64,000 nt of DNA, taken from NCBI RefSeq assembly GCF_024204665.1, contig NZ_CP100355.1, positions 3,515,451 through 3,579,450 of the forward strand, given 5' to 3'. The notes below the pieces were generated by a model, which was not told the DNA's origin, ran no database searches, and was given only the letters and a program-made list of their open reading frames with translations. A program made the position numbers and the translations under genes. This document shows positions 1-64,000 of this stretch, piece after piece. The stretch comes from Natronosalvus rutilus. GTDB taxonomy: Archaea; Halobacteriota; Halobacteria; Halobacteriales; Natrialbaceae. Within the stretch, counting starts at the first letter, position 1. The number at the start of each line of letters is the position of its first letter.

Positions 1-24
1 CGTGGATTAGGGCACAATACAACT

Positions 25-363
25 ATGACCTTCGTCACCCGTCTCAGACTCCAGAGTGGGGACCGAGCCGCCCTGGACGGCATCGTCGAGGACATCAAGG
101 CGACCGCCGAGAAGAAAGGAGCCGCGCTGAAGGGGCCACACTCCCATCCGCCGGAAAAGTACACCGTTCCACAGCACCGCCGACTCCACGCGGACGACGA
201 CCGCCGCTTCTCCGCGTGGACGTACACCGTCTTCACCCGCGAACTCGAGATTCACGGCCACGACAACCTCGCCCGGAATATCGCCTCGCAGAATTTCCCC
301 GATTCGGTTCACATCGAGGCCGAAGTCGAGCAGGTTCGGGGCGTCGGTCAGGGCCGGAGCTAA
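25..363 (+). CDS. S10-like (uS10 fold) protein, paralogue of ribosomal protein S10
   Basis: 112 residues with the uS10 layout: an N-terminal strand (TFVTRLRLQSGDRAALDGIV), a helix, a central loop (KGPHSHPPEKYTVPQ) where S10 has its conserved loop before the second strand, and a C-terminal strand (FPDSVHIEAEVEQV). From family knowledge, haloarchaea carry a canonical S10 inside the elongation-factor operon. This copy is free-standing and differs from that sequence, so I infer a paralogue whose role may not be ribosomal. The start is the first ATG and the gene is complete, only 24 bases from the window edge. Its partner genes, if any, lie upstream of the window. Confidence 0.75.
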   Translation: MTFVTRLRLQSGDRAALDGIVEDIKATAEKKGAALKGPHSHPPEKYTVPQHRRLHADDDRRFSAWTYTVFTRELEIHGHDNLARNIASQNFPDSVHIEAEVEQVRGVGQGRS

Positions 364-481
364 GCGTCGTCTTCGCCGGTTCCGATGGGATTCGTCGCGG
401 TCTCGCCGTCGCTCTGACTCTGACTCACACGCACATCGCCGCTTTCATCAATTCTTTTTCCGTTCCCGAGAAGGAAGCCGT

Positions 482-1753
482 GTGCACGACGACGAACTCG
501 TCTCGCTCCGTCGAGACCTCCACCGAAAACCCGAACCCGCCTGGCGGGAATTTTACACCACCGCGCGAATCGTCGAGGCCCTCGAGAGCCTCGAGGCCGA
601 CCTGGACCTGTACGTGGGCCCCGAAGCCATCAACGGCGACCATCGCCTGGCGCTACCCGAGGATAGCGAGATCGACGCCTGGTACGAACAGGCCCGCAAG
701 TACGACGTCGACCCCGACGTTCTGGCCTCGCTCGAAGGCGGCTACACGGGCGCCGTCGCGGTCCTCGAGAAAGGCGAGAGCCCGACGGTCGGCCTCCGGG
801 TCGACATCGACGGCCTCCCACGGATCGAAGCCGATGGCGAAGATCACGAACCCGCAGCCGAAGGGTTCCGGTCCGAACACGAGGCCATGCACGCCTGCGG
901 GCACGACTCCCACGCGACCGTCGGCATCGGCGTCATCGACGCCATCGCGGACAGCGACTTTCAGGGAACGCTAAAGGTGTTCTTCCAGCCCGCCGAGGAG
1001 GTCATCGGCGGTGGGAAGGCGATGGCGAAGAGCGACCACCTCGCGGACGTCGACTACCTGCTGGCGATGCACGTCGGCCTCGACCACCCGACCGGCGAAA
1101 TCGTCGCCGGCATCGACGGCTTCCTCGCCGTTTCCCACCTCGAGGCGACGTTCTACGGCGAACCGGCCCACGCGGGCGCTCGTCCGGAGGAAGGGCGCAA
1201 CGCGAATCAGGCGCTCGCGACGGCCGTCCAGAACCTGTACGCGATTCCGCGCCACTCAGACGGGGAGACGCGGGTCAACGCCGGCGTCATCGAAGGTGGC
1301 TCCGCGGCGAACATCATCGCCGAGGAGGCCCGCCTGGTCGCGGAGGTGCGCGGCGAGACGACCGAACTCATGGAGTACATGCGCGAGAAGGGCACGCGGG
1401 TGCTCAGGTCCGCAGCCGAGATGCACGACTGCGACCTCGAGGTCGAACTCGGTGCCGAGGCACCGAGCGCGACGAGCGATGCGGAACTCGCCGACGTCGT
1501 CGCGGAGGTGGCGAGCGCGACCGACGGCGTCGAGCGGGTCCTCGAGCGCGACAAACTCGGCGGGAGCGAGGACGCCACCTTCCTGATGCGGGAGGTCCAG
1601 CAACACGGCGGGCTGGCGTGTTACGTCGGCGTCGGCACGGATCACCCCGGCGGCCACCACACCTCGACGTTCGACGTCGACGAGGCGAGTCTGCGTCACG
1701 GCGTCGACGTCCTGACGGGGACGATCGAACGGGTGAGCCTCGAGCGGCCCTGA
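482..1753 (+). CDS. M20 family amidohydrolase (AbgA/aminoacylase-like)
   Basis: A 423-residue zinc-dependent amidase. The M20 metal motif is HACGHDSHATVGIG (about residues 138-151), followed by PAEE with the catalytic-base Glu region (about 169), a second His region (MHVGLDHPTGE, about 197) and the C-terminal metal His in GVGTDHPGGHHTSTFD (about 385-400). Residues about 210-320 form the lid/dimerisation domain. The family removes acyl groups from amino acids or splits p-aminobenzoyl-glutamate-type amides; the substrate cannot be read from sequence. The start is GTG at 482, giving an N-terminus MHDDELVSLRRDLHRKPEPAW typical of the family. It acts in the cytoplasm (no signal peptide). It stands alone, 73 bases before the next gene. 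Confidence 0.85.
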   Translation: MHDDELVSLRRDLHRKPEPAWREFYTTARIVEALESLEADLDLYVGPEAINGDHRLALPEDSEIDAWYEQARKYDVDPDVLASLEGGYTGAVAVLEKGESPTVGLRVDIDGLPRIEADGEDHEPAAEGFRSEHEAMHACGHDSHATVGIGVIDAIADSDFQGTLKVFFQPAEEVIGGGKAMAKSDHLADVDYLLAMHVGLDHPTGEIVAGIDGFLAVSHLEATFYGEPAHAGARPEEGRNANQALATAVQNLYAIPRHSDGETRVNAGVIEGGSAANIIAEEARLVAEVRGETTELMEYMREKGTRVLRSAAEMHDCDLEVELGAEAPSATSDAELADVVAEVASATDGVERVLERDKLGGSEDATFLMREVQQHGGLACYVGVGTDHPGGHHTSTFDVDEASLRHGVDVLTGTIERVSLERP

Positions 1754-1826
1754 ACGACTGGGTGAACGCGTCAGAGACTTCCAGCGACCAGCGATTTTAC
1801 AACCCTCGTGTGAGAACGGGAGAGCG

Positions 1827-2120
1827 ATGGAAGACGTTCTGTGGTACGTCCTCGCGAGTTCCCGCGGGGGTCCGACGCGCGTCCGGATCCTCAGGGCACT
1901 CGAGGAGCGACCGCGGAACGCCAACCAGCTCGCGACCGAACTCGAGCTGGACTACACGACGATTCGACATCACCTGGACGTCCTGATGGAGAACAACGTC
2001 GTCCGCCGAACCGACGACGACTACGCGGCCGTCTACCTGTTCACCGACCAGGTGCGGTCGAACTGGGACACCGTCGAAACCGTTCTCGAAGCGGTCGATT
2101 CGGACTCAGAGGCGAGGTAA
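1827..2120 (+). CDS. winged helix-turn-helix transcriptional regulator (ArsR-like)
   Basis: 97 residues forming a single winged helix. RVRILRALEERPRNANQLA is helix 1-2, ELDYTTIRHHLDVLMENNVV the recognition helix, and RRTDDDYAAVYLFTDQV the wing. A short C-terminal helix (WDTVETVLEAV) probably dimerises. There are no cysteine or histidine clusters for metal sensing and no ligand domain. The next gene, 61 bases downstream on the same strand, encodes a small membrane protein. This wHTH plus small membrane protein pairing recurs in haloarchaea and suggests a membrane-associated regulatory couple. The targets are unknown. Confidence 0.8.
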   Translation: MEDVLWYVLASSRGGPTRVRILRALEERPRNANQLATELELDYTTIRHHLDVLMENNVVRRTDDDYAAVYLFTDQVRSNWDTVETVLEAVDSDSEAR

Positions 2121-2181
2121 TCGTAATCATGGATCAATTTTGGACAACACAGATAACCGTCGACTGGAAAGGTGGGGATAG

Positions 2182-2484
2182 ATGAGCACCCTGTTCACGA
2201 TCGCCTGGGTCGCCGCGGCGGTGAACGTCGTGCTACTGGTGGCTCTGGGCTGGGTCTGGGTGCAGGGATACCGTCGACACGGCGCGAGTCACACCCTCGG
2301 GTTGCTCGTGTTCGCATCGTTGCTCCTCGTCCAGAACGGGGTCTGGCTGTACTTCTACCGCCTCCACGAGGGGTACATCGGGTGGTTCGTCAACGCGGGA
2401 ACGGACGTCCAGGTCGGGATGGTGCTCCTCTGCGGTCTCGAGACGGTCGCCCTGGCGTTCCTCGTTCGCATCACGTGGTCGTGA
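2182..2484 (+). CDS. small membrane protein (DUF7521-like), partner of the upstream regulator
   Basis: 100 residues with three hydrophobic segments: about 5-28 (FTIAWVAAAVNVVLLVALGW), about 40-60 (LGLLVFASLLLVQNGVWLYF) and about 75-97 (VQVGMVLLCGLETVALAFLV). It has no catalytic motif. It lies 61 bases after the winged-helix gene, so co-transcription is likely. The arrangement resembles the haloarchaeal pair in which a winged helix is followed by a DUF7521 protein. I assign the family by topology and context only, and the function is unknown. Confidence 0.7.
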   Translation: MSTLFTIAWVAAAVNVVLLVALGWVWVQGYRRHGASHTLGLLVFASLLLVQNGVWLYFYRLHEGYIGWFVNAGTDVQVGMVLLCGLETVALAFLVRITWS

Positions 2485-2582
2485 CGAGGTGTTTGGACAC
2501 GAGGTCGTAACGGGGCGATTGGGGACGAATTTTGGACGAAGTTCGGAAAATCCTCATCTATCATATCGGCGTCGGTTGTGGT

Positions 2583-3248
2583 ATGTCGATACCACGACGA
2601 ACAGTCCTGCTCGCCGTCGGCTCGAGTGTCGCCATCGCCGGCTGTCTCGGTGACGAGGAATCGGACGGTGGGAGCGAAGATTCGACGGACGACGGGACGC
2701 AGATAGACGATAGCGACGAGTCGGGTGACGACGATAGCGAAAGTGAGAGCGAGAACGAGAGTGAGAACGATAACGAGACCGACGACGAAGGCGAATCCGG
2801 CGCGACGGTTCGCGTCAGACCCCACCCTGACCACGGCGACGTTCTCGTCGGGCCGCAGGGACTGACTTTGTACAACTTCGACCAGGATACCCAGGGCGAA
2901 ATGGAGAGTACCTGCTACGACGGCTGTGCCGAGGCGTGGCCGCCGCTGACGGTCGAGGGAGAGCCCACCGCCGGCGACGGGGTCGCCGCGACGCTGACCA
3001 CGTTCGAGCGGGACGACGGGGAAACACAGGTGGCCGCTAACGGCTGGCCGCTGTACTACTTCGCCTCTGACGAGGAGCCGGGCGACGCGAATGGCCAGGG
3101 CGTCAACGACGTCTGGTGGGTCCTCAAGCCCGACGGAACGCCGATGCGGCCGGACGACAGTGGTGGCTCTGGCGACGACGGTAACTCGGATGAGACTGAC
3201 GACACGGATGACTCAGATAGCGACGATGACGACGGCGTCGGTTACTGA
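2583..3248 (+). CDS. secreted Tat lipoprotein with COG4315-type repeats
   Basis: 221 residues. The N-terminus MSIPRRTVLLAVGSSVAIAGC has a twin arginine, a hydrophobic stretch and a lipobox (IAGC), so it should be exported by Tat and lipid-anchored outside the cell. An Asp/Glu/Ser-rich linker covers about residues 23-75. Two COG4315-like units follow: GLTLYNFDQDT with a Cys pair (CYDGCAEAWPPL) and WPLYYFASDEEPGDANGQG with DVWWVLKPDG. A second acidic tail ends the protein. COG4315 proteins are secreted and of unknown function. I chose the ATG at 2583 because it places the Tat motif at the N-terminus; an in-frame start at 2532 would bury it. Confidence 0.8.
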   Translation: MSIPRRTVLLAVGSSVAIAGCLGDEESDGGSEDSTDDGTQIDDSDESGDDDSESESENESENDNETDDEGESGATVRVRPHPDHGDVLVGPQGLTLYNFDQDTQGEMESTCYDGCAEAWPPLTVEGEPTAGDGVAATLTTFERDDGETQVAANGWPLYYFASDEEPGDANGQGVNDVWWVLKPDGTPMRPDDSGGSGDDGNSDETDDTDDSDSDDDDGVGY

Positions 3249-3375
3249 CGGTGTGTGAACCCCTCGGCCACCCGAGTCGCCGATCGAACGGCTTCCCTGA
3301 GACCCGAGCGCCGAACCACATCAAGTCTCTGAACGCGTTACAGGCGTGGTCTCGCCCCCGTCCGTACGCCCACAG

Positions 3376-3403
3376 ACTATTCTATTCTGACGTGAATTGT
3401 CAG
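3376..3403 (+). promoter_or_regulatory. TATA-like box and CTGAC/GTCAG inverted repeat before the small acidic gene
   Basis: An A/T-rich TATA-like stretch (ctattctat, near 3378-3386) lies about 25 bases before the ATG at 3407, the spacing expected for a leaderless haloarchaeal mRNA. Immediately after it, CTGAC (3387-3391) and GTCAG (3399-3403) form an inverted repeat with a 7-base spacer, sitting between TATA and start where a repressor would act. The operator role is inferred. Confidence 0.35.
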
Positions 3404-3406
3404 CCG

Positions 3407-3526
3407 ATGACAAAAGACGAGGGACAGAACGGGGTCGAGAGCGAGGACGACGCCGACGAAGATGACGACGATGACCGCTACGGCTGGTATCTCGACAAAC
3501 TCCTCGACCTGCTCGGGTTCATTTGA
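3407..3526 (+). CDS. 39-residue acidic small protein, unknown function
   Basis: MTKDEGQNGVESEDDADE begins a very acidic N-terminal half, followed by DRYGWYLDKLLDLLGFI, a short amphipathic/hydrophobic helix at the C-terminus. The ATG at 3407 is favoured over upstream in-frame starts because a TATA-like box lies about 25 bases before it and the acidic protein begins there. An acidic tail plus C-terminal amphipathic helix suggests a peptide that binds a protein or the membrane face. I do not recognise a family. It is short enough that chance cannot be excluded. Confidence 0.45.
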   Translation: MTKDEGQNGVESEDDADEDDDDDRYGWYLDKLLDLLGFI

Positions 3527-3660
3527 GGCGCACCCAACTCGAACCTGCGCCCTGTCACTCGAGTCACCAGAAATGCTAAGCGAGTGGCCGGGAGCGCGGC
3601 TCGAGCGACGGCGAGAGACGCGCTTTTCGGGGGAGGGCAGGCGCCACACCGACGCCCACC

Positions 3661-3806
3661 GCGAGCGAGCGAAGCGAGTGAGCGGGCCGACGACTGACCC
3701 GTAGGGGAAGGACGAGTGCTTTTGGTCGAGCTTTTGCCGAGGGACAGTGCGTTCGCGACAGTCTTGCTCTCGCGAACGCGCAAGACCGCAGCGCAAAAGG
3801 TCGGTG
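3661..3806 (-). repeat. dispersed stem-loop element, copy 1, abutting the stop codon of geranylgeranyl reductase
   Basis: Read on the minus strand this element begins directly after the TAA of the reductase gene. It shares three blocks with the copy at 44731-44892: gcgcaaaaggt(n)ggtgtta; a middle block around gtgcttttggtc and cttttgccgag; and gagcgggccgacgactgaccc. The outer arms 3727-3737 (CGAGCTTTTGC) and 3793-3803 (GCAAAAGGTCG) pair with one mismatch. Inside, 3749-3758 and 3770-3779 form a perfect 10-bp stem. GTCTTGC in its loop (3761-3767) is complementary to GCAAGAC just outside (3780-3786), so an H-type pseudoknot is possible. It may be a 3' end or terminator module, or a small mobile repeat. 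Confidence 0.7.
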
Positions 3807-5213
3807 TTAGTACTTCGGATCCGCACCTGTCGTTTCGTACACCGTCTCCATCAGGTCGTCGCGCTGGCGCTGCCAGTTCGGGAGCGCGTCGGGTCTCGAG
3901 GGGTACCCCTCATACTGCTCGAGCACCTCGTCGGCCCGCCGTTTCGTCCGGTAGAGGTTCAAGATTGTCCCCCAGTGGCCGCGGCTCTTGACCAGCGCCT
4001 CGAGCTTGAGTTTCATACCGATGTCCGTACTGCCCGAGTAGAGCGCCTCGGCGAGCTTGTCGCCGGGCATCGCCGCGAGCAGGCCCATGAGGTCGTCGAC
4101 GTCGACGGCCGTCGAGAGGATGTTGTAGACGTCGAGGGCGGCGTAGCGGGCGCCGTAGTGGTCCATCACGCGCTCGTTGTACTCCCAGAGGGCGTGCTCG
4201 CTGACGTCGCCGTCCTCGATCGCCTCGATCGCCTGCTCGCCGGCGTACTTCCCGGCGTAGGCGGCGCCCGCGATGCCGCCGCCGGTGGTGGGGTTGACGT
4301 GCCCCGCGGCGTCGCCCACGGCCATAAAGCCGGGGTGCACCGCGGAGTCGTAGGGCCGTCGGGTGGGGAGCGCGGCGCCGAGTTTGTCCTCAACGCGGGC
4401 GCCAGCGAACTCCGGTCGGTCCCGGAGGTCGCGCTTGAGGTCCTCGACGAGTTTCATCGGCTGTTCGGTCATCTGGAAGCCCAGGCCGGCGTTGATCTCA
4501 GTGTCCGTCCGCGGGAAGTACCAGAGGTAGCCCGCGGCACGCTCGGTCGGTTTGAACACGAGGGCGTCGCTCCACTCGACCGGCTCCTCGACGTGGACGA
4601 TTTCCCGGTAGGCCGAACAGAACTGCGAGTAGGTGACGTTGGTGTCGAACGTCGAGTTCGAGAAGTCGACCTTGTCCTGAAGGAGCGAGAGCGACCCGGC
4701 CCCGTCGACGACGAGGTCGGCCTCGTAGGTGTAGGGATCGCCGCGGGACATCGCTCGGACGCCCGTGACCCGGCCGTCGTCGTCCTGTACCACGTCCTGG
4801 ACGACGGTGTCGTAGTGGAACGTCGCGCCCGCGTTCTTCGCCCCCTCGATGACCCGACGCCCGTACTCCCAGCGGTCGACGACCGCGAGTTCGCCGGGGA
4901 CCGGAATCTCGAGGACGGTGTTCTCCTGCGGAATCTCGAAGCGACCGTGGGTGACGTCGGTGTTGGTGAACGCCGGCTCGAGCTGGGACTTGGGGATCGC
5001 CTCGGGGAACGCGTCCGCGCCCTTCAGCGCGTCGCCACAGGCGATGTGTCCGGCTTCTTCCTCGGACTTTCGCTCGAGGACGACGACCTCGTAGCCCGCC
5101 TTCGCGACGGTTGCGGCGGCGTAACACCCTGCCGTGCCGGCGCCGACGACGATTACGTCCGGCGACTGCTCGCGCTGGCCCGTCGTCGCGGCCGACTGCT
5201 CCATGCTGCTCAT
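3807..5213 (-). CDS. digeranylgeranylglycerophospholipid/geranylgeranyl reductase family flavoprotein
   Basis: 468 residues. The N-terminus carries the FAD dinucleotide fold (VIVVGAGTAGCYAA, about 21-33) followed by VVVLERK. GDAAGHVNPTTGGGIAGAAYAG near residue 300 is the second FAD motif of the reductase family. These enzymes saturate the isoprenoid chains of archaeal lipids or other prenyl compounds, using electrons from a ferredoxin or similar donor. The start is the ATG at 5213, about 27 bases after a TATA-like element; a second ATG three codons in is possible. It is transcribed divergently from a 2Fe-2S ferredoxin gene 142 bases away, which may supply its electrons. Its stop codon is directly followed by the dispersed stem-loop element. 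Confidence 0.88.
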   Translation of the reverse strand: MSSMEQSAATTGQREQSPDVIVVGAGTAGCYAAATVAKAGYEVVVLERKSEEEAGHIACGDALKGADAFPEAIPKSQLEPAFTNTDVTHGRFEIPQENTVLEIPVPGELAVVDRWEYGRRVIEGAKNAGATFHYDTVVQDVVQDDDGRVTGVRAMSRGDPYTYEADLVVDGAGSLSLLQDKVDFSNSTFDTNVTYSQFCSAYREIVHVEEPVEWSDALVFKPTERAAGYLWYFPRTDTEINAGLGFQMTEQPMKLVEDLKRDLRDRPEFAGARVEDKLGAALPTRRPYDSAVHPGFMAVGDAAGHVNPTTGGGIAGAAYAGKYAGEQAIEAIEDGDVSEHALWEYNERVMDHYGARYAALDVYNILSTAVDVDDLMGLLAAMPGDKLAEALYSGSTDIGMKLKLEALVKSRGHWGTILNLYRTKRRADEVLEQYEGYPSRPDALPNWQRQRDDLMETVYETTGADPKY

Positions 5214-5238
5214 AACTCGACTCTCCACACTGGGGTAA

Positions 5239-5334
5239 GAAAACGTTTTTCGTGCGCCGGTGACCGCTCCGGAGTGTCGCCATCTGCAATTCTGTCGGGA
5301 GGAAAACGACAAAGAGGGATAAAGAGTTTTAGTA
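5239..5334. promoter_or_regulatory. divergent promoter pair between the reductase and ferredoxin genes
   Basis: A TATA-like element on the minus strand (forward gtaagaaaac, 5239-5248) is about 27-35 bases before the reductase ATG. On the plus strand gagttttagta (5324-5334) lies about 22-32 bases before the ferredoxin ATG at 5356. Both spacings suit leaderless transcripts and support the chosen starts. The shared 142-base region allows joint control. Confidence 0.5.
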
Positions 5335-5355
5335 CGGTCTTTCGTACCGGCCAGT

Positions 5356-5691
5356 ATGACCGAGTACACCGTCGAATTCGTCGGCACGGGCGAGACGATC
5401 ACCTGCTCCGACACGCAGACGATTCTCAGCCGCTGTCTCGAGGAAGGGATTGCCCAGGAGTACTCCTGCCGCGTCGGGATGTGTCTGGCGTGCTCGGCGG
5501 AGGTCCTCGAGGGCGAGGTCACCCAGCCGGCGGCTCGCGGGTTGACCGAGGAGGAAGCCGAGAACTACGCGCTGACCTGCATGGCTCGACCACAGTCGGA
5601 TCTGCGACTCGAGCGTGGGAAGTATCCGCCGAGCATCGAGGCTGATATCGACTCGAACGCAGACGGGAGTACAGCATCTGCCGACGACTGA
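5356..5691 (+). CDS. plant-type 2Fe-2S ferredoxin
   Basis: 111 residues with the [2Fe-2S] cysteine pattern C38-x4-C43-x2-C46-x28-C75 (SCRVGMCLACSAEV and LTCMARPQ). That is the beta-grasp ferredoxin fold, an electron carrier in the cytoplasm. The haloarchaeal insertion seen in the abundant halophilic ferredoxins is not evident, and the last about 20 residues are a polar tail. It is divergent from geranylgeranyl reductase. In Methanosarcina an adjacent ferredoxin is known to feed the lipid-saturating reductase, so the same partnership is a reasonable inference here. The start is the ATG about 27 bases after a TATA box. Confidence 0.9.
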   Translation: MTEYTVEFVGTGETITCSDTQTILSRCLEEGIAQEYSCRVGMCLACSAEVLEGEVTQPAARGLTEEEAENYALTCMARPQSDLRLERGKYPPSIEADIDSNADGSTASADD

Positions 5692-5833
5692 TCGATAGGA
5701 CGACGACAGACACCAGATTCCTGACCTATAATTTCAGTTCGATTGCCCATCCGTCCTACGACGGCACTTCAAGAAGATCGTTCCGAAGAGACCCTTCCTC
5801 GAGAGAGAGGGAGTTTGAACCGCCCGGTTATCG

Positions 5834-8800
5834 CTATCGGCGTTTCTCGAGGGCGACGAAACGAGACGAGACCAGGAGTGTTACAAGCAGCGCGGCGAAC
5901 GTCGCCGAGATCCCGAATCCGGGGATCGTGTCGTCGGCTTCGTCTCCGGATCCGTCGTTCGGTTTGTCGTCCGATCGGTCGTCCTCGCCCACACGATCGT
6001 CCCCATCGGCCTCGTCGGCAGAGTCGCGGCCGTCGGATTGGTCGTCCTGGCCGTCTGAATCGTTGGATCGGTCGTCCGTCCCGTCGGTGTCGTCCACATC
6101 GTCAGCGTCGTCCTCAGCGGAACTATCGCCCTGATCGTCTTGGCCGTCGGAACCGTCCGGTTCTTCGTCCGTCTCGGTCTCGTCGTCAGACACCTCGAGG
6201 GTCGCTCGCTGATCGCCAGCCGATAGAGTGTAGGTACCCGCCTTCTCGAACGTATGGGTCGCCGTCACCGTCTCAGAGCCGCCGGCGGAAACGGTGACAG
6301 ACTCTTCGAAGACGACCGTGCCGTTGACCCGCAATTCGGCGACGTGATCCCCGGTAGCGTCGCCAACGTTCTCGAGGGAGACTAACACAGTCACGGTTTC
6401 GCCGGAACGGACGTTACTCGGCTGGATCTCGAGGTCGGTGACGACAATGTTGGCGCTTCCCGGGCTGAGATCTTCGCCGTCGGATCGGTCGTCGTCCTCA
6501 GAGTTGTCGTCGCCATCGTCGCTGGAGCTGTCATCGTCGTCGCTGTCGGTGCCATCATCTTCTCCCCCAGACGGCGTCGCGACCGTGAACGTGATCGTCT
6601 CCGTACGTCCGTTGCCCGCCGCGTCTGTGACAAACAACTCGAGTTCGTGACTCGAGCCGTCCACTAGTCCCGTCACCCGATACTCAACGTATTCGCTCGT
6701 GATCGTCGTGGCGTCGTCGAACGTGACGAGCGTGTCGTCGAAGATGACCACGGTTTCGCTCGCATCCACGCCGGTTCCCACGTCTTCGAACTCCATCCGG
6801 AGCGTCGTGGACGCAGTGCCGGCCGCAAACTCGTGCCCGTCAGTCGGGTTCGTCTCGGTGACGCCGGGAGGCGTCGCGTCCGTCGTGATCGCGCCGTACG
6901 TCGAGAAGTGCGTCACGTTCGCCACCCAGTAGTCGCCGGTCGTTCCATCGGGAAGGGTGACGTTCTCGACGGTGGTCGGGACAGCGGACCACGTTTTGTT
7001 GTCGTCGTCGAAGTGCCGGATGGTCACGTCGTCGACGCCGGTCCCCGGCCCGAGAAGCGCCTGGTCGACCGGGATGCCGACGACGGCGTGGCTGAGGTTG
7101 CCGGCGAGGCGGTTTTCGAGCGCCGCGTTCAGGAAGTTCACGCCCAACTGGTCGGAATCCAGCGGCTTGAGTGGTGTCGTGCTTTCCGTCATCGTGACGA
7201 ACGTGTCAGTCACGGGCTGGTCCGTCGTGAACTCGACGAACAGCCCCGACGGCACCATCTTCAACAGGATGGTGTTGTTCCCGTCCGTATCTCCGGTCTG
7301 GAACTGGGCGGTCGCTTCGTCGGTCGCGCGATTCCCCGTGAGATCCAGCGCGGTCGCGGTGACGTTGTACTGGCCGTCTTCGGGCAGTGCGAAGGTCCCG
7401 GTCCAGGCGTCGTCCGATCCAGTCATGGCGACCGTCTCGTTCGTTCCGTCGGGCTGTTCGACCACGACCGACAGCGTGCCGTCCCGGAGCGGTTCGCTCG
7501 CGTCGACGGTGACGTTGCCGCTGGTCGCGTCCACCCGGTCGACAATAGCGGCGAGCTGAGGTGCGGTTCGATCGACGATGACCTCGTCTGTCGCCGCGAC
7601 CGTCGCGCGGTTGCCGCTGTCGTCGACCGCCACGACGGAGACGCCGTACCGGCCGTCGGCGGCGATCGCGCCCGGGTCGAACGACGCGGTCCAGTTACCG
7701 CTGGTCGCGTCGAACAGCGCGGTCTCGGTCCGCCGGGCTGGCGAGGCCCGCGCGTCCAGTTCGATCCGGACGTACTGGACCGATCCGAGCGTGTCGGTGA
7801 CGTTCACCGAGACGTCGATGTCGGTCGTGCCGTTCGCGTAGACCGTCGCTCCGTCACGTGACGAACTCGCGACGTCGATCGCGTGGACGGTCGGCGCGTC
7901 GTCGTCGTAGCCGGAGCCGACGAGCGACACGTCGACTGTCGTCTCGCCCGGGTCGTCGGAGTGGATCGTCACGGTGGCGTTCGCCGTCTCGAGTTCAGTC
8001 GGTGCGTACGCGACCGTGAAAACCTCGGTTTCGCCGTAGCCGAGTGTGGCCGTCTCGTTTCCGGCCGTGATCGCGTAGGCGTCCGCCTCGGGTCCGGCGA
8101 GCGTCACGTCCGAGAGCGTCAGATTCCGGTCGCCTACGTTGGCGACGGTGATCGTCTTCGTCCGGGTGCTTCCCACCGGCGTCGTCCCGAAGGCGAGCGT
8201 ACTCGGCGTTACCGAGATCTCCGCGCCGACGGTGATAGAGGCGTCGACGACGGTGACCGTCACCGTCGAGTAGTCGGAGTAGGTTCCGTGTTCGTCGCGG
8301 ATGAGGTAGCCGAAACTGTCGACGCCGACGAATCCGGGGTCGGGCGTGTAGGTGAAGCTCCCGTCGACCACGCCGGAGACCGTGCCGTGGGCGGGACTGC
8401 CGGTGTTCGTCGTGGTGATCACGTCACCGTCGAGATCGTAGTCGTTGGCGAGACGACCGGGCGCGGCAACATCGAGTACCCCACCCTGGAGCACTGCGTA
8501 GTGGTCCGGGACGGCGACCGGCGCCCGGTTGGGGTCCGGCACCACCTCGACGGTGACGGTCCCGTACGAGGAGTACGCGCCGTGTTCGTCCCGCATCAGG
8601 TAGACGAAGCTGTCAGTGCCGACGAACCCAGGATCGGGCGTGTAGGTGAAGCTCCCGTCGACGACGCCGGTGACCGTGCCGTTGTCGGGGCTCCCGGTGT
8701 TCGTCGTGGTGATCACGTCCCCGTCCGGATCGCGGTCGTTGGCGAGCCGCCCTGGCGCGTCGACGGTGAGCGTCTCTCCCTGGACCATCGAGTAGTGGTC

Positions 8801-11800
8801 GTCGACGGCGACCGGCGCCCGGTTTCCGTCCACGACCTCGACCGTGACGGTCCCGTACGAGGAGTACGCGCCGTGTTCGTCCCGGATGAGGTAGTCGAAG
8901 CTATCGGTACCCACGAACCCGGGGTCCGGGATGTAGGTGAAGCTCCCATCCACCACGCCGCTGACCGTGCCGTGGGTGGGACTTCCCGTGTTGGTCGTAG
9001 TGATGTCGTCCCCGTCGGGGTCGTAGTCGTTGGCCAACCGTCCCGGCGCGTCGATTGTCAGATTCTCGCCCTTCGCGATCGAGTAGTAGTCGTCGACGGC
9101 GATCGGTGCCTGGTTGGGGTCGGGGAGTACCTCGACGGTGACGGTCCCGTACGAGGAGTACGTGCCGTGTTCGTCTCGGATGAGGTACTGGAAGCTGTCG
9201 GTGCCGACGAACCCGGGATCGGGCGTGTAGGTGAAGCTTCCGTCCACCACGCCGCTGACCGTGCCGTTGTCGGGGCTGGCGGTGTTGGTCGTGGTGATGT
9301 CGTCCCCCTCGGGGTCGTAGTCGTTGGCGAGCCGCCCGGGGGCGTCGACCGTGAGTGCCTGTCCCTCGAGTGTCGTGTAGTGGTCGTCGACGGCGACCGG
9401 CGCCGTCGCGTTCGTGTCGAAGACTTCGACGGTGACGGTCCCGTACGAGGAGGACGTCCCATGTTCGTCACGCATCAGGTACTGGAAGCTGTCGGTGCCG
9501 ACGAACCCGGGATCCGGTCTGTAGGTGAAGCTTCCGTCGACCACGCCGGTGACCGTGCCGTTTCCTGGGCTCCCGGTGTTGGTCGTGGTGATAGCGTCCC
9601 CGTCGGGATCGTAGTCGTTCGCGAGGCGACCGGGCGCGCTGACGGTCAGATTCTCTCCCTTCGCGATCGAGTAGTGGTCGTCGACGGCGATCGGCGCCCG
9701 GTTACCGTCGACGACCTCGACGGTGACGGTCCCGTACGAGGAGTACGTCCCGTGTTCGTCGCGGATGATGTAGTCGAACGAGTCGGTTCCCGCGAAGTCC
9801 GGATCGGGCCTGTAAGTGAAGCTCCCGTCGACCACGCCAGTGACCGTGCCGTGACTGGGACTCCCGGTGTTCGTCGTGGTGATGTCGTCCCCGTCGGGAT
9901 CGTAGTCGTTCGCGAGCCGTCCCGGCGCGCTGACGGTCAGATTCTTGCCCTTCGCGATCGAGTAGTGGTCGTCGACGGCGACCGGCGCCTGGTTGGGATC
10001 GGGGAGTACCTCGACGGTGACGGTCCCGTACGAGGAGTACGCACCCTGTTCGTCACGCATCAGGTACTGGAAGCTGTCAGTGCCGACGAACCCAGGATCG
10101 GGCGTGTAGGTGAAGCTCCCGTCGACGACGCCGGTGACCGTGCCGTTTCCTGGGCTGGCGGTGTTGGTCGTGGTGATGTCGTCGCCATCGGGATCATAGT
10201 CGTTTTCCAGTCGGCCGGGGGCGCTTACGGTGAGCGTCTCTCCCTCGTAGACGGAGTAGTGGTCGTCGACGGCGACCGGCGCCCGGTTTCCGTCCACGAC
10301 CTCGACCGTGACGGTCCCGTACGAGGAGTACGCGCCGTGTTCGTCGCGGATGAGGTACCGGAAGCTGTCTGTTCCCGTGAACCCGGGATCGGGCGTGTAC
10401 GTGAAGCTCCCGTCGACCACGCCGGAGACCGTCCCGTTGTCGGGGCTGCCGGTGTTGGTCGTGGTGATGTCGTCCCCCTCGGGGTCGAAGTCGTTCGCGA
10501 GCCGTCCCGGCGCGTCGACGGTGAGTGCTTGTCCCTCGAACGTCGTGTAATGGTCGTCGACGGCGATCGGCGCCCGATTCTGCACCGTGTCGGTTCCGGT
10601 TCCCGAAAGCGCCACGTTCACCGTCGGCTCGTCGGTGTCGTCCGTCGAGAGTTCGAGGGTCGCGTCCGCTTGGCCGGTTGCCGCCGGCGCGAACTCGACG
10701 GCGACGGCGTGGGAATCACCGGCCCCGATCGTCGTCGCCCCGCCGCCGGACGTGACGGCGTAGGCGCCCGCATCGCCGCCGGTGAGCTGCGCGCCGTCGA
10801 AGGCGAGCGGTCCACCCCCGACGTTCGAGACGACAACGGTCGTCGTCGCGTTCGATCCGACCTCGACGTCGCCGAAGTCGTGGCCGGTCGGCGAGACGTC
10901 GACCTCCGGCTCACCGACGACCTTGGCCGTCAGCGAGACGTTGAAGCGCGGTTCGTCGGGATCGTCGCTTCGAATCTGCAGGGTGGCCGTCTTCGTACCG
11001 GGGGTCGTCGGTGCGGTGGAGACCGTGACCCAGCCGGAGTTGCCCGGCGAGAGGGAAACGTACGAGTCTGACTGGTCGTAGGTGATCGAGAACTCGTCGG
11101 CGTCCGGGCCGGCGAGGACGGAGTCCGACCAGTCGAGATCGGCCGTGCCGACGTTCTTCACCAGGAAGTCCTTCTGGACCCACTCGCCGTCGTCGACGGT
11201 GCCGTAGTCCCAGCTGCCCGGCGTGACCTCGACGTCGGGTTCGGGTTCGGTCGCGGTCACCGCGACCGGCGGCAGGTCCGCGATCGTGACGTCGTACGTT
11301 CCGGACGCCGAAAACGTGTGCGTGAATTCCACGGTCTCTCGTCCGTAGTAGCCGGGACTTATGGTGCCGGTGGCGGTGTCCGCGACGCTCCCGTCGACGG
11401 TCAGGTCGGCGGCGTACCCGCAGTCGACGTCGCCGAGGTTCTCGACGGTCGCGGAGACGGTGACCGATTCGCCGGCGGAGACGTTCGTGCTGGAGACCGT
11501 CAGTCCGGAGTACTCGAAGCTCGATTTCGGTTCTGCGGTCGTTCCGCCCGCGAGGGCGACGAGCGAGTGGGTGTAATCGTCGTTTTCCAGGCCGGTCGAG
11601 TAGAGCTGACCGTCGACGACGGCCGGCGTGAACGAGTGTTCACCGTACGCGTCGTATCGCCACACCAAATCGCCGGTATCGGCGTCGTACGCCCGGATGG
11701 CGCTGTCGGTCGTCGGCACGTACACGACCCCGTCCGCGTGGACTGGCGAGTACCTGGCGGCCGAGCAGAGCTGCGTGCTCCACAGCAGGTCGCCGCCGGT

Positions 11801-14800
11801 CGATCCGACCGTCGCGTCGACCGCCCGGACGGCCCCGTCGGCGGTGAAGAACAGCGTGTCGTTCGCCAGCGCGGGCGAGGCGCCCGTGTACCCGTCGACG
11901 TTCGCGGGCGTGTTCCAGATGGTGCTGCCGTCCGTCGCGTCGAGTGCGTAGAGGTTCGCGTCAGTGCTGTCCCACGTGGTGTCGTCGACGTAGACGACTC
12001 CATCTTCGACGACTGGTGAGTGAAGGCTCGATCCGGAGCCGGCGACCGGTTCGCTCCACTCGACGCCGCCGGTTGCCGCGTCCAGCGCGTAGATGTACCC
12101 GTCGTCGCTCGTGACGTAGACAGTGCCGTTCTCGACTGCGGGCGTGACACCCATCCCGTAGCTAGAACTCGAGCGGGTGAACGTCCACAGGACCTCCCGC
12201 GTGGTCGCGTTCAGGGCGTGTAGGGTGCCGGAGTATCCGCCGTCAACGTACACGTCCCCGGCGACGTAGGCGACGTCGTCCACGACAGTGATGCCGCCGA
12301 CGTCCCGCAGTTCTGTGTAGGTCCAGAGACGCTCGCCGGTCGTCGCATCAAACTGGTAGACGCGACCGCTTCCATCGGCGGTGTAGAGGTAGCTGCCCGC
12401 GTAGGTCGGTGCGACCTCGACGTCACGCTCGGTCGGGTACTCCCAGCGCAATGAGCCGTCGGTCGCATTGAAGGCGTAAATCGCTTCGTCGCCGCCGTCG
12501 TACCCGCCGGCGAAGACGGTGTCCTCGGCCAGCGTCGGACCGCTAGTCCACTCGGAGGAGTGGTTCACAGCCCAGAACACGGTGTCGTCGCCGACAGCGG
12601 TCGGCGCGCCGGTCCCCGTGTAGTTGCCGGTGTTCCCGGCATCGAAGCTCTCCTTCGGCCAGGAGTCGACGTCTGGCTCGAGGTCGCGCGGCCCGCCGAG
12701 GTTGAAGACGGTGCCGTCGTCGGCGTCGCCGACGTGGACCGTCTGGGTGCCGGCGCGGTCGTACTTGTGCAGATTCATCGCGCCGACGTCGTCGTCCTCG
12801 TTGCCGTCCCCATCGTTGAGGGGCACGAGGAAGAACACGAAGTCGTCACGAACGTCAAGGCGCACCGTCCAGGTGATCGTCGTGCTCTCTCCGGGAGCGA
12901 GCGTCCCCCTACGGGTAGCGTAGTTCCAGAAGTGGCGATCGCCGTGATTGTCCGGCGCAACGTCGAGCTCGACGTCGTAGTTCCGGGTGTACGCGCCGTG
13001 ATTGGTCGCCGTCGCGGTGACGGTGACGTTCTCGCCCTCGCCGATTTCGTACGAGTCGACCGTGAGCTCGGTGTACTCGATGAGACCGCCCTCGCGGACG
13101 ACCCGGAAGTCGTTCGCCGAGGTCGATTCGGCGTAGGTGATCATCGTCCCGTTGGCCACCACCTGCGCGGTGCCGCGCCCTCGGGAGTAGAAGTCGGTCT
13201 CGGTGTACGTCTCGCCTGTCTCAGCGTCGTAGACGAAGGTGTAGTCCCCATCGGCGTCGCCGGCGTAGAGCAGCCCGCCGACCGCGAACTGCGTGCTCAG
13301 GAGCGGGGTGGACCGGTTCCAGACGACGTCGCCCGACGTGGGATCCAGCCGGTAGAGGTGGCCGATACTGCTAGTGGTAGTCGGGACGTCGATCCGCTGG
13401 CTGACGAAGATTCCGTCGTCGGTGACGGTCGGACTGTCGAGCCTCCAGCCGTTGGCCTCGTCCGCACGATAGGTCGGGCTGAACGACCAGCGCTCGGTTC
13501 CGTCCGAGAGGTCGAACGCGTGGAGCACCTCGATAGGATCGCCGTCCTGCTGGTGATCCTCCGAGATCACGTAGACCGTCCCGTTTCGGATCACCGGGGG
13601 CTCCTGGACGTCGATCATCAGTCCGCTAGTCGACCACTCGTGACCACCCGCCGCGTTCAGGACGACGAGACGGTCGTCGTACGTCGAACCGGTGCTACTG
13701 TCGTAGTCCTCGTCCGCGAGCGTCACGACGACCATCCCGTCTGCCGCCGTCGCGTAGTAGAAGAGCTCCGACTCCCTGTCGGCCTTCACCTGGTAGTCCC
13801 AGCTCGTCGCCCCAGTGTCGGCGTCGAAGGCGATCAGTGACGCGTTCGAGTCGCCGTACGAATCTTCCGGGATGCCGCCTGCAACGTACACCTGTCCGTC
13901 GGCGATGACGGGCCCCTGATCGACGGTACCGAGCGTCTTGTTCAGCGTGAAGTCACGACTCCACTCCTCGGTCCCGTCCGAGCGATTCAGCGCGAACAGC
14001 GAGTTGTCGTGGACGGCCGGGCCCTCCCCGTCGAAGTTCATCGGCCGCGTGAATAGGTACACCGTGTCCCCATCGACGGTCGCCGATCCGGCGGCTGCCC
14101 GATCGCGTGCCGAGACGTTGAACTCCCACTCGAGCGTGCCGGTCGCCTCGTCGTAGGCGGCCAGCGTGTAGACGGTTCTCGACGGAGAGTACAGCCTCTG
14201 TTCCTGGACGACGAACACGCTCCCGTTCGCGATTACCGGCCGCGCGTCATCGTCGAAGTACGTGAGGTTCCAGGCCTCCTGGGCGTTTCGCATCGGCCCG
14301 ACGGTGTCGGGGTTGTCGCCCGTTCGTCCGCTATCAAAGCCGACGGACGGCCAGTTGTCGCTCTGCACAGGCGTCTCGACCGCGATGGTCACTGGATCGA
14401 CCGTGGGATCGCTCTCGAGTGGCCGCTTCACGGAGATGTCCCACGATCCAGAGGAATATACCGTGCCGACGAAGGTGAGTTCGCGTGACTCGCCGGGAGC
14501 GAGCGTCCCGTTCGTCCGATCGATCGCTCGCCAGTCCGCGTTCAGTGGCGGGTCGGCCATCAGAGAGGAGTCGTAGGTCCGGGTCTCGTCGTCGACGTTA
14601 GTCACGTTGACCGTCGCCGTAAACGACTCACCCGGTTCGACTTTGGTCGCGGAGAGCGCGAAGTCGGAGAACTGGAACGGCGGTTCCTCGAGGGCGTAGA
14701 CGCGCGAGTAGTCGGTGTTCGTGTCTTCGGTATCGATGACGTGAACGTAGAGCCGGTCGTCGGCGACGGCGGGGGTCATCGCCCACCCCTCGAGGCGGTA

Positions 14801-16075
14801 TTCCCACAGCTCGGTTCCGGTCGCGCCGTCGAGGCCGACGAGGAAACCTCGGTCGTTGACGGCATAGACGGTTCCGTCCGCGACCGCGGGCGAACGTGTG
14901 TGCATGCCCTCGTAGTGCAGCCCATATTCGATACTCCCTGCGAAGCGGTGTAGCCACTCCCGTTGACCTGTGGTCTCGTCGAGTGCGTGAATGGTGTTGC
15001 CCGCTGCGAGGTAGACGTACCCGTCGGCGACCGCTGTACCCCGCGGCTGAGTGTTGACGTCGAATATCCACTCAACGTGCCCGTCGGTGGCATTCAGTTT
15101 GTAGAACTTCGGATCGTAGGTTTCGTCTCCAGTACCGACGAACACCGAGTCATCGGCTACCGTCGGTTGCATCGATAGCTCCCCTTCCATCTCGAAGCGC
15201 CATTCCTCGCTGCCGTCGCTTGCGCTCAGTGCGTAAACGGCGTAGTCACGATCGTTCACCTGGCCTGTCGCGTAGATCATCCCGCCGGCTGCCGACAGGC
15301 TGCCGGTAACGTCCTCGTTGACGTCGACAGACCACAGTTGTTCGCCCGTCTGGAGATCGTAGGCGTAGAGGTACTCTCCCCGGGTAGCGTAAAATGTTCC
15401 GTCGAAGGCGACTGTCGCGTCGGCTTCGAAGTTAGATACGTTCCAGCGTTCGGTGCCGTTGGTCGCGTGGTAGCCACGGATCCAGTCGCCATCCGAATAA
15501 CTGGTCGCGGTGGTGACCACCACATCCTGAGTGGCCGTCACCGACCTGATGCTGGGTTCGCTCACGTTCCAGACTTCCTCACCGGTGTCGTTGTCGATCG
15601 CTCGAAGGCTGTCTTCCCCCGGGACGTACACGTGGCCGGCTGCGACGACAACCGGGATATCGATGACGTCGTCCGTGAACTCGTACACCCAGCGGGCATC
15701 GGGGTCGGTCGTCGGCCCAGATGCGTTCGGGTTGTGTCCAGAGCGACCCGAATCTCGGCCGTCGGTTCCCCAGTCGCCAGCGTCGAGTATCGATACAGAG
15801 TCGACGTGGTCGACAATTGCCGAGGTCCCGAGCGACGCTATTTCGCCATCGTTCCCGCCGAAGATGGCGTTCCCATCGACGGTTTCGACTGTCGATTCTA
15901 CTCGCCCTATCTGGCTGGTCGCAAGATCAGTCCGATCGAATTGCTCAATTATCACTGGCCTCGACTCGTCCGAATACGAGTCACCGTCACCAGTCAATGC
16001 GAGTGCCGTAGGCCCCGTGGCAATGGTCGAAAGTACGACCAGCACTGCTATCACTCCCCCCAACAGTCGTTGCAT
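5834..16075 (-). CDS. giant surface protein: three PQQ-type propellers, eight cadherin-like repeats, PGF-CTERM anchor
   Basis: 3413 residues. Residues 1-27 are a signal peptide (VIAVLVVLSTIATG, cleavage near ALA). Three beta-propellers of PQQ/YVTN-like blades (AxDxxTGxxxW motifs) cover about 115-460, 575-990 and 1137-1510, separated by CARDB/NEW3-like adhesion domains. Two choice-of-anchor-D-like units (about 1612-1830) lead into eight tandem repeats (about 1833-2612). Another anchor-D unit, Ig-like domains, a PGF-pre-PGF-like segment (about 2935-3060) and a CARDB follow. An Asp/Ser/Gly linker then precedes DDTIPGFGISATFAALLVTLL and a basic tail, the archaeosortase A sorting signal. It is therefore probably lipid-anchored on the cell surface, with an adhesive or structural role. 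No catalytic motif was seen. It is divergent from a regulator gene. Confidence 0.9.
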   Translation of the reverse strand: MQRLLGGVIAVLVVLSTIATGPTALALTGDGDSYSDESRPVIIEQFDRTDLATSQIGRVESTVETVDGNAIFGGNDGEIASLGTSAIVDHVDSVSILDAGDWGTDGRDSGRSGHNPNASGPTTDPDARWVYEFTDDVIDIPVVVAAGHVYVPGEDSLRAIDNDTGEEVWNVSEPSIRSVTATQDVVVTTATSYSDGDWIRGYHATNGTERWNVSNFEADATVAFDGTFYATRGEYLYAYDLQTGEQLWSVDVNEDVTGSLSAAGGMIYATGQVNDRDYAVYALSASDGSEEWRFEMEGELSMQPTVADDSVFVGTGDETYDPKFYKLNATDGHVEWIFDVNTQPRGTAVADGYVYLAAGNTIHALDETTGQREWLHRFAGSIEYGLHYEGMHTRSPAVADGTVYAVNDRGFLVGLDGATGTELWEYRLEGWAMTPAVADDRLYVHVIDTEDTNTDYSRVYALEEPPFQFSDFALSATKVEPGESFTATVNVTNVDDETRTYDSSLMADPPLNADWRAIDRTNGTLAPGESRELTFVGTVYSSGSWDISVKRPLESDPTVDPVTIAVETPVQSDNWPSVGFDSGRTGDNPDTVGPMRNAQEAWNLTYFDDDARPVIANGSVFVVQEQRLYSPSRTVYTLAAYDEATGTLEWEFNVSARDRAAAGSATVDGDTVYLFTRPMNFDGEGPAVHDNSLFALNRSDGTEEWSRDFTLNKTLGTVDQGPVIADGQVYVAGGIPEDSYGDSNASLIAFDADTGATSWDYQVKADRESELFYYATAADGMVVVTLADEDYDSSTGSTYDDRLVVLNAAGGHEWSTSGLMIDVQEPPVIRNGTVYVISEDHQQDGDPIEVLHAFDLSDGTERWSFSPTYRADEANGWRLDSPTVTDDGIFVSQRIDVPTTTSSIGHLYRLDPTSGDVVWNRSTPLLSTQFAVGGLLYAGDADGDYTFVYDAETGETYTETDFYSRGRGTAQVVANGTMITYAESTSANDFRVVREGGLIEYTELTVDSYEIGEGENVTVTATATNHGAYTRNYDVELDVAPDNHGDRHFWNYATRRGTLAPGESTTITWTVRLDVRDDFVFFLVPLNDGDGNEDDDVGAMNLHKYDRAGTQTVHVGDADDGTVFNLGGPRDLEPDVDSWPKESFDAGNTGNYTGTGAPTAVGDDTVFWAVNHSSEWTSGPTLAEDTVFAGGYDGGDEAIYAFNATDGSLRWEYPTERDVEVAPTYAGSYLYTADGSGRVYQFDATTGERLWTYTELRDVGGITVVDDVAYVAGDVYVDGGYSGTLHALNATTREVLWTFTRSSSSYGMGVTPAVENGTVYVTSDDGYIYALDAATGGVEWSEPVAGSGSSLHSPVVEDGVVYVDDTTWDSTDANLYALDATDGSTIWNTPANVDGYTGASPALANDTLFFTADGAVRAVDATVGSTGGDLLWSTQLCSAARYSPVHADGVVYVPTTDSAIRAYDADTGDLVWRYDAYGEHSFTPAVVDGQLYSTGLENDDYTHSLVALAGGTTAEPKSSFEYSGLTVSSTNVSAGESVTVSATVENLGDVDCGYAADLTVDGSVADTATGTISPGYYGRETVEFTHTFSASGTYDVTIADLPPVAVTATEPEPDVEVTPGSWDYGTVDDGEWVQKDFLVKNVGTADLDWSDSVLAGPDADEFSITYDQSDSYVSLSPGNSGWVTVSTAPTTPGTKTATLQIRSDDPDEPRFNVSLTAKVVGEPEVDVSPTGHDFGDVEVGSNATTTVVVSNVGGGPLAFDGAQLTGGDAGAYAVTSGGGATTIGAGDSHAVAVEFAPAATGQADATLELSTDDTDEPTVNVALSGTGTDTVQNRAPIAVDDHYTTFEGQALTVDAPGRLANDFDPEGDDITTTNTGSPDNGTVSGVVDGSFTYTPDPGFTGTDSFRYLIRDEHGAYSSYGTVTVEVVDGNRAPVAVDDHYSVYEGETLTVSAPGRLENDYDPDGDDITTTNTASPGNGTVTGVVDGSFTYTPDPGFVGTDSFQYLMRDEQGAYSSYGTVTVEVLPDPNQAPVAVDDHYSIAKGKNLTVSAPGRLANDYDPDGDDITTTNTGSPSHGTVTGVVDGSFTYRPDPDFAGTDSFDYIIRDEHGTYSSYGTVTVEVVDGNRAPIAVDDHYSIAKGENLTVSAPGRLANDYDPDGDAITTTNTGSPGNGTVTGVVDGSFTYRPDPGFVGTDSFQYLMRDEHGTSSSYGTVTVEVFDTNATAPVAVDDHYTTLEGQALTVDAPGRLANDYDPEGDDITTTNTASPDNGTVSGVVDGSFTYTPDPGFVGTDSFQYLIRDEHGTYSSYGTVTVEVLPDPNQAPIAVDDYYSIAKGENLTIDAPGRLANDYDPDGDDITTTNTGSPTHGTVSGVVDGSFTYIPDPGFVGTDSFDYLIRDEHGAYSSYGTVTVEVVDGNRAPVAVDDHYSMVQGETLTVDAPGRLANDRDPDGDVITTTNTGSPDNGTVTGVVDGSFTYTPDPGFVGTDSFVYLMRDEHGAYSSYGTVTVEVVPDPNRAPVAVPDHYAVLQGGVLDVAAPGRLANDYDLDGDVITTTNTGSPAHGTVSGVVDGSFTYTPDPGFVGVDSFGYLIRDEHGTYSDYSTVTVTVVDASITVGAEISVTPSTLAFGTTPVGSTRTKTITVANVGDRNLTLSDVTLAGPEADAYAITAGNETATLGYGETEVFTVAYAPTELETANATVTIHSDDPGETTVDVSLVGSGYDDDAPTVHAIDVASSSRDGATVYANGTTDIDVSVNVTDTLGSVQYVRIELDARASPARRTETALFDATSGNWTASFDPGAIAADGRYGVSVVAVDDSGNRATVAATDEVIVDRTAPQLAAIVDRVDATSGNVTVDASEPLRDGTLSVVVEQPDGTNETVAMTGSDDAWTGTFALPEDGQYNVTATALDLTGNRATDEATAQFQTGDTDGNNTILLKMVPSGLFVEFTTDQPVTDTFVTMTESTTPLKPLDSDQLGVNFLNAALENRLAGNLSHAVVGIPVDQALLGPGTGVDDVTIRHFDDDNKTWSAVPTTVENVTLPDGTTGDYWVANVTHFSTYGAITTDATPPGVTETNPTDGHEFAAGTASTTLRMEFEDVGTGVDASETVVIFDDTLVTFDDATTITSEYVEYRVTGLVDGSSHELELFVTDAAGNGRTETITFTVATPSGGEDDGTDSDDDDSSSDDGDDNSEDDDRSDGEDLSPGSANIVVTDLEIQPSNVRSGETVTVLVSLENVGDATGDHVAELRVNGTVVFEESVTVSAGGSETVTATHTFEKAGTYTLSAGDQRATLEVSDDETETDEEPDGSDGQDDQGDSSAEDDADDVDDTDGTDDRSNDSDGQDDQSDGRDSADEADGDDRVGEDDRSDDKPNDGSGDEADDTIPGFGISATFAALLVTLLVSSRFVALEKRR
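8240..10579 (-). repeat. eight tandem ~291-297 bp repeats inside the giant gene
   Basis: Each unit encodes about 97-99 residues starting N(R/Q)AP(I/V)AVDDHY, with LANDxDPxGDxITTTNT, GVVDGSFTYxPDPGF and DSFxYLxRDEHG. This is a cadherin-like/tandem-95 domain. Units start near 10579, 10288, 9993, 9705, 9411, 9117, 8823 and 8529. Units agree over long stretches at DNA level, pointing to recent expansion or gene conversion. There are no spacers, so this is not a CRISPR array. Confidence 0.9.
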
Positions 16076-16092
16076 ACGATACGTGCGAAGGG

Positions 16093-16148
16093 TGAATTAT
16101 CTATACTCACCTCCTGATTGGATTTCACTCCCTGAAAAGACTTTATAC
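16093..16148. promoter_or_regulatory. divergent promoters of the giant surface protein and its neighbour regulator
   Basis: A minus-strand TATA box (forward attatctata, 16097-16106) is 22-31 bases before the giant gene's ATG at 16075. A plus-strand box (ctttatac, 16141-16148) is 22-29 bases before the regulator ATG at 16170. Only 35 bases separate them, so a factor bound here would touch both promoters. Autoregulation with control of the surface protein is inferred from this layout. Confidence 0.6.
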
Positions 16149-16169
16149 CATGAATATGATATACTACTA

Positions 16170-16955
16170 ATGGATGCTCGTTCGGTCGAAGCGAACACCG
16201 AGGACGTGCTCGTCGAACTGATCCGGCGGCACGACGTTTTCGACGTGCTGGCCGACGAACCCCTCGAGAAACCTGAACTTGCCGCAGCGCTCGAGGTTTC
16301 GCCGGCGACTGCCCATCGGATTCTCACGTCCTTTCGAGAGAAGAACTGGATCGAGCGGACGGCTCAAGGCTACGCGCTGACCCCGTTCGGCAAGGCGCTG
16401 GGACGAGCCACCGCGACTTACCGATCGACGGTCGCCGAGACGCACCGACTGGCTCCACTGTACGACGTGGTCACGGCCGCCGCGTCATCGGAACCGATCG
16501 ACTTCGCGTGGTTCGACGACGCGACCGTCACCACCGTCGAACCCCACGATCCGTACCGCCCGCTGAATCGGTTCATCGAATTGCTCGAGGCCACCTCCTC
16601 GATCCGCGGCATCGACACGACGTCGGTTTCGCCCACGTACGTCGAGGACGTCTACGACCGTATCGCGGACGGATTGCCAGTCGAACTCGTCTACGACCAG
16701 GCGGTCGTCGAACGGCTGGCGACCGAGTACACCGATCTTGCAACCGACGCGTTCGACCGGGACAACTTCACGCTCTGGGTCCGCGAGGAGGTCCCGTTCG
16801 GCCTCGCGCTGTTCGACGACCGGGTCGGAATCGGAGGGTACGACGACGAGACGGGGCTCCTCGAGGTGTTCGTCGACACCGATAACGAAGACGCGTACGC
16901 ATGGGGAGAACAGTTGTTCGAGCTCTATCGGGAAGATGCGGACCGCCTCGTCTGA
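16170..16955 (+). CDS. helix-turn-helix transcriptional regulator with FilR1/DUF1724-like domain
   Basis: 261 residues. The N-terminal winged helix (about 10-85) reads VLVELIRRHDVFDVLADEPLE, then LAAALEVSPATAHRILTSFRE as recognition helix and a wing ending in ALTPFG. The C-terminal about 165 residues resemble the FilR1/DUF1724 ligand-binding region common in haloarchaeal regulators (WVREEVPFGLALFDDRVGIG, then EVFVDTDNEDAYAWGEQLF). The ATG at 16170 is chosen because a TATA box lies about 25 bases upstream; the long in-frame extension further upstream overlaps the giant gene and is not coding. The 94-base divergent spacing with the 3413-residue surface protein makes that gene the likeliest target. 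Confidence 0.85.
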   Translation: MDARSVEANTEDVLVELIRRHDVFDVLADEPLEKPELAAALEVSPATAHRILTSFREKNWIERTAQGYALTPFGKALGRATATYRSTVAETHRLAPLYDVVTAAASSEPIDFAWFDDATVTTVEPHDPYRPLNRFIELLEATSSIRGIDTTSVSPTYVEDVYDRIADGLPVELVYDQAVVERLATEYTDLATDAFDRDNFTLWVREEVPFGLALFDDRVGIGGYDDETGLLEVFVDTDNEDAYAWGEQLFELYREDADRLV

Positions 16956-16994
16956 ATTGTCTCCACAAGCGACTCGAGCCTTCCTCCCAGACCA

Positions 16995-17720
16995 CTACGT
17001 ATCGACTGAGACTAGCGCCAGCTCGAAGGACCGCTCGCCGTTCTCGTCGTAGTAGACGGTGTACGGCGCCAGTCCGAGGTCCGGTGCGAAACACCCCTCG
17101 TGGACGGTTCGCCCGTCGACCTCCGTGACGGAAGCGTAGCACTCGACGCCCGCGTACGTCCGCCGCTCGATGATCGCGAATCGCATCGAGCCGTCCGGCG
17201 AGGAGTACGACCACTCGTCCCCGACCGAGAGCGTGCGCCCCTCGTAGTACCCCATCGTGGGCGAGAAGAGCGTCGCGAGGACGAACGTGCCCGCTGGCGT
17301 GAGGATCAGGTCGCTCTGGAGGTCCTCCTTCGTCCCGCTGACGGTCGTCTCGAACTGAGTTTCTGCTGTTTCGTACTCGAGCGTGACCGTGGCCTCCTCG
17401 TCAGTCACGTCGGTGACGTCCCAGACGAGCGTTCCCGCACCCTCGTCGGCCGAGTAGGTCTCGTAGGTGTAGGTGATCGGGCGGTCGAACTCGAAGGGGT
17501 TCCAGGACGCGTCGCCCGGATCACCGGTCTGTGAGCGATCGCTCGAGTCAGTTCCGCTATCGGTTCCGTCGCTGTCGCCGCCGTCGTCACCGTCCTCGTC
17601 GGCTTCTACGTCCCCGATCGGTACGTCGTCGAGACAGCCGCCGAGAACGAGGGCCGCGGTGACGCCCGCAGTCCGAAGCAGTCGTCGCCTCGAGAGGCCG
17701 CGATTCGCGCGTAATTGCAT
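16995..17720 (-). CDS. secreted Tat lipoprotein, unknown function
   Basis: 241 residues. The N-terminus MQLRANRGLSRRRLLRTAGV has a Tat arginine cluster, then a hydrophobic stretch and lipobox LGGC (about 30). An Asp/Gly/Ser linker (about 33-70) leads to a beta-rich domain of about 160 residues with ITYTYETYSADEGAGTLVWD and PTMGYYEGRTLSVGDEWSY. I do not recognise the fold; repeated beta strands suggest a secreted beta-sandwich. The ATG at 17720 is preferred because it places the Tat motif close to the start, while the alternative at 17774 adds 18 unremarkable residues. It is convergent with the regulator gene, 39 bases apart. Confidence 0.75.
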   Translation of the reverse strand: MQLRANRGLSRRRLLRTAGVTAALVLGGCLDDVPIGDVEADEDGDDGGDSDGTDSGTDSSDRSQTGDPGDASWNPFEFDRPITYTYETYSADEGAGTLVWDVTDVTDEEATVTLEYETAETQFETTVSGTKEDLQSDLILTPAGTFVLATLFSPTMGYYEGRTLSVGDEWSYSSPDGSMRFAIIERRTYAGVECYASVTEVDGRTVHEGCFAPDLGLAPYTVYYDENGERSFELALVSVDT

Positions 17721-17940
17721 CGACCGATCGTTGGCGTCCGACGGTATTGTACTCACTCGGTGAGACGAATTCACGACGTGAACGGGGGGTGAGAACGGTA
17801 CGGTGTGAGCGAAGAGCGGGGACGAAACGACCGAAAAGCGCGAGTGTCTGCCCGATCGCGGCTCGAGAATCTCAGAGAGTGGGATCGGCGTCCCTCAAAT
17901 CGACTGCTGGACGTGAACGAAACGCGGGAAAATCAGCGAT

Positions 17941-19086
17941 TCAGTCGACGAAGTCGATGTCGTCGCCCTCGGGCTGGACGGCCTCGCCGTCCGGCCGGCC
18001 GTAGATCTGTGGCGATTCGACGCCGGTGACGACGATCATGGTACGCATCGATCCCTCGAGGGTCTCGTCGATCGAGGTCCCCCAGATGATGCGGGCGTCG
18101 GGGTCGATCCGGTCGTAGATCTCTTCGACGACGCCCTCGGCCTCCTCGATGGACATGTCGTTGCCACCGGTGACGTTGACGAGTGCGGAGTTCGCGCCGG
18201 AGATGTCGACGTCGAGCAGGGGCGAGCGGAGGGCGGTCTTCACGGAGTCCTCGGCTTTCGCCTCGGAGTCGGACTCGCCGAGACCGATCATGGCGACGCC
18301 GCCGCGCTCCATTACGGTGCGAACGTCGGCAAAGTCGAGGTTGACCAGGCCGGGTTTGGTGATGAGTTCGGTGATGCCTTTGACCGAGCGCATCAGGACC
18401 TCGTCGCTGACCTTGAACGCCTGACGGACGGGCAGTTTACCGACCGAGTCGAGCAGTCGGTCGTTCGGAACGACGATGACGGTGTCGGAGACGTCCCGCA
18501 GACGCTCGAGGCCGGCCTCGGCGTTGGTCCGTCGAACCTCGCCCTCCGCGGTGAAGGGCGTCGTGACGATCGAAATCGTCAGCGCGCCGGATTCGCGGGC
18601 CGCCTTCGCGACCACGGGGGCGGAGCCGGTACCGGTGCCGCCGCCGAGACCGGCGGTGACGAACACCATGTCGGCGCCGTCGATGGCGTCGTAGATGTCC
18701 TGCTGGCTCTCGAGGGCGGCCTCCTCGCCAACCTGTGGGAGCGAGCCGGCACCGCGGCCGGAGGTCTTCTGCTCGCCCATCAGGATCTTGGTGTCGGCCT
18801 CAATCTCGACGAGATGCTGGACATCGGTATTGGCGGCGACCAGTTTCGCGCCGTGGATGCCCTCCTCGTTCATCCGATCGACGGTGTTGCCGCCCGCACC
18901 GCCGCAGCCGACGACCGTAATGTTCGTCTGGAGGTCGTCGAGCACGTCGAGCAGTTCGTCGTCGGTCATCGTTCCGGAGTTCGCGCCAGCGTCGGCCCCG
19001 CCCTGGTGGGGTTCCTCGGCCCCGGGGACGCCCTCGGTGGCGTCCTCCTCGGCCTCGTCGATGGCATTTTCGACAATTGAGTCCAT
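17941..19086 (-). CDS. ftsZ1: cell division protein FtsZ (FtsZ1 type)
   Basis: 381 residues of tubulin-like GTPase. GTP-binding motifs are [15 protein letters not shown] (about 58-72) and the tubulin signature [16 protein letters not shown] (145-160); the T7 region includes [15 protein letters not shown], with the catalytic aspartate environment. The N-terminal extension ([20 protein letters not shown]) and the C-terminal [14 protein letters not shown] fit haloarchaeal FtsZ1, which organises the division site before FtsZ2 constricts. FtsZ1 rather than FtsZ2 rests on these termini only. The start has an A/T-rich TATA box 25-35 bases upstream. DtdA lies upstream on the same strand, 136 bases away. 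Confidence 0.93.
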
Positions 19087-19110
19087 TCTTGTTCCGTTCT
19101 AGAAGATGGA

Positions 19111-19121
19111 GTATTATTATC
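19111..19121 (-). promoter_or_regulatory. TATA box of ftsZ1
   Basis: On the minus strand gataataatac lies 25-35 bases before the ftsZ1 ATG at 19086. This is a strong TATA match and fits a leaderless transcript. Confidence 0.6.
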
Positions 19122-19222
19122 TTTCCCCCACGCGTCAGTCAGACGTCAGACATAGTAATGGATTCTTACAGGTGGTCGAAGTATCACCGACGTATCGACA
19201 GCAGAAATTTCGTAATCGATCG

Positions 19223-20584
19223 TTACTTCTCGTCCTCGAGACGGTTCCACGGGAACGATTTGCTCCGTTCTCGAGACACGTCCTCGGCCCGGACGGTCGT
19301 CCCGTCGACGGTCACGTCTTCACCCGCTGACAGTCGTCCGAACTTCGGGCCTTCCTGGACGCCCGCCTCGCGAGCGAGCGCCGGGTCGAAGGCGACCTCG
19401 CGGACGACCACTGCTCGCTCGTTGAACTCGACGGTCTCGTAGCGGTCCTCGAGCACCGCTGCGGCCGTCCGAACGATGGACTCGAGCGGGTCCTCACCAC
19501 CTGGGCCGGTAGTTGGGAAGGCGGCTCGTCCCCCGACTCGGCTCCCGCCGTTTCGCGTCTCGAACGCGACTGCAGTGGACTCGAGGGCAACTCGAACGGC
19601 CTCTGCGTCGACGGCTTCCGCGGCCTCGAGCAGTTCCGTAGGCAGGTCGGCGACCGCGAAGTCGGCTGTGTGACGGGAACCGAACCGGACGCCGTCGTCG
19701 ACGGTCCCGAGCCGAGACTCGACGGCGTCGACGAGGTCCAGAGGTCGGTCTCCGACCTCCCGAAGCCAGGTTTCGCTCACGACGCGGTAGCCGAGGTCCT
19801 CGATCGTGACCTCGAGGCCGGGCCACTCGCCATCGACGACGGCGCGGTCGGCGTCGCTCGCGGCGAACGCCGCCTCGATCACCTCGCGGTGGTCGGTCGG
19901 GTCGCCCATCGCCTCGAGCGCCCAGTCGGCGGCGACGTGGCCGACGCGCCAGGGGGTCTCGCGGACGATCCGTTCGAACCGAGGGACGTAGTGATTGCCG
20001 CCGAAGCCGACGAAGGTCCGTCGCCGGTGCGAGGCGACGTCCCGCAACTCGAGAATCGCCTTCGCGACGGCACGGGCACCCTCCGGGTCGTCCCACTGCG
20101 CGTCGTCGCTTCCCAGTTCCGCGAACAGCGAGGGACAGTCGACATCGGTCGGCCCGTGGTGGGTGCACTCGAGGCCGGTGTCGTACCCTTCGGGCGCGTA
20201 GCGGTCGAACGCCTCGAGGAGTTCGGCGAGAGCGTTCGGAGCCGCCTCGGCGACGGCGTCCGACTCGCCGCCAAACTCCGCAGGGCCGAAGTTGCCGGTG
20301 GAGTGGGCCGTCAGCAGCGGGCCGGTGTTCCCGGAGTGGCGCGAGGCGAAGACGAGCAGGTCAGGTTCGGGGTCGGCGTCGAAAGCGTCGACGGGGCGCT
20401 CGAGGTCCAGGTGGAGGGCGTCGAACGACCGCAACTCGGCGCCGTCGGTGCGATAGTAGGTGCCGCCGCCCTCGGCGTCGGGCGTCTCCGGGTCGACGCG
20501 TTCCTCCCAGTCACCCAGCTCGCGAAGGTGCGAGCAGATGTGACTCGAGGCGCGGTCGGCACGACTCTCGACGATGGCGATCAC
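19223..20584 (-). CDS. dtdA: D-aminoacyl-tRNA deacylase (DtdA/GEK1 type)
   Basis: 453 residues. It starts IAIVESRADRASSHICSHLRE and contains LLVFASRHSGNTGPLLTAHS, LECTHHGPTDVDCPSLFAELG, and FVGFGGNHYVPRFERIVRET, the His-rich motifs of the archaeal/plant DtdA family, which uses zinc to remove D-amino acids from mischarged tRNA. A C-terminal extension of about 170 residues (from about 285) is present, as in other haloarchaeal members, and ends with a basic stretch RSKSFPWNRLEDEK. The start is GTG at 20584. It lies upstream of ftsZ1, but ftsZ1 has its own promoter. Confidence 0.9.
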   Translation of the reverse strand: MIAIVESRADRASSHICSHLRELGDWEERVDPETPDAEGGGTYYRTDGAELRSFDALHLDLERPVDAFDADPEPDLLVFASRHSGNTGPLLTAHSTGNFGPAEFGGESDAVAEAAPNALAELLEAFDRYAPEGYDTGLECTHHGPTDVDCPSLFAELGSDDAQWDDPEGARAVAKAILELRDVASHRRRTFVGFGGNHYVPRFERIVRETPWRVGHVAADWALEAMGDPTDHREVIEAAFAASDADRAVVDGEWPGLEVTIEDLGYRVVSETWLREVGDRPLDLVDAVESRLGTVDDGVRFGSRHTADFAVADLPTELLEAAEAVDAEAVRVALESTAVAFETRNGGSRVGGRAAFPTTGPGGEDPLESIVRTAAAVLEDRYETVEFNERAVVVREVAFDPALAREAGVQEGPKFGRLSAGEDVTVDGTTVRAEDVSRERSKSFPWNRLEDEK

Positions 20585-20775
20585 GGTGGGTCGTCGGCCG
20601 CGGGGGACCGAATAGACTCCGTTTTCGATACGAGAGTTCGCACTGCGAACCGCACGTGCTATCGGCGGGCCGGAAGACGGTTTCGTGGGTCAAACACGGT
20701 ACCTGGAACTGGGGTGGATCGATGACGTTCGTCACTTGCGCAACATATTTCCTTCGGAGTATCCGTATCGTTAAT

Positions 20776-20997
20776 GTGAACGCCGTAACTCGCCTCTACA
20801 GGCGCATCGACGAGTGGGCGAAGGGACTCTCTCGCGTAGGGTATGCAGCCTTGCTGGGGACGTCGGCAGGTGGCGGCGTTCTCGTGGTCGGAATCACGTT
20901 GAGTGACGAGTTCCTCCTCGTTCAGGCACTCACGATGGGACTCGTGATGTTCTCTTTGGAGTGCGTGTTTGGGAAATACCAGACGACTGGAGAGTGA
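20776..20997 (+). CDS. small two-helix membrane protein, unknown function
   Basis: 73 residues from a GTG at 20776: an amphipathic basic N-terminus (NAVTRLYRRIDEWAKGLSRV), a first membrane helix (YAALLGTSAGGGVLVVGITL) and a second (FLLVQALTMGLVMFSLECVFG) with a short polar tail. Longer in-frame starts exist up to 20656, but the conserved-looking region begins here. The topology suits a short inner-membrane protein. No family is recognised with confidence. Confidence 0.5.
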   Translation: MNAVTRLYRRIDEWAKGLSRVGYAALLGTSAGGGVLVVGITLSDEFLLVQALTMGLVMFSLECVFGKYQTTGE

Positions 20998-21105
20998 AGG
21001 AACTGGAATCCGTGGCGGAATCGACGCGCGGTTCGTCACCCGATGGCCGCGAGTCGCAGGCGGCGGGTTGGTGCGAGAATGGTTCCGGGCGCCGTTAAGA
21101 CCGGC

Positions 21106-21279
21106 TCAGGGCTCGAGGTCGACGGTCAGGTCGGTCGCGATCCAGGCGTCGGTGTTGTTCCACTCGGTGAAGACGGCCTTGCCAGGGCGGGTTTCGTGAC
21201 ACGTCACGAGGCAGTCGGTGTCTGCACTGTCGGAGCGCTCGAGGGTGGATTCCGAGTCGTGCTGCACGGGAACGTCCAT
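21106..21279 (-). CDS. 57-residue two-cysteine protein under an iron-box-like operator
   Basis: Read from the minus strand: MDVPVQHDSESTLERSDSAD, then a compact C-terminal part with CLVTCHETRPGKAVFTEW and NNTDAWIATDLTVDL. The two cysteines (C23, C27) and His28 could bind a metal. The small size, acidic N-terminus and C-terminal motif resemble short conserved haloarchaeal proteins, but I cannot name a family. The ATG at 21279 is supported by a TATA box 25-32 bases upstream that adjoins a near-palindromic TTAGG/CCTAA operator. A role in metal response is inferred from that operator alone. Confidence 0.6.
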   Translation of the reverse strand: MDVPVQHDSESTLERSDSADTDCLVTCHETRPGKAVFTEWNNTDAWIATDLTVDLEP

Positions 21280-21288
21280 TACCAGGTG

Positions 21289-21311
21289 TTAGGTGAGCCT
21301 AAACCTAAATA
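21289..21311 (-). promoter_or_regulatory. DtxR/IdeR-type iron box overlapping a TATA promoter
   Basis: TTAGGTGAGCCTAA (21289-21302) is an inverted repeat of TTAGG/CCTAA with 4 central bases, followed by ACCTAA. Together they match the bacterial DtxR consensus (TTAGGTTAGCCTAACCTAA) except for one mismatch and one inserted base. The TATA box of the small minus-strand gene (forward cctaaata, 21304-21311) adjoins and partly overlaps it. Haloarchaea have DtxR-family regulators (SirR/Idr), so metal-dependent repression is a reasonable inference. Confidence 0.6.
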
Positions 21312-21385
21312 CGTTTTGGTCGGCCTAAGTTTGGCTCGTCGAACGCGCCCGCGGACTTTTCACCTCCGAGGGTGAACGAGCGGAT

Positions 21386-22369
21386 ATGCCCAACGAAACG
21401 CCCGACATCGCCCCCGTCGTCGAGGAGACGGCCACCGACATCGCCGACATGGAGGTTCGCGGCGCGGCGACCATCGCCGACGCCGCGGCGGCCGCCCTCG
21501 CCGCCCAGGCCCAGCGCTCCGAGGCGGACTCGTCGGAGGCATTCCGCGAGGAACTCGAGGCCGCGGCCTCGGCGCTGTACGAGACCAGACCGACTGCGGT
21601 GAGTCTGCCAAACGCTCTGCGGTACGTCCTCCGCGGGGTCGAGGGCGAAACCGTCGAGGCCATGCGCGAGTCGACGGTCGCTCGCGCGGAGGCCTTCCGG
21701 GAGGACCTCGAGCAGGCCCAGGAGACCCTCGGCGAGGTCGGCGCAAACCGACTTCGCGACGGCGACGTCGTCATGACTCACTGCCACTCGACGGACGCGC
21801 TCGCCTGCGTCGAGGCGGCCATCGAGGACGGCAAGGAGATCGAGGCGATCGTTAAGGAGACCCGGCCACGCCTCCAGGGGCACATCACCGCGAGCGAGTT
21901 GCGCTCGATGGGCGTCCCCGTCACGCTAATCGTCGACAACGCCGCCAGGCGGTATCTGGACGAGGCCGACCACGTGCTCGTCGGGGCCGACAGCATCGCC
22001 GCCGACGGCAGCGTCATCAACAAAATCGGCACCAGCGGCCTGGCCGTCAACGCCCGCGAGCGCGGCGTTCCCGTGATGGTCGCCGCCCAGTCGATCAAAC
22101 TCCACCCCGACACGATGACGGGCCACACCGTCGAGATCGAGATGCGCGACGAACGGGAGGTGCTCGAGGAGACGGCCTACGCGGACGTCGCGGCCGACGG
22201 CGACGTACCCGACGACGGCCTCACCGTCGAGAACCCGGCATTCGACGTGACCCCGCCCCGTCACGTCGACGCCATCGTCACCGAGCACGGACAGTACCCG
22301 CCCGAGAGCATCGTGATGCTCATGCGCGACCTCTTCGGCGAGACGACGACCGATCCCTGGGCGGTCTGA
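21386..22369 (+). CDS. ribose-1,5-bisphosphate isomerase
   Basis: 327 residues of the eIF2B-like isomerase family. RGAATIADAAAAAL and THCHSTDALACVEAA are present with Cys133, and VLVGADSIAADGSVINKIGT with Asp202. Both align with the catalytic Cys and Asp positions I recall for the Thermococcus enzyme. It converts ribose 1,5-bisphosphate to ribulose 1,5-bisphosphate in nucleoside degradation. A PfkB kinase (23459) and a nucleoside phosphorylase (25102) on the same strand would supply its substrate. No RuBisCO gene lies in the window. Divergent from the small gene under the iron box, the start is an ATG 107 bases away. Confidence 0.9.
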   Translation: MPNETPDIAPVVEETATDIADMEVRGAATIADAAAAALAAQAQRSEADSSEAFREELEAAASALYETRPTAVSLPNALRYVLRGVEGETVEAMRESTVARAEAFREDLEQAQETLGEVGANRLRDGDVVMTHCHSTDALACVEAAIEDGKEIEAIVKETRPRLQGHITASELRSMGVPVTLIVDNAARRYLDEADHVLVGADSIAADGSVINKIGTSGLAVNARERGVPVMVAAQSIKLHPDTMTGHTVEIEMRDEREVLEETAYADVAADGDVPDDGLTVENPAFDVTPPRHVDAIVTEHGQYPPESIVMLMRDLFGETTTDPWAV

Positions 22370-22437
22370 GGCCGCGCTACGGCCGAACGTCGTCGATAAC
22401 CGGAAATTGTTTCACGTTGGTCTGTCCCAGTAGTGCT

Positions 22438-23268
22438 ATGGTAGTACCCGAGGGATTCGTCTTGCCGCCGTGGTACGTGGTGGTACCGCTGGCGGTGGTG
22501 CTTCTGGGAACCGTGGCGCTCCTGTGGGTGCTGGCGCCGCCGGTGACCGACGAAACGGTGATGGCGTTCGTCCCGTGGATGATGCTGGGGTCGACGCTGT
22601 ATGTCCTGTACCAGCTCGAGCAATTTCCCGCGAGCCTCGAGGCGCTGTTCAGCGCCCCGACGGTGTACGTAACGACGGCGGCGGTCGCCGGCTTGACCTG
22701 GATCGCCGGGAGCTTTCTGTACGCCGCCGGCCTCCAACGATCGATCGAACGCTTCGTCGGCATCGTCGGGACCGGCTTCGCCGTCGTCTTCGCTACGTTT
22801 ACCGTCTTAATTGGCTGGCAGATGGGAACCTTCGAACCCTTCTGGCCGGTGATCACCGTCGTCGTCACCGGCGTCGTCGCCGCCATCGCCTGGGTGGCCC
22901 TCAGCCTCTGGCGGACCGACGTCGCGGCCGTGACGGGGGTGACCGGCGCACTGGTTGTCTTCGCCCACGCCCTCGACGGCGTGTCGACGGCGATCGGCTA
23001 CGACGTCCTCGGCGTCACCGAGGACGTACCCGCCTCGGCGTTCATCCTCGAGGTGGGTGAGATGCTCCCGACGGCGGGGTACATCGGCGGTGGCTGGCTG
23101 TTCGTCCTCGTGAAGGTCGTCCTCGCGCTGATCATCGTCTCGCTGTTCGAGGAGTACGTTCGCGAGGAGCCGCGACAGGCCCGGATCGTCCTCGGGTTGA
23201 TCGCGGCCGTGGGGCTCGGCCCCGGCGTCCACAATATCCTCCTGTTTGCCGTGGGCGTGGGGGCGTGA
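22438..23268 (+). CDS. DUF63 family integral membrane protein
   Basis: 276 residues with about eight hydrophobic segments. The first is WYVVVPLAVVLLGTVALLW, after FVLPPW; FVPWMMLGSTLYVLYQLEQFP follows. The motif AHALDGVSTAIGYDVLGVTE lies in the middle, and EVGEMLPTAGYIGGGWLFVLV and GLGPGVHNILLF near the end are typical of the archaeal DUF63 family. Function is unknown. The conserved His, Asp and Glu residues in the membrane (H/D in AHALDG, E in EVGE) hint at a catalytic or metal role. Start ATG at 22438, since the upstream in-frame GTG adds only seven residues before the first helix. Confidence 0.85.
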   Translation: MVVPEGFVLPPWYVVVPLAVVLLGTVALLWVLAPPVTDETVMAFVPWMMLGSTLYVLYQLEQFPASLEALFSAPTVYVTTAAVAGLTWIAGSFLYAAGLQRSIERFVGIVGTGFAVVFATFTVLIGWQMGTFEPFWPVITVVVTGVVAAIAWVALSLWRTDVAAVTGVTGALVVFAHALDGVSTAIGYDVLGVTEDVPASAFILEVGEMLPTAGYIGGGWLFVLVKVVLALIIVSLFEEYVREEPRQARIVLGLIAAVGLGPGVHNILLFAVGVGA

Positions 23269-23279
23269 GAGCGGGTTGA

Positions 23280-23417
23280 CTCGAGTAGTGAGAAGAGTCC
23301 GACGATCGCTCGAGTAACTGAGAGAACCCGACAACTGCTCGAGTAGTGTGAAGAGCCCGCCGACTACCCGAGTTATCGAGAAAACCCGCCAACTGCTCGC
23401 ACATCGAGAGGAGACGA
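23280..23417. repeat. 29-bp tandem repeat, four full units plus a partial fifth
   Basis: Units begin at 23280, 23309, 23338 and 23367, with a degenerate fifth at 23396. The common core is ctcgagta..tgagaa.a.cccgac.a.tg; units agree at roughly 60-80% of positions. The array starts 12 bases after the DUF63 stop and ends about 40 bases before the PfkB start, so it fills the intergenic region. It could be an array of regulator sites or a chance slippage product. There are no spacers, so it is not CRISPR. Confidence 0.75.
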
Positions 23418-23458
23418 CAACGTTTTTTGACCGGCTCTCGTCTCTCCGCCATCGTCGA

Positions 23459-24346
23459 ATGGTCACCGTACTTACCGCCGGTCACGTCAACTGGGACGTC
23501 ACCCTCCGCGTCGACCGCTTCCCCGAACCCGACGGCGAAGCCGCCATCCACTCACAACGCCAGTCCGGCGGCGGGAGCGCCGCGAACGTCGCCGCCGCGC
23601 TTGCCACCCTCGAGGTCGAAGCCGGGCTCGTCGGAAGCGTCGGCGACGACGACAACGGCCTGCTGGCCAGGCGCGAACTCGAGGCCGCGGGCGTCGACCT
23701 CGACGGCGTTCGAATCATCGAGGGCGCCGACACCGCGGTCAAGTACATTCTGGTCGACGACGAGGGCGAGGTGGCCGTCCTCGGGAACGACGGGGTCAAC
23801 GAGGCCGTCCGGCCGTCCGATCTGGACCCGGATCGCGTCAATCGCGCCGATCACGTCCACCTGACGAGCCAGCGTCCCGATACGGCCGGCCGCCTCGCCA
23901 GTCTCGCCAGCGACGCCGGCGTGACCGTCAGCGTCGACCCCGGGCGACGGCTGGCCGAACGCGACTACGACGAGGCACTGGCCCACGCGGACGTGATCTT
24001 TGCGAACGACCGGGAGGTCGAGTCGATGATCGAAGAGACCTACCCCACGTCGGACTTCAGCGACCGCATCCTGGTCGTCAAGTACGGCGGCGACGGGGCC
24101 GAAGTCCACACGCCTGGAGGGTCGATTCACCATCCCGGGTTCGACATCGAAGCCGTCGACACGACGGGTGCCGGCGACGCGTTCGCGGCCGGCTTTCTCG
24201 CGATGTACCTCGAGACCGACGACGTCGAACGGATCCTCGAGTTCGCGAACGCCTGTGGCGCGCTCGCGGCGAGCGTCGAGGGGGCACGGTGTGCGCCGAC
24301 GGTTAGTGCAGTCGAGGCGGTACTCGATGGCGACCACACTCGCTGA
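23459..24346 (+). CDS. PfkB family sugar kinase, candidate ribose-1-phosphate kinase
   Basis: 295 residues of the ribokinase fold. It starts VTVLTAGHVNWDVTLRVDRF, has the N-terminal PfkB signature region SGGGSAANVAAALATLEVEA, and the C-terminal signature DTTGAGDAFAAGFLAMYL with the anion-hole GAGD and catalytic Asp. The substrate is not shown by sequence. Nearby ribose-1,5-bisphosphate isomerase and nucleoside phosphorylase make ribose 1-phosphate the likely acceptor, as in the described haloarchaeal guanosine route. Start ATG at 23459; in-frame upstream codons run into the 29-bp repeats and are unlikely to be translated. Confidence 0.85.
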   Translation: MVTVLTAGHVNWDVTLRVDRFPEPDGEAAIHSQRQSGGGSAANVAAALATLEVEAGLVGSVGDDDNGLLARRELEAAGVDLDGVRIIEGADTAVKYILVDDEGEVAVLGNDGVNEAVRPSDLDPDRVNRADHVHLTSQRPDTAGRLASLASDAGVTVSVDPGRRLAERDYDEALAHADVIFANDREVESMIEETYPTSDFSDRILVVKYGGDGAEVHTPGGSIHHPGFDIEAVDTTGAGDAFAAGFLAMYLETDDVERILEFANACGALAASVEGARCAPTVSAVEAVLDGDHTR

Positions 24347-24392
24347 TTTCGTGTCACTTTTTACCACGTTCTTTGATACCAAACTATTGCAG

Positions 24393-24426
24393 CCAGTGGT
24401 GTCTGACGGTACCTATATGCCACTGG
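24393..24426. promoter_or_regulatory. CCAGTGG/CCACTGG inverted repeat upstream of the HalOD1 gene
   Basis: CCAGTGG (24393-24399) and CCACTGG (24420-24426) form a 7-base inverted repeat with a 20-base spacer, centred about 63 bases before the ATG at 24473. It might be an operator; there is no direct evidence. Confidence 0.25.
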
Positions 24427-24472
24427 TCGTTGGCAACTCGACTAGCGTCACGGAGACGTATACCTGATAGAC

Positions 24473-24802
24473 ATGAACGAACGAACAGCAGGGGCCGTTC
24501 GCTCCCGGGGGACTGGGGCACGACATCACGTCCGGTACGAGCGGGACGACGCCGAGCCACTGAGCGTGGCCACGGCGTCCGCAATTGCGATGTACAGGGG
24601 CGAAGAGGTACTTTCGTCGTCGACACAGCTGTACGAGTACGTCGACCCGGAGGCACTCGACGCACTGTTCGCCGACAGGCACGACGGTACGCCTCGTAAA
24701 GACGGACGGATCACGATCGACCTTCCTGATGGACTGGTCGTCATCACGCCGACGTGCATTCACGTGACGGCCGACGACGAGCCACGGGAGATCACGTCGT
24801 AA
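24473..24802 (+). CDS. HalOD1 domain protein
   Basis: 109 residues. After a variable N-terminus (residues 1-30), the HalOD1 domain follows: ATASAIAMYRGEEV, then LYEYVDPEALDALFADRHD and RITIDLPDGLVVITPTCIHVT. This haloarchaeal output domain is found at the end of signalling proteins and as stand-alone small proteins. Its biochemical role is unknown. No sensor kinase or receiver gene lies near. Start is the ATG at 24473; an inverted repeat lies about 50-80 bases upstream. Confidence 0.85.
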   Translation: MNERTAGAVRSRGTGARHHVRYERDDAEPLSVATASAIAMYRGEEVLSSSTQLYEYVDPEALDALFADRHDGTPRKDGRITIDLPDGLVVITPTCIHVTADDEPREITS

Positions 24803-25101
24803 CCACGCCTCCGCTCACGCCCACGCCAAATCCCACCGCGGGACACCGGGCGACGAATCGGATTGGCGATACGGCGGGCGGCGATAGCGAGCAGCGACAG
24901 CGAGCAAGGAGACCGAGCAGCCAGCAAGACAGAACGGGGGAGCGGCTGCTCGCGAACCGGATGAGAGCACGACCCTCGAGTCGCGGGTACTAACGAGCAC
25001 CGAGCAGCGATGGTCGTCGGCGTCGAGTGCCGGCCACGAACCGATCGACTTCCGCCGGACGGAACGCGACCTTTTTGCGGCCGGTCCGAGAATCGCCGTT
25101 C
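24803..25101. other. 299-base intergenic stretch, no gene seen
   Basis: Low-complexity, GC-rich sequence with several gcgagcag-type repeats (24880-24960). The reading frames here are short and lack haloarchaeal protein character. A T-run (cctttttgcgg, 25069-25079) lies about 25 bases before the nucleoside phosphorylase ATG and may mark its promoter. No RNA gene was recognised. Confidence 0.4.
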
Positions 25102-25830
25102 ATGGCAACCCAACCGCACCTGCTCGTCGACGACGGTGACGTCCACGACATCGCGCTGATTCCAGGCGACCCGGGACGCGTCGACCGCATCGCGAGCCAC
25201 TGCGATGAATCCGAGACGATCGCTCAGAACCGCGAGTACAAAGTCGTCAACGCCGTTTACGACGGCCGCGAGCTAACCATCTGTTCGACCGGCATCGGCT
25301 GTCCCTCCGCCGCGATCGCCCTCGAGGAACTGTCAAACGTCGGCGTCGAGACGTTCGTCCGCGTCGGGACGACCGGCGCCCTCCAGCGAGAGATCGAGAT
25401 TGGCGACATGATCGTCGCGACCGGCGCCGCCAAGAACGAGGGGACCTCGAAGCGCTACGAGGACGTGGAGTACCCGGCCGTTCCGGACTACGAGGTCCTC
25501 TCGGCGCTGGTCGACGGTGCGGAGGAAAACGGCGAGGACGTCCACGTCGGCCCCATCGCCAGCGACGACGCCTACTACGCCGAGACGGACGAGTACGTCG
25601 AGAACTGGGAGGCCGCCGGCCTGCTCTCGGTCGAGATGGAAGCCGCGGCTGTGTTCACCCTCGCGCGACGCAAGGGTCTCCGCGCCGGCGCCATCTGCAC
25701 CGTCGACGGGAACCTCGTGAAGGGCACCCAGAAGGGAACCGACACCGAGGACGACGAACTGCCCGAGAAGGCCAAAAACAACGTCGCTCGAGCGATCGAC
25801 ATCGCGCTTGAGGCGACGACGAACCTGTAG
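25102..25830 (+). CDS. nucleoside phosphorylase (PNP/UDP family), candidate guanosine phosphorylase
   Basis: 242 residues of the PNP_UDP_1 fold. Phosphate-binding IALIPGDPGRVDRIASHC (about 16-33), STGIGCPSAAIALEEL and FVRVGTTGALQREIEIGDMI (about 87-106), and the ribose/base region SVEMEAAAVFTLARRKGLRAG (about 178-198) are all present. Annotation pipelines usually call such proteins uridine phosphorylase, but base choice cannot be read here. The ribose-1,5-bisphosphate isomerase and PfkB kinase upstream on the same strand suggest it releases ribose 1-phosphate from guanosine. Start ATG at 25102; upstream in-frame codons lack family similarity. Confidence 0.88.
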   Translation: MATQPHLLVDDGDVHDIALIPGDPGRVDRIASHCDESETIAQNREYKVVNAVYDGRELTICSTGIGCPSAAIALEELSNVGVETFVRVGTTGALQREIEIGDMIVATGAAKNEGTSKRYEDVEYPAVPDYEVLSALVDGAEENGEDVHVGPIASDDAYYAETDEYVENWEAAGLLSVEMEAAAVFTLARRKGLRAGAICTVDGNLVKGTQKGTDTEDDELPEKAKNNVARAIDIALEATTNL

Positions 25831-26024
25831 ACGAGGTCGCTGCGATATTCGGGAGTCCCATCGCGGACGCACTCTTCATTCGGCGACTTCTTATGCCGAC
25901 TCGAGCGAGTCTGTCGTCGTGTCCTCGAGCGACTACCGTTATCTCGAGCTTATGCCTGGACGCACCTCGAGCGTACTCGAGGGTGGTTCCGCAGTGGGGC
26001 GGGCCGGGTTCGTGCGTCCCGCGT

Positions 26025-26528
26025 TCACAGGTACCGTTCCATCTCGTAGTCGCCGCGGTTGCGCGCCGTCGTCTCGAAGCCGGCTGACTGGTAGAGGTTC
26101 ATCGCGATGCGATTGTTCCGGTCGACGGTCAGCCAGACGTGACTCACGCCGTTTTCCCGACCGTACTCGAGCAAACGACCGATGAGTTGCGTACCGATCC
26201 CCGCCGACTGGTACGCCGGCCGGACGAAGATCGCCAGCTCGGCTCGGTCGTCGAACGGGACCAGGACGGCGTGACCGACCACGTCGCCTCGATGGCGTGC
26301 GACGACGTGGAGCCCCTCGTCCAGGAGTCCGTCGATCCACTCGCGTATCCTGGGCTCGCCCCGCGGTGGGAGTCCCTGTGACCGCGATTCGTCGTCGAAG
26401 TGCGTGTACATCTCAACCACTGGTTCGGGGCCACCAGCGTAGGCATCGACGGTGATCGGTCGCTCCGCGCGATCCGTAAACGTCGTCGGGGACGAGGGTC
26501 GTCGGTGCTGATCGATGGCGGAGACCAT
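26025..26528 (-). CDS. GNAT family N-acetyltransferase
   Basis: 167 residues. The acetyl-CoA binding motif A is visible as LAIFVRPAYQSAGIGTQLIGRLLEYGRENG (R/QxxGxG/A type, about 105-134), followed by HVWLTVDRNNRIAMNLYQSAGF, the usual motif B. The protein ends with FETTARNRGDYEMERYL. The substrate is unknown; family members acetylate small molecules or protein amino termini. The start is taken as the ATG at 26528, leaving an N-terminal segment of about 30 polar residues. It is divergent from tfb, with 249 bases between them. Confidence 0.85.
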   Translation of the reverse strand: MVSAIDQHRRPSSPTTFTDRAERPITVDAYAGGPEPVVEMYTHFDDESRSQGLPPRGEPRIREWIDGLLDEGLHVVARHRGDVVGHAVLVPFDDRAELAIFVRPAYQSAGIGTQLIGRLLEYGRENGVSHVWLTVDRNNRIAMNLYQSAGFETTARNRGDYEMERYL

Positions 26529-26765
26529 ACGTTCGCTTCGGACGACACGGACCTAAGCCTGGCTCGCGTTCCCAGTCACTGGGAGACGGGGTTCTGCGGG
26601 GTCAATTCGGCGAATCCGTCAGTTCCACCGTGTATCGTTTGAACCACGAGGGCGGTTGGCTCGAGGGGCCGTCGACGGCCACAGTTCGAGAGCGGAAACG
26701 AGCGAATAGTGGTGAGTAACTGTCAGAGTGTCGAACAGAGGGCTTAACCCTCCCCGTCGCATTCA

Positions 26766-26772
26766 GGGAGGT
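26766..26772 (+). promoter_or_regulatory. strong Shine-Dalgarno site of tfb
   Basis: gggaggt lies 5 bases before the ATG at 26778, complementary to the 16S rRNA 3' end. Many genes in this window look leaderless, so this site marks tfb as having a 5' leader and fixes its start. Confidence 0.6.
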
Positions 26773-26777
26773 ATCCG

Positions 26778-27746
26778 ATGATACGCCCCACCCGCGAACG
26801 AGAGCAATCCGCGACGTCGGCGACGAAAGAAACGGACTCGACCCAGTCGACGGTCAAACAGTGTCCGGAGTGTGAGTCCGAATCGCTGGTCACGAGCGAC
26901 GGGGGGAGCGAAATCAGTTGCGAGCGGTGCGGGCTGATCGTCGAGGAATCCCGGATCGACCGCGGGCCGGAGTGGCGGGCGTTCAACGCAGCCGAGCGCG
27001 ACAGCAAATCGCGTGTCGGCGCACCGACGACCCAGACGATGCACGACAAGGGGCTGACGACGGCCATCGACTGGAAGGACAAAGACGCCTACGGCCGCTC
27101 GCTCTCCTCGGAAAAGCGCAGCCAGATGCACCGCCTGCGCAAGTGGCAAGAGCGCATCCGGACCAAGGACGCCGGCGAACGCAACCTGCAGTTCGCCCTC
27201 TCCGAAATCGACCGGATGTCCTCGGCGCTCGGCATTCCACGGTCCGTCCGCGAAGTCGCCTGCATGCTCTATCGCCGGGCACTCCAGGAGGACCTCATCC
27301 GGGGGCGTTCGATCGAGGGCGTTGCCACCTCGGCGCTGTACGCCGCCTGCCGAATCGAGGGTATTCCGCGGAGCCTCGAGGAGGTCGCCGCCGTCTCGCG
27401 GGTCGACCGTAAGGAGATCGGTCGTACCTACCGCTACGTGGCCCAGGAACTCGGCCTGGGCATGGAGCCCGTCGATCCGAAGAAGTACGTCCCCCGGTTC
27501 TGTTCCGAACTCGAGTTGTCCGAGGAGGTCCAGGCGAAGGCCAACGAGATCATCGACGTCACCGCCGAGAAGGGGCTCCTCTCCGGGAAATCGCCGACGG
27601 GCTACGCTGCCGCGGCCATCTACGCCGCCTCGCTGCTCTGTAACGAGAAGAAGACCCAGCGGGAGGTCGCCAACGTCGCCCAGGTGACCGAGGTGACAAT
27701 TCGCAACCGATATCAGGAGCAGATCGAGGCAGTCGGCCTGTACTGA
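26778..27746 (+). CDS. tfb: transcription initiation factor IIB (TFB)
   Basis: 322 residues. An N-terminal zinc ribbon has C29-x2-C32 (CPEC) and C48-x2-C51 (CERC). The B-finger/linker region includes GPEWRAFNAAERDSKSRVGA, and two cyclin-fold repeats cover about 110-205 and 205-300 (FALSEIDRMSSALGIPRSVR; PTGYAAAAIYAASLLCNEK). TFB bridges TBP at the TATA box and RNA polymerase. Haloarchaea usually carry several TFBs, so this is one paralogue of a set; which one cannot be told. It is preceded by a strong Shine-Dalgarno site. Confidence 0.95.
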   Translation: MIRPTREREQSATSATKETDSTQSTVKQCPECESESLVTSDGGSEISCERCGLIVEESRIDRGPEWRAFNAAERDSKSRVGAPTTQTMHDKGLTTAIDWKDKDAYGRSLSSEKRSQMHRLRKWQERIRTKDAGERNLQFALSEIDRMSSALGIPRSVREVACMLYRRALQEDLIRGRSIEGVATSALYAACRIEGIPRSLEEVAAVSRVDRKEIGRTYRYVAQELGLGMEPVDPKKYVPRFCSELELSEEVQAKANEIIDVTAEKGLLSGKSPTGYAAAAIYAASLLCNEKKTQREVANVAQVTEVTIRNRYQEQIEAVGLY

Positions 27747-27776
27747 TCCTCGAGCGGATTTTCTGTCAGCCACAAT

Positions 27777-27800
27777 ATACGTGTCTGACGTACGTTTAAG
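27777..27800 (+). promoter_or_regulatory. promoter of the coiled-coil/smc/scpA operon with a TACGT/ACGTA inverted repeat
   Basis: TACGT (27778-27782) and ACGTA (27788-27792) flank GTCTG. A TATA-like gtttaagta (27793-27801) directly follows, ending 24 bases before the ATG at 27825. A related ATACGTCTGACGTAT lies before the gene at 47409. A shared regulator is possible but unproven. Confidence 0.45.
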
Positions 27801-27824
27801 TAGCGAGAACAGTCCCTAGTAGGT

Positions 27825-28142
27825 ATGCCGAAAAACCGCGTCGAGCGACTCGAGGCGACCGTGAAGGAACTCGAGTCCACCGTGGAGGGACTGACCGAAG
27901 AACTCGTCGAATCGAAAGAACGCATCCGCGTGCTCGAGGCCGAGTTGGATACCGAAATCCCGACGCGCGTCCCGGAGCGACGCCAGTCGGCCGACGCCGA
28001 GGTCGAGGGCGACGAGACGCCGGAGGCCGCCCAGAACGACGTCGCCGAGGCGGCCGCGGAAGCCGACGGCGTCGAGGATGAAGAGGAAGCGCTCGAGGGC
28101 GAACCAGAAGACTCAGGTACCGACGACATTATTGTCGCATAA
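27825..28142 (+). CDS. short coiled-coil protein upstream of smc (DUF7518-like)
   Basis: 105 residues. Residues 1-50 form a parallel-type coiled coil in heptads (RVERLEATVKELESTVEGLT, ELVESKERIRVLEAELDTE), followed by a highly acidic disordered tail. It lies 57 bases before smc on the same strand, behind a TATA promoter. The same arrangement of a small coiled-coil gene before smc is common in haloarchaea, so a role in chromosome condensation is plausible but inferred from location. Confidence 0.7.
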   Translation: MPKNRVERLEATVKELESTVEGLTEELVESKERIRVLEAELDTEIPTRVPERRQSADAEVEGDETPEAAQNDVAEAAAEADGVEDEEEALEGEPEDSGTDDIIVA

Positions 28143-28199
28143 CTCGTCGACTCGTCCGACTCGCGTCGGCGGTCGACGCCCGCTCTACGGAGATCTCGA

Positions 28200-31100
28200 A
28201 TGCACATCAAGGCGCTCGTCCTGGACAATTTCAAGAGTTTCGGCCGGAAAACGAAGATCCCTTTCTACGAGGACTTCACCGTCGTCACGGGCCCGAACGG
28301 CTCCGGCAAGTCGAACATCATCGACGCCGTCCTCTTCGCGCTCGGCCTGGCTCGCACCCGCGGGATCAGAGCCGAGAAACTCACCGACCTGATCTACAAC
28401 CCGGGCCACGACGGGGACGAGGAATCCGCCAGTCCACGCGAGGCCATCGTCGAGGTCATCCTCGACAATAGCGACGAGACGCTGACGCGCTCGCAGGTCG
28501 TCAACGCCGCCGGCAGCGACGACGTCGGCGACTGCGAGGAGATCCGCATCCGTCGACGGATCAAGCGCACCGAGGACAACTACTACTCCTACTACTACCT
28601 CAACGACCGCTCGGTCAACCTCTCGGACATCCAGGACCTGCTCGCCCAGGCCGGCGTCACCCCCGAGGGCTACAACGTCGTCATGCAGGGCGACGTCACC
28701 GAGATCATCAACATGACGCCGTACAACCGGCGCCAGATCATCGACGAGATCGCCGGCGTCGCCGAGTTCGACGCCAAGAAAGAGGACGCCTTCGGCGAAC
28801 TCGAGATCGTGCAAGAACGTATCGACGAGGCCGAGTTGCGCATCGGCGAAAAACGCGACCGGCTCGCCCAACTCGAGGACGAGCGCCAGACGGCGCTTCG
28901 CTATCGGCGACTTCGCGAGGAGAAGGACGAGTACGAGGGGTATCTCAAGGCGAGCGAACTCGAGGACAAGCGCGAGGAACTCGCGGGCGTCGAGGAGAAG
29001 ATCGACGGCCTCGAGGCCGACCTCGAGGACCTCCAGCGCGAACTCGACGAACGCCAGGGGACGGTGCTCAGGCTCGAGGAGGACCTCGAGGACCTCAACG
29101 CCGAAATCGAGCGCAAGGGTGAGGACGAACAGTTGCGGATCAAGAGCGAGATCGAGTCCGTCAAGGGCGACATCTCCCGCCTCGAGGACCGTATCGAGGC
29201 GACGACCGATCGGATCGATGAGGCCGAATCCACTCGGCGAGAGGCGTTCGTCCAGATCGATCGCAAACAGGAACAGGTCGCCGACCTCGAGGACGAGATG
29301 CGCGAGTACAAACTCGAGAAGGCCTCGCTCACGTCCGAAGTGCAGGAGCGCGAGAGCGAGGTCGAGCGCCTCGAGACCGAAATCGACGACGTCGACACGG
29401 AGTACGACGAGGTCAAAGCCGAACTCCGGGAGCGAAAGGACGCCCTCGAGGCCGCGAAGACCGAAAAGAACGACCTCCAGCGCGAGCAGGACCGCCTGCT
29501 CGACGAGGCCCGCCGTCGCTCGAACGAGGTGAGCGAAACCGAGGCCGAGATCGAGGCTCTCCAGGAGTCGATTCCCGAGATCGAGACCCAGCGCAAGGAC
29601 CTCGAACGCGAACTCCAAAAGGCCGAGGCCAACCGCGAGAACATCACTGGCGTCGTCGAGGACCTGCGTGACGAGAAGCGCGAACTGCAGGCGAAACTCG
29701 AGGAGATCGACGACGAGTTACAGGCCAAACAGGCCGAGTACGCCGAACTCGAGGCCAACGCTGGCGAAAGCGGCGACTCGTCGTTCGGTCGAGCGGTGAC
29801 GACGATTCAGAACGCGGCCATCGACGGCGTCCACGGCCCTGTCGCGGAGCTGGGCAGCGTGAGCGGCGAGTACGCCGTCGCCTGCGAAACCGCGGCCGGC
29901 GGTCGGCTAGCGAACGTGGTCGTCGACGACGACGTGATCGGCCAGCAGTGTATCGAGTACCTCAAGTCGCGAAACGCCGGGCGAGCCACGTTTCTCCCGA
30001 TCACGAAGATGCGCTCTCGAGGGCTACCGAACGCGCCCTCAGATCCGGGGGTCGTCGACTTCGCGTACAACCTGGTCGACTTCGACGACCAGTACGCGGG
30101 CATCTTCTCGTACGTCCTCGGGGATACCCTCGTCGTCGAGGACATCGAGACCGCCCGGGCGTACATGGGCGACTACCGCATGGTCACCCTCGACGGCGAC
30201 CTCGTCGAGAAGAGCGGGGCGATGACCGGTGGCTCCCGGAAGGGATCCAGATACTCGTTCACCAGCGGCGGGAAGGGCCAGATCGAGCGCGTCGCCACCC
30301 AGATCGCCCAGTTACAGGACGAAAAACAGTCTGTCCGGAGCGACCTCCGGGGGGTCGAGGAGCGCCTCGACGACGCCCGCGACCGCCAGACCGACGCCGC
30401 CGACGAGGTGCGCTCGATCGAGGCCGAACTCGAGAAGTTAGACGAAAAACGAGCGCGTATCGAGGGTGACGTCGAAGACCTCGAGACGAAACTCGAGGAC
30501 CTCGAGGACGACCGGGAGTCCGTCGACGAGCGGATGACCGAGATCGCCGACGAGATTGAGGCCACCACGGGAGAGATCGACGACATTCAGGCCGACATCG
30601 ACGACCTCGAGACCGAACTCGCCGACTCGAAAATTCCCGAGCTCACCGCCCAGATCGAGGACCTCGGGGGCGAAATCGACGAGCGGGAAGAGCGGATGGA
30701 CACCCTCGACACGAAGCTCAACGAACTCGGCCTCGAGAAGCAGTACGCCGAGGACGCCATCGAGGACCTTCACGACGACATCGAAACGGCCCAGAACCGC
30801 AAGGCCGAACTCGAGTCGACGATCGACGACTGCGAAGACGCCATCGAGGACAAACGCGGGGAACTCGAGGACAAACGCGAGGCCGTCGCGGAACTCGAGG
30901 ACGAGTTAGCCGAACTCAAAGGCGAACGATCGGAGGTCAAAGAGGCCGTCTCGGAGGCCCGCACGGCACGCGACCAGCAGCAAGACCGGGTCAACGCCGT
31001 CGAGAGCAAACTCGAGTCCGCCCGCGAGCGCGCCGGCGCCCTCGAGTGGGAGATCGACGCCCTCGAGGAGGAAGTCGGCGAGTACGATCCCGAAGACGTT

Positions 31101-31784
31101 CCCGACCACGACACCGTCGTCGAGATGGTCGAGTTGCTCGAGGCCGACATGGAAGCGCTCGAACCGGTGAACATGCTGGCGATCGACGAGTACGACGACG
31201 TGCGCTCGGACCTCGACGACCTCGAGGAGGGACGGGAGACGTTGGTCGAGGAAGCGGAGGGCATCCGCGAGCGGATCGAACAGTACGAAACCCAGAAGAA
31301 ACGGACGTTCATGGACGCCTACGACGCCATCGCCGAGCACTTCACCGACATCTTCGAGAAGCTCTCGGAGGGGACGGGGACGCTCCACCTCGAGGACGAG
31401 GTGGACCCGTTCGAGGGTGGCCTGACGATGAAGGCCCAACCTGGCGACAAGCCCATCCAGCGCCTGGACGCGATGTCCGGCGGTGAAAAGTCCCTGACCG
31501 CCCTGGCGTTTATTTTCGCCATCCAGCGCCACAACCCGGCGCCGTTCTACGCCCTCGACGAGGTCGACGCGTTCCTCGACGCGGTCAACGCCGAGCGCGT
31601 CGGTCAGATGGTCGACGAACTCGCGGGTCGGGCCCAGTTCGTCGTCGTCTCTCACCGCTCGGCGATGCTCGATCGGTCCGAGCGAGCTATCGGGGTCACG
31701 ATGCAGCAAGATAACGTCTCGGCCGTGACGGGGATCGACCTGAGCGGCGACGGGGACGGCGAGGAGGTCCCGGCGGATGACTGA
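28200..31784 (+). CDS. smc: chromosome segregation ATPase SMC
   Basis: 1194 residues with full SMC architecture: Walker A GPNGSGKSN (31-39), N-terminal coiled coil (about 165-500), hinge (about 515-680, with GAMTGGSRKGSRYSF just after), C-terminal coiled coil (about 690-1020), ABC signature MSGGEKSLTALAF (about 1092-1104) and Walker B FYALDEVDAFLD (about 1116-1127). SMC forms rings that compact and segregate DNA with ScpA. Its last 8 bases overlap scpA, so translation is coupled. Length is typical. The ATG follows the small coiled-coil gene by 57 bases. Confidence 0.97.
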   Translation: MHIKALVLDNFKSFGRKTKIPFYEDFTVVTGPNGSGKSNIIDAVLFALGLARTRGIRAEKLTDLIYNPGHDGDEESASPREAIVEVILDNSDETLTRSQVVNAAGSDDVGDCEEIRIRRRIKRTEDNYYSYYYLNDRSVNLSDIQDLLAQAGVTPEGYNVVMQGDVTEIINMTPYNRRQIIDEIAGVAEFDAKKEDAFGELEIVQERIDEAELRIGEKRDRLAQLEDERQTALRYRRLREEKDEYEGYLKASELEDKREELAGVEEKIDGLEADLEDLQRELDERQGTVLRLEEDLEDLNAEIERKGEDEQLRIKSEIESVKGDISRLEDRIEATTDRIDEAESTRREAFVQIDRKQEQVADLEDEMREYKLEKASLTSEVQERESEVERLETEIDDVDTEYDEVKAELRERKDALEAAKTEKNDLQREQDRLLDEARRRSNEVSETEAEIEALQESIPEIETQRKDLERELQKAEANRENITGVVEDLRDEKRELQAKLEEIDDELQAKQAEYAELEANAGESGDSSFGRAVTTIQNAAIDGVHGPVAELGSVSGEYAVACETAAGGRLANVVVDDDVIGQQCIEYLKSRNAGRATFLPITKMRSRGLPNAPSDPGVVDFAYNLVDFDDQYAGIFSYVLGDTLVVEDIETARAYMGDYRMVTLDGDLVEKSGAMTGGSRKGSRYSFTSGGKGQIERVATQIAQLQDEKQSVRSDLRGVEERLDDARDRQTDAADEVRSIEAELEKLDEKRARIEGDVEDLETKLEDLEDDRESVDERMTEIADEIEATTGEIDDIQADIDDLETELADSKIPELTAQIEDLGGEIDEREERMDTLDTKLNELGLEKQYAEDAIEDLHDDIETAQNRKAELESTIDDCEDAIEDKRGELEDKREAVAELEDELAELKGERSEVKEAVSEARTARDQQQDRVNAVESKLESARERAGALEWEIDALEEEVGEYDPEDVPDHDTVVEMVELLEADMEALEPVNMLAIDEYDDVRSDLDDLEEGRETLVEEAEGIRERIEQYETQKKRTFMDAYDAIAEHFTDIFEKLSEGTGTLHLEDEVDPFEGGLTMKAQPGDKPIQRLDAMSGGEKSLTALAFIFAIQRHNPAPFYALDEVDAFLDAVNAERVGQMVDELAGRAQFVVVSHRSAMLDRSERAIGVTMQQDNVSAVTGIDLSGDGDGEEVPADD

Positions 31785-32778
31785 CGGCGACGGCGAGGAC
31801 GACATCCCGCTGCAGATCGCCGGTCACGAGGACCGCGAACGGCCGGGGTCTGCCAGGAACTCGAGAGCCGGGGACTCGGTCCTCGCGTTCGACGAGAGCG
31901 AGATCACTGGCTCGGACGACAGCAAAGACGACCTCGAGACGGCAGGTGACGGCGGAGGCGGCGAGGCCAGGAACGAAGACGAGGACGACGAAGTCGAACC
32001 CGTCGAACTCCTCGTCCAGCTCGCCAAAGACGGCGAGATCGACCCCTGGGACATCGACATCGTCGCCGTCACCGACAAGTTCCTCGAGGTGCTCGACGAT
32101 GCAGACCTTCGAACGTCGGGTCGGGCGCTGTTCTACGCGAGTGTCCTCCTCCGGATGAAGAGCGACGAACTGTTCGCCCCCGACCAGCCCGAAGAGGAGG
32201 AACTCCCGCCGTGGGAAGCCCCCTTCGCCGACGAGGCGGCGATGGAGGACGCGGCACCTGGCTTCGACCCCATCGAAAGCCTCGAGGCCGAGATGGATCG
32301 ACGCCTCGAGCGCAAGCACGCCCGCGGGAAGCCCGAGACGCTGGACGAGTTGGTCCGAGAGCTCCGGGACGCCGAGCGCGGCACCTGGTGGAAGTCCTCC
32401 CGGAGTTACGACACGAGTGGTTCCCCGCACGGATACGGTCGCGGGATGCAGGAGCTGAGCTACCACTCGGGGGACGACTTCCGGGTGGACGACGAGCCGA
32501 CGGCAGACGACGTGACCCACACGGCCCACGAGGAGGACATCGAGGCCGTCATCGACGACGTCGAGGCCGAACTCGAGGCCCACTACGAGAAGGGGCGCGA
32601 CGAGGTGCTCTACGCCGAGATCGACCACGTCGGCGGGACGCGGGTGATGACCTACCTTGCGTTGCTGTTTCTGGCCCACCGTGGACGGCTGGTGCTCGAG
32701 CAGGACGAACTCTTCAGCGACCTCTGGATCGCACCCGTGACGCCAGAGGCCGAGGTCGAGGAAGCGGTCGCGGATTGA
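31777..32778 (+). CDS. scpA: segregation and condensation protein ScpA (kleisin)
   Basis: 333 residues. After an acidic, disordered stretch of about 70 residues comes the kleisin N-terminal domain: EPVELLVQLAKDGEIDPWDIDIVAVTDKFLEV, LFYASVLLRMKSDELF. The C-terminal winged helix (VMTYLALLFLAHRGRLVLEQDELFSDLWI) should bind the SMC head. ScpA links the two SMC heads. The start overlaps the SMC stop by 8 bases (ATGACTGA). No scpB follows; haloarchaea often lack a recognisable one. The insert about 190-240 looks disordered. Confidence 0.93.
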   Translation: MTDGDGEDDIPLQIAGHEDRERPGSARNSRAGDSVLAFDESEITGSDDSKDDLETAGDGGGGEARNEDEDDEVEPVELLVQLAKDGEIDPWDIDIVAVTDKFLEVLDDADLRTSGRALFYASVLLRMKSDELFAPDQPEEEELPPWEAPFADEAAMEDAAPGFDPIESLEAEMDRRLERKHARGKPETLDELVRELRDAERGTWWKSSRSYDTSGSPHGYGRGMQELSYHSGDDFRVDDEPTADDVTHTAHEEDIEAVIDDVEAELEAHYEKGRDEVLYAEIDHVGGTRVMTYLALLFLAHRGRLVLEQDELFSDLWIAPVTPEAEVEEAVAD

Positions 32779-32860
32779 ACGACGCGCGATACGTGGAACG
32801 TCGTACCGCTCGAGTCGCGCTGACTCCCCAATTTTTGTAGTGGCCACCCACACTGAGCGT

Positions 32861-33067
32861 ATGGAACGCGTGCAGGCTGCTCTCGGCGGACTGGTCGTGG
32901 TCGTCGCCCTCTACGGCGGGTACGTCCTCGTGCGGACGCTCACTCGAGCGCTCTACGCGATCGTCTGGTTCACCGAGACCGTCGCGATGTTCGCGTTCGC
33001 TCTGCTGGTCGGCTACGTCGCCTACCGGGTGCTCTGGGGTGTGAGCGACGACCCACGACGTCACTGA
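32861..33067 (+). CDS. small two-helix membrane protein (DUF7322/unknown), downstream of scpA
   Basis: 68 residues. Two membrane helices: VQAALGGLVVVVALYGGYVLV (about 3-25) and a second ending FAFALLVGYVAYRVLWGV. A short polar tail (SDDPRRH) ends it. The ATG at 32861 is preferred to GTG at 32840, which adds seven residues and has no promoter signal. It lies 82 bases after scpA on the same strand, so it may be in the same transcript. No family is recognised with confidence. Confidence 0.55.
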   Translation: MERVQAALGGLVVVVALYGGYVLVRTLTRALYAIVWFTETVAMFAFALLVGYVAYRVLWGVSDDPRRH

Positions 33068-33095
33068 GCGAGCGCCGGACTCGAGAATCGATCAG

Positions 33096-33110
33096 AACAC
33101 CTTAGGTGTT
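33096..33110. promoter_or_regulatory. perfect AACACC-TTA-GGTGTT inverted repeat before the amber-interrupted gene
   Basis: 6-base arms separated by 3 bases, lying 22-36 bases before the ATG at 33132, where TATA or an operator would be. The arms are a perfect match, so a regulator site is more likely than chance alone, though short. Confidence 0.35.
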
Positions 33111-33131
33111 GAAGAACGTACAGGTGTGCAG

Positions 33132-33638
33132 ATGTCGCGACCCGACGACGTGCTCTTTCGCGCCCGCCTCGGCGCGTTCGCCCTCCTGCGAAAGCTCTTC
33201 CCGATCGTGGCACTCGTTTTCCTGCTACTCTAGCCGGTAGCCGTCTTCCAGACCGGCTGGGCCATGCTACTCGGCTGGGCGAACTTCTTCATCGGTCTCT
33301 TCGTCCTCTGGACCTCCCGCGGGATTCCGCTCTACCCCGCTCACACCTTCGGCGTCGAACACCGCGTCGACGAGGACACCTTCGACGGCCCCCGCAAGCA
33401 CTGTGCCGGCTGTGGCACCACCTGCCACCAGGGTCTCCGGCGGCGATACACCCGGCAGTTCGTCATCTTCGGCGTCCCGCTGCACACCCTCGAGTGGGGA
33501 ATCAACGACTACTGCCTCGAGTGCGCCCGGCCGGGTGGCGGTCCAGGCGTCGACCAAAGTTCGGAGGTCGGGCGCGTCCGAACAAACGACACCAGTGCGA
33601 AGCGCGAACTCGAGCGCGCCCTCGAGGATGATGCCTGA
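33132..33638 (+). pseudogene. zinc-ribbon membrane protein gene interrupted by an in-frame TAG
   Basis: One reading frame runs from ATG 33132 to TGA 33638, broken only by TAG at 33231-33233. The part before reads MSRPDDVLFRARLGAFALLR and ends in a membrane helix (FPIVALVFLLL). The part after continues PVAVFQTGWAMLLGWANFFI, then CAGCGTTCHQG and DYCLECARP, two CxxC motifs that could bind zinc. Its neighbour at 33628 has the same plan (helix pair, then CDEC and YCPEC) without a stop, which supports the interrupted gene being a former intact paralogue. Reinitiation at ATG 33264, readthrough, or a sequencing error are alternatives. Stop codon and next start overlap. Confidence 0.6.
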
Positions 33639-34113
33639 GCGCCCGACGAGCCTCGACCGACGGGTCCGGCGGCTGGCCGACAACCTCGGATTCGTTCTGC
33701 TGTGGGGCTGGCTCCTGATCTCGCTGTTTTTCGTCCCGACGTGGCTCGGCTACTGGTGGCTGGGCGCGCTCCTGTTCTTTCTCGGGCTGGTGCTCTGCTG
33801 GCAGGCCGCGGCGGCCTCGACCCATCCTATCTACGTCATCGGCAAACGCCGCGAGGTTTCGAGCGAGCGGGTGACCGACGAAGCGAGCGTCTGCGACGAG
33901 TGCAGCGCCGACGCGGCAGGCGGCGAGCGGCGCCGGTACGCGACCCGGCAGGTTCTCTTCGGCACCACCGTCACCGTCCCCGAGTGGGGCGAGAACGTCT
34001 ACTGTCCGGAGTGCCTCGAGCGCGAGGCGAGCAGCGCAGCGCTCGAGTCGAGTGCTCGGGAGACGAACGAATCGAGCGGGCGTGGCGAACTGGCTCGAGA
34101 ATTCGACGACTGA
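33628..34113 (+). CDS. membrane protein with zinc ribbon, tandem paralogue of the preceding gene
   Basis: 161 residues. Two hydrophobic helices are visible: FVLLWGWLLISLFFVPTWLG and YWWLGALLFFLGLVLCW (about 19-57). A cytosolic or external zinc ribbon follows with CDEC (about 91-94) and CPEC (about 124-127), linked by RRRYATRQVLFGTTVTVPEW. A polar tail ends it. It overlaps the stop of the preceding paralogue by 11 bases (start ATG at 33628, or the adjacent ATG at 33631), suggesting translational coupling. The function is unknown. Confidence 0.7.
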   Translation: MMPERPTSLDRRVRRLADNLGFVLLWGWLLISLFFVPTWLGYWWLGALLFFLGLVLCWQAAAASTHPIYVIGKRREVSSERVTDEASVCDECSADAAGGERRRYATRQVLFGTTVTVPEWGENVYCPECLEREASSAALESSARETNESSGRGELAREFDD

Positions 34114-34131
34114 CGCGCGCTGGGAGGCCGG

Positions 34132-34986
34132 CTACTCGAGGTACTGCCCCGCCAGCAACTCGACGCGCTCGCGGGTCTCCGCGGGAATCGATTCGACGGG
34201 CGTGTTGATCGTGCCCTCGAGCGCTGACCAGGCCTCGCTCTCGAAGTCCTCGGGCATCGTCCGAACCGCCTGCTCGATCACCGCATTGATCGACTCCTGG
34301 TTGGCCGCCGCGTTCTCGAGGACCTCCTCGAGGGTGACCTCGTTGTCCTGTTTCCAGACGTCGTAGTCGGTGATTCCGGTCACCGTGGCGTAACTCATCT
34401 CGGCCTCGCGGGCGAGTTTGGCCTCCGGGATGGTGGTCATGCCGACGACGTCCCAGCCCTGGTCGCGGTAGAACTCGCTCTCGGCTCTGGTCGAGTACTG
34501 GGGTCCCTCGATGCAGACGTAGGTGCCGCCCTCCTGGACGGTGGTCTCGGCCGCTTCCTCGGCGGCGGTCGCGAGGTGATCGACCATCGCCGGACAGTAC
34601 GGATCGGCGAAGCCCATGTGGACGACCATCCCGTCGCCGAAGAACGTCGGCGTTCGGTGTTTCGTTCGGTCGAAGATCTGGTCCGGGATCACGAGCGACT
34701 GCGGGGGTAGGTCTTCGCGCAGGCTGCCGACGGCGTTCGTCGAGATGACGCGGTCGACGCCTGCGTCCTTGAGCGCGTAGATGTTCGCCTGGTAACTCGC
34801 TTCGGTGGGAGTGTGCTGGTGGTCCTCGCCGTGACGCGGGAGGAAGACGACCTCCTGCCCGGCGAGTTCACCGATCGTCAGATCGTCGCTCGGTTCGCCG
34901 TAGGGCGTCGTCACCGACTCCGTAGAGACGTTCTCGAGTGGCAGTGCTTCGTAGATACCGCTTCCGCCGATGACGCCGATGGTCAT
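34132..34986 (-). CDS. mtnP: S-methyl-5'-thioadenosine phosphorylase
   Basis: 284 residues. IGVIGGSGIYEALPLENV at the N-terminus holds the phosphate-binding GGSGIY. VVFLPRHGEDHQHTPTEASYQ supplies the phosphate and His contacts, STNAVGSL and CIEGPQYSTRAESEFYRDQG (about 160-180) are typical of the MTAP/PNP family, and GMTTIPEAKLAREAEMSYA is the purine/ribose region. It recycles methylthioadenosine from polyamine and SAM metabolism; some archaeal members also act on other purine nucleosides. The convergent gene upstream (34113) ends 18 bases away. Start ATG at 34986 divergent from the MATE gene. Confidence 0.93.
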   Translation of the reverse strand: MTIGVIGGSGIYEALPLENVSTESVTTPYGEPSDDLTIGELAGQEVVFLPRHGEDHQHTPTEASYQANIYALKDAGVDRVISTNAVGSLREDLPPQSLVIPDQIFDRTKHRTPTFFGDGMVVHMGFADPYCPAMVDHLATAAEEAAETTVQEGGTYVCIEGPQYSTRAESEFYRDQGWDVVGMTTIPEAKLAREAEMSYATVTGITDYDVWKQDNEVTLEEVLENAAANQESINAVIEQAVRTMPEDFESEAWSALEGTINTPVESIPAETRERVELLAGQYLE

Positions 34987-35138
34987 ACCTCGACGTCGAC
35001 GGGGAGGTTCCTAAACGGTGTGGAATCTGTGCGGCCCAGCTCACCATCGACTGCCGCTCGCTCGAGACGATAGGGCGATGCGACACGCTATCACGTCGTA
35101 CGAGAGTTCAAGTATCCTGAGAACTATTTCGATTCGTA

Positions 35139-36731
35139 ATGCCTCCCGAGGACGATTCCGGCACCGAGCCCCTCGAGGAGACGGCAGGTACGGACGCGAG
35201 CGTGACCGCGAGTACGAACGCGAACTCGAGTGCGAGCGAGAGCAAGACGACCGACACCGACTCCCCGGGAACGACCGCGACGACCGCGAACAGTAGCGAC
35301 CTCACCGACGGCCCGCTCCTCCGGCCCATGTTTCGGCTCGCGTGGCCGCTCATGGTCATCCAGTTGCTGCAGGTCGCCTACAACATCGGCGACACCTTCT
35401 GGTTAGGCGCGCTGTCGCCCGAATCGGTCGGCGCACTGAGCCTGGCTTTCCCGCTGATCTTCTTCCTGATCTCGATCGGCGGCGGTTTCACCGCGGCGGG
35501 GGCGATCCTCATCGCTCAGCACACGGGCGCCGGGAGCGGCAAGGGCGGACTGATCGCCGGACAGACGCTCTCGTTCATCTCGATCGTCGCGATCGTGCTC
35601 GGCGTGCTCGGCTACTTCGTGACCGATCCGATGCTCGCCTTGCTTCCAGCAGATCCAGAGACGAAGGCCGTCGTGATCCCCCTGGCAGCCAACTACATGC
35701 GCATTTTCTTCCTCGGGTCGCCGTTCCTGTTCGGCTTCTTCATCTTCACCTCGCTCATGCGCGGCTACGGGAACACGCGGGCCCCGATGCGCGTGATGGC
35801 CGTCAGTGTCGTCATCAACCTCGTGCTTGACCCGCTGCTCATCTTCGGCGTCGGGCCGTTTCCCGCCCTCGGGATCGAGGGAGCGGCCGTCGCGACGGTC
35901 TTCTCGCGGGCCGTGGCGACTGCCATCGGTCTCTACGTCCTGTTTGGAACGGACGTCGGCCCGAAGATCGAGGCCGGCCACCTCGTGCCACAGCGCGAGT
36001 ACGTCTCGAAGATCACGCGACTGGGCGTCCCCACAGCGCTCGAGCAGTCGATGAGTTCGCTCGCGATGATCGCGATGACGGCGATGGTGGCGACGTTCCC
36101 CATGGCCGTCGTCGCGGCCTACGGCCTCGGCAACCGACTCATCTCGCTTGCCTTCCTCCCGGCGATGGGGATGGGACAGGCGACCGATACGATCGTCGGT
36201 CAGAACCTGGGCGCGGGAAAGCCCGACCGCGCCGGCCGGGCGACCTGGGTCGCCTCCGGTGTCGTCGCCGCGATCATGTTCACGGCGGGAGCGATTGCGT
36301 TCGTCGCCCCGGAACCGATCGTCGGCGTGTTCATGACGTCCGGAGAGGAGGGGGCGGCCGAAACGATCGCCCACGGCAGTACGTACCTCAGAATCGCCGC
36401 CTCGATGTTCGTCTTCATGGGCGTCCTGCAGGTCCTCCTCGGCGCGTTTCGCGGGGCCGGGAACACCAAGACGGCGCTCGTCTTCTCGGTCGTCACCCTC
36501 TGGATCGCCCGGGTTCCGGTGGCCTACTACCTCATCTTCGTCGCCGGCTGGGGAACGACGGGCATCTGGATCGGCGTTGTCGCCGGCGACGTCGTCGGCG
36601 CGCTCGCTGCCATCGCCTACTTCACCCGCGGCACCTGGAAGGGGTCAATCGTCGATGACGAGGGCGAGGGCGCGGACGAACCCGAGCAGGCGGGGCCAGA
36701 ACCGGCGAGCGCGTCCTCGGTAAACGACTGA
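35139..36731 (+). CDS. MATE family efflux transporter
   Basis: 530 residues, with a disordered acidic N-terminus (about 1-50), then 12 predicted membrane helices. Motifs include MFRLAWPLMVIQLLQVAYNI, FWLGALSPESVGALSLAFPL and GMGQATDTIVGQNLGAGKPDRA in the second half, the classical MATE pseudo-repeat. It exports small molecules by Na+ or H+ exchange; the substrate is unknown. The last about 30 residues are an acidic tail. Divergent from mtnP; the ATG at 35139 is preceded by an A/T-rich stretch (gaactatttcgattcg). Confidence 0.9.
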   Translation: MPPEDDSGTEPLEETAGTDASVTASTNANSSASESKTTDTDSPGTTATTANSSDLTDGPLLRPMFRLAWPLMVIQLLQVAYNIGDTFWLGALSPESVGALSLAFPLIFFLISIGGGFTAAGAILIAQHTGAGSGKGGLIAGQTLSFISIVAIVLGVLGYFVTDPMLALLPADPETKAVVIPLAANYMRIFFLGSPFLFGFFIFTSLMRGYGNTRAPMRVMAVSVVINLVLDPLLIFGVGPFPALGIEGAAVATVFSRAVATAIGLYVLFGTDVGPKIEAGHLVPQREYVSKITRLGVPTALEQSMSSLAMIAMTAMVATFPMAVVAAYGLGNRLISLAFLPAMGMGQATDTIVGQNLGAGKPDRAGRATWVASGVVAAIMFTAGAIAFVAPEPIVGVFMTSGEEGAAETIAHGSTYLRIAASMFVFMGVLQVLLGAFRGAGNTKTALVFSVVTLWIARVPVAYYLIFVAGWGTTGIWIGVVAGDVVGALAAIAYFTRGTWKGSIVDDEGEGADEPEQAGPEPASASSVND

Positions 36732-36837
36732 GCGACGGCCGCTGCGACGACGACTGACGATCGACGACAGTCTTACGATTACGACGAACGGACGCGTCCT
36801 CGAGCGCCGTCGTCGTGCCCGTTCTCGACGATCGACC

Positions 36838-37188
36838 TCAGGCGTCGACCTCGCTCGAGGCCGACTCGAGGAACAGGTCCCGCCGACCCACCAGGTATCC
36901 CAGGATTAGGACCGCGACCAGCAGGGCGACGAAGCGATTCGCGCCGCCCAGCAGTTGCGCCGTCGTCCAGAGGAGTCCGAAACCATACAGCGCGAGCGTG
37001 AGCGCCCAGGCGGTCGTTCGTCGCTGGCAGAGGCCGACCGCAAGCGCGAACGCCCCCAGCGCGATCAGCGGGGCGACCCCGGTCAACACGGTTGGCTGGC
37101 CGAGGCTGGCCAACCAGTAGACGAGCCACACGAGTCCGTACAGGCCCGTGAACGCCGCAATCGCGAGCACGCCGAGCGGAGTGGTCAT
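36838..37188 (-). CDS. four-helix membrane protein, unknown function
   Basis: 116 residues. Four hydrophobic segments are seen: GVLAIAAFTGLYGLVWLVYW (5-24), VAPLIALGAFALAVGLC (about 38-54), WALTLALYGFGLLWTTAQLL (60-80) and FVALLVAVLILGYLVG (86-101), then a short tail. The size and topology resemble small haloarchaeal DUF-type membrane proteins, but no family is clear. It sits between the MATE gene and the phosphoribosyltransferase gene, on the minus strand. Confidence 0.6.
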   Translation of the reverse strand: MTTPLGVLAIAAFTGLYGLVWLVYWLASLGQPTVLTGVAPLIALGAFALAVGLCQRRTTAWALTLALYGFGLLWTTAQLLGGANRFVALLVAVLILGYLVGRRDLFLESASSEVDA

Positions 37189-37345
37189 CGGTCCGTCACG
37201 TACTCGCTCGAATCGGCCGCAGAAATGAGTTCCGGTGGCGTCCCAATTGGCGGCACCGAAAAGGCGAGTATAGGCCCCACGGGAGAGGGGGACCGGTTCC
37301 TCGAGGCCTCGTGAAACGGAACGTCGAAACGATAGTGACGAGCGC

Positions 37346-38041
37346 CTACTCGGCGAGCGCCCACTCGCCCGGGGCCGTCATCTCGAGGACCTCCCGTCGC
37401 TCCATCTCGGTCAGCACCTCGGTCAGTCGGTTGGGCTGGGCAATTTCCATGCCGATCCGGTCGACGTCGTGATACTCCTTGAGGTAGTGACGGACGTCCG
37501 CCTTCGTGAACGACTCCTGGCCGGCCTTCTCCATGACGCCCGAAACGAGGTCGACCATGTCCTCGATGAAGTTCCACGGGTAGACGACCCAGGCCCACTC
37601 CTCGAGGCGCTCGCCGACGTAGTCGGGGTCGAACTCGCTGGTCTGGAGCAGCTGGAGGGTCGCCGTCCGGACCTCGCCGGCGCCGCGGTCCTCGACGTAC
37701 TCCTGGGCGCGCCTGATCGAGCCGCCGGTGTCGGCGATGTCGTCGATGATGAGGACGTCCTTGTCCTCGACGCTCCCTTCGGGCATCGGGTACCGGATAG
37801 TCGGCTCGCCGGACTTCTCGGCGGTGCCGACGTAGTGTTCCATCTTCAGGCTCGTCAGGTCGTCGAGTCCGAGAAAGTCACAGATACAGCGACCCGCGAA
37901 CCAGCCCCCGCGGGCCAGCGCGACGATGACGTCCGGTTCGAACGCGTCGCGGCGAACGTCGTCGCTGACGTCCCGACAGAGGCTGTAGATGTACTCCCAG
38001 TTCGTGATCGTGCACTTGAAGTCGTCCGGTAGATCGGACAT
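37346..38041 (-). CDS. phosphoribosyltransferase (COG2236), purine salvage type
   Basis: 231 residues. The PRPP-binding signature VLIIDDIADTGGS (about 104-116) defines a type I phosphoribosyltransferase. The N-terminus MSDLPDDFKCTITNWEYIYS and IVALARGGWFAGRCICDFLG fit archaeal COG2236 enzymes. An extra about 60-residue C-terminal part (SFTKADVRHYLKEYHDVDRI, then LTEVLTEMERREVLEM) looks like a small winged helix, so a regulatory role is possible. It transfers a purine base to PRPP, probably guanine, hypoxanthine or xanthine. Start ATG at 38041 rather than 38131, since upstream codons lack family similarity. Confidence 0.85.
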   Translation of the reverse strand: MSDLPDDFKCTITNWEYIYSLCRDVSDDVRRDAFEPDVIVALARGGWFAGRCICDFLGLDDLTSLKMEHYVGTAEKSGEPTIRYPMPEGSVEDKDVLIIDDIADTGGSIRRAQEYVEDRGAGEVRTATLQLLQTSEFDPDYVGERLEEWAWVVYPWNFIEDMVDLVSGVMEKAGQESFTKADVRHYLKEYHDVDRIGMEIAQPNRLTEVLTEMERREVLEMTAPGEWALAE

Positions 38042-38211
38042 TGCGTGTGGCCACCTACCTCGAGTCGACGACGCCATCCCTCTTAAGTCGGCTGAATCCG
38101 ATTCGCGTGTTTGCTCGAGGACTGGCCCCACAAACTATCGACGAGCGCAGTGGTGACCCCGGCCTGAACCGTCGCAACACCTATCAGGTACCCGTTCAGT
38201 GAACAGTGGTA

Positions 38212-40098
38212 ATGGCTGGCAAGTGGATGGCTGGCGTCGTCGAATCGCGTTCGGACGACGGGCCACCGACCGTCGATCGGTGGACGCCCGTTTCGGTCCC
38301 CGGTCGACCGGGCGGGTTCGCGGAGGCAGCTCGTTCGGCCGACGAGCGCCTCGCGTATCGAACGACGATTGCCGATCCCCGAACGACGCCCGACGATCGC
38401 ACGTTGCTCGCCCTTCACGGCGCCTCGGGTCTCGAGTCGATCCGGATCGACGGTATCGATCGAGAAATCGACCCAGGAGCGCCGTACTTCGTCCCGACGA
38501 GACTCGAGTTCGAGCCGGAATCCGAAACCGAACTCCACCTCGAGTTCGCGACGGCGCGAACCGCTGGCGGCGTCTACAATACCGACGAGGTACCGCCCGA
38601 ACTCGGCCTGCCGGGGATCTGGTGGGGGGCGGCGGTGCAGGTGCGCCCGCAGACGTTCATCGACGAGTTGTCGGTGACGCCTCGACTCGAGGGCGAGACC
38701 GCCCACATCGACGTCGAGCTCGTCGTCGACGTCGGCGAGAAACCGCTCGACGATTCGATCACGCTCTCGCTCCGCCCCGAGGGGTTTCGCGGCGGCGGGA
38801 CGATGGACCGCGTCCGCGTCGACGGCGACCCCGGCGAGCGAGTCGCGGTCTCGAAGACGCTCGAGGTCCGGGACCCGTCGCTGTGGTGGCCGCGGGGATA
38901 CGGGGACCAGCACCGCTACACGGTGCGGGCGAAACTCGACGAGGACGCGACCGAACGGACGGTCGGGCTCCGGACGGTCGAGCGCACCGACGACGAACTG
39001 CTCGTCAACGACCGACCGATTCGCGCTCGCGGGGTCGCTCGACTCCCCGGCGGAGACCCCCTCGAGGACGTCCAGCGTGCCGTCGACTGCAATGCGAATC
39101 TCGTCCGCGCGCGAGGCCACGTTCCGCGTCCCGAGTTCTACGACGCCTGCGACGAGGCCGGGGTGCTCGTTTGGCAGGACCTGCCGATCACCGGGGCCGA
39201 CCCCGAATTCGAGGTTGACCGCGCGACGGAGCTGGCCGAGGTGCTCCTCGAGCACTACGGCTCGCACCCGAGTCTCGGCCTCGTCGGGGTTCGGAACGAA
39301 CCGATCGACCCGTTCGCGGACCCGCTCGGGAGCGGCTGGCGGGCCCGCCCGGCATTTCGCTGGCGGGCCTGGCGTGCCGGCGTCGACGAGCGCGGGGCGT
39401 TCGAGGTGGCCGACTCGATACCCGACTCGGTCGCGACCGTTCCCCTGACGGGAGCGCCGGGGCTCGACGCCACCGCGACGACGCTCTACCCGGGCTGGCG
39501 CTACCTCGAGGCGACCGACGTCGAGTGGCTCCTCGACCGATACCCGTCCCTCGGGCGGTTCGTCGGCGCGTTCGGCAGCGCGTCGCTCACCGACGACGTC
39601 GATCCGGCGGCAGTGACGGGGGTCGACGCCACGTTGCTCGAGCGACGAGCGGCGAGCCCCGAGGACTCTCTTGCGGAGCAGTCCAGGACGATGCGGACGG
39701 TCGCGGAAGCCCTCCGTCGTCACGAGAGCAGCCTGCTCGTCGCCTCGAGCCTTCGCGATAGCGCGCCGGGCGGCGGCACGGGCGTGCTGACCGTCGACGG
39801 CGAGCCGAAGCCGGCGTTCGAGGCGCTCGCGTCCGCCTACGAGCCGGTGCAGGCGGTGCTCGACGCGGTGCCGGTCGGTGGCGGGGAGGCCGGCGTGACC
39901 GTCGTCAACGACGGGCCCGAACTGCTCGAGACGACGGTTTCCTGGCGGGCGGGCGAACGGTCGGGCGAGACGTCGGTGACCGTCAACGCGACGGGTTGTG
40001 CCTCGGCCGGAACCGTCGACGTCTCGCCGGACGCCGACGCCGTCGTCCTGTTACTCGAGTTGCCGAACCGGACGGTCGAGAACCGGTACGGTTTATAA
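38212..40098 (+). CDS. GH2-like (beta-mannosidase-related) protein, nucleophile apparently missing
   Basis: 628 residues. N-terminal jelly-roll (about 20-160), Ig-like domain with WWPRGYGDQHRYTVRAKL (about 220-240) and a TIM barrel with RARGHVPRPEFYDACDEAGV and VLVWQDLPITG. The acid/base position is SLGLVGVRNEP. Where beta-mannosidases have SEFG with the nucleophile Glu, this protein reads RFVGAFGSASL, so the nucleophile looks replaced by Ala. It may be inactive as a glycosidase or have a changed role. There is no signal peptide, so it should be cytoplasmic. Start ATG at 38212; GTG at 38206 and ATG at 38224 are alternatives. Confidence 0.7.
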   Translation: MAGKWMAGVVESRSDDGPPTVDRWTPVSVPGRPGGFAEAARSADERLAYRTTIADPRTTPDDRTLLALHGASGLESIRIDGIDREIDPGAPYFVPTRLEFEPESETELHLEFATARTAGGVYNTDEVPPELGLPGIWWGAAVQVRPQTFIDELSVTPRLEGETAHIDVELVVDVGEKPLDDSITLSLRPEGFRGGGTMDRVRVDGDPGERVAVSKTLEVRDPSLWWPRGYGDQHRYTVRAKLDEDATERTVGLRTVERTDDELLVNDRPIRARGVARLPGGDPLEDVQRAVDCNANLVRARGHVPRPEFYDACDEAGVLVWQDLPITGADPEFEVDRATELAEVLLEHYGSHPSLGLVGVRNEPIDPFADPLGSGWRARPAFRWRAWRAGVDERGAFEVADSIPDSVATVPLTGAPGLDATATTLYPGWRYLEATDVEWLLDRYPSLGRFVGAFGSASLTDDVDPAAVTGVDATLLERRAASPEDSLAEQSRTMRTVAEALRRHESSLLVASSLRDSAPGGGTGVLTVDGEPKPAFEALASAYEPVQAVLDAVPVGGGEAGVTVVNDGPELLETTVSWRAGERSGETSVTVNATGCASAGTVDVSPDADAVVLLLELPNRTVENRYGL

Positions 40099-40179
40099 GT
40101 CACTCGTTCGACTGTGCGAGTGGATTACACACCGTATCGGGTTCCCTGGTAACGATTTTCACAGTCGAGTGGACCGGTA

Positions 40180-40189
40180 CATTTAAATG
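40180..40189 (+). promoter_or_regulatory. palindromic catttaaatg, possible TATA
   Basis: A perfect 10-base palindrome within GTAC-flanked sequence, 147-156 bases before the ATG at 40336. It resembles a TATA box. A second A/T-rich stretch (aaatcttatcac, 40258-40269) is nearer that gene. Confidence 0.3.
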
Positions 40190-40335
40190 GTACGCACCAG
40201 TAGTATCGGGTACCAGAACGCCACCGGGGCGCGTATCGCTCGATGATCGATGACAGGAAATCTTATCACTGGGTTTTCGCGAGTCACGAGCGATTGCGCC
40301 GGCCGGTGCGGGTATGGCACCGAAGGTAACTACAC

Positions 40336-41217
40336 ATGGTAGACGAATCGAAAAACATCGACCTTACTGACGAAAATCTCGAGAACGACTCCAAAGGACA
40401 GCTCATCAAGAAAGCCGGACAGCTCCGGGACCGACGAAACGAGCTGAACCAGATGGCCTCCGAACGCGCCGGAAAGCGCGACGACCTCAACGCGAAGACT
40501 CGCGAGAAGGTCGACGAGGCCCAGGAACACCGCGAGAAGCGCGACGAGCTCAACGAGAAAGTCCAGGAGCACAAGGAGAGTCGCAACGAGCTCAACGCTG
40601 AGGCCAACAAGCTCTTCGACAAAGTCGAGACGCTCAAGTCCGACATGGAACTCGACGAGGGCAAGGACCTCGAGCAGCTCGAGTCCGAAATCGAACAGCT
40701 CGAGTTCAAACAGCAGACCGAGGTGCTCTCGACCGAAGAGGAGCGCGAACTCATCGAGAAGATCGAGGGAAAGCGCGAGGAGTACGCCGAGCGAAAGGAC
40801 AAACTCGATGACAACGACGGACTCGAGGAACTCGTCGAGGAAGCCGAAGAGGTCCGTTCCGAGGCCTCCCAGCACCACCAGAAGGTGACCGAGCTGGCCG
40901 ACAAGGCCCAGGAGCACCACAACCAGATGATCGAGGCCTACCGCGAGGCCGACGACATCCGCGACGAGGCCGACGAGATGCACGAGTCCTTCGTCGAGGC
41001 CCAGGAGGCCGCCGACCGCCACCACGAGGACTTCGTCCGCGTCCAGAAGCGCCTGCGCGAGATGGACAAGAAAGAGGAGAAACAGCGCCAGTCCGCTCGC
41101 GACAAAAAGAAGGAGGAAGCCAAGGAAGAAGCCGAGGAGATTTATCAGAAGTTCAAGGAGGGCGAGACGCTCGACACCGAGGACCTGATGAAGCTCCAGA
41201 AGACCGGCCTGCTCTAA
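40336..41217 (+). CDS. archaeal coiled-coil protein (COG1340)
   Basis: 293 residues, almost entirely charged coiled coil (for example QLRDRRNELNQMASERAGKR, and VRSEASQHHQKVTELADKAQ). It ends with FKEGETLDTEDLMKLQKTGLL, a conserved tail of the COG1340 archaeal coiled-coil family. Function is unknown; the length and heptad pattern suggest a rod or scaffold in the cytoplasm. It stands alone, 237 bases after the GH2-like gene and 154 bases before the SppA-type gene. Confidence 0.85.
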   Translation: MVDESKNIDLTDENLENDSKGQLIKKAGQLRDRRNELNQMASERAGKRDDLNAKTREKVDEAQEHREKRDELNEKVQEHKESRNELNAEANKLFDKVETLKSDMELDEGKDLEQLESEIEQLEFKQQTEVLSTEEERELIEKIEGKREEYAERKDKLDDNDGLEELVEEAEEVRSEASQHHQKVTELADKAQEHHNQMIEAYREADDIRDEADEMHESFVEAQEAADRHHEDFVRVQKRLREMDKKEEKQRQSARDKKKEEAKEEAEEIYQKFKEGETLDTEDLMKLQKTGLL

Positions 41218-41371
41218 GTCCAACGGTTCTCTCTCGAGATTTTCTTCGTTTTTCGACCGCGAGCGACGGCTGTGCGACAACAGTATTCGCGAGACGCTCG
41301 AGTGCGCCCACTGCCGAACGTGGTCAAGCATTAACCCACCAGCGGGTGGACTCGGATGTGAGTGAGTACCG

Positions 41372-42370
41372 ATGAAGGGGAGCCACACCGTCGTTCGGCT
41401 GGGAATCGTTCTGCTGGGAACCGCGACCGTCGCCGCTGCCGGCGTCGGCCTGTTCGTCGTCGTTCCGACGACGGTCGCGGACGTTTTCGGTGTCGTGCTC
41501 GCGCTCGCGGCGACGCTGGTCGGGTTCCGGTTCGCGAGTAATATCGCCAGATCCGTGTTTCCGGCGTACAACGTCGCCGAGGTCGCCGTCGAGGGGCCGA
41601 TCACGCGTGATGGCGGCAGATCCGGCCTCAGCAGTCCTGGCTCGACCCTGGCGGACGACGTCGTCGACCAGATCGAGCGGGCGGACGAAGACGGGAACGT
41701 CGACGCCCTGCTCGTGAAACTCAACACGCCTGGCGGACAGGTCCTCCCGAGCGACGACATCAAACTCGCGGCCGAACGCTTCGACGGCCCGACGATCGCG
41801 TACGCGACCGACCTCTGTGCCAGCGGCGGCTACTGGATCGCCAGCGGCTGCGACGAGCTCTGGGCCCGAGACGCCAGTATCGTCGGCTCTATCGGCGTCG
41901 TCGGTTCGCGGGTCAACGCCGCCGAACTGGTGGATCGGGTGGGACTGTCCTACGAGCAATTCACCGCAGGTGCGTACAAGGACGCCGGGATTCCCCTGAA
42001 GACCCTCGAGGACCACGAGCGTGAGTACCTCCAAGGGATCGTCGACGGCTACTACGAGTCGTTCGTCGAGCGAGTCAGCGACGGCCGGGGGCTCGATCCC
42101 GAACTGGTCAGGGAGACCGAAGCCCGCGTCTACCTCGGAGCCGATGCCTTCGACATCGGGCTGGTAGACGCTCTCGGCACACGCGAGGACGTCGAGGAGG
42201 CCGTGGCCGATCGGCTCGGGATCGGAGATGACGACGTCGTCGTCGAGGCGTTCGAGCCCGAAAGACCGTTGATGGCTCGCGTGGGCGTGGGTGCCCGGTC
42301 GCTGGCGTACGCGTTCGGGGCCGGACTCTCTGGAGCCGCTCACGAACGCGGATTTCGGCTCCGGACCTGA
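41372..42370 (+). CDS. sppA: S49 family signal peptide peptidase (SppA-like)
   Basis: 332 residues. Two N-terminal membrane helices (about 8-60) anchor it. The serine protease domain begins VAEVAVEGPITRD. The catalytic Ser lies in DLCASGGYWIASGCDELWA (about 150), and the Lys in FTAGAYKDAGIP (about 203), the Ser/Lys dyad of SppA enzymes. It degrades cleaved signal peptides at the membrane. Length fits the short archaeal/C-terminal SppA type (one half of the bacterial double form). It starts at ATG 41372, after a 154-base intergenic region. Confidence 0.9.
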   Translation: MKGSHTVVRLGIVLLGTATVAAAGVGLFVVVPTTVADVFGVVLALAATLVGFRFASNIARSVFPAYNVAEVAVEGPITRDGGRSGLSSPGSTLADDVVDQIERADEDGNVDALLVKLNTPGGQVLPSDDIKLAAERFDGPTIAYATDLCASGGYWIASGCDELWARDASIVGSIGVVGSRVNAAELVDRVGLSYEQFTAGAYKDAGIPLKTLEDHEREYLQGIVDGYYESFVERVSDGRGLDPELVRETEARVYLGADAFDIGLVDALGTREDVEEAVADRLGIGDDDVVVEAFEPERPLMARVGVGARSLAYAFGAGLSGAAHERGFRLRT

Positions 42371-42478
42371 TCCAAGGGGGTGCTACCGTCGGTTCGAGGG
42401 GCTGTACGACCGGCGGTAGGGCCGACGAACTCGGATACGCGGCCCGATGGCCGTTCGACCCGCCAAACGAGTGAGTGG

Positions 42479-42486
42479 TTTTATCG
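42479..42486 (+). promoter_or_regulatory. TATA box of the DUF373 gene
   Basis: ttttatcg lies 24-31 bases before the GTG at 42510. This spacing supports a leaderless mRNA and the GTG start over an upstream ATG at 42447. Confidence 0.5.
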
Positions 42487-42509
42487 TCGCAGAGAATGCA
42501 ACAGAACCC

Positions 42510-43898
42510 GTGACAACGCTGGTGGTCTGTCTCGACCGAACCGACGACGTCGGTCGACGGACCGGCCTTCGGACGCCAATCGTGGGGTGGGAAGCCGTCC
42601 GCGCGCTGGTGACCGACGTCGGCCTCGCCGACCCCGAGGACTCCGGAGTGAACACGTTGCTCGAGTCCCTGCGGGTCGCCCAGAGCCTCCGCGACGACGA
42701 CGAGGAGACGGTCGTCGCGGTAGTTTCGGGGGACCGCGAGTCGATGGTCTCGGCCGACCGGGCGGTCGCCCGCCAGCTGGACGACCTAATGACCGAGTAC
42801 GAACCGGACTCCGCGGTCGTCGTCATCGACAGTGCCGAGGACGAGCGACTCGTCCCCATCGTCGAGAGTCGACTGCAGGTCGACGCCGTCGATCGGGTGG
42901 TCGTTCGACAGGCCAGGGACATCGAATCGACGTATTACTTGCTCAAGCAGTTCCTGGCCGACGAAGAGCTTCGCCAGACCATACTGGTCCCCCTCGGATT
43001 GACCCTGCTCGTCTTCCCGATTCTCGCCAGTGCGTTCACCCCGGCGGTCGGAGCAGCCACGATTACGGCCGTCATCGGATTGTTCCTCCTGTACAAGGGC
43101 TTCAGCATCGACGAACGGCTGACCAGGACGGCGAAACGACTCCGGGAGTCGCTGTACTCCGGACAGGTCTCAGTCGTCACCTACGTCGTCGCCATCGGGC
43201 TGACTCTGGTGGGTCTCTTCGTCGGCGCGCTCGGCGTCTCAACCCTCGAGGACACGCAGGGGGTACTCGTCCCGACGATGCGCTTCGTCTTCGACAGCGT
43301 CCCCTGGTTGGCTGCCGCGGGGCTCACCGCCAGCCTGGGTCGGCTGTTCGACGAACTGATCGACGACGGTCCTCTTCGCAGTTCGTACCTCCACCTGCCG
43401 TCTCTCGTGGTCTCCGTCGGGCTGGTCGTCCGCGGGTTCAGCGGCTTCTTCCTTGAGCAACAGGGATGGACCGATCCGCTGGTCATCCCCTCGATCCGGA
43501 TCAACCAACAGGGAATCGGCAGTTTCGCCCTCACGCCGGGTCAACGGCTGGCGCTCTTCGTCGGCCTGGCTATTCTGCTCAGCTTCGTCGGCGTCTTTAC
43601 CGTCTCGCGTATTGCCGACTCCGCCGCTGAAAACGAGTACGCCGATAGCGACGAGTCAGCGGCGGAAGAAGAGCCGTCGCGATTGGCAGACGCGGAATTG
43701 ACCGACGGCGGGTCGAAATCCGCACGGTCTCGAGACAAAGAGAGGTCGACGGTCGACGGCGACGACCCCGTCGACCCGAAGCCGAAGACGGAGGACGAAA
43801 CCGGCGCCAATGTCTACGTCGACACTAGAACCGACGACGATACGGACACCGAAACCGGAGCCGACACGGACACCGATAACCAGCGTGACCGCGAGTGA
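42510..43898 (+). CDS. DUF373 family membrane protein
   Basis: 462 residues. The N-terminal cytosolic domain starts TTLVVCLDRTDDVGRRTG, the DUF373 hallmark, followed by PIVGWEAVRALVTDVGLADP and EDSGVNTLLESL. Five or more membrane helices follow (about 160-385, e.g. VPLGLTLLVFPILASAF). A long Asp/Glu/Thr tail (about 385-462) is disordered. Function is unknown; DUF373 is confined to archaea. Start GTG at 42510 because a TATA box lies about 27 bases upstream and because family members begin with this motif. Just 43 bases later comes dph6. Confidence 0.85.
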   Translation: MTTLVVCLDRTDDVGRRTGLRTPIVGWEAVRALVTDVGLADPEDSGVNTLLESLRVAQSLRDDDEETVVAVVSGDRESMVSADRAVARQLDDLMTEYEPDSAVVVIDSAEDERLVPIVESRLQVDAVDRVVVRQARDIESTYYLLKQFLADEELRQTILVPLGLTLLVFPILASAFTPAVGAATITAVIGLFLLYKGFSIDERLTRTAKRLRESLYSGQVSVVTYVVAIGLTLVGLFVGALGVSTLEDTQGVLVPTMRFVFDSVPWLAAAGLTASLGRLFDELIDDGPLRSSYLHLPSLVVSVGLVVRGFSGFFLEQQGWTDPLVIPSIRINQQGIGSFALTPGQRLALFVGLAILLSFVGVFTVSRIADSAAENEYADSDESAAEEEPSRLADAELTDGGSKSARSRDKERSTVDGDDPVDPKPKTEDETGANVYVDTRTDDDTDTETGADTDTDNQRDRE

Positions 43899-43941
43899 CC
43901 CGACTCGCCATCCCTATGACTCTCGAGTCGAACCATCGAGT

Positions 43942-44691
43942 ATGACACCACCGGACGACGCCGACGGTTCGACGGGCGCCTGGGTCGGCCTCTTTTCGGG
44001 CGGCAAGGATTCCGCGTGGGCGGTGTACCGGGCACTCGAGCGGGGGCTTCCCGTCGAGTGGCTCCTGACGGTCCACCCGACTGGCGACTCCTACATGTAT
44101 CACGTCCCCGAGACGCGCCTGACGGCGCTGGTCGCGGAGAGTATCGGGATTCCGCTGATCGACGTCGAACCCGACTCGTTCGACGCCGAGTCGGCGGCGG
44201 ACTCGAGCACACAGGGTAACGACGAACTCGAGCCACTCGAGGCGGCGCTCGCCGATCTCGCGGACGACCTCGAGGGCGATGGCGGGCTCGCCGGGGTCAC
44301 CGCAGGCGCCGTCGAGAGCGAGTTCCAGACCAGTCGCATCGAGGCGATGTGCGAGCGACTCGAGTGTGACCTGTTCGCGCCGCTCTGGCGAGAGGACCCC
44401 CGTGAACTGGCCGAATCGATGCTCGAGGCCGGGTTCGAGATCGTGATCGTCCAGGTGGCGGCGGCGGGCCTGGACGAGTCGTGGCTGGGTCGGACGCTCG
44501 ATTACGATGCGCTGGAGGAACTCGAGGCGCTCAACGAGGAGTACGGCGTTCACATCCTCGGTGAAGGCGGCGAGTTCGAGACGTTGGTCATGGACGGCCC
44601 GCATATGGATCGACGACTGGATCTCGAGTACGAGACCGAGTGGGAGGGGACCCGTGGGCGGATTCGGGTGAGTGAAGCGAGACTCGAGTAG
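43942..44691 (+). CDS. dph6: diphthine--ammonia ligase
   Basis: 249 residues of an N-type PP-loop ATPase: GLFSGGKDSAWAVYRALERG (about 16-35) is the ATP-binding PP-loop. MYHVPETRLTALVAESIGIPLIDV and VTAGAVESEFQTSRIEAMCERL follow, then LFAPLWREDPRELAESMLEAGFEI and GVHILGEGGEFETLVMDGP, all typical. It amidates diphthine on elongation factor 2 as the last step of diphthamide formation. The ATG at 43942 follows the DUF373 gene by 43 bases on the same strand, so they may be co-transcribed. An insert about 80-105 is acidic and disordered. Confidence 0.92.
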   Translation: MTPPDDADGSTGAWVGLFSGGKDSAWAVYRALERGLPVEWLLTVHPTGDSYMYHVPETRLTALVAESIGIPLIDVEPDSFDAESAADSSTQGNDELEPLEAALADLADDLEGDGGLAGVTAGAVESEFQTSRIEAMCERLECDLFAPLWREDPRELAESMLEAGFEIVIVQVAAAGLDESWLGRTLDYDALEELEALNEEYGVHILGEGGEFETLVMDGPHMDRRLDLEYETEWEGTRGRIRVSEARLE

Positions 44692-44730
44692 TTCCATCCG
44701 GCGGTTAGTTTCACCTCGATCGAACCGGGA

Positions 44731-44892
44731 GCGAACAAAGTGAGCGAGCGGGCCGACGACTGACCCGAAGCGAACGAAGTTAGCGAAGGGGAAGGAGGAG
44801 TGCTTTTGGTCCACCTTTTGCCGAGCGACAGCACGTCGTACGCCAGCATTGCTGGCGTCGACGCGATACGAGCGCAGCGCAAAAGGTGGGTG
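44731..44892 (-). repeat. dispersed stem-loop element, copy 2, abutting the stop codon of the AI-2E permease gene
   Basis: Same layout as the copy at 3661-3806. On the minus strand it begins right after the TAA at 44893-44895. Outer arms 44811-44821 (CCACCTTTTGC) and 44879-44889 (GCAAAAGGTGG) pair perfectly over 11 bases. Compared with copy 1, the second arm position covaries (CGA with TCG there, CCA with TGG here). An internal hairpin (44840-44858, ACGCCAGCA and TGCTGGCGT around one base) differs completely in sequence from copy 1's but sits in the same place. Conserved flanking blocks are ggaaggaNgagtgcttttggtc and gagcgggccgacgactgaccc. Confidence 0.75.
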
Positions 44893-46041
44893 TTAATCCG
44901 TCTCGCCCGCCGGCTCCTCGCCAGCGACCTTCGCGGCGGACATCTCGAGCCTCGTCGGAGCCTGGGCGGGTTCCTCCGCGAGCGTGGGTCGCGGCTCGAG
45001 GTTGCCGTAGGCCTCCCCGAAGACGTTGAGACCGGCCTTGAACACCGCGAGGAGGACCGGACCGAGGAACAGGCCCATGATCCCGAGCAGGTAGAGCCCG
45101 CCGATGACGCCGACGAGGACGACCGCGGGGTGGACCCCCGACTGACGGTCGACGAAGATGGCGCGCAGGTAGTTGTCGACGACCGAGAGGACCGCGGCGC
45201 CGTAGGCGAGCAAGAGGAGTCCGGCGCCGGTTTCGCCGCTGGCGAGGAGGTAGCCGGCGGCCGGCCCCCAGACGAGCCAGACGCCGATGGCCGGCAGGAA
45301 GGCGGCGACGATCATGACCAGCGTCCAGAAGGCGACGTTGGAGATGCCGGCGACCCAGAGACCGAGGCCGCCGAGGGCACCCTGGACGAGCGCGACCAGG
45401 ACGTGACTGCGGATGACTGCCCAGGTGACGACCCGGATTTCCTCGAACAGTTCGTCCCGGACGACGGGGTCGAGCGGGGCGATGGCGCCGACCCAGTCGA
45501 CGAATCGGTCGCCGTCAACCAAGAAGTAGTAGAGCAAGAAGACGAGGACGACCATACCGACGCCCATCTCGAGGCCGGAGTTGAGCAGGCGAACGGATTC
45601 GTCCAGCAGGAGGTTGATGACGCGAGTGAGGACGTCGGTTTCGACGCCGGTGAGCGCCTGTTCCTCGAGGGCGGCTACCGTCTGTGGGTCGAGGCCGAAG
45701 TCTTCGGCCGTCGTGCGGGCCCCCTCGAGCAGGTTGCGGCCGTCCAGGCCACGGAGAAACGAGAACACGGTTTGAAAGAGGATCACCGAGAAGAGTAGCA
45801 GCGGCACGACGGCGGTGACGACGGCGACGACGGTCAACGCCAGGGCGACGAGTTTCGTCCCATAGCGATTCCCGAGCCGCGTCGGTTCGAGTCGTTTCTC
45901 GAGACGGCGCTGGACGGGGAAGAGGACGAACGCGAGCAGACAGGCAGCCATCACGTACGGAAAGATAGGAAGAACCATCAGCGCGGCAATGTAGCCGAGG
46001 ATCAACAGCGAGAGTACGAAGAACCCGGCTCGAATATCCAT
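44893..46041 (-). CDS. AI-2E family transporter (PerM/TqsA-type permease)
   Basis: 382 residues with about eight membrane helices: GFFVLSLLILGYIAALMVLP, then a cytosolic loop (RRLEKRLEPTRLGNRYGTKL), a long central non-membrane part (about 105-165) and IRSHVLVALVQGALGGLGLW with VDNYLRAIFVDRQSGVHPAV and GIMGLFLGPVLLAVF, all typical of the AI-2E/PerM family. Members export AI-2 or exchange Na+/H+; the haloarchaeal role is unknown. Start ATG at 46041; upstream in-frame codons overlap the next gene and lack hydrophobicity. Its stop codon touches the stem-loop element. Confidence 0.88.
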   Translation of the reverse strand: MDIRAGFFVLSLLILGYIAALMVLPIFPYVMAACLLAFVLFPVQRRLEKRLEPTRLGNRYGTKLVALALTVVAVVTAVVPLLLFSVILFQTVFSFLRGLDGRNLLEGARTTAEDFGLDPQTVAALEEQALTGVETDVLTRVINLLLDESVRLLNSGLEMGVGMVVLVFLLYYFLVDGDRFVDWVGAIAPLDPVVRDELFEEIRVVTWAVIRSHVLVALVQGALGGLGLWVAGISNVAFWTLVMIVAAFLPAIGVWLVWGPAAGYLLASGETGAGLLLLAYGAAVLSVVDNYLRAIFVDRQSGVHPAVVLVGVIGGLYLLGIMGLFLGPVLLAVFKAGLNVFGEAYGNLEPRPTLAEEPAQAPTRLEMSAAKVAGEEPAGETD

Positions 46042-46102
46042 AGCGAGTTCTAACGTGACAGTCCCATAAGTCTTCACTTTCAGCGGGGCCAGTGGTGACG
46101 AT

Positions 46103-46801
46103 TTACAGCGGGATCGGGAGCCACTGGAGGGACTCGAGCAGTTCCGTGGGGTCGAACAGCGGCTCCCGGAGGACCAGCCAGTCCAGGAGCACCAGTCCAG
46201 CACCGTGGGCGACGACCGAGGGCAGGATCGAGTTCGAGTGGTAGTCGACGGCGCCGAAGAGGACGTCCGTCGGTCCCGAGAGCAGGAACTCGATCGGTGG
46301 CTTCGCGGCGTGGTGGATCATGTAGACGACGGGGCTGATGAACACGGCCACGATGCCGATTTCCTTGACGCCGACGCAGAGCAGCCCCCGGTAGTAGGTC
46401 TCGGCGGCGAGGGCGAGCGTAAACAGCTGGATAGCGTGGGGGAGAAACTCGCCCATCGCGAGCGACGTTTCCCACATCGGGTAGTACGCGCGGATCGTGG
46501 GGAGCGTCGAGCCGACGAGGTAGATCGGGAGGACGAACATTGCGAGCAACACGGCGTTACGGATCGCGACGCGGTCGACGTGCCAGCCGATGTGGCGCCC
46601 GTGGGTGTAGCCGAGCGCGAGCGGCCCGCCGATCAAGACGACCGAGTCGAAGATCGCCCGTCGGCCGATGGACTCCGGGACGCCAGTCATCCAGACGATC
46701 GTCAGAACTGCACCCGCGATCAACGACTTCTGAACCCAGGATCGGTCACCGAGGTGTTCGCGCACCCACCGGCGAGGGCCCGATTCGTCCACCTGTTCCA
46801 C
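46103..46801 (-). CDS. CPBP family intramembrane protease-like protein
   Basis: 232 residues with six to seven membrane helices. The CPBP motif 1 reads LAAETYYRGLLCVG (about 131-144): the usual paired Glu (EExxxR) has only one Glu, the first position being Ala. A His motif follows (VYMIHHAAKPPIEF). A third region is VVAHGAGLVLLDWLVLRE. Family members are membrane proteases or ligand-binding proteins; the missing first Glu leaves activity uncertain. Seven bases before it, on the same strand, lies a DUF5789 gene, so they form a likely two-gene transcript. Confidence 0.8.
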   Translation of the reverse strand: MEQVDESGPRRWVREHLGDRSWVQKSLIAGAVLTIVWMTGVPESIGRRAIFDSVVLIGGPLALGYTHGRHIGWHVDRVAIRNAVLLAMFVLPIYLVGSTLPTIRAYYPMWETSLAMGEFLPHAIQLFTLALAAETYYRGLLCVGVKEIGIVAVFISPVVYMIHHAAKPPIEFLLSGPTDVLFGAVDYHSNSILPSVVAHGAGLVLLDWLVLREPLFDPTELLESLQWLPIPL

Positions 46802-46807
46802 GATTCG

Positions 46808-47149
46808 TTACTCGCTCGAGGCCGGTTCGTCGGCGGTCGACGCGCTCGAGTCCGCCGTCGTGCCCGAGTCCGCCGTCGCGACCGGTCCGGTTCCGACGAC
46901 GTCGCGGACGTGTTCCGCGAACTCCTGGTGGCGCTCGAAGTACGTCTCGTCGACGTCCTCGAGGACGCTCGAAATAGTTCGGGGACCGTCGGGCGTTCGG
47001 ATCTCGCTCTGGCCCTCGAGTCGGTCGATTTCGCTCTTCTGGATAGGCCAGTGCAGGCGAGAAGTCACGCGTGCGAGGGGGGCTCCCTCGACAGGCGTGT
47101 GCTCACCGAGCTCGACGGCAGGCGTCGAATCTTCTTCCTCGTCACTCAT
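46808..47149 (-). CDS. DUF5789 family protein
   Basis: 113 residues. VELGEHTPVEGAPLARVTSR, LHWPIQKSEIDRLEGQSEIR, TPDGPRTISSVLEDVDETYF and FAEHVRDVVGTGPV are the full family pattern of this small haloarchaeal protein; the function is unknown. An Ala/Ser/Thr-rich tail (about 92-113) is disordered. The ATG at 47149 is preferred over 47179, since the added ten residues are basic and outside the family. Its stop is 6 bases before the CPBP gene. Confidence 0.85.
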   Translation of the reverse strand: MSDEEEDSTPAVELGEHTPVEGAPLARVTSRLHWPIQKSEIDRLEGQSEIRTPDGPRTISSVLEDVDETYFERHQEFAEHVRDVVGTGPVATADSGTTADSSASTADEPASSE

Positions 47150-47352
47150 ACGCGAGCGTTCGCGAGCCCGTCGATTCAAGCTTTCGTTTCCGGGGGACCA
47201 CCATCGGCGGCACTGCAGGCGAGCGTTCGCTCGTGTGACTTGAGTCGCTCGAGTCAGCGCCGTCGTCGCACGAACCGACGCGTCGGAATCGCTCCTCGGG
47301 TCGTCACGCGAGACGACGCGATAGCGTCGCTCCTCGAGCCGAAATCATCTCT

Positions 47353-47377
47353 GGTATTTTACATACGTCTGACGTAT
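47353..47377 (+). promoter_or_regulatory. TATA and ATACGT-CTG-ACGTAT inverted repeat before the DUF7139-like gene
   Basis: The A/T-rich ggtattttac (47353-47362) precedes a perfect inverted repeat with 6-base arms (47363-47368 and 47372-47377). The ATG at 47409 follows 31 bases later, so there is probably a short leader. A related repeat is found before the gene at 27825. Confidence 0.45.
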
Positions 47378-47408
47378 CGTTTTGTGGAATGAGCCCCATT
47401 GGGCGGAC

Positions 47409-48296
47409 ATGACAAGCCTGACGGACGTCTACGACGGGCCCGGAACGGGAACGAGCCACCGGCGGCTGTACGCCGGAACGGCACTCGTCGCCGTCGGGGC
47501 GCTGCTCTCGGTCGTCGCTGTCGTCGTCGCGACGACCTCGACGTTCGCGAGCATGTTCGCCGACCAGTACGGTCCGGTTCTGTGGGCGGGGGTGCTCGCC
47601 GGAACCGGCGTTCCACTGGCGCTGTTGGGGGTCTTCGCCGTCCTCCCGGCGAGTCGTCGCGTGCAGGCCGCCGCCGTGATCGGCACGACCATCTGCCTGC
47701 TCGGCGTCGTCTTCTTCTCGTACGCTTACCCGGACCACTGGCGCAACCACGGCCAGAACCTCACGCTCCAGGTGTCCGTCGTCTACCTCTTCGGCCTCTT
47801 CACCGCGATGTGGTGTCTGTTCACCGGCGTCGTCAACTTCAAGACGCGAAACGATCCCGGCGGCATGCTCGAGATGAACGTCACCCGCCGAAACCAGACG
47901 AAGGTCGTCGAGGTCGAGTCCTCGAAGGGCGGCCTGGGCGGTATCGGCTTCCTCGGTGGAACGCCCGACGGCGAGGTCGATACGCAGACGAACACGAACG
48001 CCGAGAGCGGCGGGCCGTCGCCCGGAAACCCGTCCCCGGCGGCCAGCGACGGTGGGTCGACCACGCAGGACATTCGATCACCGCTCGACGACGGGCCCTC
48101 GGCGGACGCCACCGAATCGGATGCCGTCATCGTCGACGGGCCGGCGGCCGCCGATCCGACCGATCGCTACTGCGGGAACTGCCAGCATTTCCAGTACGTC
48201 CGGACGTCGAACGGGATGACGCCCTACTGCGGGCGCTTCGACGAGACGATGGACGACATGGACGCCTGCGAGGAGTGGACGCCGAATCGCCGGTAG
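47409..48296 (+). CDS. membrane protein with C-terminal Cys cluster (DUF7139-like)
   Basis: 295 residues. Four membrane helices occupy about 20-150 (YAGTALVAVGALLSVVAVVV; GPVLWAGVLAGTGVPLALLG; VQAAAVIGTTICLLGVVFF; VSVVYLFGLFTAMWCLF). A short conserved segment follows: NPGGMLEMNVTRRNQTKVV-type (seen as DPGGMLEMNVTRR). A long Pro/Ser/Asp linker leads to a C-terminal cluster RYCGNCQHFQYV, MTPYCGRFDETMDDMDAC that probably binds zinc. Function unknown; the family assignment is by resemblance to haloarchaeal DUF7139 proteins. Start ATG at 47409. Confidence 0.75.
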   Translation: MTSLTDVYDGPGTGTSHRRLYAGTALVAVGALLSVVAVVVATTSTFASMFADQYGPVLWAGVLAGTGVPLALLGVFAVLPASRRVQAAAVIGTTICLLGVVFFSYAYPDHWRNHGQNLTLQVSVVYLFGLFTAMWCLFTGVVNFKTRNDPGGMLEMNVTRRNQTKVVEVESSKGGLGGIGFLGGTPDGEVDTQTNTNAESGGPSPGNPSPAASDGGSTTQDIRSPLDDGPSADATESDAVIVDGPAAADPTDRYCGNCQHFQYVRTSNGMTPYCGRFDETMDDMDACEEWTPNRR

Positions 48297-48395
48297 ACCA
48301 CTGACTCGTCATTCTCGCCGCTTCGTCGTTCCCTCGAGTCCGAGCGGCCGCGTCGAACGAAAGAGTAGAAGTGTCCCGTCCGTGAACCACATTCC

Positions 48396-49697
48396 ATGTA
48401 CGACCGCATCAAGGGCTTTCGCGACTTCTACCCCGGCGAGATGGCCGCTCGCCGCCAGGCGATCGACACCCTCGAGGAGACGGCGCATCGCTACGGCTTT
48501 CGTGAGATTGGCACGCCGGCACTCGAGCGCGCCGAAATGTGGACGGACAAGAGCGGCGACGACATCGTCGACGAATTGTACGCCTTCGAGGACCAGGGCG
48601 GCCGCCACGTCACCCTCACCCCGGAACTGACGCCGACGGTCGCCCGGATGGTCGTCGCCAAGCAACAGGAACTCTCGAAGCCGATCAAGTGGTTCTCGAC
48701 GCGCCCATTCTGGCGCTACGAACAGGTCCAGCAGGGCCGCCAGCGTGAGTTCTACCAGACCAACGTCGACATCTTTGGCTCCTCGGAACCGGAAGCCGAC
48801 GCCGAGATCCTGGCGTGGGCGGCCGACGCGCTCACCGGTCTCGGCCTGACGAGCGAGCACTTCGAGTTCCGCGTCTCCCACCGCGACATCCTCGGCGGCA
48901 TCTTCGAGACCTACGGCGACGACGTCGACGTCGAAGCGGCCATCAGGGCCGTCGACAAGTCGGACAAACTCGAGCGCGCCGAGTACCACGGGCTGCTCGC
49001 CGACGCCGGCCTCGACCGGGGAGACGCCGAAGACGTCGCCGACCTGATCGCCGGGGGCGACCTCGAGGCGGTCGTCGAGTTCGCCGACACCGAGCGCGTC
49101 ACGGCGGCCGTCGAGAACCTGCAGGATGTGCTCGCGGCAGCCGAGGACTTCGGCGCCCGTGAGTACTGCACCATCTCGCTCGAGACGGCTCGCGGGCTCG
49201 ATTACTACACGGGCGTCGTCTTCGAGTGCTTCGACTCCGCGGGGGACGTCTCGCGGTCGATCTTCGGCGGCGGGCGCTACGACGACCTGATCGAGTCCTT
49301 CGACGGCCAGCCGACGCCCGCGGTCGGCGTCGCCCCCGGCCACGCGACCCTGCCGCTGCTCATGCAGCGCGCCGGCGTCTGGCCCGCCGAGGAGGTGACG
49401 ACAGACTACTACATTCTCTCGGTGGGCGACACCCGCTCGGAGGCCTCGCGGATCGCTCGCGAACTCAGAAACCGGGGCCACGTCGTCGAGAGCGACGTCG
49501 CTGGGCGCTCCTTCGGCGCCCAACTGGGGTACGCCGACTCGATCAACGCTGAGACGACGGTCATCGTCGGCGAGCGCGACCTCGAAAACGACGAGATTAC
49601 GGTCAAGGAAATGGCCTCGGGCGACGAGGTCCAGGCGCCCGTGGATTCGTTCCCCGGCGACGTCGAGCGCCCGACCATCGACGATTTCGACGCCTGA
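48396..49697 (+). CDS. hisS: histidyl-tRNA synthetase
   Basis: 433 residues. Class II aminoacyl-tRNA synthetase: motif 1 region RIKGFRDFYPGEMAARRQAI, motif 2 KWFSTRPFWRYEQVQQGRQR (about 108-127) with the histidine-binding RGLDYYTGVVFECFD (about 267-281, the HisA motif), and motif 3 GGGRYDDLIESF (about 290-301, with PAVGVAPGHATLPLL). The C-terminal anticodon-binding domain covers about 330-420. Length matches archaeal HisRS. It stands alone, 100 bases after the DUF7139-like gene. Confidence 0.95.
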   Translation: MYDRIKGFRDFYPGEMAARRQAIDTLEETAHRYGFREIGTPALERAEMWTDKSGDDIVDELYAFEDQGGRHVTLTPELTPTVARMVVAKQQELSKPIKWFSTRPFWRYEQVQQGRQREFYQTNVDIFGSSEPEADAEILAWAADALTGLGLTSEHFEFRVSHRDILGGIFETYGDDVDVEAAIRAVDKSDKLERAEYHGLLADAGLDRGDAEDVADLIAGGDLEAVVEFADTERVTAAVENLQDVLAAAEDFGAREYCTISLETARGLDYYTGVVFECFDSAGDVSRSIFGGGRYDDLIESFDGQPTPAVGVAPGHATLPLLMQRAGVWPAEEVTTDYYILSVGDTRSEASRIARELRNRGHVVESDVAGRSFGAQLGYADSINAETTVIVGERDLENDEITVKEMASGDEVQAPVDSFPGDVERPTIDDFDA

Positions 49698-49754
49698 GGT
49701 GGCGCCGTCCGTTGTGACCGGACCTTCTTGCTCGAGCGACTCGAAGAATGAGGT

Positions 49755-50387
49755 GTGACCGACGAGGAACGACGACGCTGGAACGACCGCTACGAGGACT
49801 CGACCTACCGCTCGCCCGGCGATCCGTCGGCCGTTCTCGAGGCCCTCGCGGACGACCTGCCTGCGGGTCGGGCGCTCGACGTCGCCACTGGCGGCGGGCG
49901 AAACGCTCGATTCCTCGCCGAGTGCGGGTGGACGGTCGACGCCATCGACATCTCGAGCGCCGTGCTCTCGCGGGCCCGAGAGCGGGAACAGGATCGCGAG
50001 CGGTTGCTCGAGCGGGCGCTGGCGATCAACTGGATCCTGGCCGACGTGGATAGCTACGGGTTTCGCGCGAACGCCTACGACCTGGTCACGATCAGTTTCT
50101 TCGACGCCCGCGACCGCCTGCCCGCGATTCTCGAGTCGCTCGCCCCCGGTGGCGTCCTCGTTTACGAACACTACCTGGACGACGCGGACGGCGGCGGCCC
50201 CGGAAACCGCTACCGCTTCGAACCGAACGAACTCCTCGAGGCCTGCTCGAGGCTCGAGATCCGGTACTACGCCGAGCGGGAGGTCGACGGCGAGCGTCTG
50301 GTAACCCTGGTCGGTCACCGATCCGAGAATTCCGAGAGAGGGGATTCCGATCAGGGGGAGTGGTTCCCGACGTTTCGCGTCCCCTGA
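49755..50387 (+). CDS. SAM-dependent class I methyltransferase
   Basis: 210 residues from GTG 49755. Motif I LDVATGGGRNARFLAECGW (about 41-59) binds SAM, and VDAIDISSAVLSRAR follows as motif II. YDLVTISFFDARDRL and LAPGGVLVYEHYLDD (about 128-142) are motifs post-I and III. The substrate is not recognised; the closest group is the small haloarchaeal/tellurite-resistance-type methyltransferases. The polar C-terminal end is unusual. It lies 57 bases after hisS and 46 before a metallophosphoesterase gene, on the same strand. Confidence 0.82.
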   Translation: MTDEERRRWNDRYEDSTYRSPGDPSAVLEALADDLPAGRALDVATGGGRNARFLAECGWTVDAIDISSAVLSRAREREQDRERLLERALAINWILADVDSYGFRANAYDLVTISFFDARDRLPAILESLAPGGVLVYEHYLDDADGGGPGNRYRFEPNELLEACSRLEIRYYAEREVDGERLVTLVGHRSENSERGDSDQGEWFPTFRVP

Positions 50388-50433
50388 CTCGAGCGACCAG
50401 AACTATTTTTTGGCCGCCCACCGCACGACAGGT

Positions 50434-50982
50434 ATGCGACTCGCCGTCATTTCCGATACGCACATTCCCGAGCGAGCGGACGCCATCCCGGACGACTTCC
50501 GCGAGCGCATCGCCGGCGCGGACCACACGATTCACGCCGGCGACTTCGAGACCCACGAAGCGCTCGCGAATATTCGCGACCTCGCCGCGGACCTGACCGC
50601 CGTCCACGGCAATGCCGATCCGGCCGACCTCGAGTTGCCAGCGGTGGCGGACGTGACCCTCGAGGACGTAACCTTCGTCGTCACCCACGGCACGCTGAAC
50701 CCGGTCGAGGCGTCCGTCTACGGTCACGACGGGATGGTCATGACCGACGAGGACTGGGCGAACGCCATCGCGGACACCGCTCGAGCCCGGACCCGCGCGT
50801 GGAACGGGGAGGGGGTCGTCGGCATCGGCGGTCATTCCCACAGGGTCGAAGACCGCGTCCACGAGGGGATTCGGCTGCTCAACCCGGGCTCGGTGACGGG
50901 GGCCGACCCTGCCGAGAAGGCGACGATGATGACCGTCGACGTCGAGGACGGTGGACTCGAGGTGACGCTCCACGAGGGCTGA
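50434..50982 (+). CDS. metallophosphoesterase (YfcE/MJ0936-like)
   Basis: 182 residues. Calcineurin-like fold motifs: D-x-H in LAVISDTHIPERADAIP, GD in HTIHAGDFETHEAL, GN in VHGNADPADL, and H in VTHGTLNP with GHSHRVEDRV (about 126-136) near the C-terminus. Together they form a two-metal site. It hydrolyses phosphodiesters or phosphomonoesters; the substrate is unknown. Start ATG at 50434: an A/T run (aactattttttgg) lies about 20-33 bases upstream. Confidence 0.88.
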   Translation: MRLAVISDTHIPERADAIPDDFRERIAGADHTIHAGDFETHEALANIRDLAADLTAVHGNADPADLELPAVADVTLEDVTFVVTHGTLNPVEASVYGHDGMVMTDEDWANAIADTARARTRAWNGEGVVGIGGHSHRVEDRVHEGIRLLNPGSVTGADPAEKATMMTVDVEDGGLEVTLHEG

Positions 50983-51110
50983 TCCTGGCTATCGATAGCG
51001 CTGGAACATCGCCCACCTTAGTGCGCCGGCGACGGCGAGGGCGATAAGCATGCTGACAACGTAGACGAGCGCCGTGAGGACGGGCCACAGCAGGACGACT
51101 CGAGCCTCGC

Positions 51111-52811
51111 TCAGGCCAGCCCGATCTGTTCGGTGTAGGCCCCGTAGTGGTCCTCGAACACCTGCATGATCTCGCCCATCGTCGCGTACGCCTTGACGGC
51201 GTCGACGATGGCCGGCATCGTGTTCTCGTCGCTCCCGATGGCCTCCTTCAGGTCCTCGAGGGCGGCCTCGACGGCCGCGTCGTCGCGCTCGGCTTTCGTC
51301 CGCTCGAGGCGCTCGAGCTGGGTTTCCTGGGCGGCCTCGTCCACGTGGAGGATCTCGGGGCTGGTGTCCTCCTCGATAGTGAACTTGTTGACGCCGACGA
51401 CGACCTCCTCTTCGCGCTCGACGCGCTCCTGGTACTCGTAGGAGGCCTCCTGAATCTCCCGGAGGAAGTAGCCGTCGTCGATGCCCTGGAGGATGCCGTC
51501 TCGCACGGAACCGTCGCCGAGGTCGCGGATGTGCTTGATGTATTCCATCGCCTGCTCCTCGACCTCGTTGGTCAGGGATTCGACGGCGAACGAACCGCCG
51601 AGCGGGTCGACGATATCGGCGGCGCCGGACTCCTCGGCGATAATCTGCTGGGTCCGGAGAGCGACCCTGACAGCCTTCTCGCTGGGCAGGGCGAGCGCCT
51701 CGTCGAAGCTGTTGGTGTGGAGGCTCTGGGTGCCTCCCAGCACCCCGGCGAGGGCCTGGACGGTGACGCGAGCGACGTTGTTGATCGGCTGCTGGGCGGT
51801 CAGCGACTGGCCGGCGGTCTGGGTGTGGAACTTCAGCCGTTTGGATTCGGCGCGCTCGGCGTCGTACCACTCGTCCATCACGCGGGCGTAGATTCGCCGC
51901 GCGGCGCGGAACTTGGCGATCTCCTCGAAGAAGGAGTTGTGGCAATTGAAGAAAAACGAGAGACGCGGCGCGAACTCGTCGACTTCGAGCCCGCGGTCCA
52001 TCGCGTCCTCGACGTAGCCGAAGCCGTCCGCCAGCGTGAAGGCGAGTTCCTGAACGGCCGTCGACCCGGCCTCGCGGATGTGGTAGCCCGAGACCGAGAT
52101 GGGGTGGAACTTCGGGGTCTCCTCGGTGCTGAACTCGACGACGTCGGTCACGAGGTCGAGGGCGGGTTCGGGCGGGATGACCCACTCCTTCTGAGCGATG
52201 AACTCCTTGAACATGTCGTTCTGGAGGGTGCCCCGGACCTGGTCGCGGGGCACGCCCTGCTGGTCGGCCAGCGCGACGTACATCGCGTAGATGACGGGCG
52301 CGGAGGGGTTGATCGTGAAACTCGTCGAGACCTCGCCGACGTCGATGCCGTCGAACAGCACCTCCATGTCCCGCAATGTGTCCACGGCGACGCCTTCTCT
52401 GCCGACCTCGCCGTCGCTCATCGGGTCGTCCGAGTCGAGCCCCATCAGCGTCGGCATGTCGAACGCCGTCGAGAGGCCGGTCTGACCCTGGTCGATCAGG
52501 TAGTGAAAGCGCTCGTTGGTCTCTTCGACGGTCCCGAACCCGGCGAACTGACGCATCGTCCACGTCCGGCCGCGGTACATCGTCGGGTACGGCCCTCGCG
52601 TGTAGGGTTCCTCGCCGGGAAAGCCCAGATCCTCGAGGTAGTCCAGGTCCGAGACGTCGTCGGGGGTGTACAGTCGGTCGACCTCGAGGTTCGAGACCGT
52701 CGCGAACCGGTCCTTGCGCTCCCCGAAGCGTTCAACCACGGGCTCGAGCGTCTCCGATTCCCACTCGGATTCGGCATCCTGGATCGTCTCGAGATCCGCA
52801 TCGTCGTACAT
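51111..52811 (-). CDS. methylmalonyl-CoA mutase large (catalytic) subunit
   Basis: 566 residues covering the CoA-binding TIM barrel: RGPYPTMYRGRTWTMRQFAG (about 83-102), STAFDMPTLMGLDSDDPMS, and the substrate/adenosyl regions HPISVSGYHIREAGSTAV and TAQQPINNVARVTVQALAGV. The B12-binding C-terminal domain is absent. In archaea it is a separate small subunit, which is not adjacent here. The enzyme interconverts methylmalonyl-CoA and succinyl-CoA in propionate metabolism and in the methylaspartate cycle. Start ATG at 52811 rather than 52838, since a TATA-like element lies about 27 bases upstream and family proteins begin near MYDDADLETI. Confidence 0.92.
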   Translation of the reverse strand: MYDDADLETIQDAESEWESETLEPVVERFGERKDRFATVSNLEVDRLYTPDDVSDLDYLEDLGFPGEEPYTRGPYPTMYRGRTWTMRQFAGFGTVEETNERFHYLIDQGQTGLSTAFDMPTLMGLDSDDPMSDGEVGREGVAVDTLRDMEVLFDGIDVGEVSTSFTINPSAPVIYAMYVALADQQGVPRDQVRGTLQNDMFKEFIAQKEWVIPPEPALDLVTDVVEFSTEETPKFHPISVSGYHIREAGSTAVQELAFTLADGFGYVEDAMDRGLEVDEFAPRLSFFFNCHNSFFEEIAKFRAARRIYARVMDEWYDAERAESKRLKFHTQTAGQSLTAQQPINNVARVTVQALAGVLGGTQSLHTNSFDEALALPSEKAVRVALRTQQIIAEESGAADIVDPLGGSFAVESLTNEVEEQAMEYIKHIRDLGDGSVRDGILQGIDDGYFLREIQEASYEYQERVEREEEVVVGVNKFTIEEDTSPEILHVDEAAQETQLERLERTKAERDDAAVEAALEDLKEAIGSDENTMPAIVDAVKAYATMGEIMQVFEDHYGAYTEQIGLA

Positions 52812-53171
52812 GAGCGTAAGTATTGCCGGACGGTCCATTAAGGATTCCGGGAAGGATCGATACGCCGGCGTCGTGGGAGATTACGAAGATGCCAGAGGCG
52901 GGTTCGTTCTCGGTCTTCTCGTCCTTCGAGTGGCAGAGGCGGGACGAAACGACGTCGACGAGGCTAGGCTGCATCTGCAAGCAGCATGGTAACGCACGGC
53001 CCGCTCGAACCACTCAGTGAGTGAGCGGCGGCCACAGTCGCCGCTGCATTTGGAGGGTGAGACGTATGCATACACAACGACAGACGACCACAGACGTAGA
53101 CGGCCGGTGGAACCGTCCGCGAGTGATTAGTCGCGGTCACCGGGACCGGCGACGATCCGCGAGGTGGCACG
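52812..53171. other. 360-base intergenic region between the mutase and the gvp operon
   Basis: No gene is seen. It holds the mutase promoter (minus-strand ccttaatgg, forward 52837-52845), CACTCA/TGAGTG arms at 53011-53023 and the perfect palindrome GTATGCATAC at 53064-53073, about 100 bases before gvpF. There is no gvpA, gvpC, gvpN or gvpO remnant that I can recognise, and no clear TATA box 27 bases before the gvpF GTG, so gvpF likely has a leader. Confidence 0.5.
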
Positions 53172-53852
53172 GTGGCTGACTCGAGTTACCACTACGTGTA
53201 CGGGATCGTCGCCTCGAGCGACGCCAACGCGATCTCGCTCGAGGAAGACGACGATTCGGACCGAGAGACGCTGCCCGTGGAGGGGGCGGGCGTTGCTGGG
53301 GCAACCGAGTTGTACCCGGTATCCCACGGTCGACTTGCCGCGCTGGCGTCGCCGATCGACGTGACCGATCCCGAGGAGACCGACGAGGACGCGAAACGCC
53401 ACGACGCGGTGCTCCGCGCGCTGTTGACCGAGAACGGCGGCCGAACGATCGTTCCGATGCGATTCGGTATGGTCTTCGAAAGCGAGCGCGCGCTGAAGAA
53501 CGTCCTCCGCGGTGGCCGCGGCGCGTTCAGACGAACGCTTCACGACATCGACAACAGGGTCGAACTCGGCCTGAAGGTCGTTCGCGAGCAGGACGCGACC
53601 GTCGATGACGAGACGATCGTCGAGCGGGTGAGCGACGAACTCGAGCCACTGGCCACGAGCAGCGTCGATAGCGGGGAGTTCAGTGATCGGCTTATACTCA
53701 ACCGCTCCTATCTCGTCGACCGGTCGGAGCGCGAGGCGTTCGACACCGCCGTCGGCGAACTCGAGGCCGACCTCGAGGACGTGATGATCCGGTACTCGGG
53801 GCCGTTCGCGCCGTACAGTTTCGTCGACGTCAAGATCGGGGCCCAGCGATGA
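53172..53852 (+). CDS. gvpF: gas vesicle protein GvpF
   Basis: 226 residues of the GvpF/GvpL family: YHYVYGIVASSDANAI at the start, then HDAVLRALLTENGGRTIVPMRF, GMVFESERALKNVL and a C-terminal ferredoxin-like fold ending FAPYSFVDVKI. GvpF is a minor, essential gas vesicle protein that binds GvpA during assembly in Halobacterium. Start GTG at 53172. It opens a tightly overlapping operon (the stop overlaps gvpG by 4 bases). Unusually, no gvpA gene lies upstream. Confidence 0.93.
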   Translation: MADSSYHYVYGIVASSDANAISLEEDDDSDRETLPVEGAGVAGATELYPVSHGRLAALASPIDVTDPEETDEDAKRHDAVLRALLTENGGRTIVPMRFGMVFESERALKNVLRGGRGAFRRTLHDIDNRVELGLKVVREQDATVDDETIVERVSDELEPLATSSVDSGEFSDRLILNRSYLVDRSEREAFDTAVGELEADLEDVMIRYSGPFAPYSFVDVKIGAQR

Positions 53853-54115
53853 TGGCGATCATCGTTGACGACCTGCTCGTCCGCCCGTTCGTCGGCCTCG
53901 TCAACACGTTGCACACGATGGCGATCAACGAACTGTACGACATCGAGGCCCTCGAGAACGAGCGCAAGGAAAACCGACTCCTCTACGAACTCGGCGAACG
54001 GTCGAAAGCCGAGTACGAGGAGCGCAGAGACGAAATCGAAGCCGAACTCGAACTCGCTCGCGAGGTCCACGAGGAACTCACGAGCGGACGCGTGGAGGTC
54101 CGAACCAATGACTGA
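53849..54115 (+). CDS. gvpG: gas vesicle protein GvpG
   Basis: 88 residues. VDDLLVRPFVGLVNTLHTMA and NELYDIEALENERKENRLLY are the GvpG family core, followed by a coiled coil (EYEERRDEIEAELELAREVHEE). GvpG is a minor assembly protein needed for gas vesicle formation in Halobacterium. The ATGA overlap with gvpF and 8-base overlap with gvpH indicate coupled translation. Confidence 0.92.
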   Translation: MMAIIVDDLLVRPFVGLVNTLHTMAINELYDIEALENERKENRLLYELGERSKAEYEERRDEIEAELELAREVHEELTSGRVEVRTND

Positions 54116-54935
54116 CGAACCACCAGATCCCCCAGATTCACCCGACGGCCCGCCCGAGGAACCACCCGAGGAACCGTCTGAAGAACCATCCGAAGAATCA
54201 CCCGAGACGCCACCGAACGACGGCGACGACAATCAGATGTCCGACTCGAGCCAGTCGTCCGATCAGGAATCGGCTGCGGGAGACGACGAGGCCGACGAAC
54301 CCGGCAACCAACCGAACGAGCGAGCGGATCAGTCCAATGAACACGGAGACGAGCGTCGTCCATCGCCCCCGTCCTCCAGTCGGCACCAGTCGGAGTCCGG
54401 ATTCGAGGCCAGGCCGGGCGGACAGCTCCTGTCGCGGCTCTTTCGGCTCCTCGAGTCGGGCGCCGAGAGCGGGACCGGATTCGGCGGCGCGTACGGAAAC
54501 GCGCCCTTCGGCGACTCGACCCGACGCGACGACGGTAGCCGTTTCAGGTTCGACACCGACGTCGACCTGACGTTCAGCTCGATCGAACCCGCCGGTGACG
54601 ACGCTCGTCGAAATCGGCGTCGCGGATTGCACGACGAGCGCTCGCCCGAGCGCGCTCGACGCGACGCGATCCCGTCGATCGACGTCGCGAAGCGACGATA
54701 CGGGACGGAACTCGAGGTCGTGGCCGACGTCTCGGCAGTCGGGGAAGATCGGGTCCGCGTCGGGTTCGACGACGACGACCTCGTCCTGGCCGACGACGAC
54801 GGCCACGAGCTGTCGCGCGTGAGTCTGCCGTGGCCGGAAACGGAGGCCGACGCGACGGTGAACAACGGCATCCTTACGGTGCGGGTGACCCGGGTAGACG
54901 CCCCCGACCCCGTGGACGGTGAGACCGATGAGTGA
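54108..54935 (+). CDS. gvpH: gas vesicle protein GvpH (Hsp20-like)
   Basis: 275 residues. About 1-105 is an unusual Pro/Glu/Asp/Ser-rich tract (PEEPPEEPSEEPSEESPE), then a GGQLLSRLFRLLESGAESG region, and a C-terminal alpha-crystallin/Hsp20-like domain from about 185 (AIPSIDVAKRRYGTELEVVAD, then SLPWPETEADATVNNGILTV). In Halobacterium GvpH is a small chaperone-like protein that is not strictly essential. The long acidic-proline N-terminus is larger than expected. ATG at 54108 overlaps gvpG by 8 bases; the next gene starts 8 bases before its stop. Confidence 0.85.
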   Translation: MTDEPPDPPDSPDGPPEEPPEEPSEEPSEESPETPPNDGDDNQMSDSSQSSDQESAAGDDEADEPGNQPNERADQSNEHGDERRPSPPSSSRHQSESGFEARPGGQLLSRLFRLLESGAESGTGFGGAYGNAPFGDSTRRDDGSRFRFDTDVDLTFSSIEPAGDDARRNRRRGLHDERSPERARRDAIPSIDVAKRRYGTELEVVADVSAVGEDRVRVGFDDDDLVLADDDGHELSRVSLPWPETEADATVNNGILTVRVTRVDAPDPVDGETDE

Positions 54936-55836
54936 AACGAACGAAGTAGGTGACGAAATCGACATCGAGGCCGACGACCTCGAGTCGGTCGTCGAAACCG
55001 GCAGCGCCGCACTCGACGCCCTCGAGGACGACCTCGCCGACGTCGACGCACTCGGCGAACTCGACGACGACGTGCTCGAGGACGTGCGGCAGAACCTCCA
55101 CGCGCTCGAGGACGTGACGACGGCCCTCGCCGAGTTCATCGAGGCGATGGACCTCGAAGACCTGGCCGAGGTCGTCGAGCCAGGCGAGTTGCTCGACGCG
55201 ATCGACGTCGGCGAGATCCCGGATGCGCTGCAGTCGGGAGAAATCGCCGACGCGGTCAACGTGACCGCCTTGCTCGACGCGCTCAACCTGCTCGAGGCGT
55301 GGGGCGCGACCGACGTGACCGACGTGCTCAGGGAGGGTGACGATCTTACAGACACCCTCGAGGACGTGAGCGAGGAGGATTCGGCCGTCGGCGCGGCGGC
55401 GTCGACGGTAACGGACGACGATGGCGACGATGACGATGACGACCTCCTTGAGGACCAACTCGACGTCAGCGCCGAGGAAACCATGGACGCCCTCGACGTC
55501 GACGTACTCGAGGACCCCGAGTACGTGCAGGTTTCGATCCAGCAGGCCGCGATGGAGGCCATCGACGGCGTTCGCTGGACGCTGCTCGAGACCCACGAGC
55601 AGTTCGAGAAGCTCTACGAGTTCAACCGGGAACGAATGCGCCGCCAGGACCGCGGGACCACGTCTCGGAACCCGACCGCGGCGTCGACCATGCCGGTCGC
55701 CCGGGCGGACCTCGGAAGCGACAGCCGCTACTCGACGGTTCCCCAGCAGGTCAAGCTGTCGACGGCACCCGCCCGACGGCGGATCTACGGCAGACGATTC
55801 GAGATCGAACGGAAACGCCAGCGGGGTGAGCGCTGA
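54928..55836 (+). CDS. protein in the gvpI position, unusually long and acidic
   Basis: 302 residues from ATG 54928. Much of residues 1-190 is repeated amphipathic, acidic helices (SAALDALEDDLADVDALGEL; LHALEDVTTALAEFIEAMDL; DVGEIPDALQSGEIADAVNV). After an Asp run (DDDGDDDDDDLL), a second half ends in a basic tail (ARRRIYGRRFEIERKRQRGE). Halobacterium gvpI is small and basic, so only the tail and position between gvpH and gvpJ argue for GvpI; the acidic part is unlike it. It could be a GvpI fused to an extra domain or a different protein. It overlaps gvpH by 8 bases and touches gvpJ. Confidence 0.7.
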   Translation: MSETNEVGDEIDIEADDLESVVETGSAALDALEDDLADVDALGELDDDVLEDVRQNLHALEDVTTALAEFIEAMDLEDLAEVVEPGELLDAIDVGEIPDALQSGEIADAVNVTALLDALNLLEAWGATDVTDVLREGDDLTDTLEDVSEEDSAVGAAASTVTDDDGDDDDDDLLEDQLDVSAEETMDALDVDVLEDPEYVQVSIQQAAMEAIDGVRWTLLETHEQFEKLYEFNRERMRRQDRGTTSRNPTAASTMPVARADLGSDSRYSTVPQQVKLSTAPARRRIYGRRFEIERKRQRGER

Positions 55837-56297
55837 TGGTCGACGCCGTTCAGCCAAGCCGTCAGCAGGCCGACCTCGCGGACGTCGTCGAGATGCTGCT
55901 CGACAAGGGGATCGTGATCAACGCCGACATCGCCGTCTCCATCGGCGATACCCAGCTACTCGGTATCCAGCTTCGCGCCGCCATCGCCTCCTTCGAGACG
56001 GCCGCGAAGTACGGCCTCGAGTTCCCCGAGGGGACGGACATGCGCCGCGTGGCGGAGGCCGCGGGCGAACCGGAACTCGCGGAGGAGGATCGGCGGCTGA
56101 TCCCACCCGTCGCACCAGTTCACGGTGTGAATGTGACTAGCGAGGACGACCAGATGGAACGTTCGGACGCGGACGACTCGAGTGAGGACGAATCGGACGA
56201 CGATACCGAGAACTCGAGTGCGGACGGGTCGGCTGATGAAACCGAACGCGAAGACGACGCACCTGAAGCCGAAACCGACGGAGGCGAGAACACGTGA
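55836..56297 (+). CDS. gvpJ: gas vesicle protein GvpJ
   Basis: 153 residues. The GvpA/J/M family core runs about 12-60: LADVVEMLLDKGIVINADIA, VSIGDTQLLGIQLRAAIASF and ETAAKYGLEFP. The rest is an acidic, disordered tail with repeated Asp/Glu/Ser. GvpJ is a minor GvpA-like protein required for gas vesicle nucleation or growth. The TGATG junction with the preceding gene and the 4-base overlap with gvpK show coupled translation. Confidence 0.92.
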   Translation: MVDAVQPSRQQADLADVVEMLLDKGIVINADIAVSIGDTQLLGIQLRAAIASFETAAKYGLEFPEGTDMRRVAEAAGEPELAEEDRRLIPPVAPVHGVNVTSEDDQMERSDADDSSEDESDDDTENSSADGSADETEREDDAPEAETDGGENT

Positions 56298-56641
56298 CCA
56301 CGATCGACGTCGGCGAGGACGGCAACGCCCGCCAGGGGCTATTGACCCTCGTCATCGCCGTCGTGGAACTCCTCGTCGAGGCGCTCGAACGGGAGGCGAT
56401 CCGGCGGATGGAGTCCCCGGATCTCACCGACGAGGAGGTCGACCGTCTGGGGCGCCAGCTCGCGTCCATCGAGGCCGAACTCGAGCAGCTGAAAGCCGAC
56501 GAGGGGATCAAGGAGGGCGTCGCCGACCTCCGGAACGATCTCGACGGCCTGGTCAGCGACGCGATCAGGCAACTCGAGGACGATCCGACGAACGTCGAGA
56601 CGGGCCACGCCGTCCTCGGAGGTGACGACGGTGGGACGTGA
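56294..56641 (+). CDS. gvpK: gas vesicle protein GvpK
   Basis: 115 residues from GTG 56294. The family pattern is ARQGLLTLVIAVVELLVEAL, EREAIRRMESPDLTDEEVDR and GRQLASIEAELEQLK. GvpK is a helical minor protein needed for gas vesicle formation. It overlaps gvpJ by 4 bases (GTGA) and gvpL by 11-20 bases depending on the gvpL start. Confidence 0.9.
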   Translation: MTTIDVGEDGNARQGLLTLVIAVVELLVEALEREAIRRMESPDLTDEEVDRLGRQLASIEAELEQLKADEGIKEGVADLRNDLDGLVSDAIRQLEDDPTNVETGHAVLGGDDGGT

Positions 56642-57659
56642 ACCGCGCGAGGCCACGGCCCAGGAACGGGACGCGAACCGTGACGACCCGGCAGGTCGCG
56701 ACGCCGAACCCGTTTCGGACGCCGACGAGACCCCCGACTTCGCCGAGGGACGGTACGTCTACTGCATCGTCACGCTCGAGGCCGACGGCGAGGCCGATCT
56801 GGACGTCGGGGGGATCGACGACGAACCCGTGTCGGTCGTCGCGCTCGATCGCGAAGATGGGGACAGGGACGGAGACGGGAACCTGACCCTCGCCGCAGTC
56901 GTTCACGCGTGTGACTCGCTGTACGACTCGGCCGACATCGCGCAGGTCAAGCGCTGGCTGGTCCGCCACCAGACAGTCATCGATCGGGCGAGCCAGCAGT
57001 TCGGTACGCCCCTGCCGTTCCAGTTCGACACCATCGTCCGGGGCGACGACGACGCCGTCCGCGGGTGGCTCGCCGACCAGCGGACCCCGCTCGAGGCGGC
57101 GCTCGCGGATCTCGCCAGCCACGCGGAGTACCGGATCGAGGTCGTCGAGACCGATCCGCCCGACGAGGAGATGCTGGTCGAGCGCGACGACGAACTCGCG
57201 TCGCTGGCCGAAGAGCGAGAGGGGGCCTCGGAGGGACGCGCGTTCCTCCTCGAGAAGCAGTTCGATCAGCGGATCAGGGACCTCCGGCGCGACCGGCGAG
57301 CGTCTATACGGGAGTCCCTGCGCCAGTCGCTCGAGTCGTGTACGCGGGAGGTACAGGTGCTTGAGCGCCAGCCATCGGTGAGTCTCTCCAGCGGTTCCGG
57401 CAGGGCTGGAAAACCGGCAGACGGAACGCGGCTCTGTCGGCTGACCGTCCTCGCCCGGGAGAGCGAGGAGGAGACGGTCGGTTCGGTACTCGACGACGTC
57501 GCCGAGAAACCGGGGCTCGAGGTCCGGTTCACCGGGCCGTGGCCGCCATACTCGTTCGCGCCCACGCTCGGAGAGGAGATGGACGCTGCCGCGAGTGGTG
57601 ATCGGAGTACGAGCACGGAGACGAAAACGAGCACCGAGACGGGTGATCGCCAACGATGA
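56622..57659 (+). CDS. gvpL: gas vesicle protein GvpL (GvpF/GvpL family)
   Basis: 345 residues, a longer paralogue of GvpF. EGRYVYCIVTLEADGEADLD begins the domain at about 42, RASQQFGTPLPFQFDTIVRG (about 120-139) is the family centre, and the end LEVRFTGPWPPYSFAP corresponds to the GvpF end. A coiled region (about 185-235) and disordered ends make it longer than GvpF. GvpL interacts with most accessory Gvp proteins in Halobacterium. Start is GTG 56622, with GTG 56631 possible. The stop overlaps gvpM by 4 bases. Confidence 0.9.
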   Translation: MTTVGREPREATAQERDANRDDPAGRDAEPVSDADETPDFAEGRYVYCIVTLEADGEADLDVGGIDDEPVSVVALDREDGDRDGDGNLTLAAVVHACDSLYDSADIAQVKRWLVRHQTVIDRASQQFGTPLPFQFDTIVRGDDDAVRGWLADQRTPLEAALADLASHAEYRIEVVETDPPDEEMLVERDDELASLAEEREGASEGRAFLLEKQFDQRIRDLRRDRRASIRESLRQSLESCTREVQVLERQPSVSLSSGSGRAGKPADGTRLCRLTVLARESEEETVGSVLDDVAEKPGLEVRFTGPWPPYSFAPTLGEEMDAAASGDRSTSTETKTSTETGDRQR

Positions 57660-58045
57660 AACCCGACCGAGACGACGACGCGCTGGTCGACGTCCTCGAC
57701 GTGCTCCTGCGCGACGGCGCGGTCGTGCGCGCCGACGTAATCGTCTCCGTCGCGGAAATTCCGCTCGTGGGCATCAAACTGTCCGCCGCAATCGCCGGCA
57801 TGGAGACGATGACCGACTACGGCCTCTTCGAGGACTGGGACACGACGCGGCGCACTCGAGCGGTCGAGCGCCGCCAGTACGGCCATCGGCGAGGCAACGA
57901 CGACCGCGAGGACGCAGACGAGGAGCGCGACTTCCAGGACCACCCCACGATGCGCCCGCAGGGGGAGCCGCGGCGATGGACGCCGGCGCCGGAGGACGAG
58001 CGAGAACGTGAACGTCCGCAGCCATCTACCGTCTCCGAGGAGTGA
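57656..58045 (+). CDS. gvpM: gas vesicle protein GvpM
   Basis: 129 residues. The GvpA/J/M core spans about 8-55: ALVDVLDVLLRDGAVVRADV, IVSVAEIPLVGIKLSAAIAG and METMTDYGLFEDW. A charged, disordered tail follows. GvpM is a minor GvpA-like protein. It is the last gene of the operon; a 110-base gap separates it from the MaoC gene on the opposite strand. No shell gene gvpA follows. Confidence 0.9.
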   Translation: MKPDRDDDALVDVLDVLLRDGAVVRADVIVSVAEIPLVGIKLSAAIAGMETMTDYGLFEDWDTTRRTRAVERRQYGHRRGNDDREDADEERDFQDHPTMRPQGEPRRWTPAPEDERERERPQPSTVSEE

Positions 58046-58155
58046 TCGCGACAGCGGGGCCGACGTCGGCCGACGGCCGATGGACGACTCGCAAATTGGC
58101 TAGACGACTCGCGAACTGAATCGAACCGAACTCGAGCGGCCGCTCCAGTTTTAGT

Positions 58156-58632
58156 TCAGTCGTCCGAATCAGCGTCCGTCTCCGCGAACTTGCGCTTGAG
58201 CGAGAGGACAGTTCGGGAGAACGAACAGACGAGCTCGTCGTCCTGGTTGAACACCTCGACGGCCATCGTGACGACGCCGCGCTCGCTGTCGCTGGTCTCG
58301 CGTTTGTCGGTCACCGTCGACTGGACGCGGATCGTGTCCCCGTGAAACACCGGCGTCGGGTGCTCGACGTCGTCGTAGTTCAGGTTCGCGACGATCGTGC
58401 CGTCCGTGGTCTCGGGAATCGAGATGCCGACGGCCAGCGCCAGCGTGTAGATACCGTTGACCAGTCGTTCGCCGAACTGGGTCTCCTGGGCGAAGGTCTC
58501 GTCGAGGTGCAACGGCTGCTGGTTCATCGTCATGTCGCAGAATCGCTGGTTGTCGCCTTCGGAAATCGTCCGTCGGCGCTGGTGTTCGATCGTCTCGCCC
58601 ACCTCGAACTCCTCGTAGTACAGGCCGGTCAT
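58156..58632 (-). CDS. MaoC family (R)-hydratase, candidate mesaconyl-CoA or enoyl-CoA hydratase
   Basis: 158 residues of one hotdog fold: GLYYEEFEVGETIEHQRRRT, then the catalytic hydratase-2 region DNQRFCDMTMNQQPLHLDET (about 30-49) with Asp/His. LVNGIYTLALAVGISI and YDDVEHPTPVFHGDTIRVQS follow. It adds water to a 2-enoyl-CoA. Neighbours (glutamate dehydrogenases, CitE-type lyase, and the mutase across the gvp operon) suggest mesaconyl-CoA hydratase of the methylaspartate cycle, but short-chain enoyl-CoA hydratase cannot be excluded. Start ATG at 58632, as the in-frame upstream extension is not family-like. Confidence 0.82.
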   Translation of the reverse strand: MTGLYYEEFEVGETIEHQRRRTISEGDNQRFCDMTMNQQPLHLDETFAQETQFGERLVNGIYTLALAVGISIPETTDGTIVANLNYDDVEHPTPVFHGDTIRVQSTVTDKRETSDSERGVVTMAVEVFNQDDELVCSFSRTVLSLKRKFAETDADSDD

Positions 58633-58872
58633 CGTCTCGAGCGTCGACGGGGGCGAGTAAAATGACACCGATCGATCCCTGCCCGACGCCGTAGCCGTGG
58701 CCCCCATCGGGGTGCAAGTATTGCCCAATCCGAGGAATAATAGCAAGGATTAAGCGTCGGCCTCGGGAAATCCGAACGAATGCGTCGACGCGCCCGTCTC
58801 CTCTCGACGAGGTCGTCGACGGGTTGGTCTAGACACCGTCCGTGACGGACCGTGTCCGTTCCCAGAGATACC

Positions 58873-60159
58873 ATGGTAACCGCTGAATCCACGTCAGAAC
58901 CAGAACGCGAACCCGAGGCAGAGTCAGCCGTCGAAACCGCTCGCGCGCAACTCGAGCGTGCCGCTGCACACCTCGACGTCGACGACGGCATCATCGAGCG
59001 GCTCCGGCACCCCGACTCGGTCTACCAGGTGGCGATTCCGCTCAAGCGCGACAGCGGAACGACCGAGATCCTCACTGGCTACCGGGCCCACCACGACGAC
59101 GTTCGCGGCCCCTACAAGGGCGGCATCCGGTACCATCCGGACGTCTCCGAGGAGGAGTGTGTCGCGCTCTCGATGTGGATGACCTGGAAGTGCGGCGTCA
59201 TGAATCTCCCCTTCGGCGGCGCCAAAGGTGGCATCGTCGTCGATCCCAAGGACCTGAGCGAGACGGAAGAAGAGCGACTCACGCGACGCCTGGCGGAAGA
59301 ACTGCGCCCCGTCATCGGACCGATGAAGGACATCCCCGCGCCGGACATGGGCACGAACCCGCAGATGATGGCGTGGTTCATGGACGCCTACTCGATGCAA
59401 GAAGGCGAGACGCAGCCCGGAATCGTCACCGGGAAGCCGCCCGCCGTGGGCGGCAGCGAAGGACGCGAGGAAGCACCCGGACGGAGCGTCGGGATCATCG
59501 CCGAGAAGGCCATCGAACACTACGGCTGGGACATCACGGACACGACCGTCGCCGTCCAGGGCTTCGGGAGCGTCGGTGCCTACGCCGCCCGCTACCTCGA
59601 CGACCACGGTGCCAGCGTCGTCGCCGTCAGCGACGTCGACGGCGCGATTTACGACCCCGACGGGCTCGACACTAACGACGTCGAGGACCACGACGCTCGC
59701 CCGGGGATGGTCTCGGGATACGACGCCCCCGAGCAGCTCACCAACGCCGAGTTGCTCGAGCTGGACGTCGACGTCCTGATTCCCGCGGCGATCGGTAACG
59801 TCCTGACGGCAGACAACGCCAACGACGTCCAGGCAGACATGATCGTCGAGGGTGCCAACGGGCCGACCACCTCGCGAGCGGACTCGGTCTTCGAGCAACG
59901 CGAGATTCCGGTGGTCCCCGACATCCTCGCGAACGCCGGCGGTGTCACCGTCTCGTACTTCGAGTGGCTCCAAAATACGAATCGGCGTGCCTGGTCGCTC
60001 GAGCGCGTCCACGACGAACTCGAGACGGAAATGCTCCAGGCCTGGAACGCCGTGCGAACGGAGTACGAAGCTCGCGACGTCACCTGGCGCGACGCCGCGT
60101 ACATCGTCTCCCTCAAGCGGATCGCCGAGGCCCACGACGCTCGCGGCCTCTGGCCCTGA
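58873..60159 (+). CDS. Glu/Leu/Phe/Val dehydrogenase (glutamate dehydrogenase paralogue 1)
   Basis: 428 residues. The substrate domain has [20 protein letters not shown] and [14 protein letters not shown] with the active-site Lys. [20 protein letters not shown] is typical of hexameric dehydrogenases; the Rossmann half starts [19 protein letters not shown] (GxGxxG). It deaminates glutamate to 2-oxoglutarate or the reverse; coenzyme specificity is not clear. A relative is at 61219, about 1 kb later, with the CitE-family gene between. Start ATG at 58873; GTG 58852 would add seven residues. The upstream MaoC gene is divergent. Confidence 0.92.
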
Positions 60160-60202
60160 CCGGATCCGCAGATTCACGTTTCTTCTCTTCGAAACGATAG
60201 AT

Positions 60203-61078
60203 ATGACACGTCGAAGCGTCCTGTTCACGCCCGGTGATCGGCCCGAGATGCTACGCAACGCGCCGACCGCCGGCGCCGACGTCCTCGTCTTCGATCTCGA
60301 AGACGCCGTCTCACCCGCCCGGACCGCCGAGGCGCGAACGATCGTTCGCGAGGTGCTCACCGATCCGGACTTCGATCCCGACTGCGAGGTGTGCGTGCGG
60401 GTCAACGCCGCGCCGGATGAGGCGCGAGCCGACCTCGAGGCAATCCTCGGGGGCGACGCGGGTGAAGAACTTCGGCTTGACGCCATCATGCAACCGAAAG
60501 TCGAGTCGGCGGCGGACGTCGACCAGCTGGCGGGCGTACTGGACACGCACGACGCCTCCGCACCGATCCTGGCGCTGATCGAAACTGCCGGCGGCGTCCT
60601 GAACGCACCCGACGTCGCTGCGACGGCGGCGACCGACGCCCTCGTCTTCGGCGCCGAGGACCTCTCGGCGGACATCGGCGCGACGCGGACCGACGAGGGG
60701 CTCGAGGTGCTCTACGCTCGCGAGCGCGTGGTGATCGCCGCAGCGGCCAACGGCGTCGACGCCATCGACACCGTCTACACCGACTTCGGCGACGAGGGCG
60801 GCCTGGTCGAGGAAACCGAGTTCGCCATTCAGTTGGGGTACGACGGGAAGATGGCGATCCACCCGGCACAGGTCGGGCCGATCAACGAGGCGTTCACCCC
60901 CGAATCCGCAGAGGTCGAGTGGGCCGAGGCCGTCCTGGAGGGGAAACGCGAGGCCGACGCGGACGGTCGAGGAGTCTTCGAGGTCGACGGGCAGATGATC
61001 GACGCCCCGCTAATCGCCCAGGCCGAGCGGATCCTCGAGCGTGCGGAGGCAGCGGCCGATTTCGACGGCGGCGCGTGA
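60203..61078 (+). CDS. HpcH/HpaI aldolase family CitE-like lyase (candidate methylmalyl-CoA lyase)
   Basis: 291 residues of the TIM-barrel CitE family. MTRRSVLFTPGDRPEMLRNA and ADVLVFDLEDAVSPARTAEA start it. The key residues appear in CVRVNAAPDE (Arg), LALIETAGGVLNAPDV (Glu) and LVFGAEDLSADIGATR (Asp/Glu for the metal); GKMAIHPAQVGPINEAF follows. Members split or form (S)-malyl-CoA, beta-methylmalyl-CoA or citryl-CoA. In haloarchaea such proteins serve the methylaspartate cycle. It lies 43 bases after the first glutamate dehydrogenase gene on the same strand. Confidence 0.85.
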   Translation: MTRRSVLFTPGDRPEMLRNAPTAGADVLVFDLEDAVSPARTAEARTIVREVLTDPDFDPDCEVCVRVNAAPDEARADLEAILGGDAGEELRLDAIMQPKVESAADVDQLAGVLDTHDASAPILALIETAGGVLNAPDVAATAATDALVFGAEDLSADIGATRTDEGLEVLYARERVVIAAAANGVDAIDTVYTDFGDEGGLVEETEFAIQLGYDGKMAIHPAQVGPINEAFTPESAEVEWAEAVLEGKREADADGRGVFEVDGQMIDAPLIAQAERILERAEAAADFDGGA

Positions 61079-61188
61079 TCCCGTCTCGGGTGTACGTGCA
61101 GGTGCTGCAGGTGCCGTCCGTCGAGGCAGCGTTCGTGTATCGATGACGAGTACAGTCTTCTCGTCTAATATTCACCCTTGTCGACGCG

Positions 61189-61195
61189 CTTTTAC
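61189..61195 (+). promoter_or_regulatory. TATA box of the second glutamate dehydrogenase gene
   Basis: cttttac lies 24-30 bases before the ATG at 61219, consistent with a leaderless mRNA and an independent promoter. Confidence 0.5.
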
Positions 61196-61218
61196 CGGCT
61201 TCCTCAGAATGTGATCGT

Positions 61219-62475
61219 ATGACCGAGTCCGCGAATCCATTCGAGAGCCTCCAGTCGCAGATCGACGACGCCGCAGCCCATCTCGAGATCGGTGACGACG
61301 TTCTCGACCGCCTCAAACATCCCGAACGGGTGCTCGAGACGAACCTCACTGTAGAACTCGACGACGGCACGCTCGAGCGATTCAAAGCGTTCCGGTCGCA
61401 GTTCAACGGCGACCGCGGGCCATACAAGGGCGGCATCCGCTATCACCCGGGCGTCACCCGCGACGAGGTGAAGGCGCTCTCGGGGTGGATGGCCTACAAA
61501 TGCGCCGTCGTCAACATCCCCTACGGCGGCGGGAAGGGGGGCATCGTCATCGACCCCGCCGACTACTCAGAGAGCGAACTCGAGCGGATCACGCGTGCGT
61601 TCGCGACGGAATTGCGCCCGTTCATCGGCGAGGACCGGGACATTCCCGCACCCGACGTGAACACCGGCCAGCGCGAGATGAACTGGATCAAGGACACCTA
61701 CGAGACCCTCGAGAACACGACCGAACCGGGCGTGATCACCGGAAAAGCGCTCGAGTCGGGCGGCAGCGAGGGCCGCGTCGAGGCGACGGGGCGCTCGACG
61801 ATGCTCGCGACCCGTGAGGCCTACGACTACCTCGGTCGGGACATCGAGGGCGCCACCGTGGCGGTACAGGGCTACGGCAACGCCGGCTGGATCGCCGCGA
61901 ACCTGCTCGAAGAGCTCGGAGCGAGCGTCGTCGCCGTCTCGGACTCGAGCGGGGCGATCTACGCCGAGGACGGCTTCGACACGGCGGCCGTCAAGACGTT
62001 CAAGAACGAGACCGGAACGGTCAGCGGGTACGAGGGCGCCGACGAATCGTTCTCGAACGAGGATCTGCTCACGCTCGAGGTCGACGTGTTGATCCCGGCC
62101 GCCCTCGAGAACGCGATCGACGAGGACCTCGCCCACGACGTCGAGGCCGACCTGATCGTCGAAGCCGCGAACGGACCGCTGACGCCAGGGGCCGACGACG
62201 TGCTGGCCGAGCGCGACGTCTACGTCATCCCCGACATCCTCGCGAACGCCGGCGGCGTCACCGTCTCGTACTTCGAGTGGGTGCAGAACCGCCAGCGATT
62301 CTACTGGTCCGAGGAGCGCGTCAACGACGAACTCGAGACGATGATCGTCAACGCCTTCGACGAGTTGACGAGCGCATACGAGGCGAACGACCTCGAGAAC
62401 TTCCGGACGGCGGCCTACGTCGTCGCTATGCAGCGGGTCGTCAATGCGTTCGAGGAAGGCGGTACCTTCCCCTGA
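61219..62475 (+). CDS. Glu/Leu/Phe/Val dehydrogenase (glutamate dehydrogenase paralogue 2)
   Basis: 418 residues with the same plan as the gene at 58873: [40 protein letters not shown] (active-site Lys), the Rossmann motif [20 protein letters not shown] (about 212-231) and [20 protein letters not shown] near the C-terminus. The two paralogues differ in part in the substrate-pocket region ([16 protein letters not shown] here against [16 protein letters not shown]). They may differ in coenzyme or direction, as in other haloarchaea with several such enzymes. Start ATG 61219, 24 bases after a TATA box. Confidence 0.93.
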
Positions 62476-62491
62476 CGTTCGGCTCGTCTCG

Positions 62492-63085
62492 CTAGCCGCT
62501 CTCATCGTCCACCGATCCTGACTCACCCTCGAGCAACGCGTACAGCTCGACACCCAGCCGCGCCATCTCGAGGTCCGCCTCGAGTCGCTCGAGGTGGCGT
62601 TCGAGAGCGTCGGCGTCGAGTTCGTCGAAGGGCTGCTCGAGGAGCCTCGCCAGCGCGGGATCGAGCCCGACCAGGTCCGAGCCGGGCCGGTACGGGGCAC
62701 ACGACCGACCGGCCTCGACCGCGGCGAGGAGTTCCTGGAAGGTGATGACCGTCCGCCGGAGGGCGCGAATGTCGGTTTCGTCAGCGGGAGACTGGAGGGT
62801 CGCCGCGAGGGCGGCTTCGGCCTCGGCGACCGCTTCGGGGTCCATCGCGAACGCGTCGCAGGCGGCCGCCCGCTCGAGGGACGAACGCGAACCCCGGCTG
62901 CGGCGGGTGAGCAGTCGAAGCGCGGCGACGGTCAGCACCTTGCGATCGTACTGGTACCCGAGTACCGCTTCGGCGCGGACGACGACGGTTCGAGCGTCCT
63001 CGGCGACGCCGGCACACCCCAGGTCCCGGCTGATGCGTTCGACGGTCGAGTCGTCCGTGGGCACCGATTCGGTATTCCACAGCAT
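62492..63085 (-). CDS. haloarchaeal DUF7117-like protein, unknown function
   Basis: 197 residues, largely helical. It starts MLWNTESVPTDDSTVERISR, then DARTVVVRAEAVLGYQYDRK and VLTVAALRLLTRRSRGSRSS. The second half (about 95-190) has Ala/Glu-rich helices with RRTVITFQELLAAVEAGRSC. No catalytic motif or membrane helix is seen. Family assignment is by resemblance. Start ATG at 63085; a TATA-like gataaga (minus strand) lies about 25-30 bases upstream, amid a cluster of CGATA half-sites. It is convergent with the dehydrogenase gene, 16 bases apart. Confidence 0.65.
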   Translation of the reverse strand: MLWNTESVPTDDSTVERISRDLGCAGVAEDARTVVVRAEAVLGYQYDRKVLTVAALRLLTRRSRGSRSSLERAAACDAFAMDPEAVAEAEAALAATLQSPADETDIRALRRTVITFQELLAAVEAGRSCAPYRPGSDLVGLDPALARLLEQPFDELDADALERHLERLEADLEMARLGVELYALLEGESGSVDDESG

Positions 63086-63111
63086 ACCTACGTCTCGTTT
63101 CCACCGTATCT

Positions 63112-63152
63112 TATCGATATCTACGATAGTGTCATTACCATCGTAACTATCG
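63112..63152. promoter_or_regulatory. cluster of CGATA inverted repeats between the DUF7117-like gene and 3-dehydroquinate synthase II
   Basis: TATCGATA (63112-63119) is a palindrome. CGATAGT (63124-63130) pairs with ACTATCG (63146-63152), and TACGAT (63122-63127) pairs with ATCGTA (63140-63145). The two pairings overlap and exclude each other, so several half-sites for one regulator, or alternative hairpins, are possible. It lies 27-67 bases before the minus-strand gene. Confidence 0.4.
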
Positions 63153-63300
63153 GTACTATATTTACTTACCTTGGAATCCGAAGCGTCCAAATAGGCCGTC
63201 TCGAGCGCGACAGTCGGCCATCGATCACCGTGCCAGCGAACGAAGGCGAGCACTGACGAATCCGCCACGTTGAAGCCAGTTCCCTTCGAGGGTGGAGCCA

Positions 63301-64000
63301 TGACGAGAGCAGTCTGGGTGAAAGCCGACGCCACCGTCGGCGACTGGGACGTCCGCCGAAGACGGATCACCGCCGCCCTCGAGGCCGGCGCCGACTGGGT
63401 ACTGGTCGACGAGGACGACGTCGCCCGCGTGCGCGAACTGGGCGACGTCTCGGTCGCCGCCTTCCGAACCGACGGCGACGTGACGTTGATCGACGATGCC
63501 GAAAATCAGGAGCAAGAGGCACGACCGGACGCCTACGTCACCGGCAAGGACGGCGAGGGCGACGGCACGATCGACCTCCCCAACGACTTCTCGGGGTCGG
63601 CCGACCTCTCGACGCTGCGTCGAAACGGCGCCGTCGACCAGGGAGCCTACGTCCGCATCCTCGGGAAGGAGTACGAGTCGTTTGCGGAAGCCGCCGCCGA
63701 GACCGCGGAGTACACCATCGTCATCGGCGACGACTGGACAATCATCCCCCTCGAGAACCTGATCGCCCGGATCGGCGACGAGACGACCCTCGTCGCAGGT
63801 GTAACGGGTGCCGCGGAGGCCAAAACCGCGTTCGAGACCCTCGAGCACGGCGCCGACGCCGTCCTGCTCGATTCGGACGATCCCGACGAAATCCGCCGAA
63901 CCGTCGAGGTTCGAGACGAATCCGAACGCGAATCGCTCGACCTGGAGTGGGGCACCGTCGTCGAAATCGAACCCGTTGGCTCGGCCGACCGGGTCTGTGT
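63301..64000 (+). CDS. 3-dehydroquinate synthase II (partial, cut by the window end)
   Basis: The first 233 residues are present; the 3' end lies beyond the window. It starts MTRAVWVKADATVGDWDVRR and includes ALEAGADWVLVDEDDVARVR, GAYVRILGKEYESFAEAAAE, YTIVIGDDWTIIPLENLIAR and ADAVLLDSDDPDEIRRTVEV. These match the archaeal two-step route in which an aldolase-derived C7 intermediate (from L-aspartate semialdehyde and a 1-deoxy sugar) is converted by DHQ synthase II to 3-dehydroquinate for aromatic amino acids. Start ATG at 63301. A conserved C-terminal half is expected outside the window. Confidence 0.92.

Follow-up and report, generated by a model that had tools for sequence, protein, structure and literature searches.

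The window analyzed here, a stretch of 64,000 nucleotides (C1:3515451-3579450) within the 4.31-Mb genome of Natronosalvus rutilus, carries eight tightly packed or overlapping genes on the plus strand (53172-58045) that form a gas-vesicle accessory operon in the order gvpF-G-H-I-J-K-L-M. An initial annotation, made from the sequence alone, had claimed this operon, and Pfam, NCBIfam and BLAST searches on the eight genes bear it out. The first gene, gvpF (53172..53852, +), matches Pfam GvpL_GvpF (1.4e-42) and H. salinarum GvpF at 45%, and is followed by gvpG (53849..54115, +), which is recognized by Pfam GvpG (2.4e-14) and exceeds the cut-off of NCBIfam GvpG. The product of gvpH (54108..54935, +) has a long acidic N-terminus followed by an Hsp20-like C-terminal part; it matches H. 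salinarum GvpH by BLAST (30%, E 0.005) and NCBIfam Hsp20 weakly, under the cut-off (3.5e-4). The next gene (54919..55836, +), initially named for its gvpI position only, is indeed gvpI, as its C-terminal 80 amino acids match H. salinarum GvpI by BLAST (34%, E 2e-7). It encodes an N-terminal extension of about 210 residues, and the same extension has been published for GvpI of Natrialba magadii and Haloterrigena turkmenica (PMC3403918). The operon is completed by gvpJ (55836..56297, +; NCBIfam halo_gas_GvpJ, 9e-45, above cut-off), gvpK (56294..56641, +; Pfam GvpK, 4.4e-23), gvpL (56622..57659, +; NCBIfam GvpL equivalog, 9e-103, above cut-off) and gvpM (57656..58045, +; NCBIfam halo_gas_GvpM, 2e-37, above cut-off). 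In total, six of the eight genes (F, G, J, K, L, M) score above the Pfam cut-offs and four (G, J, L, M) above the curated NCBIfam cut-offs.

Pfam also confirms the flanks named at the outset: a methylmalonyl-CoA mutase gene on the gvpF side (51111..52838, -), a neighbor that gvpF acquired at the split described below, and a MaoC-like dehydratase gene downstream of gvpM (58156..58746, -), which is the same flank as in a related genome of the host genus (G112). None of gvpA, gvpN and gvpO lies within the window, and the only window members among the four PF00741 matches of the genome are gvpJ and gvpM. The initial statement that the window lacks gvpA, gvpC, gvpN, gvpO, gvpD and gvpE thus stood for the first five, while for gvpE the result is that it adjoins neither gvp operon.

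A complete gene set at two loci

The shell genes are located elsewhere on the same contig. An intact gvpA-gvpN-gvpO operon with gvpA as its first gene occupies C1:3442521-3444483 (-), 124 kb from gvpF, and still adjoins mutS, as in related species. Its gvpA product is 84% identical to H. salinarum GvpA over the core, and those of gvpN and gvpO reach 52 and 53%, respectively, to their H. salinarum counterparts. A second gvpA gene (gvpA2) stands alone at C1:1301985-1302275, flanked within a few kb by DDE transposase genes on each side. Two true gvpA genes, both outside the window, are therefore among the four GvpA-family matches of the genome, and gvpA1 scores above the NCBIfam GvpA cut-off; GvpO has a single match in the genome, likewise outside the window. 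Of the options that had been raised for the missing shell genes, their presence elsewhere is borne out, whereas their loss is rejected by the genome-wide GvpA-family search. By the reasoning of the initial annotation itself, a normal gvpA-N-O operon elsewhere makes this a split locus and gives no sign of a non-vesicle role.

In H. salinarum, the eight genes A, F, G, J, K, L, M and O suffice for vesicle formation (Offner et al. 2000, cited in PMC4390858). Since gvpA-N-O and the second gvpA sit elsewhere on the chromosome, the N. rutilus genome holds this full set, all intact, together with gvpH, gvpI and gvpN. Genome-wide searches gave no match above cut-off for GvpC (PF05465, PF01304) or GvpD (PF07088) anywhere in the genome, and gvpE was found in the neighborhood of neither gvpA-N-O nor gvpF-M. 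None of these three genes occurs in the clusters of the 30 named Natrialbaceae relatives, and other members of the family without gvpC, gvpD and gvpE have already been published (PMC4390858, PMC3403918). A gvp cluster without gvpC and gvpD/E is the norm for Natrialbaceae and not special to N. rutilus, and gvpC is non-essential.

The separation of the two operons is rare. A review describes gvp genes as always clustered (PMC9501494), and the 30 named loci all have gvpA-N-O and gvpF-M side by side in divergent orientation, mostly with mutS downstream of gvpO. Contiguity was read from the listed gvpO and gvpK coordinates in 125 family genomes; 111 of them have both genes, and in about 105 of these the operons lie together. 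The draft G091 has gvpO on a separate contig, while its gvpA and gvpK sit together. The exceptions are five species of the host genus (N. rutilus, G112, G113, G116 and G117), which answers the initial question whether related genomes have the same split, and one genome of another genus (G022). In G022, large contigs enclose both halves, and the neighbors differ from those in the host genus; its split is therefore independent. An assembly artefact is practically out of the question and was rejected, because the junction between the mutase gene and gvpF is common to four separate assemblies (N. rutilus, G112, G113, G117); the junction between gvpA and a Dna2-like nuclease gene recurs in three of them (N. 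rutilus, G112, G113), and both loci lie deep within large contigs. The fifth genome, G116, is a 66%-complete draft in which gvpA has 8 kb of unrelated sequence upstream.

It is the accessory half that changed neighbors, because gvpA-N-O has remained beside mutS. G115 has a contiguous gvp cluster, and there the mutase gene directly adjoins the Dna2-like nuclease gene. This is the reciprocal set of junctions and may point to an exchange between the two breakpoints, but none of 28 inspected nuclease loci of other genera has the mutase gene as a neighbor, and G116 and G117 show additional rearrangement. The insertion between gvpA and gvpF of a 120-kb segment with the nuclease and mutase genes at its ends was considered on the same evidence and set aside. 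In a tree of gvp proteins, the five split genomes of the host genus constitute a single clade (support 1.0); the gvp genes of G114 and G115 belong to a distant lineage that lacks gvpN. The simplest interpretation is a single split with later local rearrangement. The break would have occurred at the boundary between gvpA and gvpF in the ancestor of part of the host genus, leaving gvpA-N-O by mutS and joining gvpF-M to the methylmalonyl-CoA mutase gene.

A 14-bp element upstream of both operons

Comparison of the gvpA and gvpF upstream regions disclosed a shared 14-bp element, GCTTGCAGNYGCAG, located at 52969..52982 (-) upstream of gvpF and at C1:3444524-3444537 upstream of gvpA. In an exact scan of the 4.31-Mb genome these are the only two matches, compared with 10 for the reversed pattern, which occurs 5 to 18 times per genome across eight genomes of the host genus. 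The scan returned the same gvpA/gvpF pair in G112 and G117, and no exact match in G111, which has no gvp genes, or in G114 and G115, the contiguous clusters of which are without a good copy of the element. Additional exact matches in G113 (C1:3253432) and G116 (C35:22585) have no clear link to gvp genes. Across the family, a copy with at least 13 of 14 positions precedes gvpA by 35-46 nt in all 30 named loci, and a second copy lies near gvpF in nearly all of them. For comparison, random 160-base windows of the N. rutilus genome reached 13/14 in none of 1000 trials and 12/14 in 0.2%. The independently split G022 has a 13/14 copy on both halves, and the lone gvpA2 of N. rutilus has a 12/14 copy. 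The element is absent from the intergenic regions of Halobacterium and Haloplanus, which both have GvpD/E, and of Halocatena. These scans show an element that is gvp-specific in the host genus, conserved in the family and retained on both pieces of a broken cluster. It is probably a new observation: our literature searches, largely without subscription journals, returned no report of the element or of a split haloarchaeal gvp cluster.

The element may mark a regulator that takes the place of GvpE. We propose, with about even chances of being right, that a dedicated Natrialbaceae regulator recognizes GCTTGCAGNYGCAG and replaces GvpE/GvpD, and that its regulon in N. rutilus would consist of two gvp promoters, or perhaps three with that of gvpA2. 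Such a shared site would have let the cluster break, at least twice, with co-expression kept. The position of the element, directly upstream of the presumed TATA region and at a fixed distance from gvpA, would also suit a lineage-specific core-promoter or DNA-structure feature, such as an extended BRE, that is no site for a dedicated regulator. We regard this as possible but doubtful, since a general element would be common, whereas the exact 14-mer occurs nowhere else in the genome.

The element also bears on the suggestion, raised by an operon that stands alone in the window amid metabolic genes, that GvpF-M now serve some function outside gas vesicles. Conservation of gvpA, gvpN and gvpO in the same genome speaks against such a role, as do the presence of gvpO in every family genome with gvpK and the element that ties the two operons together. 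Because the gene set is complete and a promoter element links the operons, the suggestion is disfavored and we consider it very improbable.

Selection on the separated halves and the proposed system

Both halves have been under purifying selection since the split. Wherever a split genome has complete loci, every reading frame is intact. Pairwise dN/dS values among the split genomes are 0-0.05 for gvpA, 0.09-0.19 for gvpN, 0.08-0.29 for gvpF and 0.16-0.29 for gvpM; those of gvpJ, gvpK and gvpL are about 0.13-0.43. The constraint on gvpH is looser (0.31-0.43), and the value of 0.87 for gvpG against G113 derives from very few changes. Neighboring genes give 0.05-0.10 (mutase), 0.28 (MaoC) and 0.18-0.24 (MutS), so that the gvp values are similar or somewhat higher.

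These data weigh on the view that the genes are a cryptic relic, intact in a lineage that no longer makes vesicles, with the split as a record of relaxed selection. Several species with this gene set, among them Natronobacterium gregoryi and Natrialba magadii, have been reported as Vac- (PMC4390858), some relatives such as G111 have lost the cluster, and G114 and G115 lack gvpN, all of which would fit a relic. Nevertheless, we find it unlikely, given the intact frames, post-split dN/dS values that stay well under 1 for almost every gene, and retention of the element by both halves in each of two independent splits.

We therefore favor, with a probability of roughly 0.7, the reading that a rearrangement split a complete haloarchaeal gas-vesicle system, that gvpF-M forms its accessory half, and that both halves are able to respond together. 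Each operon would have kept its own promoter and the same 14-bp upstream element, and because each promoter retains that element, both halves could answer one signal. As the same rare element precedes both, the two halves are probably still co-regulated and switched on together. As in Halobacterium, GvpF-M would then act with GvpN and GvpO to help GvpA polymerize into vesicles, but GvpC and GvpD, and as far as seen also GvpE, would have no part in assembly. The analysis establishes the gene set, the split and its inheritance, the purifying selection, and where and how rarely the element occurs, whereas binding of a regulator at the element, co-expression of the operons and vesicle formation are predicted here from sequence. 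Since relatives with the same 11 genes have been reported without vesicles in culture (PMC4390858), the presence of the genes is no proof of vesicles. The contiguous clusters of G114 and G115, which have no good copy of the element, also count against this reading.

One clade and a second, independent case thus have shell and accessory operons that are far apart and still under selection, in contrast to the view that gvp genes are always clustered (PMC9501494). The shared promoter element provides a first concrete handle on gvp control in the many haloarchaea without GvpE and GvpD. If found, the regulator or the inducing condition could explain why strains with a complete gene set have been reported without vesicles in culture.

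Comparison with known gas-vesicle systems

The p-vac region of H. salinarum on pNRC100 (gvpACNO and gvpDEFGHIJKLM) shares homologous A, N, O and F-M genes with N. rutilus, in the same order per operon. Its operons are adjacent and divergent and include gvpC, gvpD and gvpE, whereas those of N. rutilus are 124 kb apart, without gvpC and gvpD and with no gvpE beside either. The Halobacterium intergenic region between gvpA and gvpD, unlike the N. rutilus upstream regions, has no 14-bp element. The GvpE-responsive UAS of Halobacterium likewise consists of paired upstream elements for two gvp promoters. These differ in sequence from GCTTGCAGNYGCAG and act from one intergenic region, whereas Natrialbaceae clusters are without gvpE and the N. 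rutilus copies lie at two distant loci. Also comparable are the 11-gene vac regions of Natrialbaceae (Natrialba magadii, Natrinema pellirubrum, Halopiger xanaduensis, Natronobacterium gregoryi; PMC4390858, PMC3403918), which have the same genes without gvpC/D/E and the same long GvpI, and the examined family members share the promoter element with N. rutilus. In these regions the opposite operons form one cluster (PMC9501494, Table 1), while in N. rutilus 124 kb of unrelated genes lie between them. The gvpAAA-NOFG-JHKLM genes of Methanosarcina barkeri are likewise interrupted by unrelated genes, yet they constitute a single interrupted cluster (PMC9501494, Table 1), in contrast to the two distant operons of N. 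rutilus.

A lone gvpA copy and the gvpF leader

A second gvpA stands alone on the minus strand of the chromosome (C1:1301985-1302275; 9985-10275 of the excised locus L005), flanked on both sides by DDE transposase genes at most ~4 kb away. It is preceded by a copy of the conserved 14-bp gvp element (12/14 match) and has a 98% identical counterpart in G113 (L077), a congener in which gvpA-N-O and gvpF-M are likewise split. In the case of gvpF, the start codon follows the element at a distance of about 190 nt. The 53060-53171 stretch of this leader holds a short ORF with GGAGG ahead, which looks alike in G113 and G112, another split congener.

Other cluster arrangements in the family

Two members of the same genus, G114 (L071) and G115 (L072), carry contiguous gvp clusters sited at another location. 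Neither cluster has gvpN or a well-matching gvp element, and in the gvp tree these two genomes branch away from the remaining Natrialbaceae. G115 also harbors a second, partial and divergent cluster spanning gvpI to gvpM (C114, L082). In G022, from another genus of the family, gvpA-N-O is parted from gvpF-M by an independent split, with the element retained on both halves (L127, L128).

CHY zinc-finger gene and GvpI extension

A small CHY zinc-finger gene with a possible functional tie to gas vesicles is found downstream of gvpO in our genome (L006 8039-8380, minus strand). All four of the genus's other split species have it there too, as do 22 of the 30 named relatives. The product of gvpI (54919-55836) carries a ~210-residue acidic N-terminal extension that is common to the Natrialbaceae; such an extension was known before from N. 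magadii and H. turkmenica (PMC3403918).
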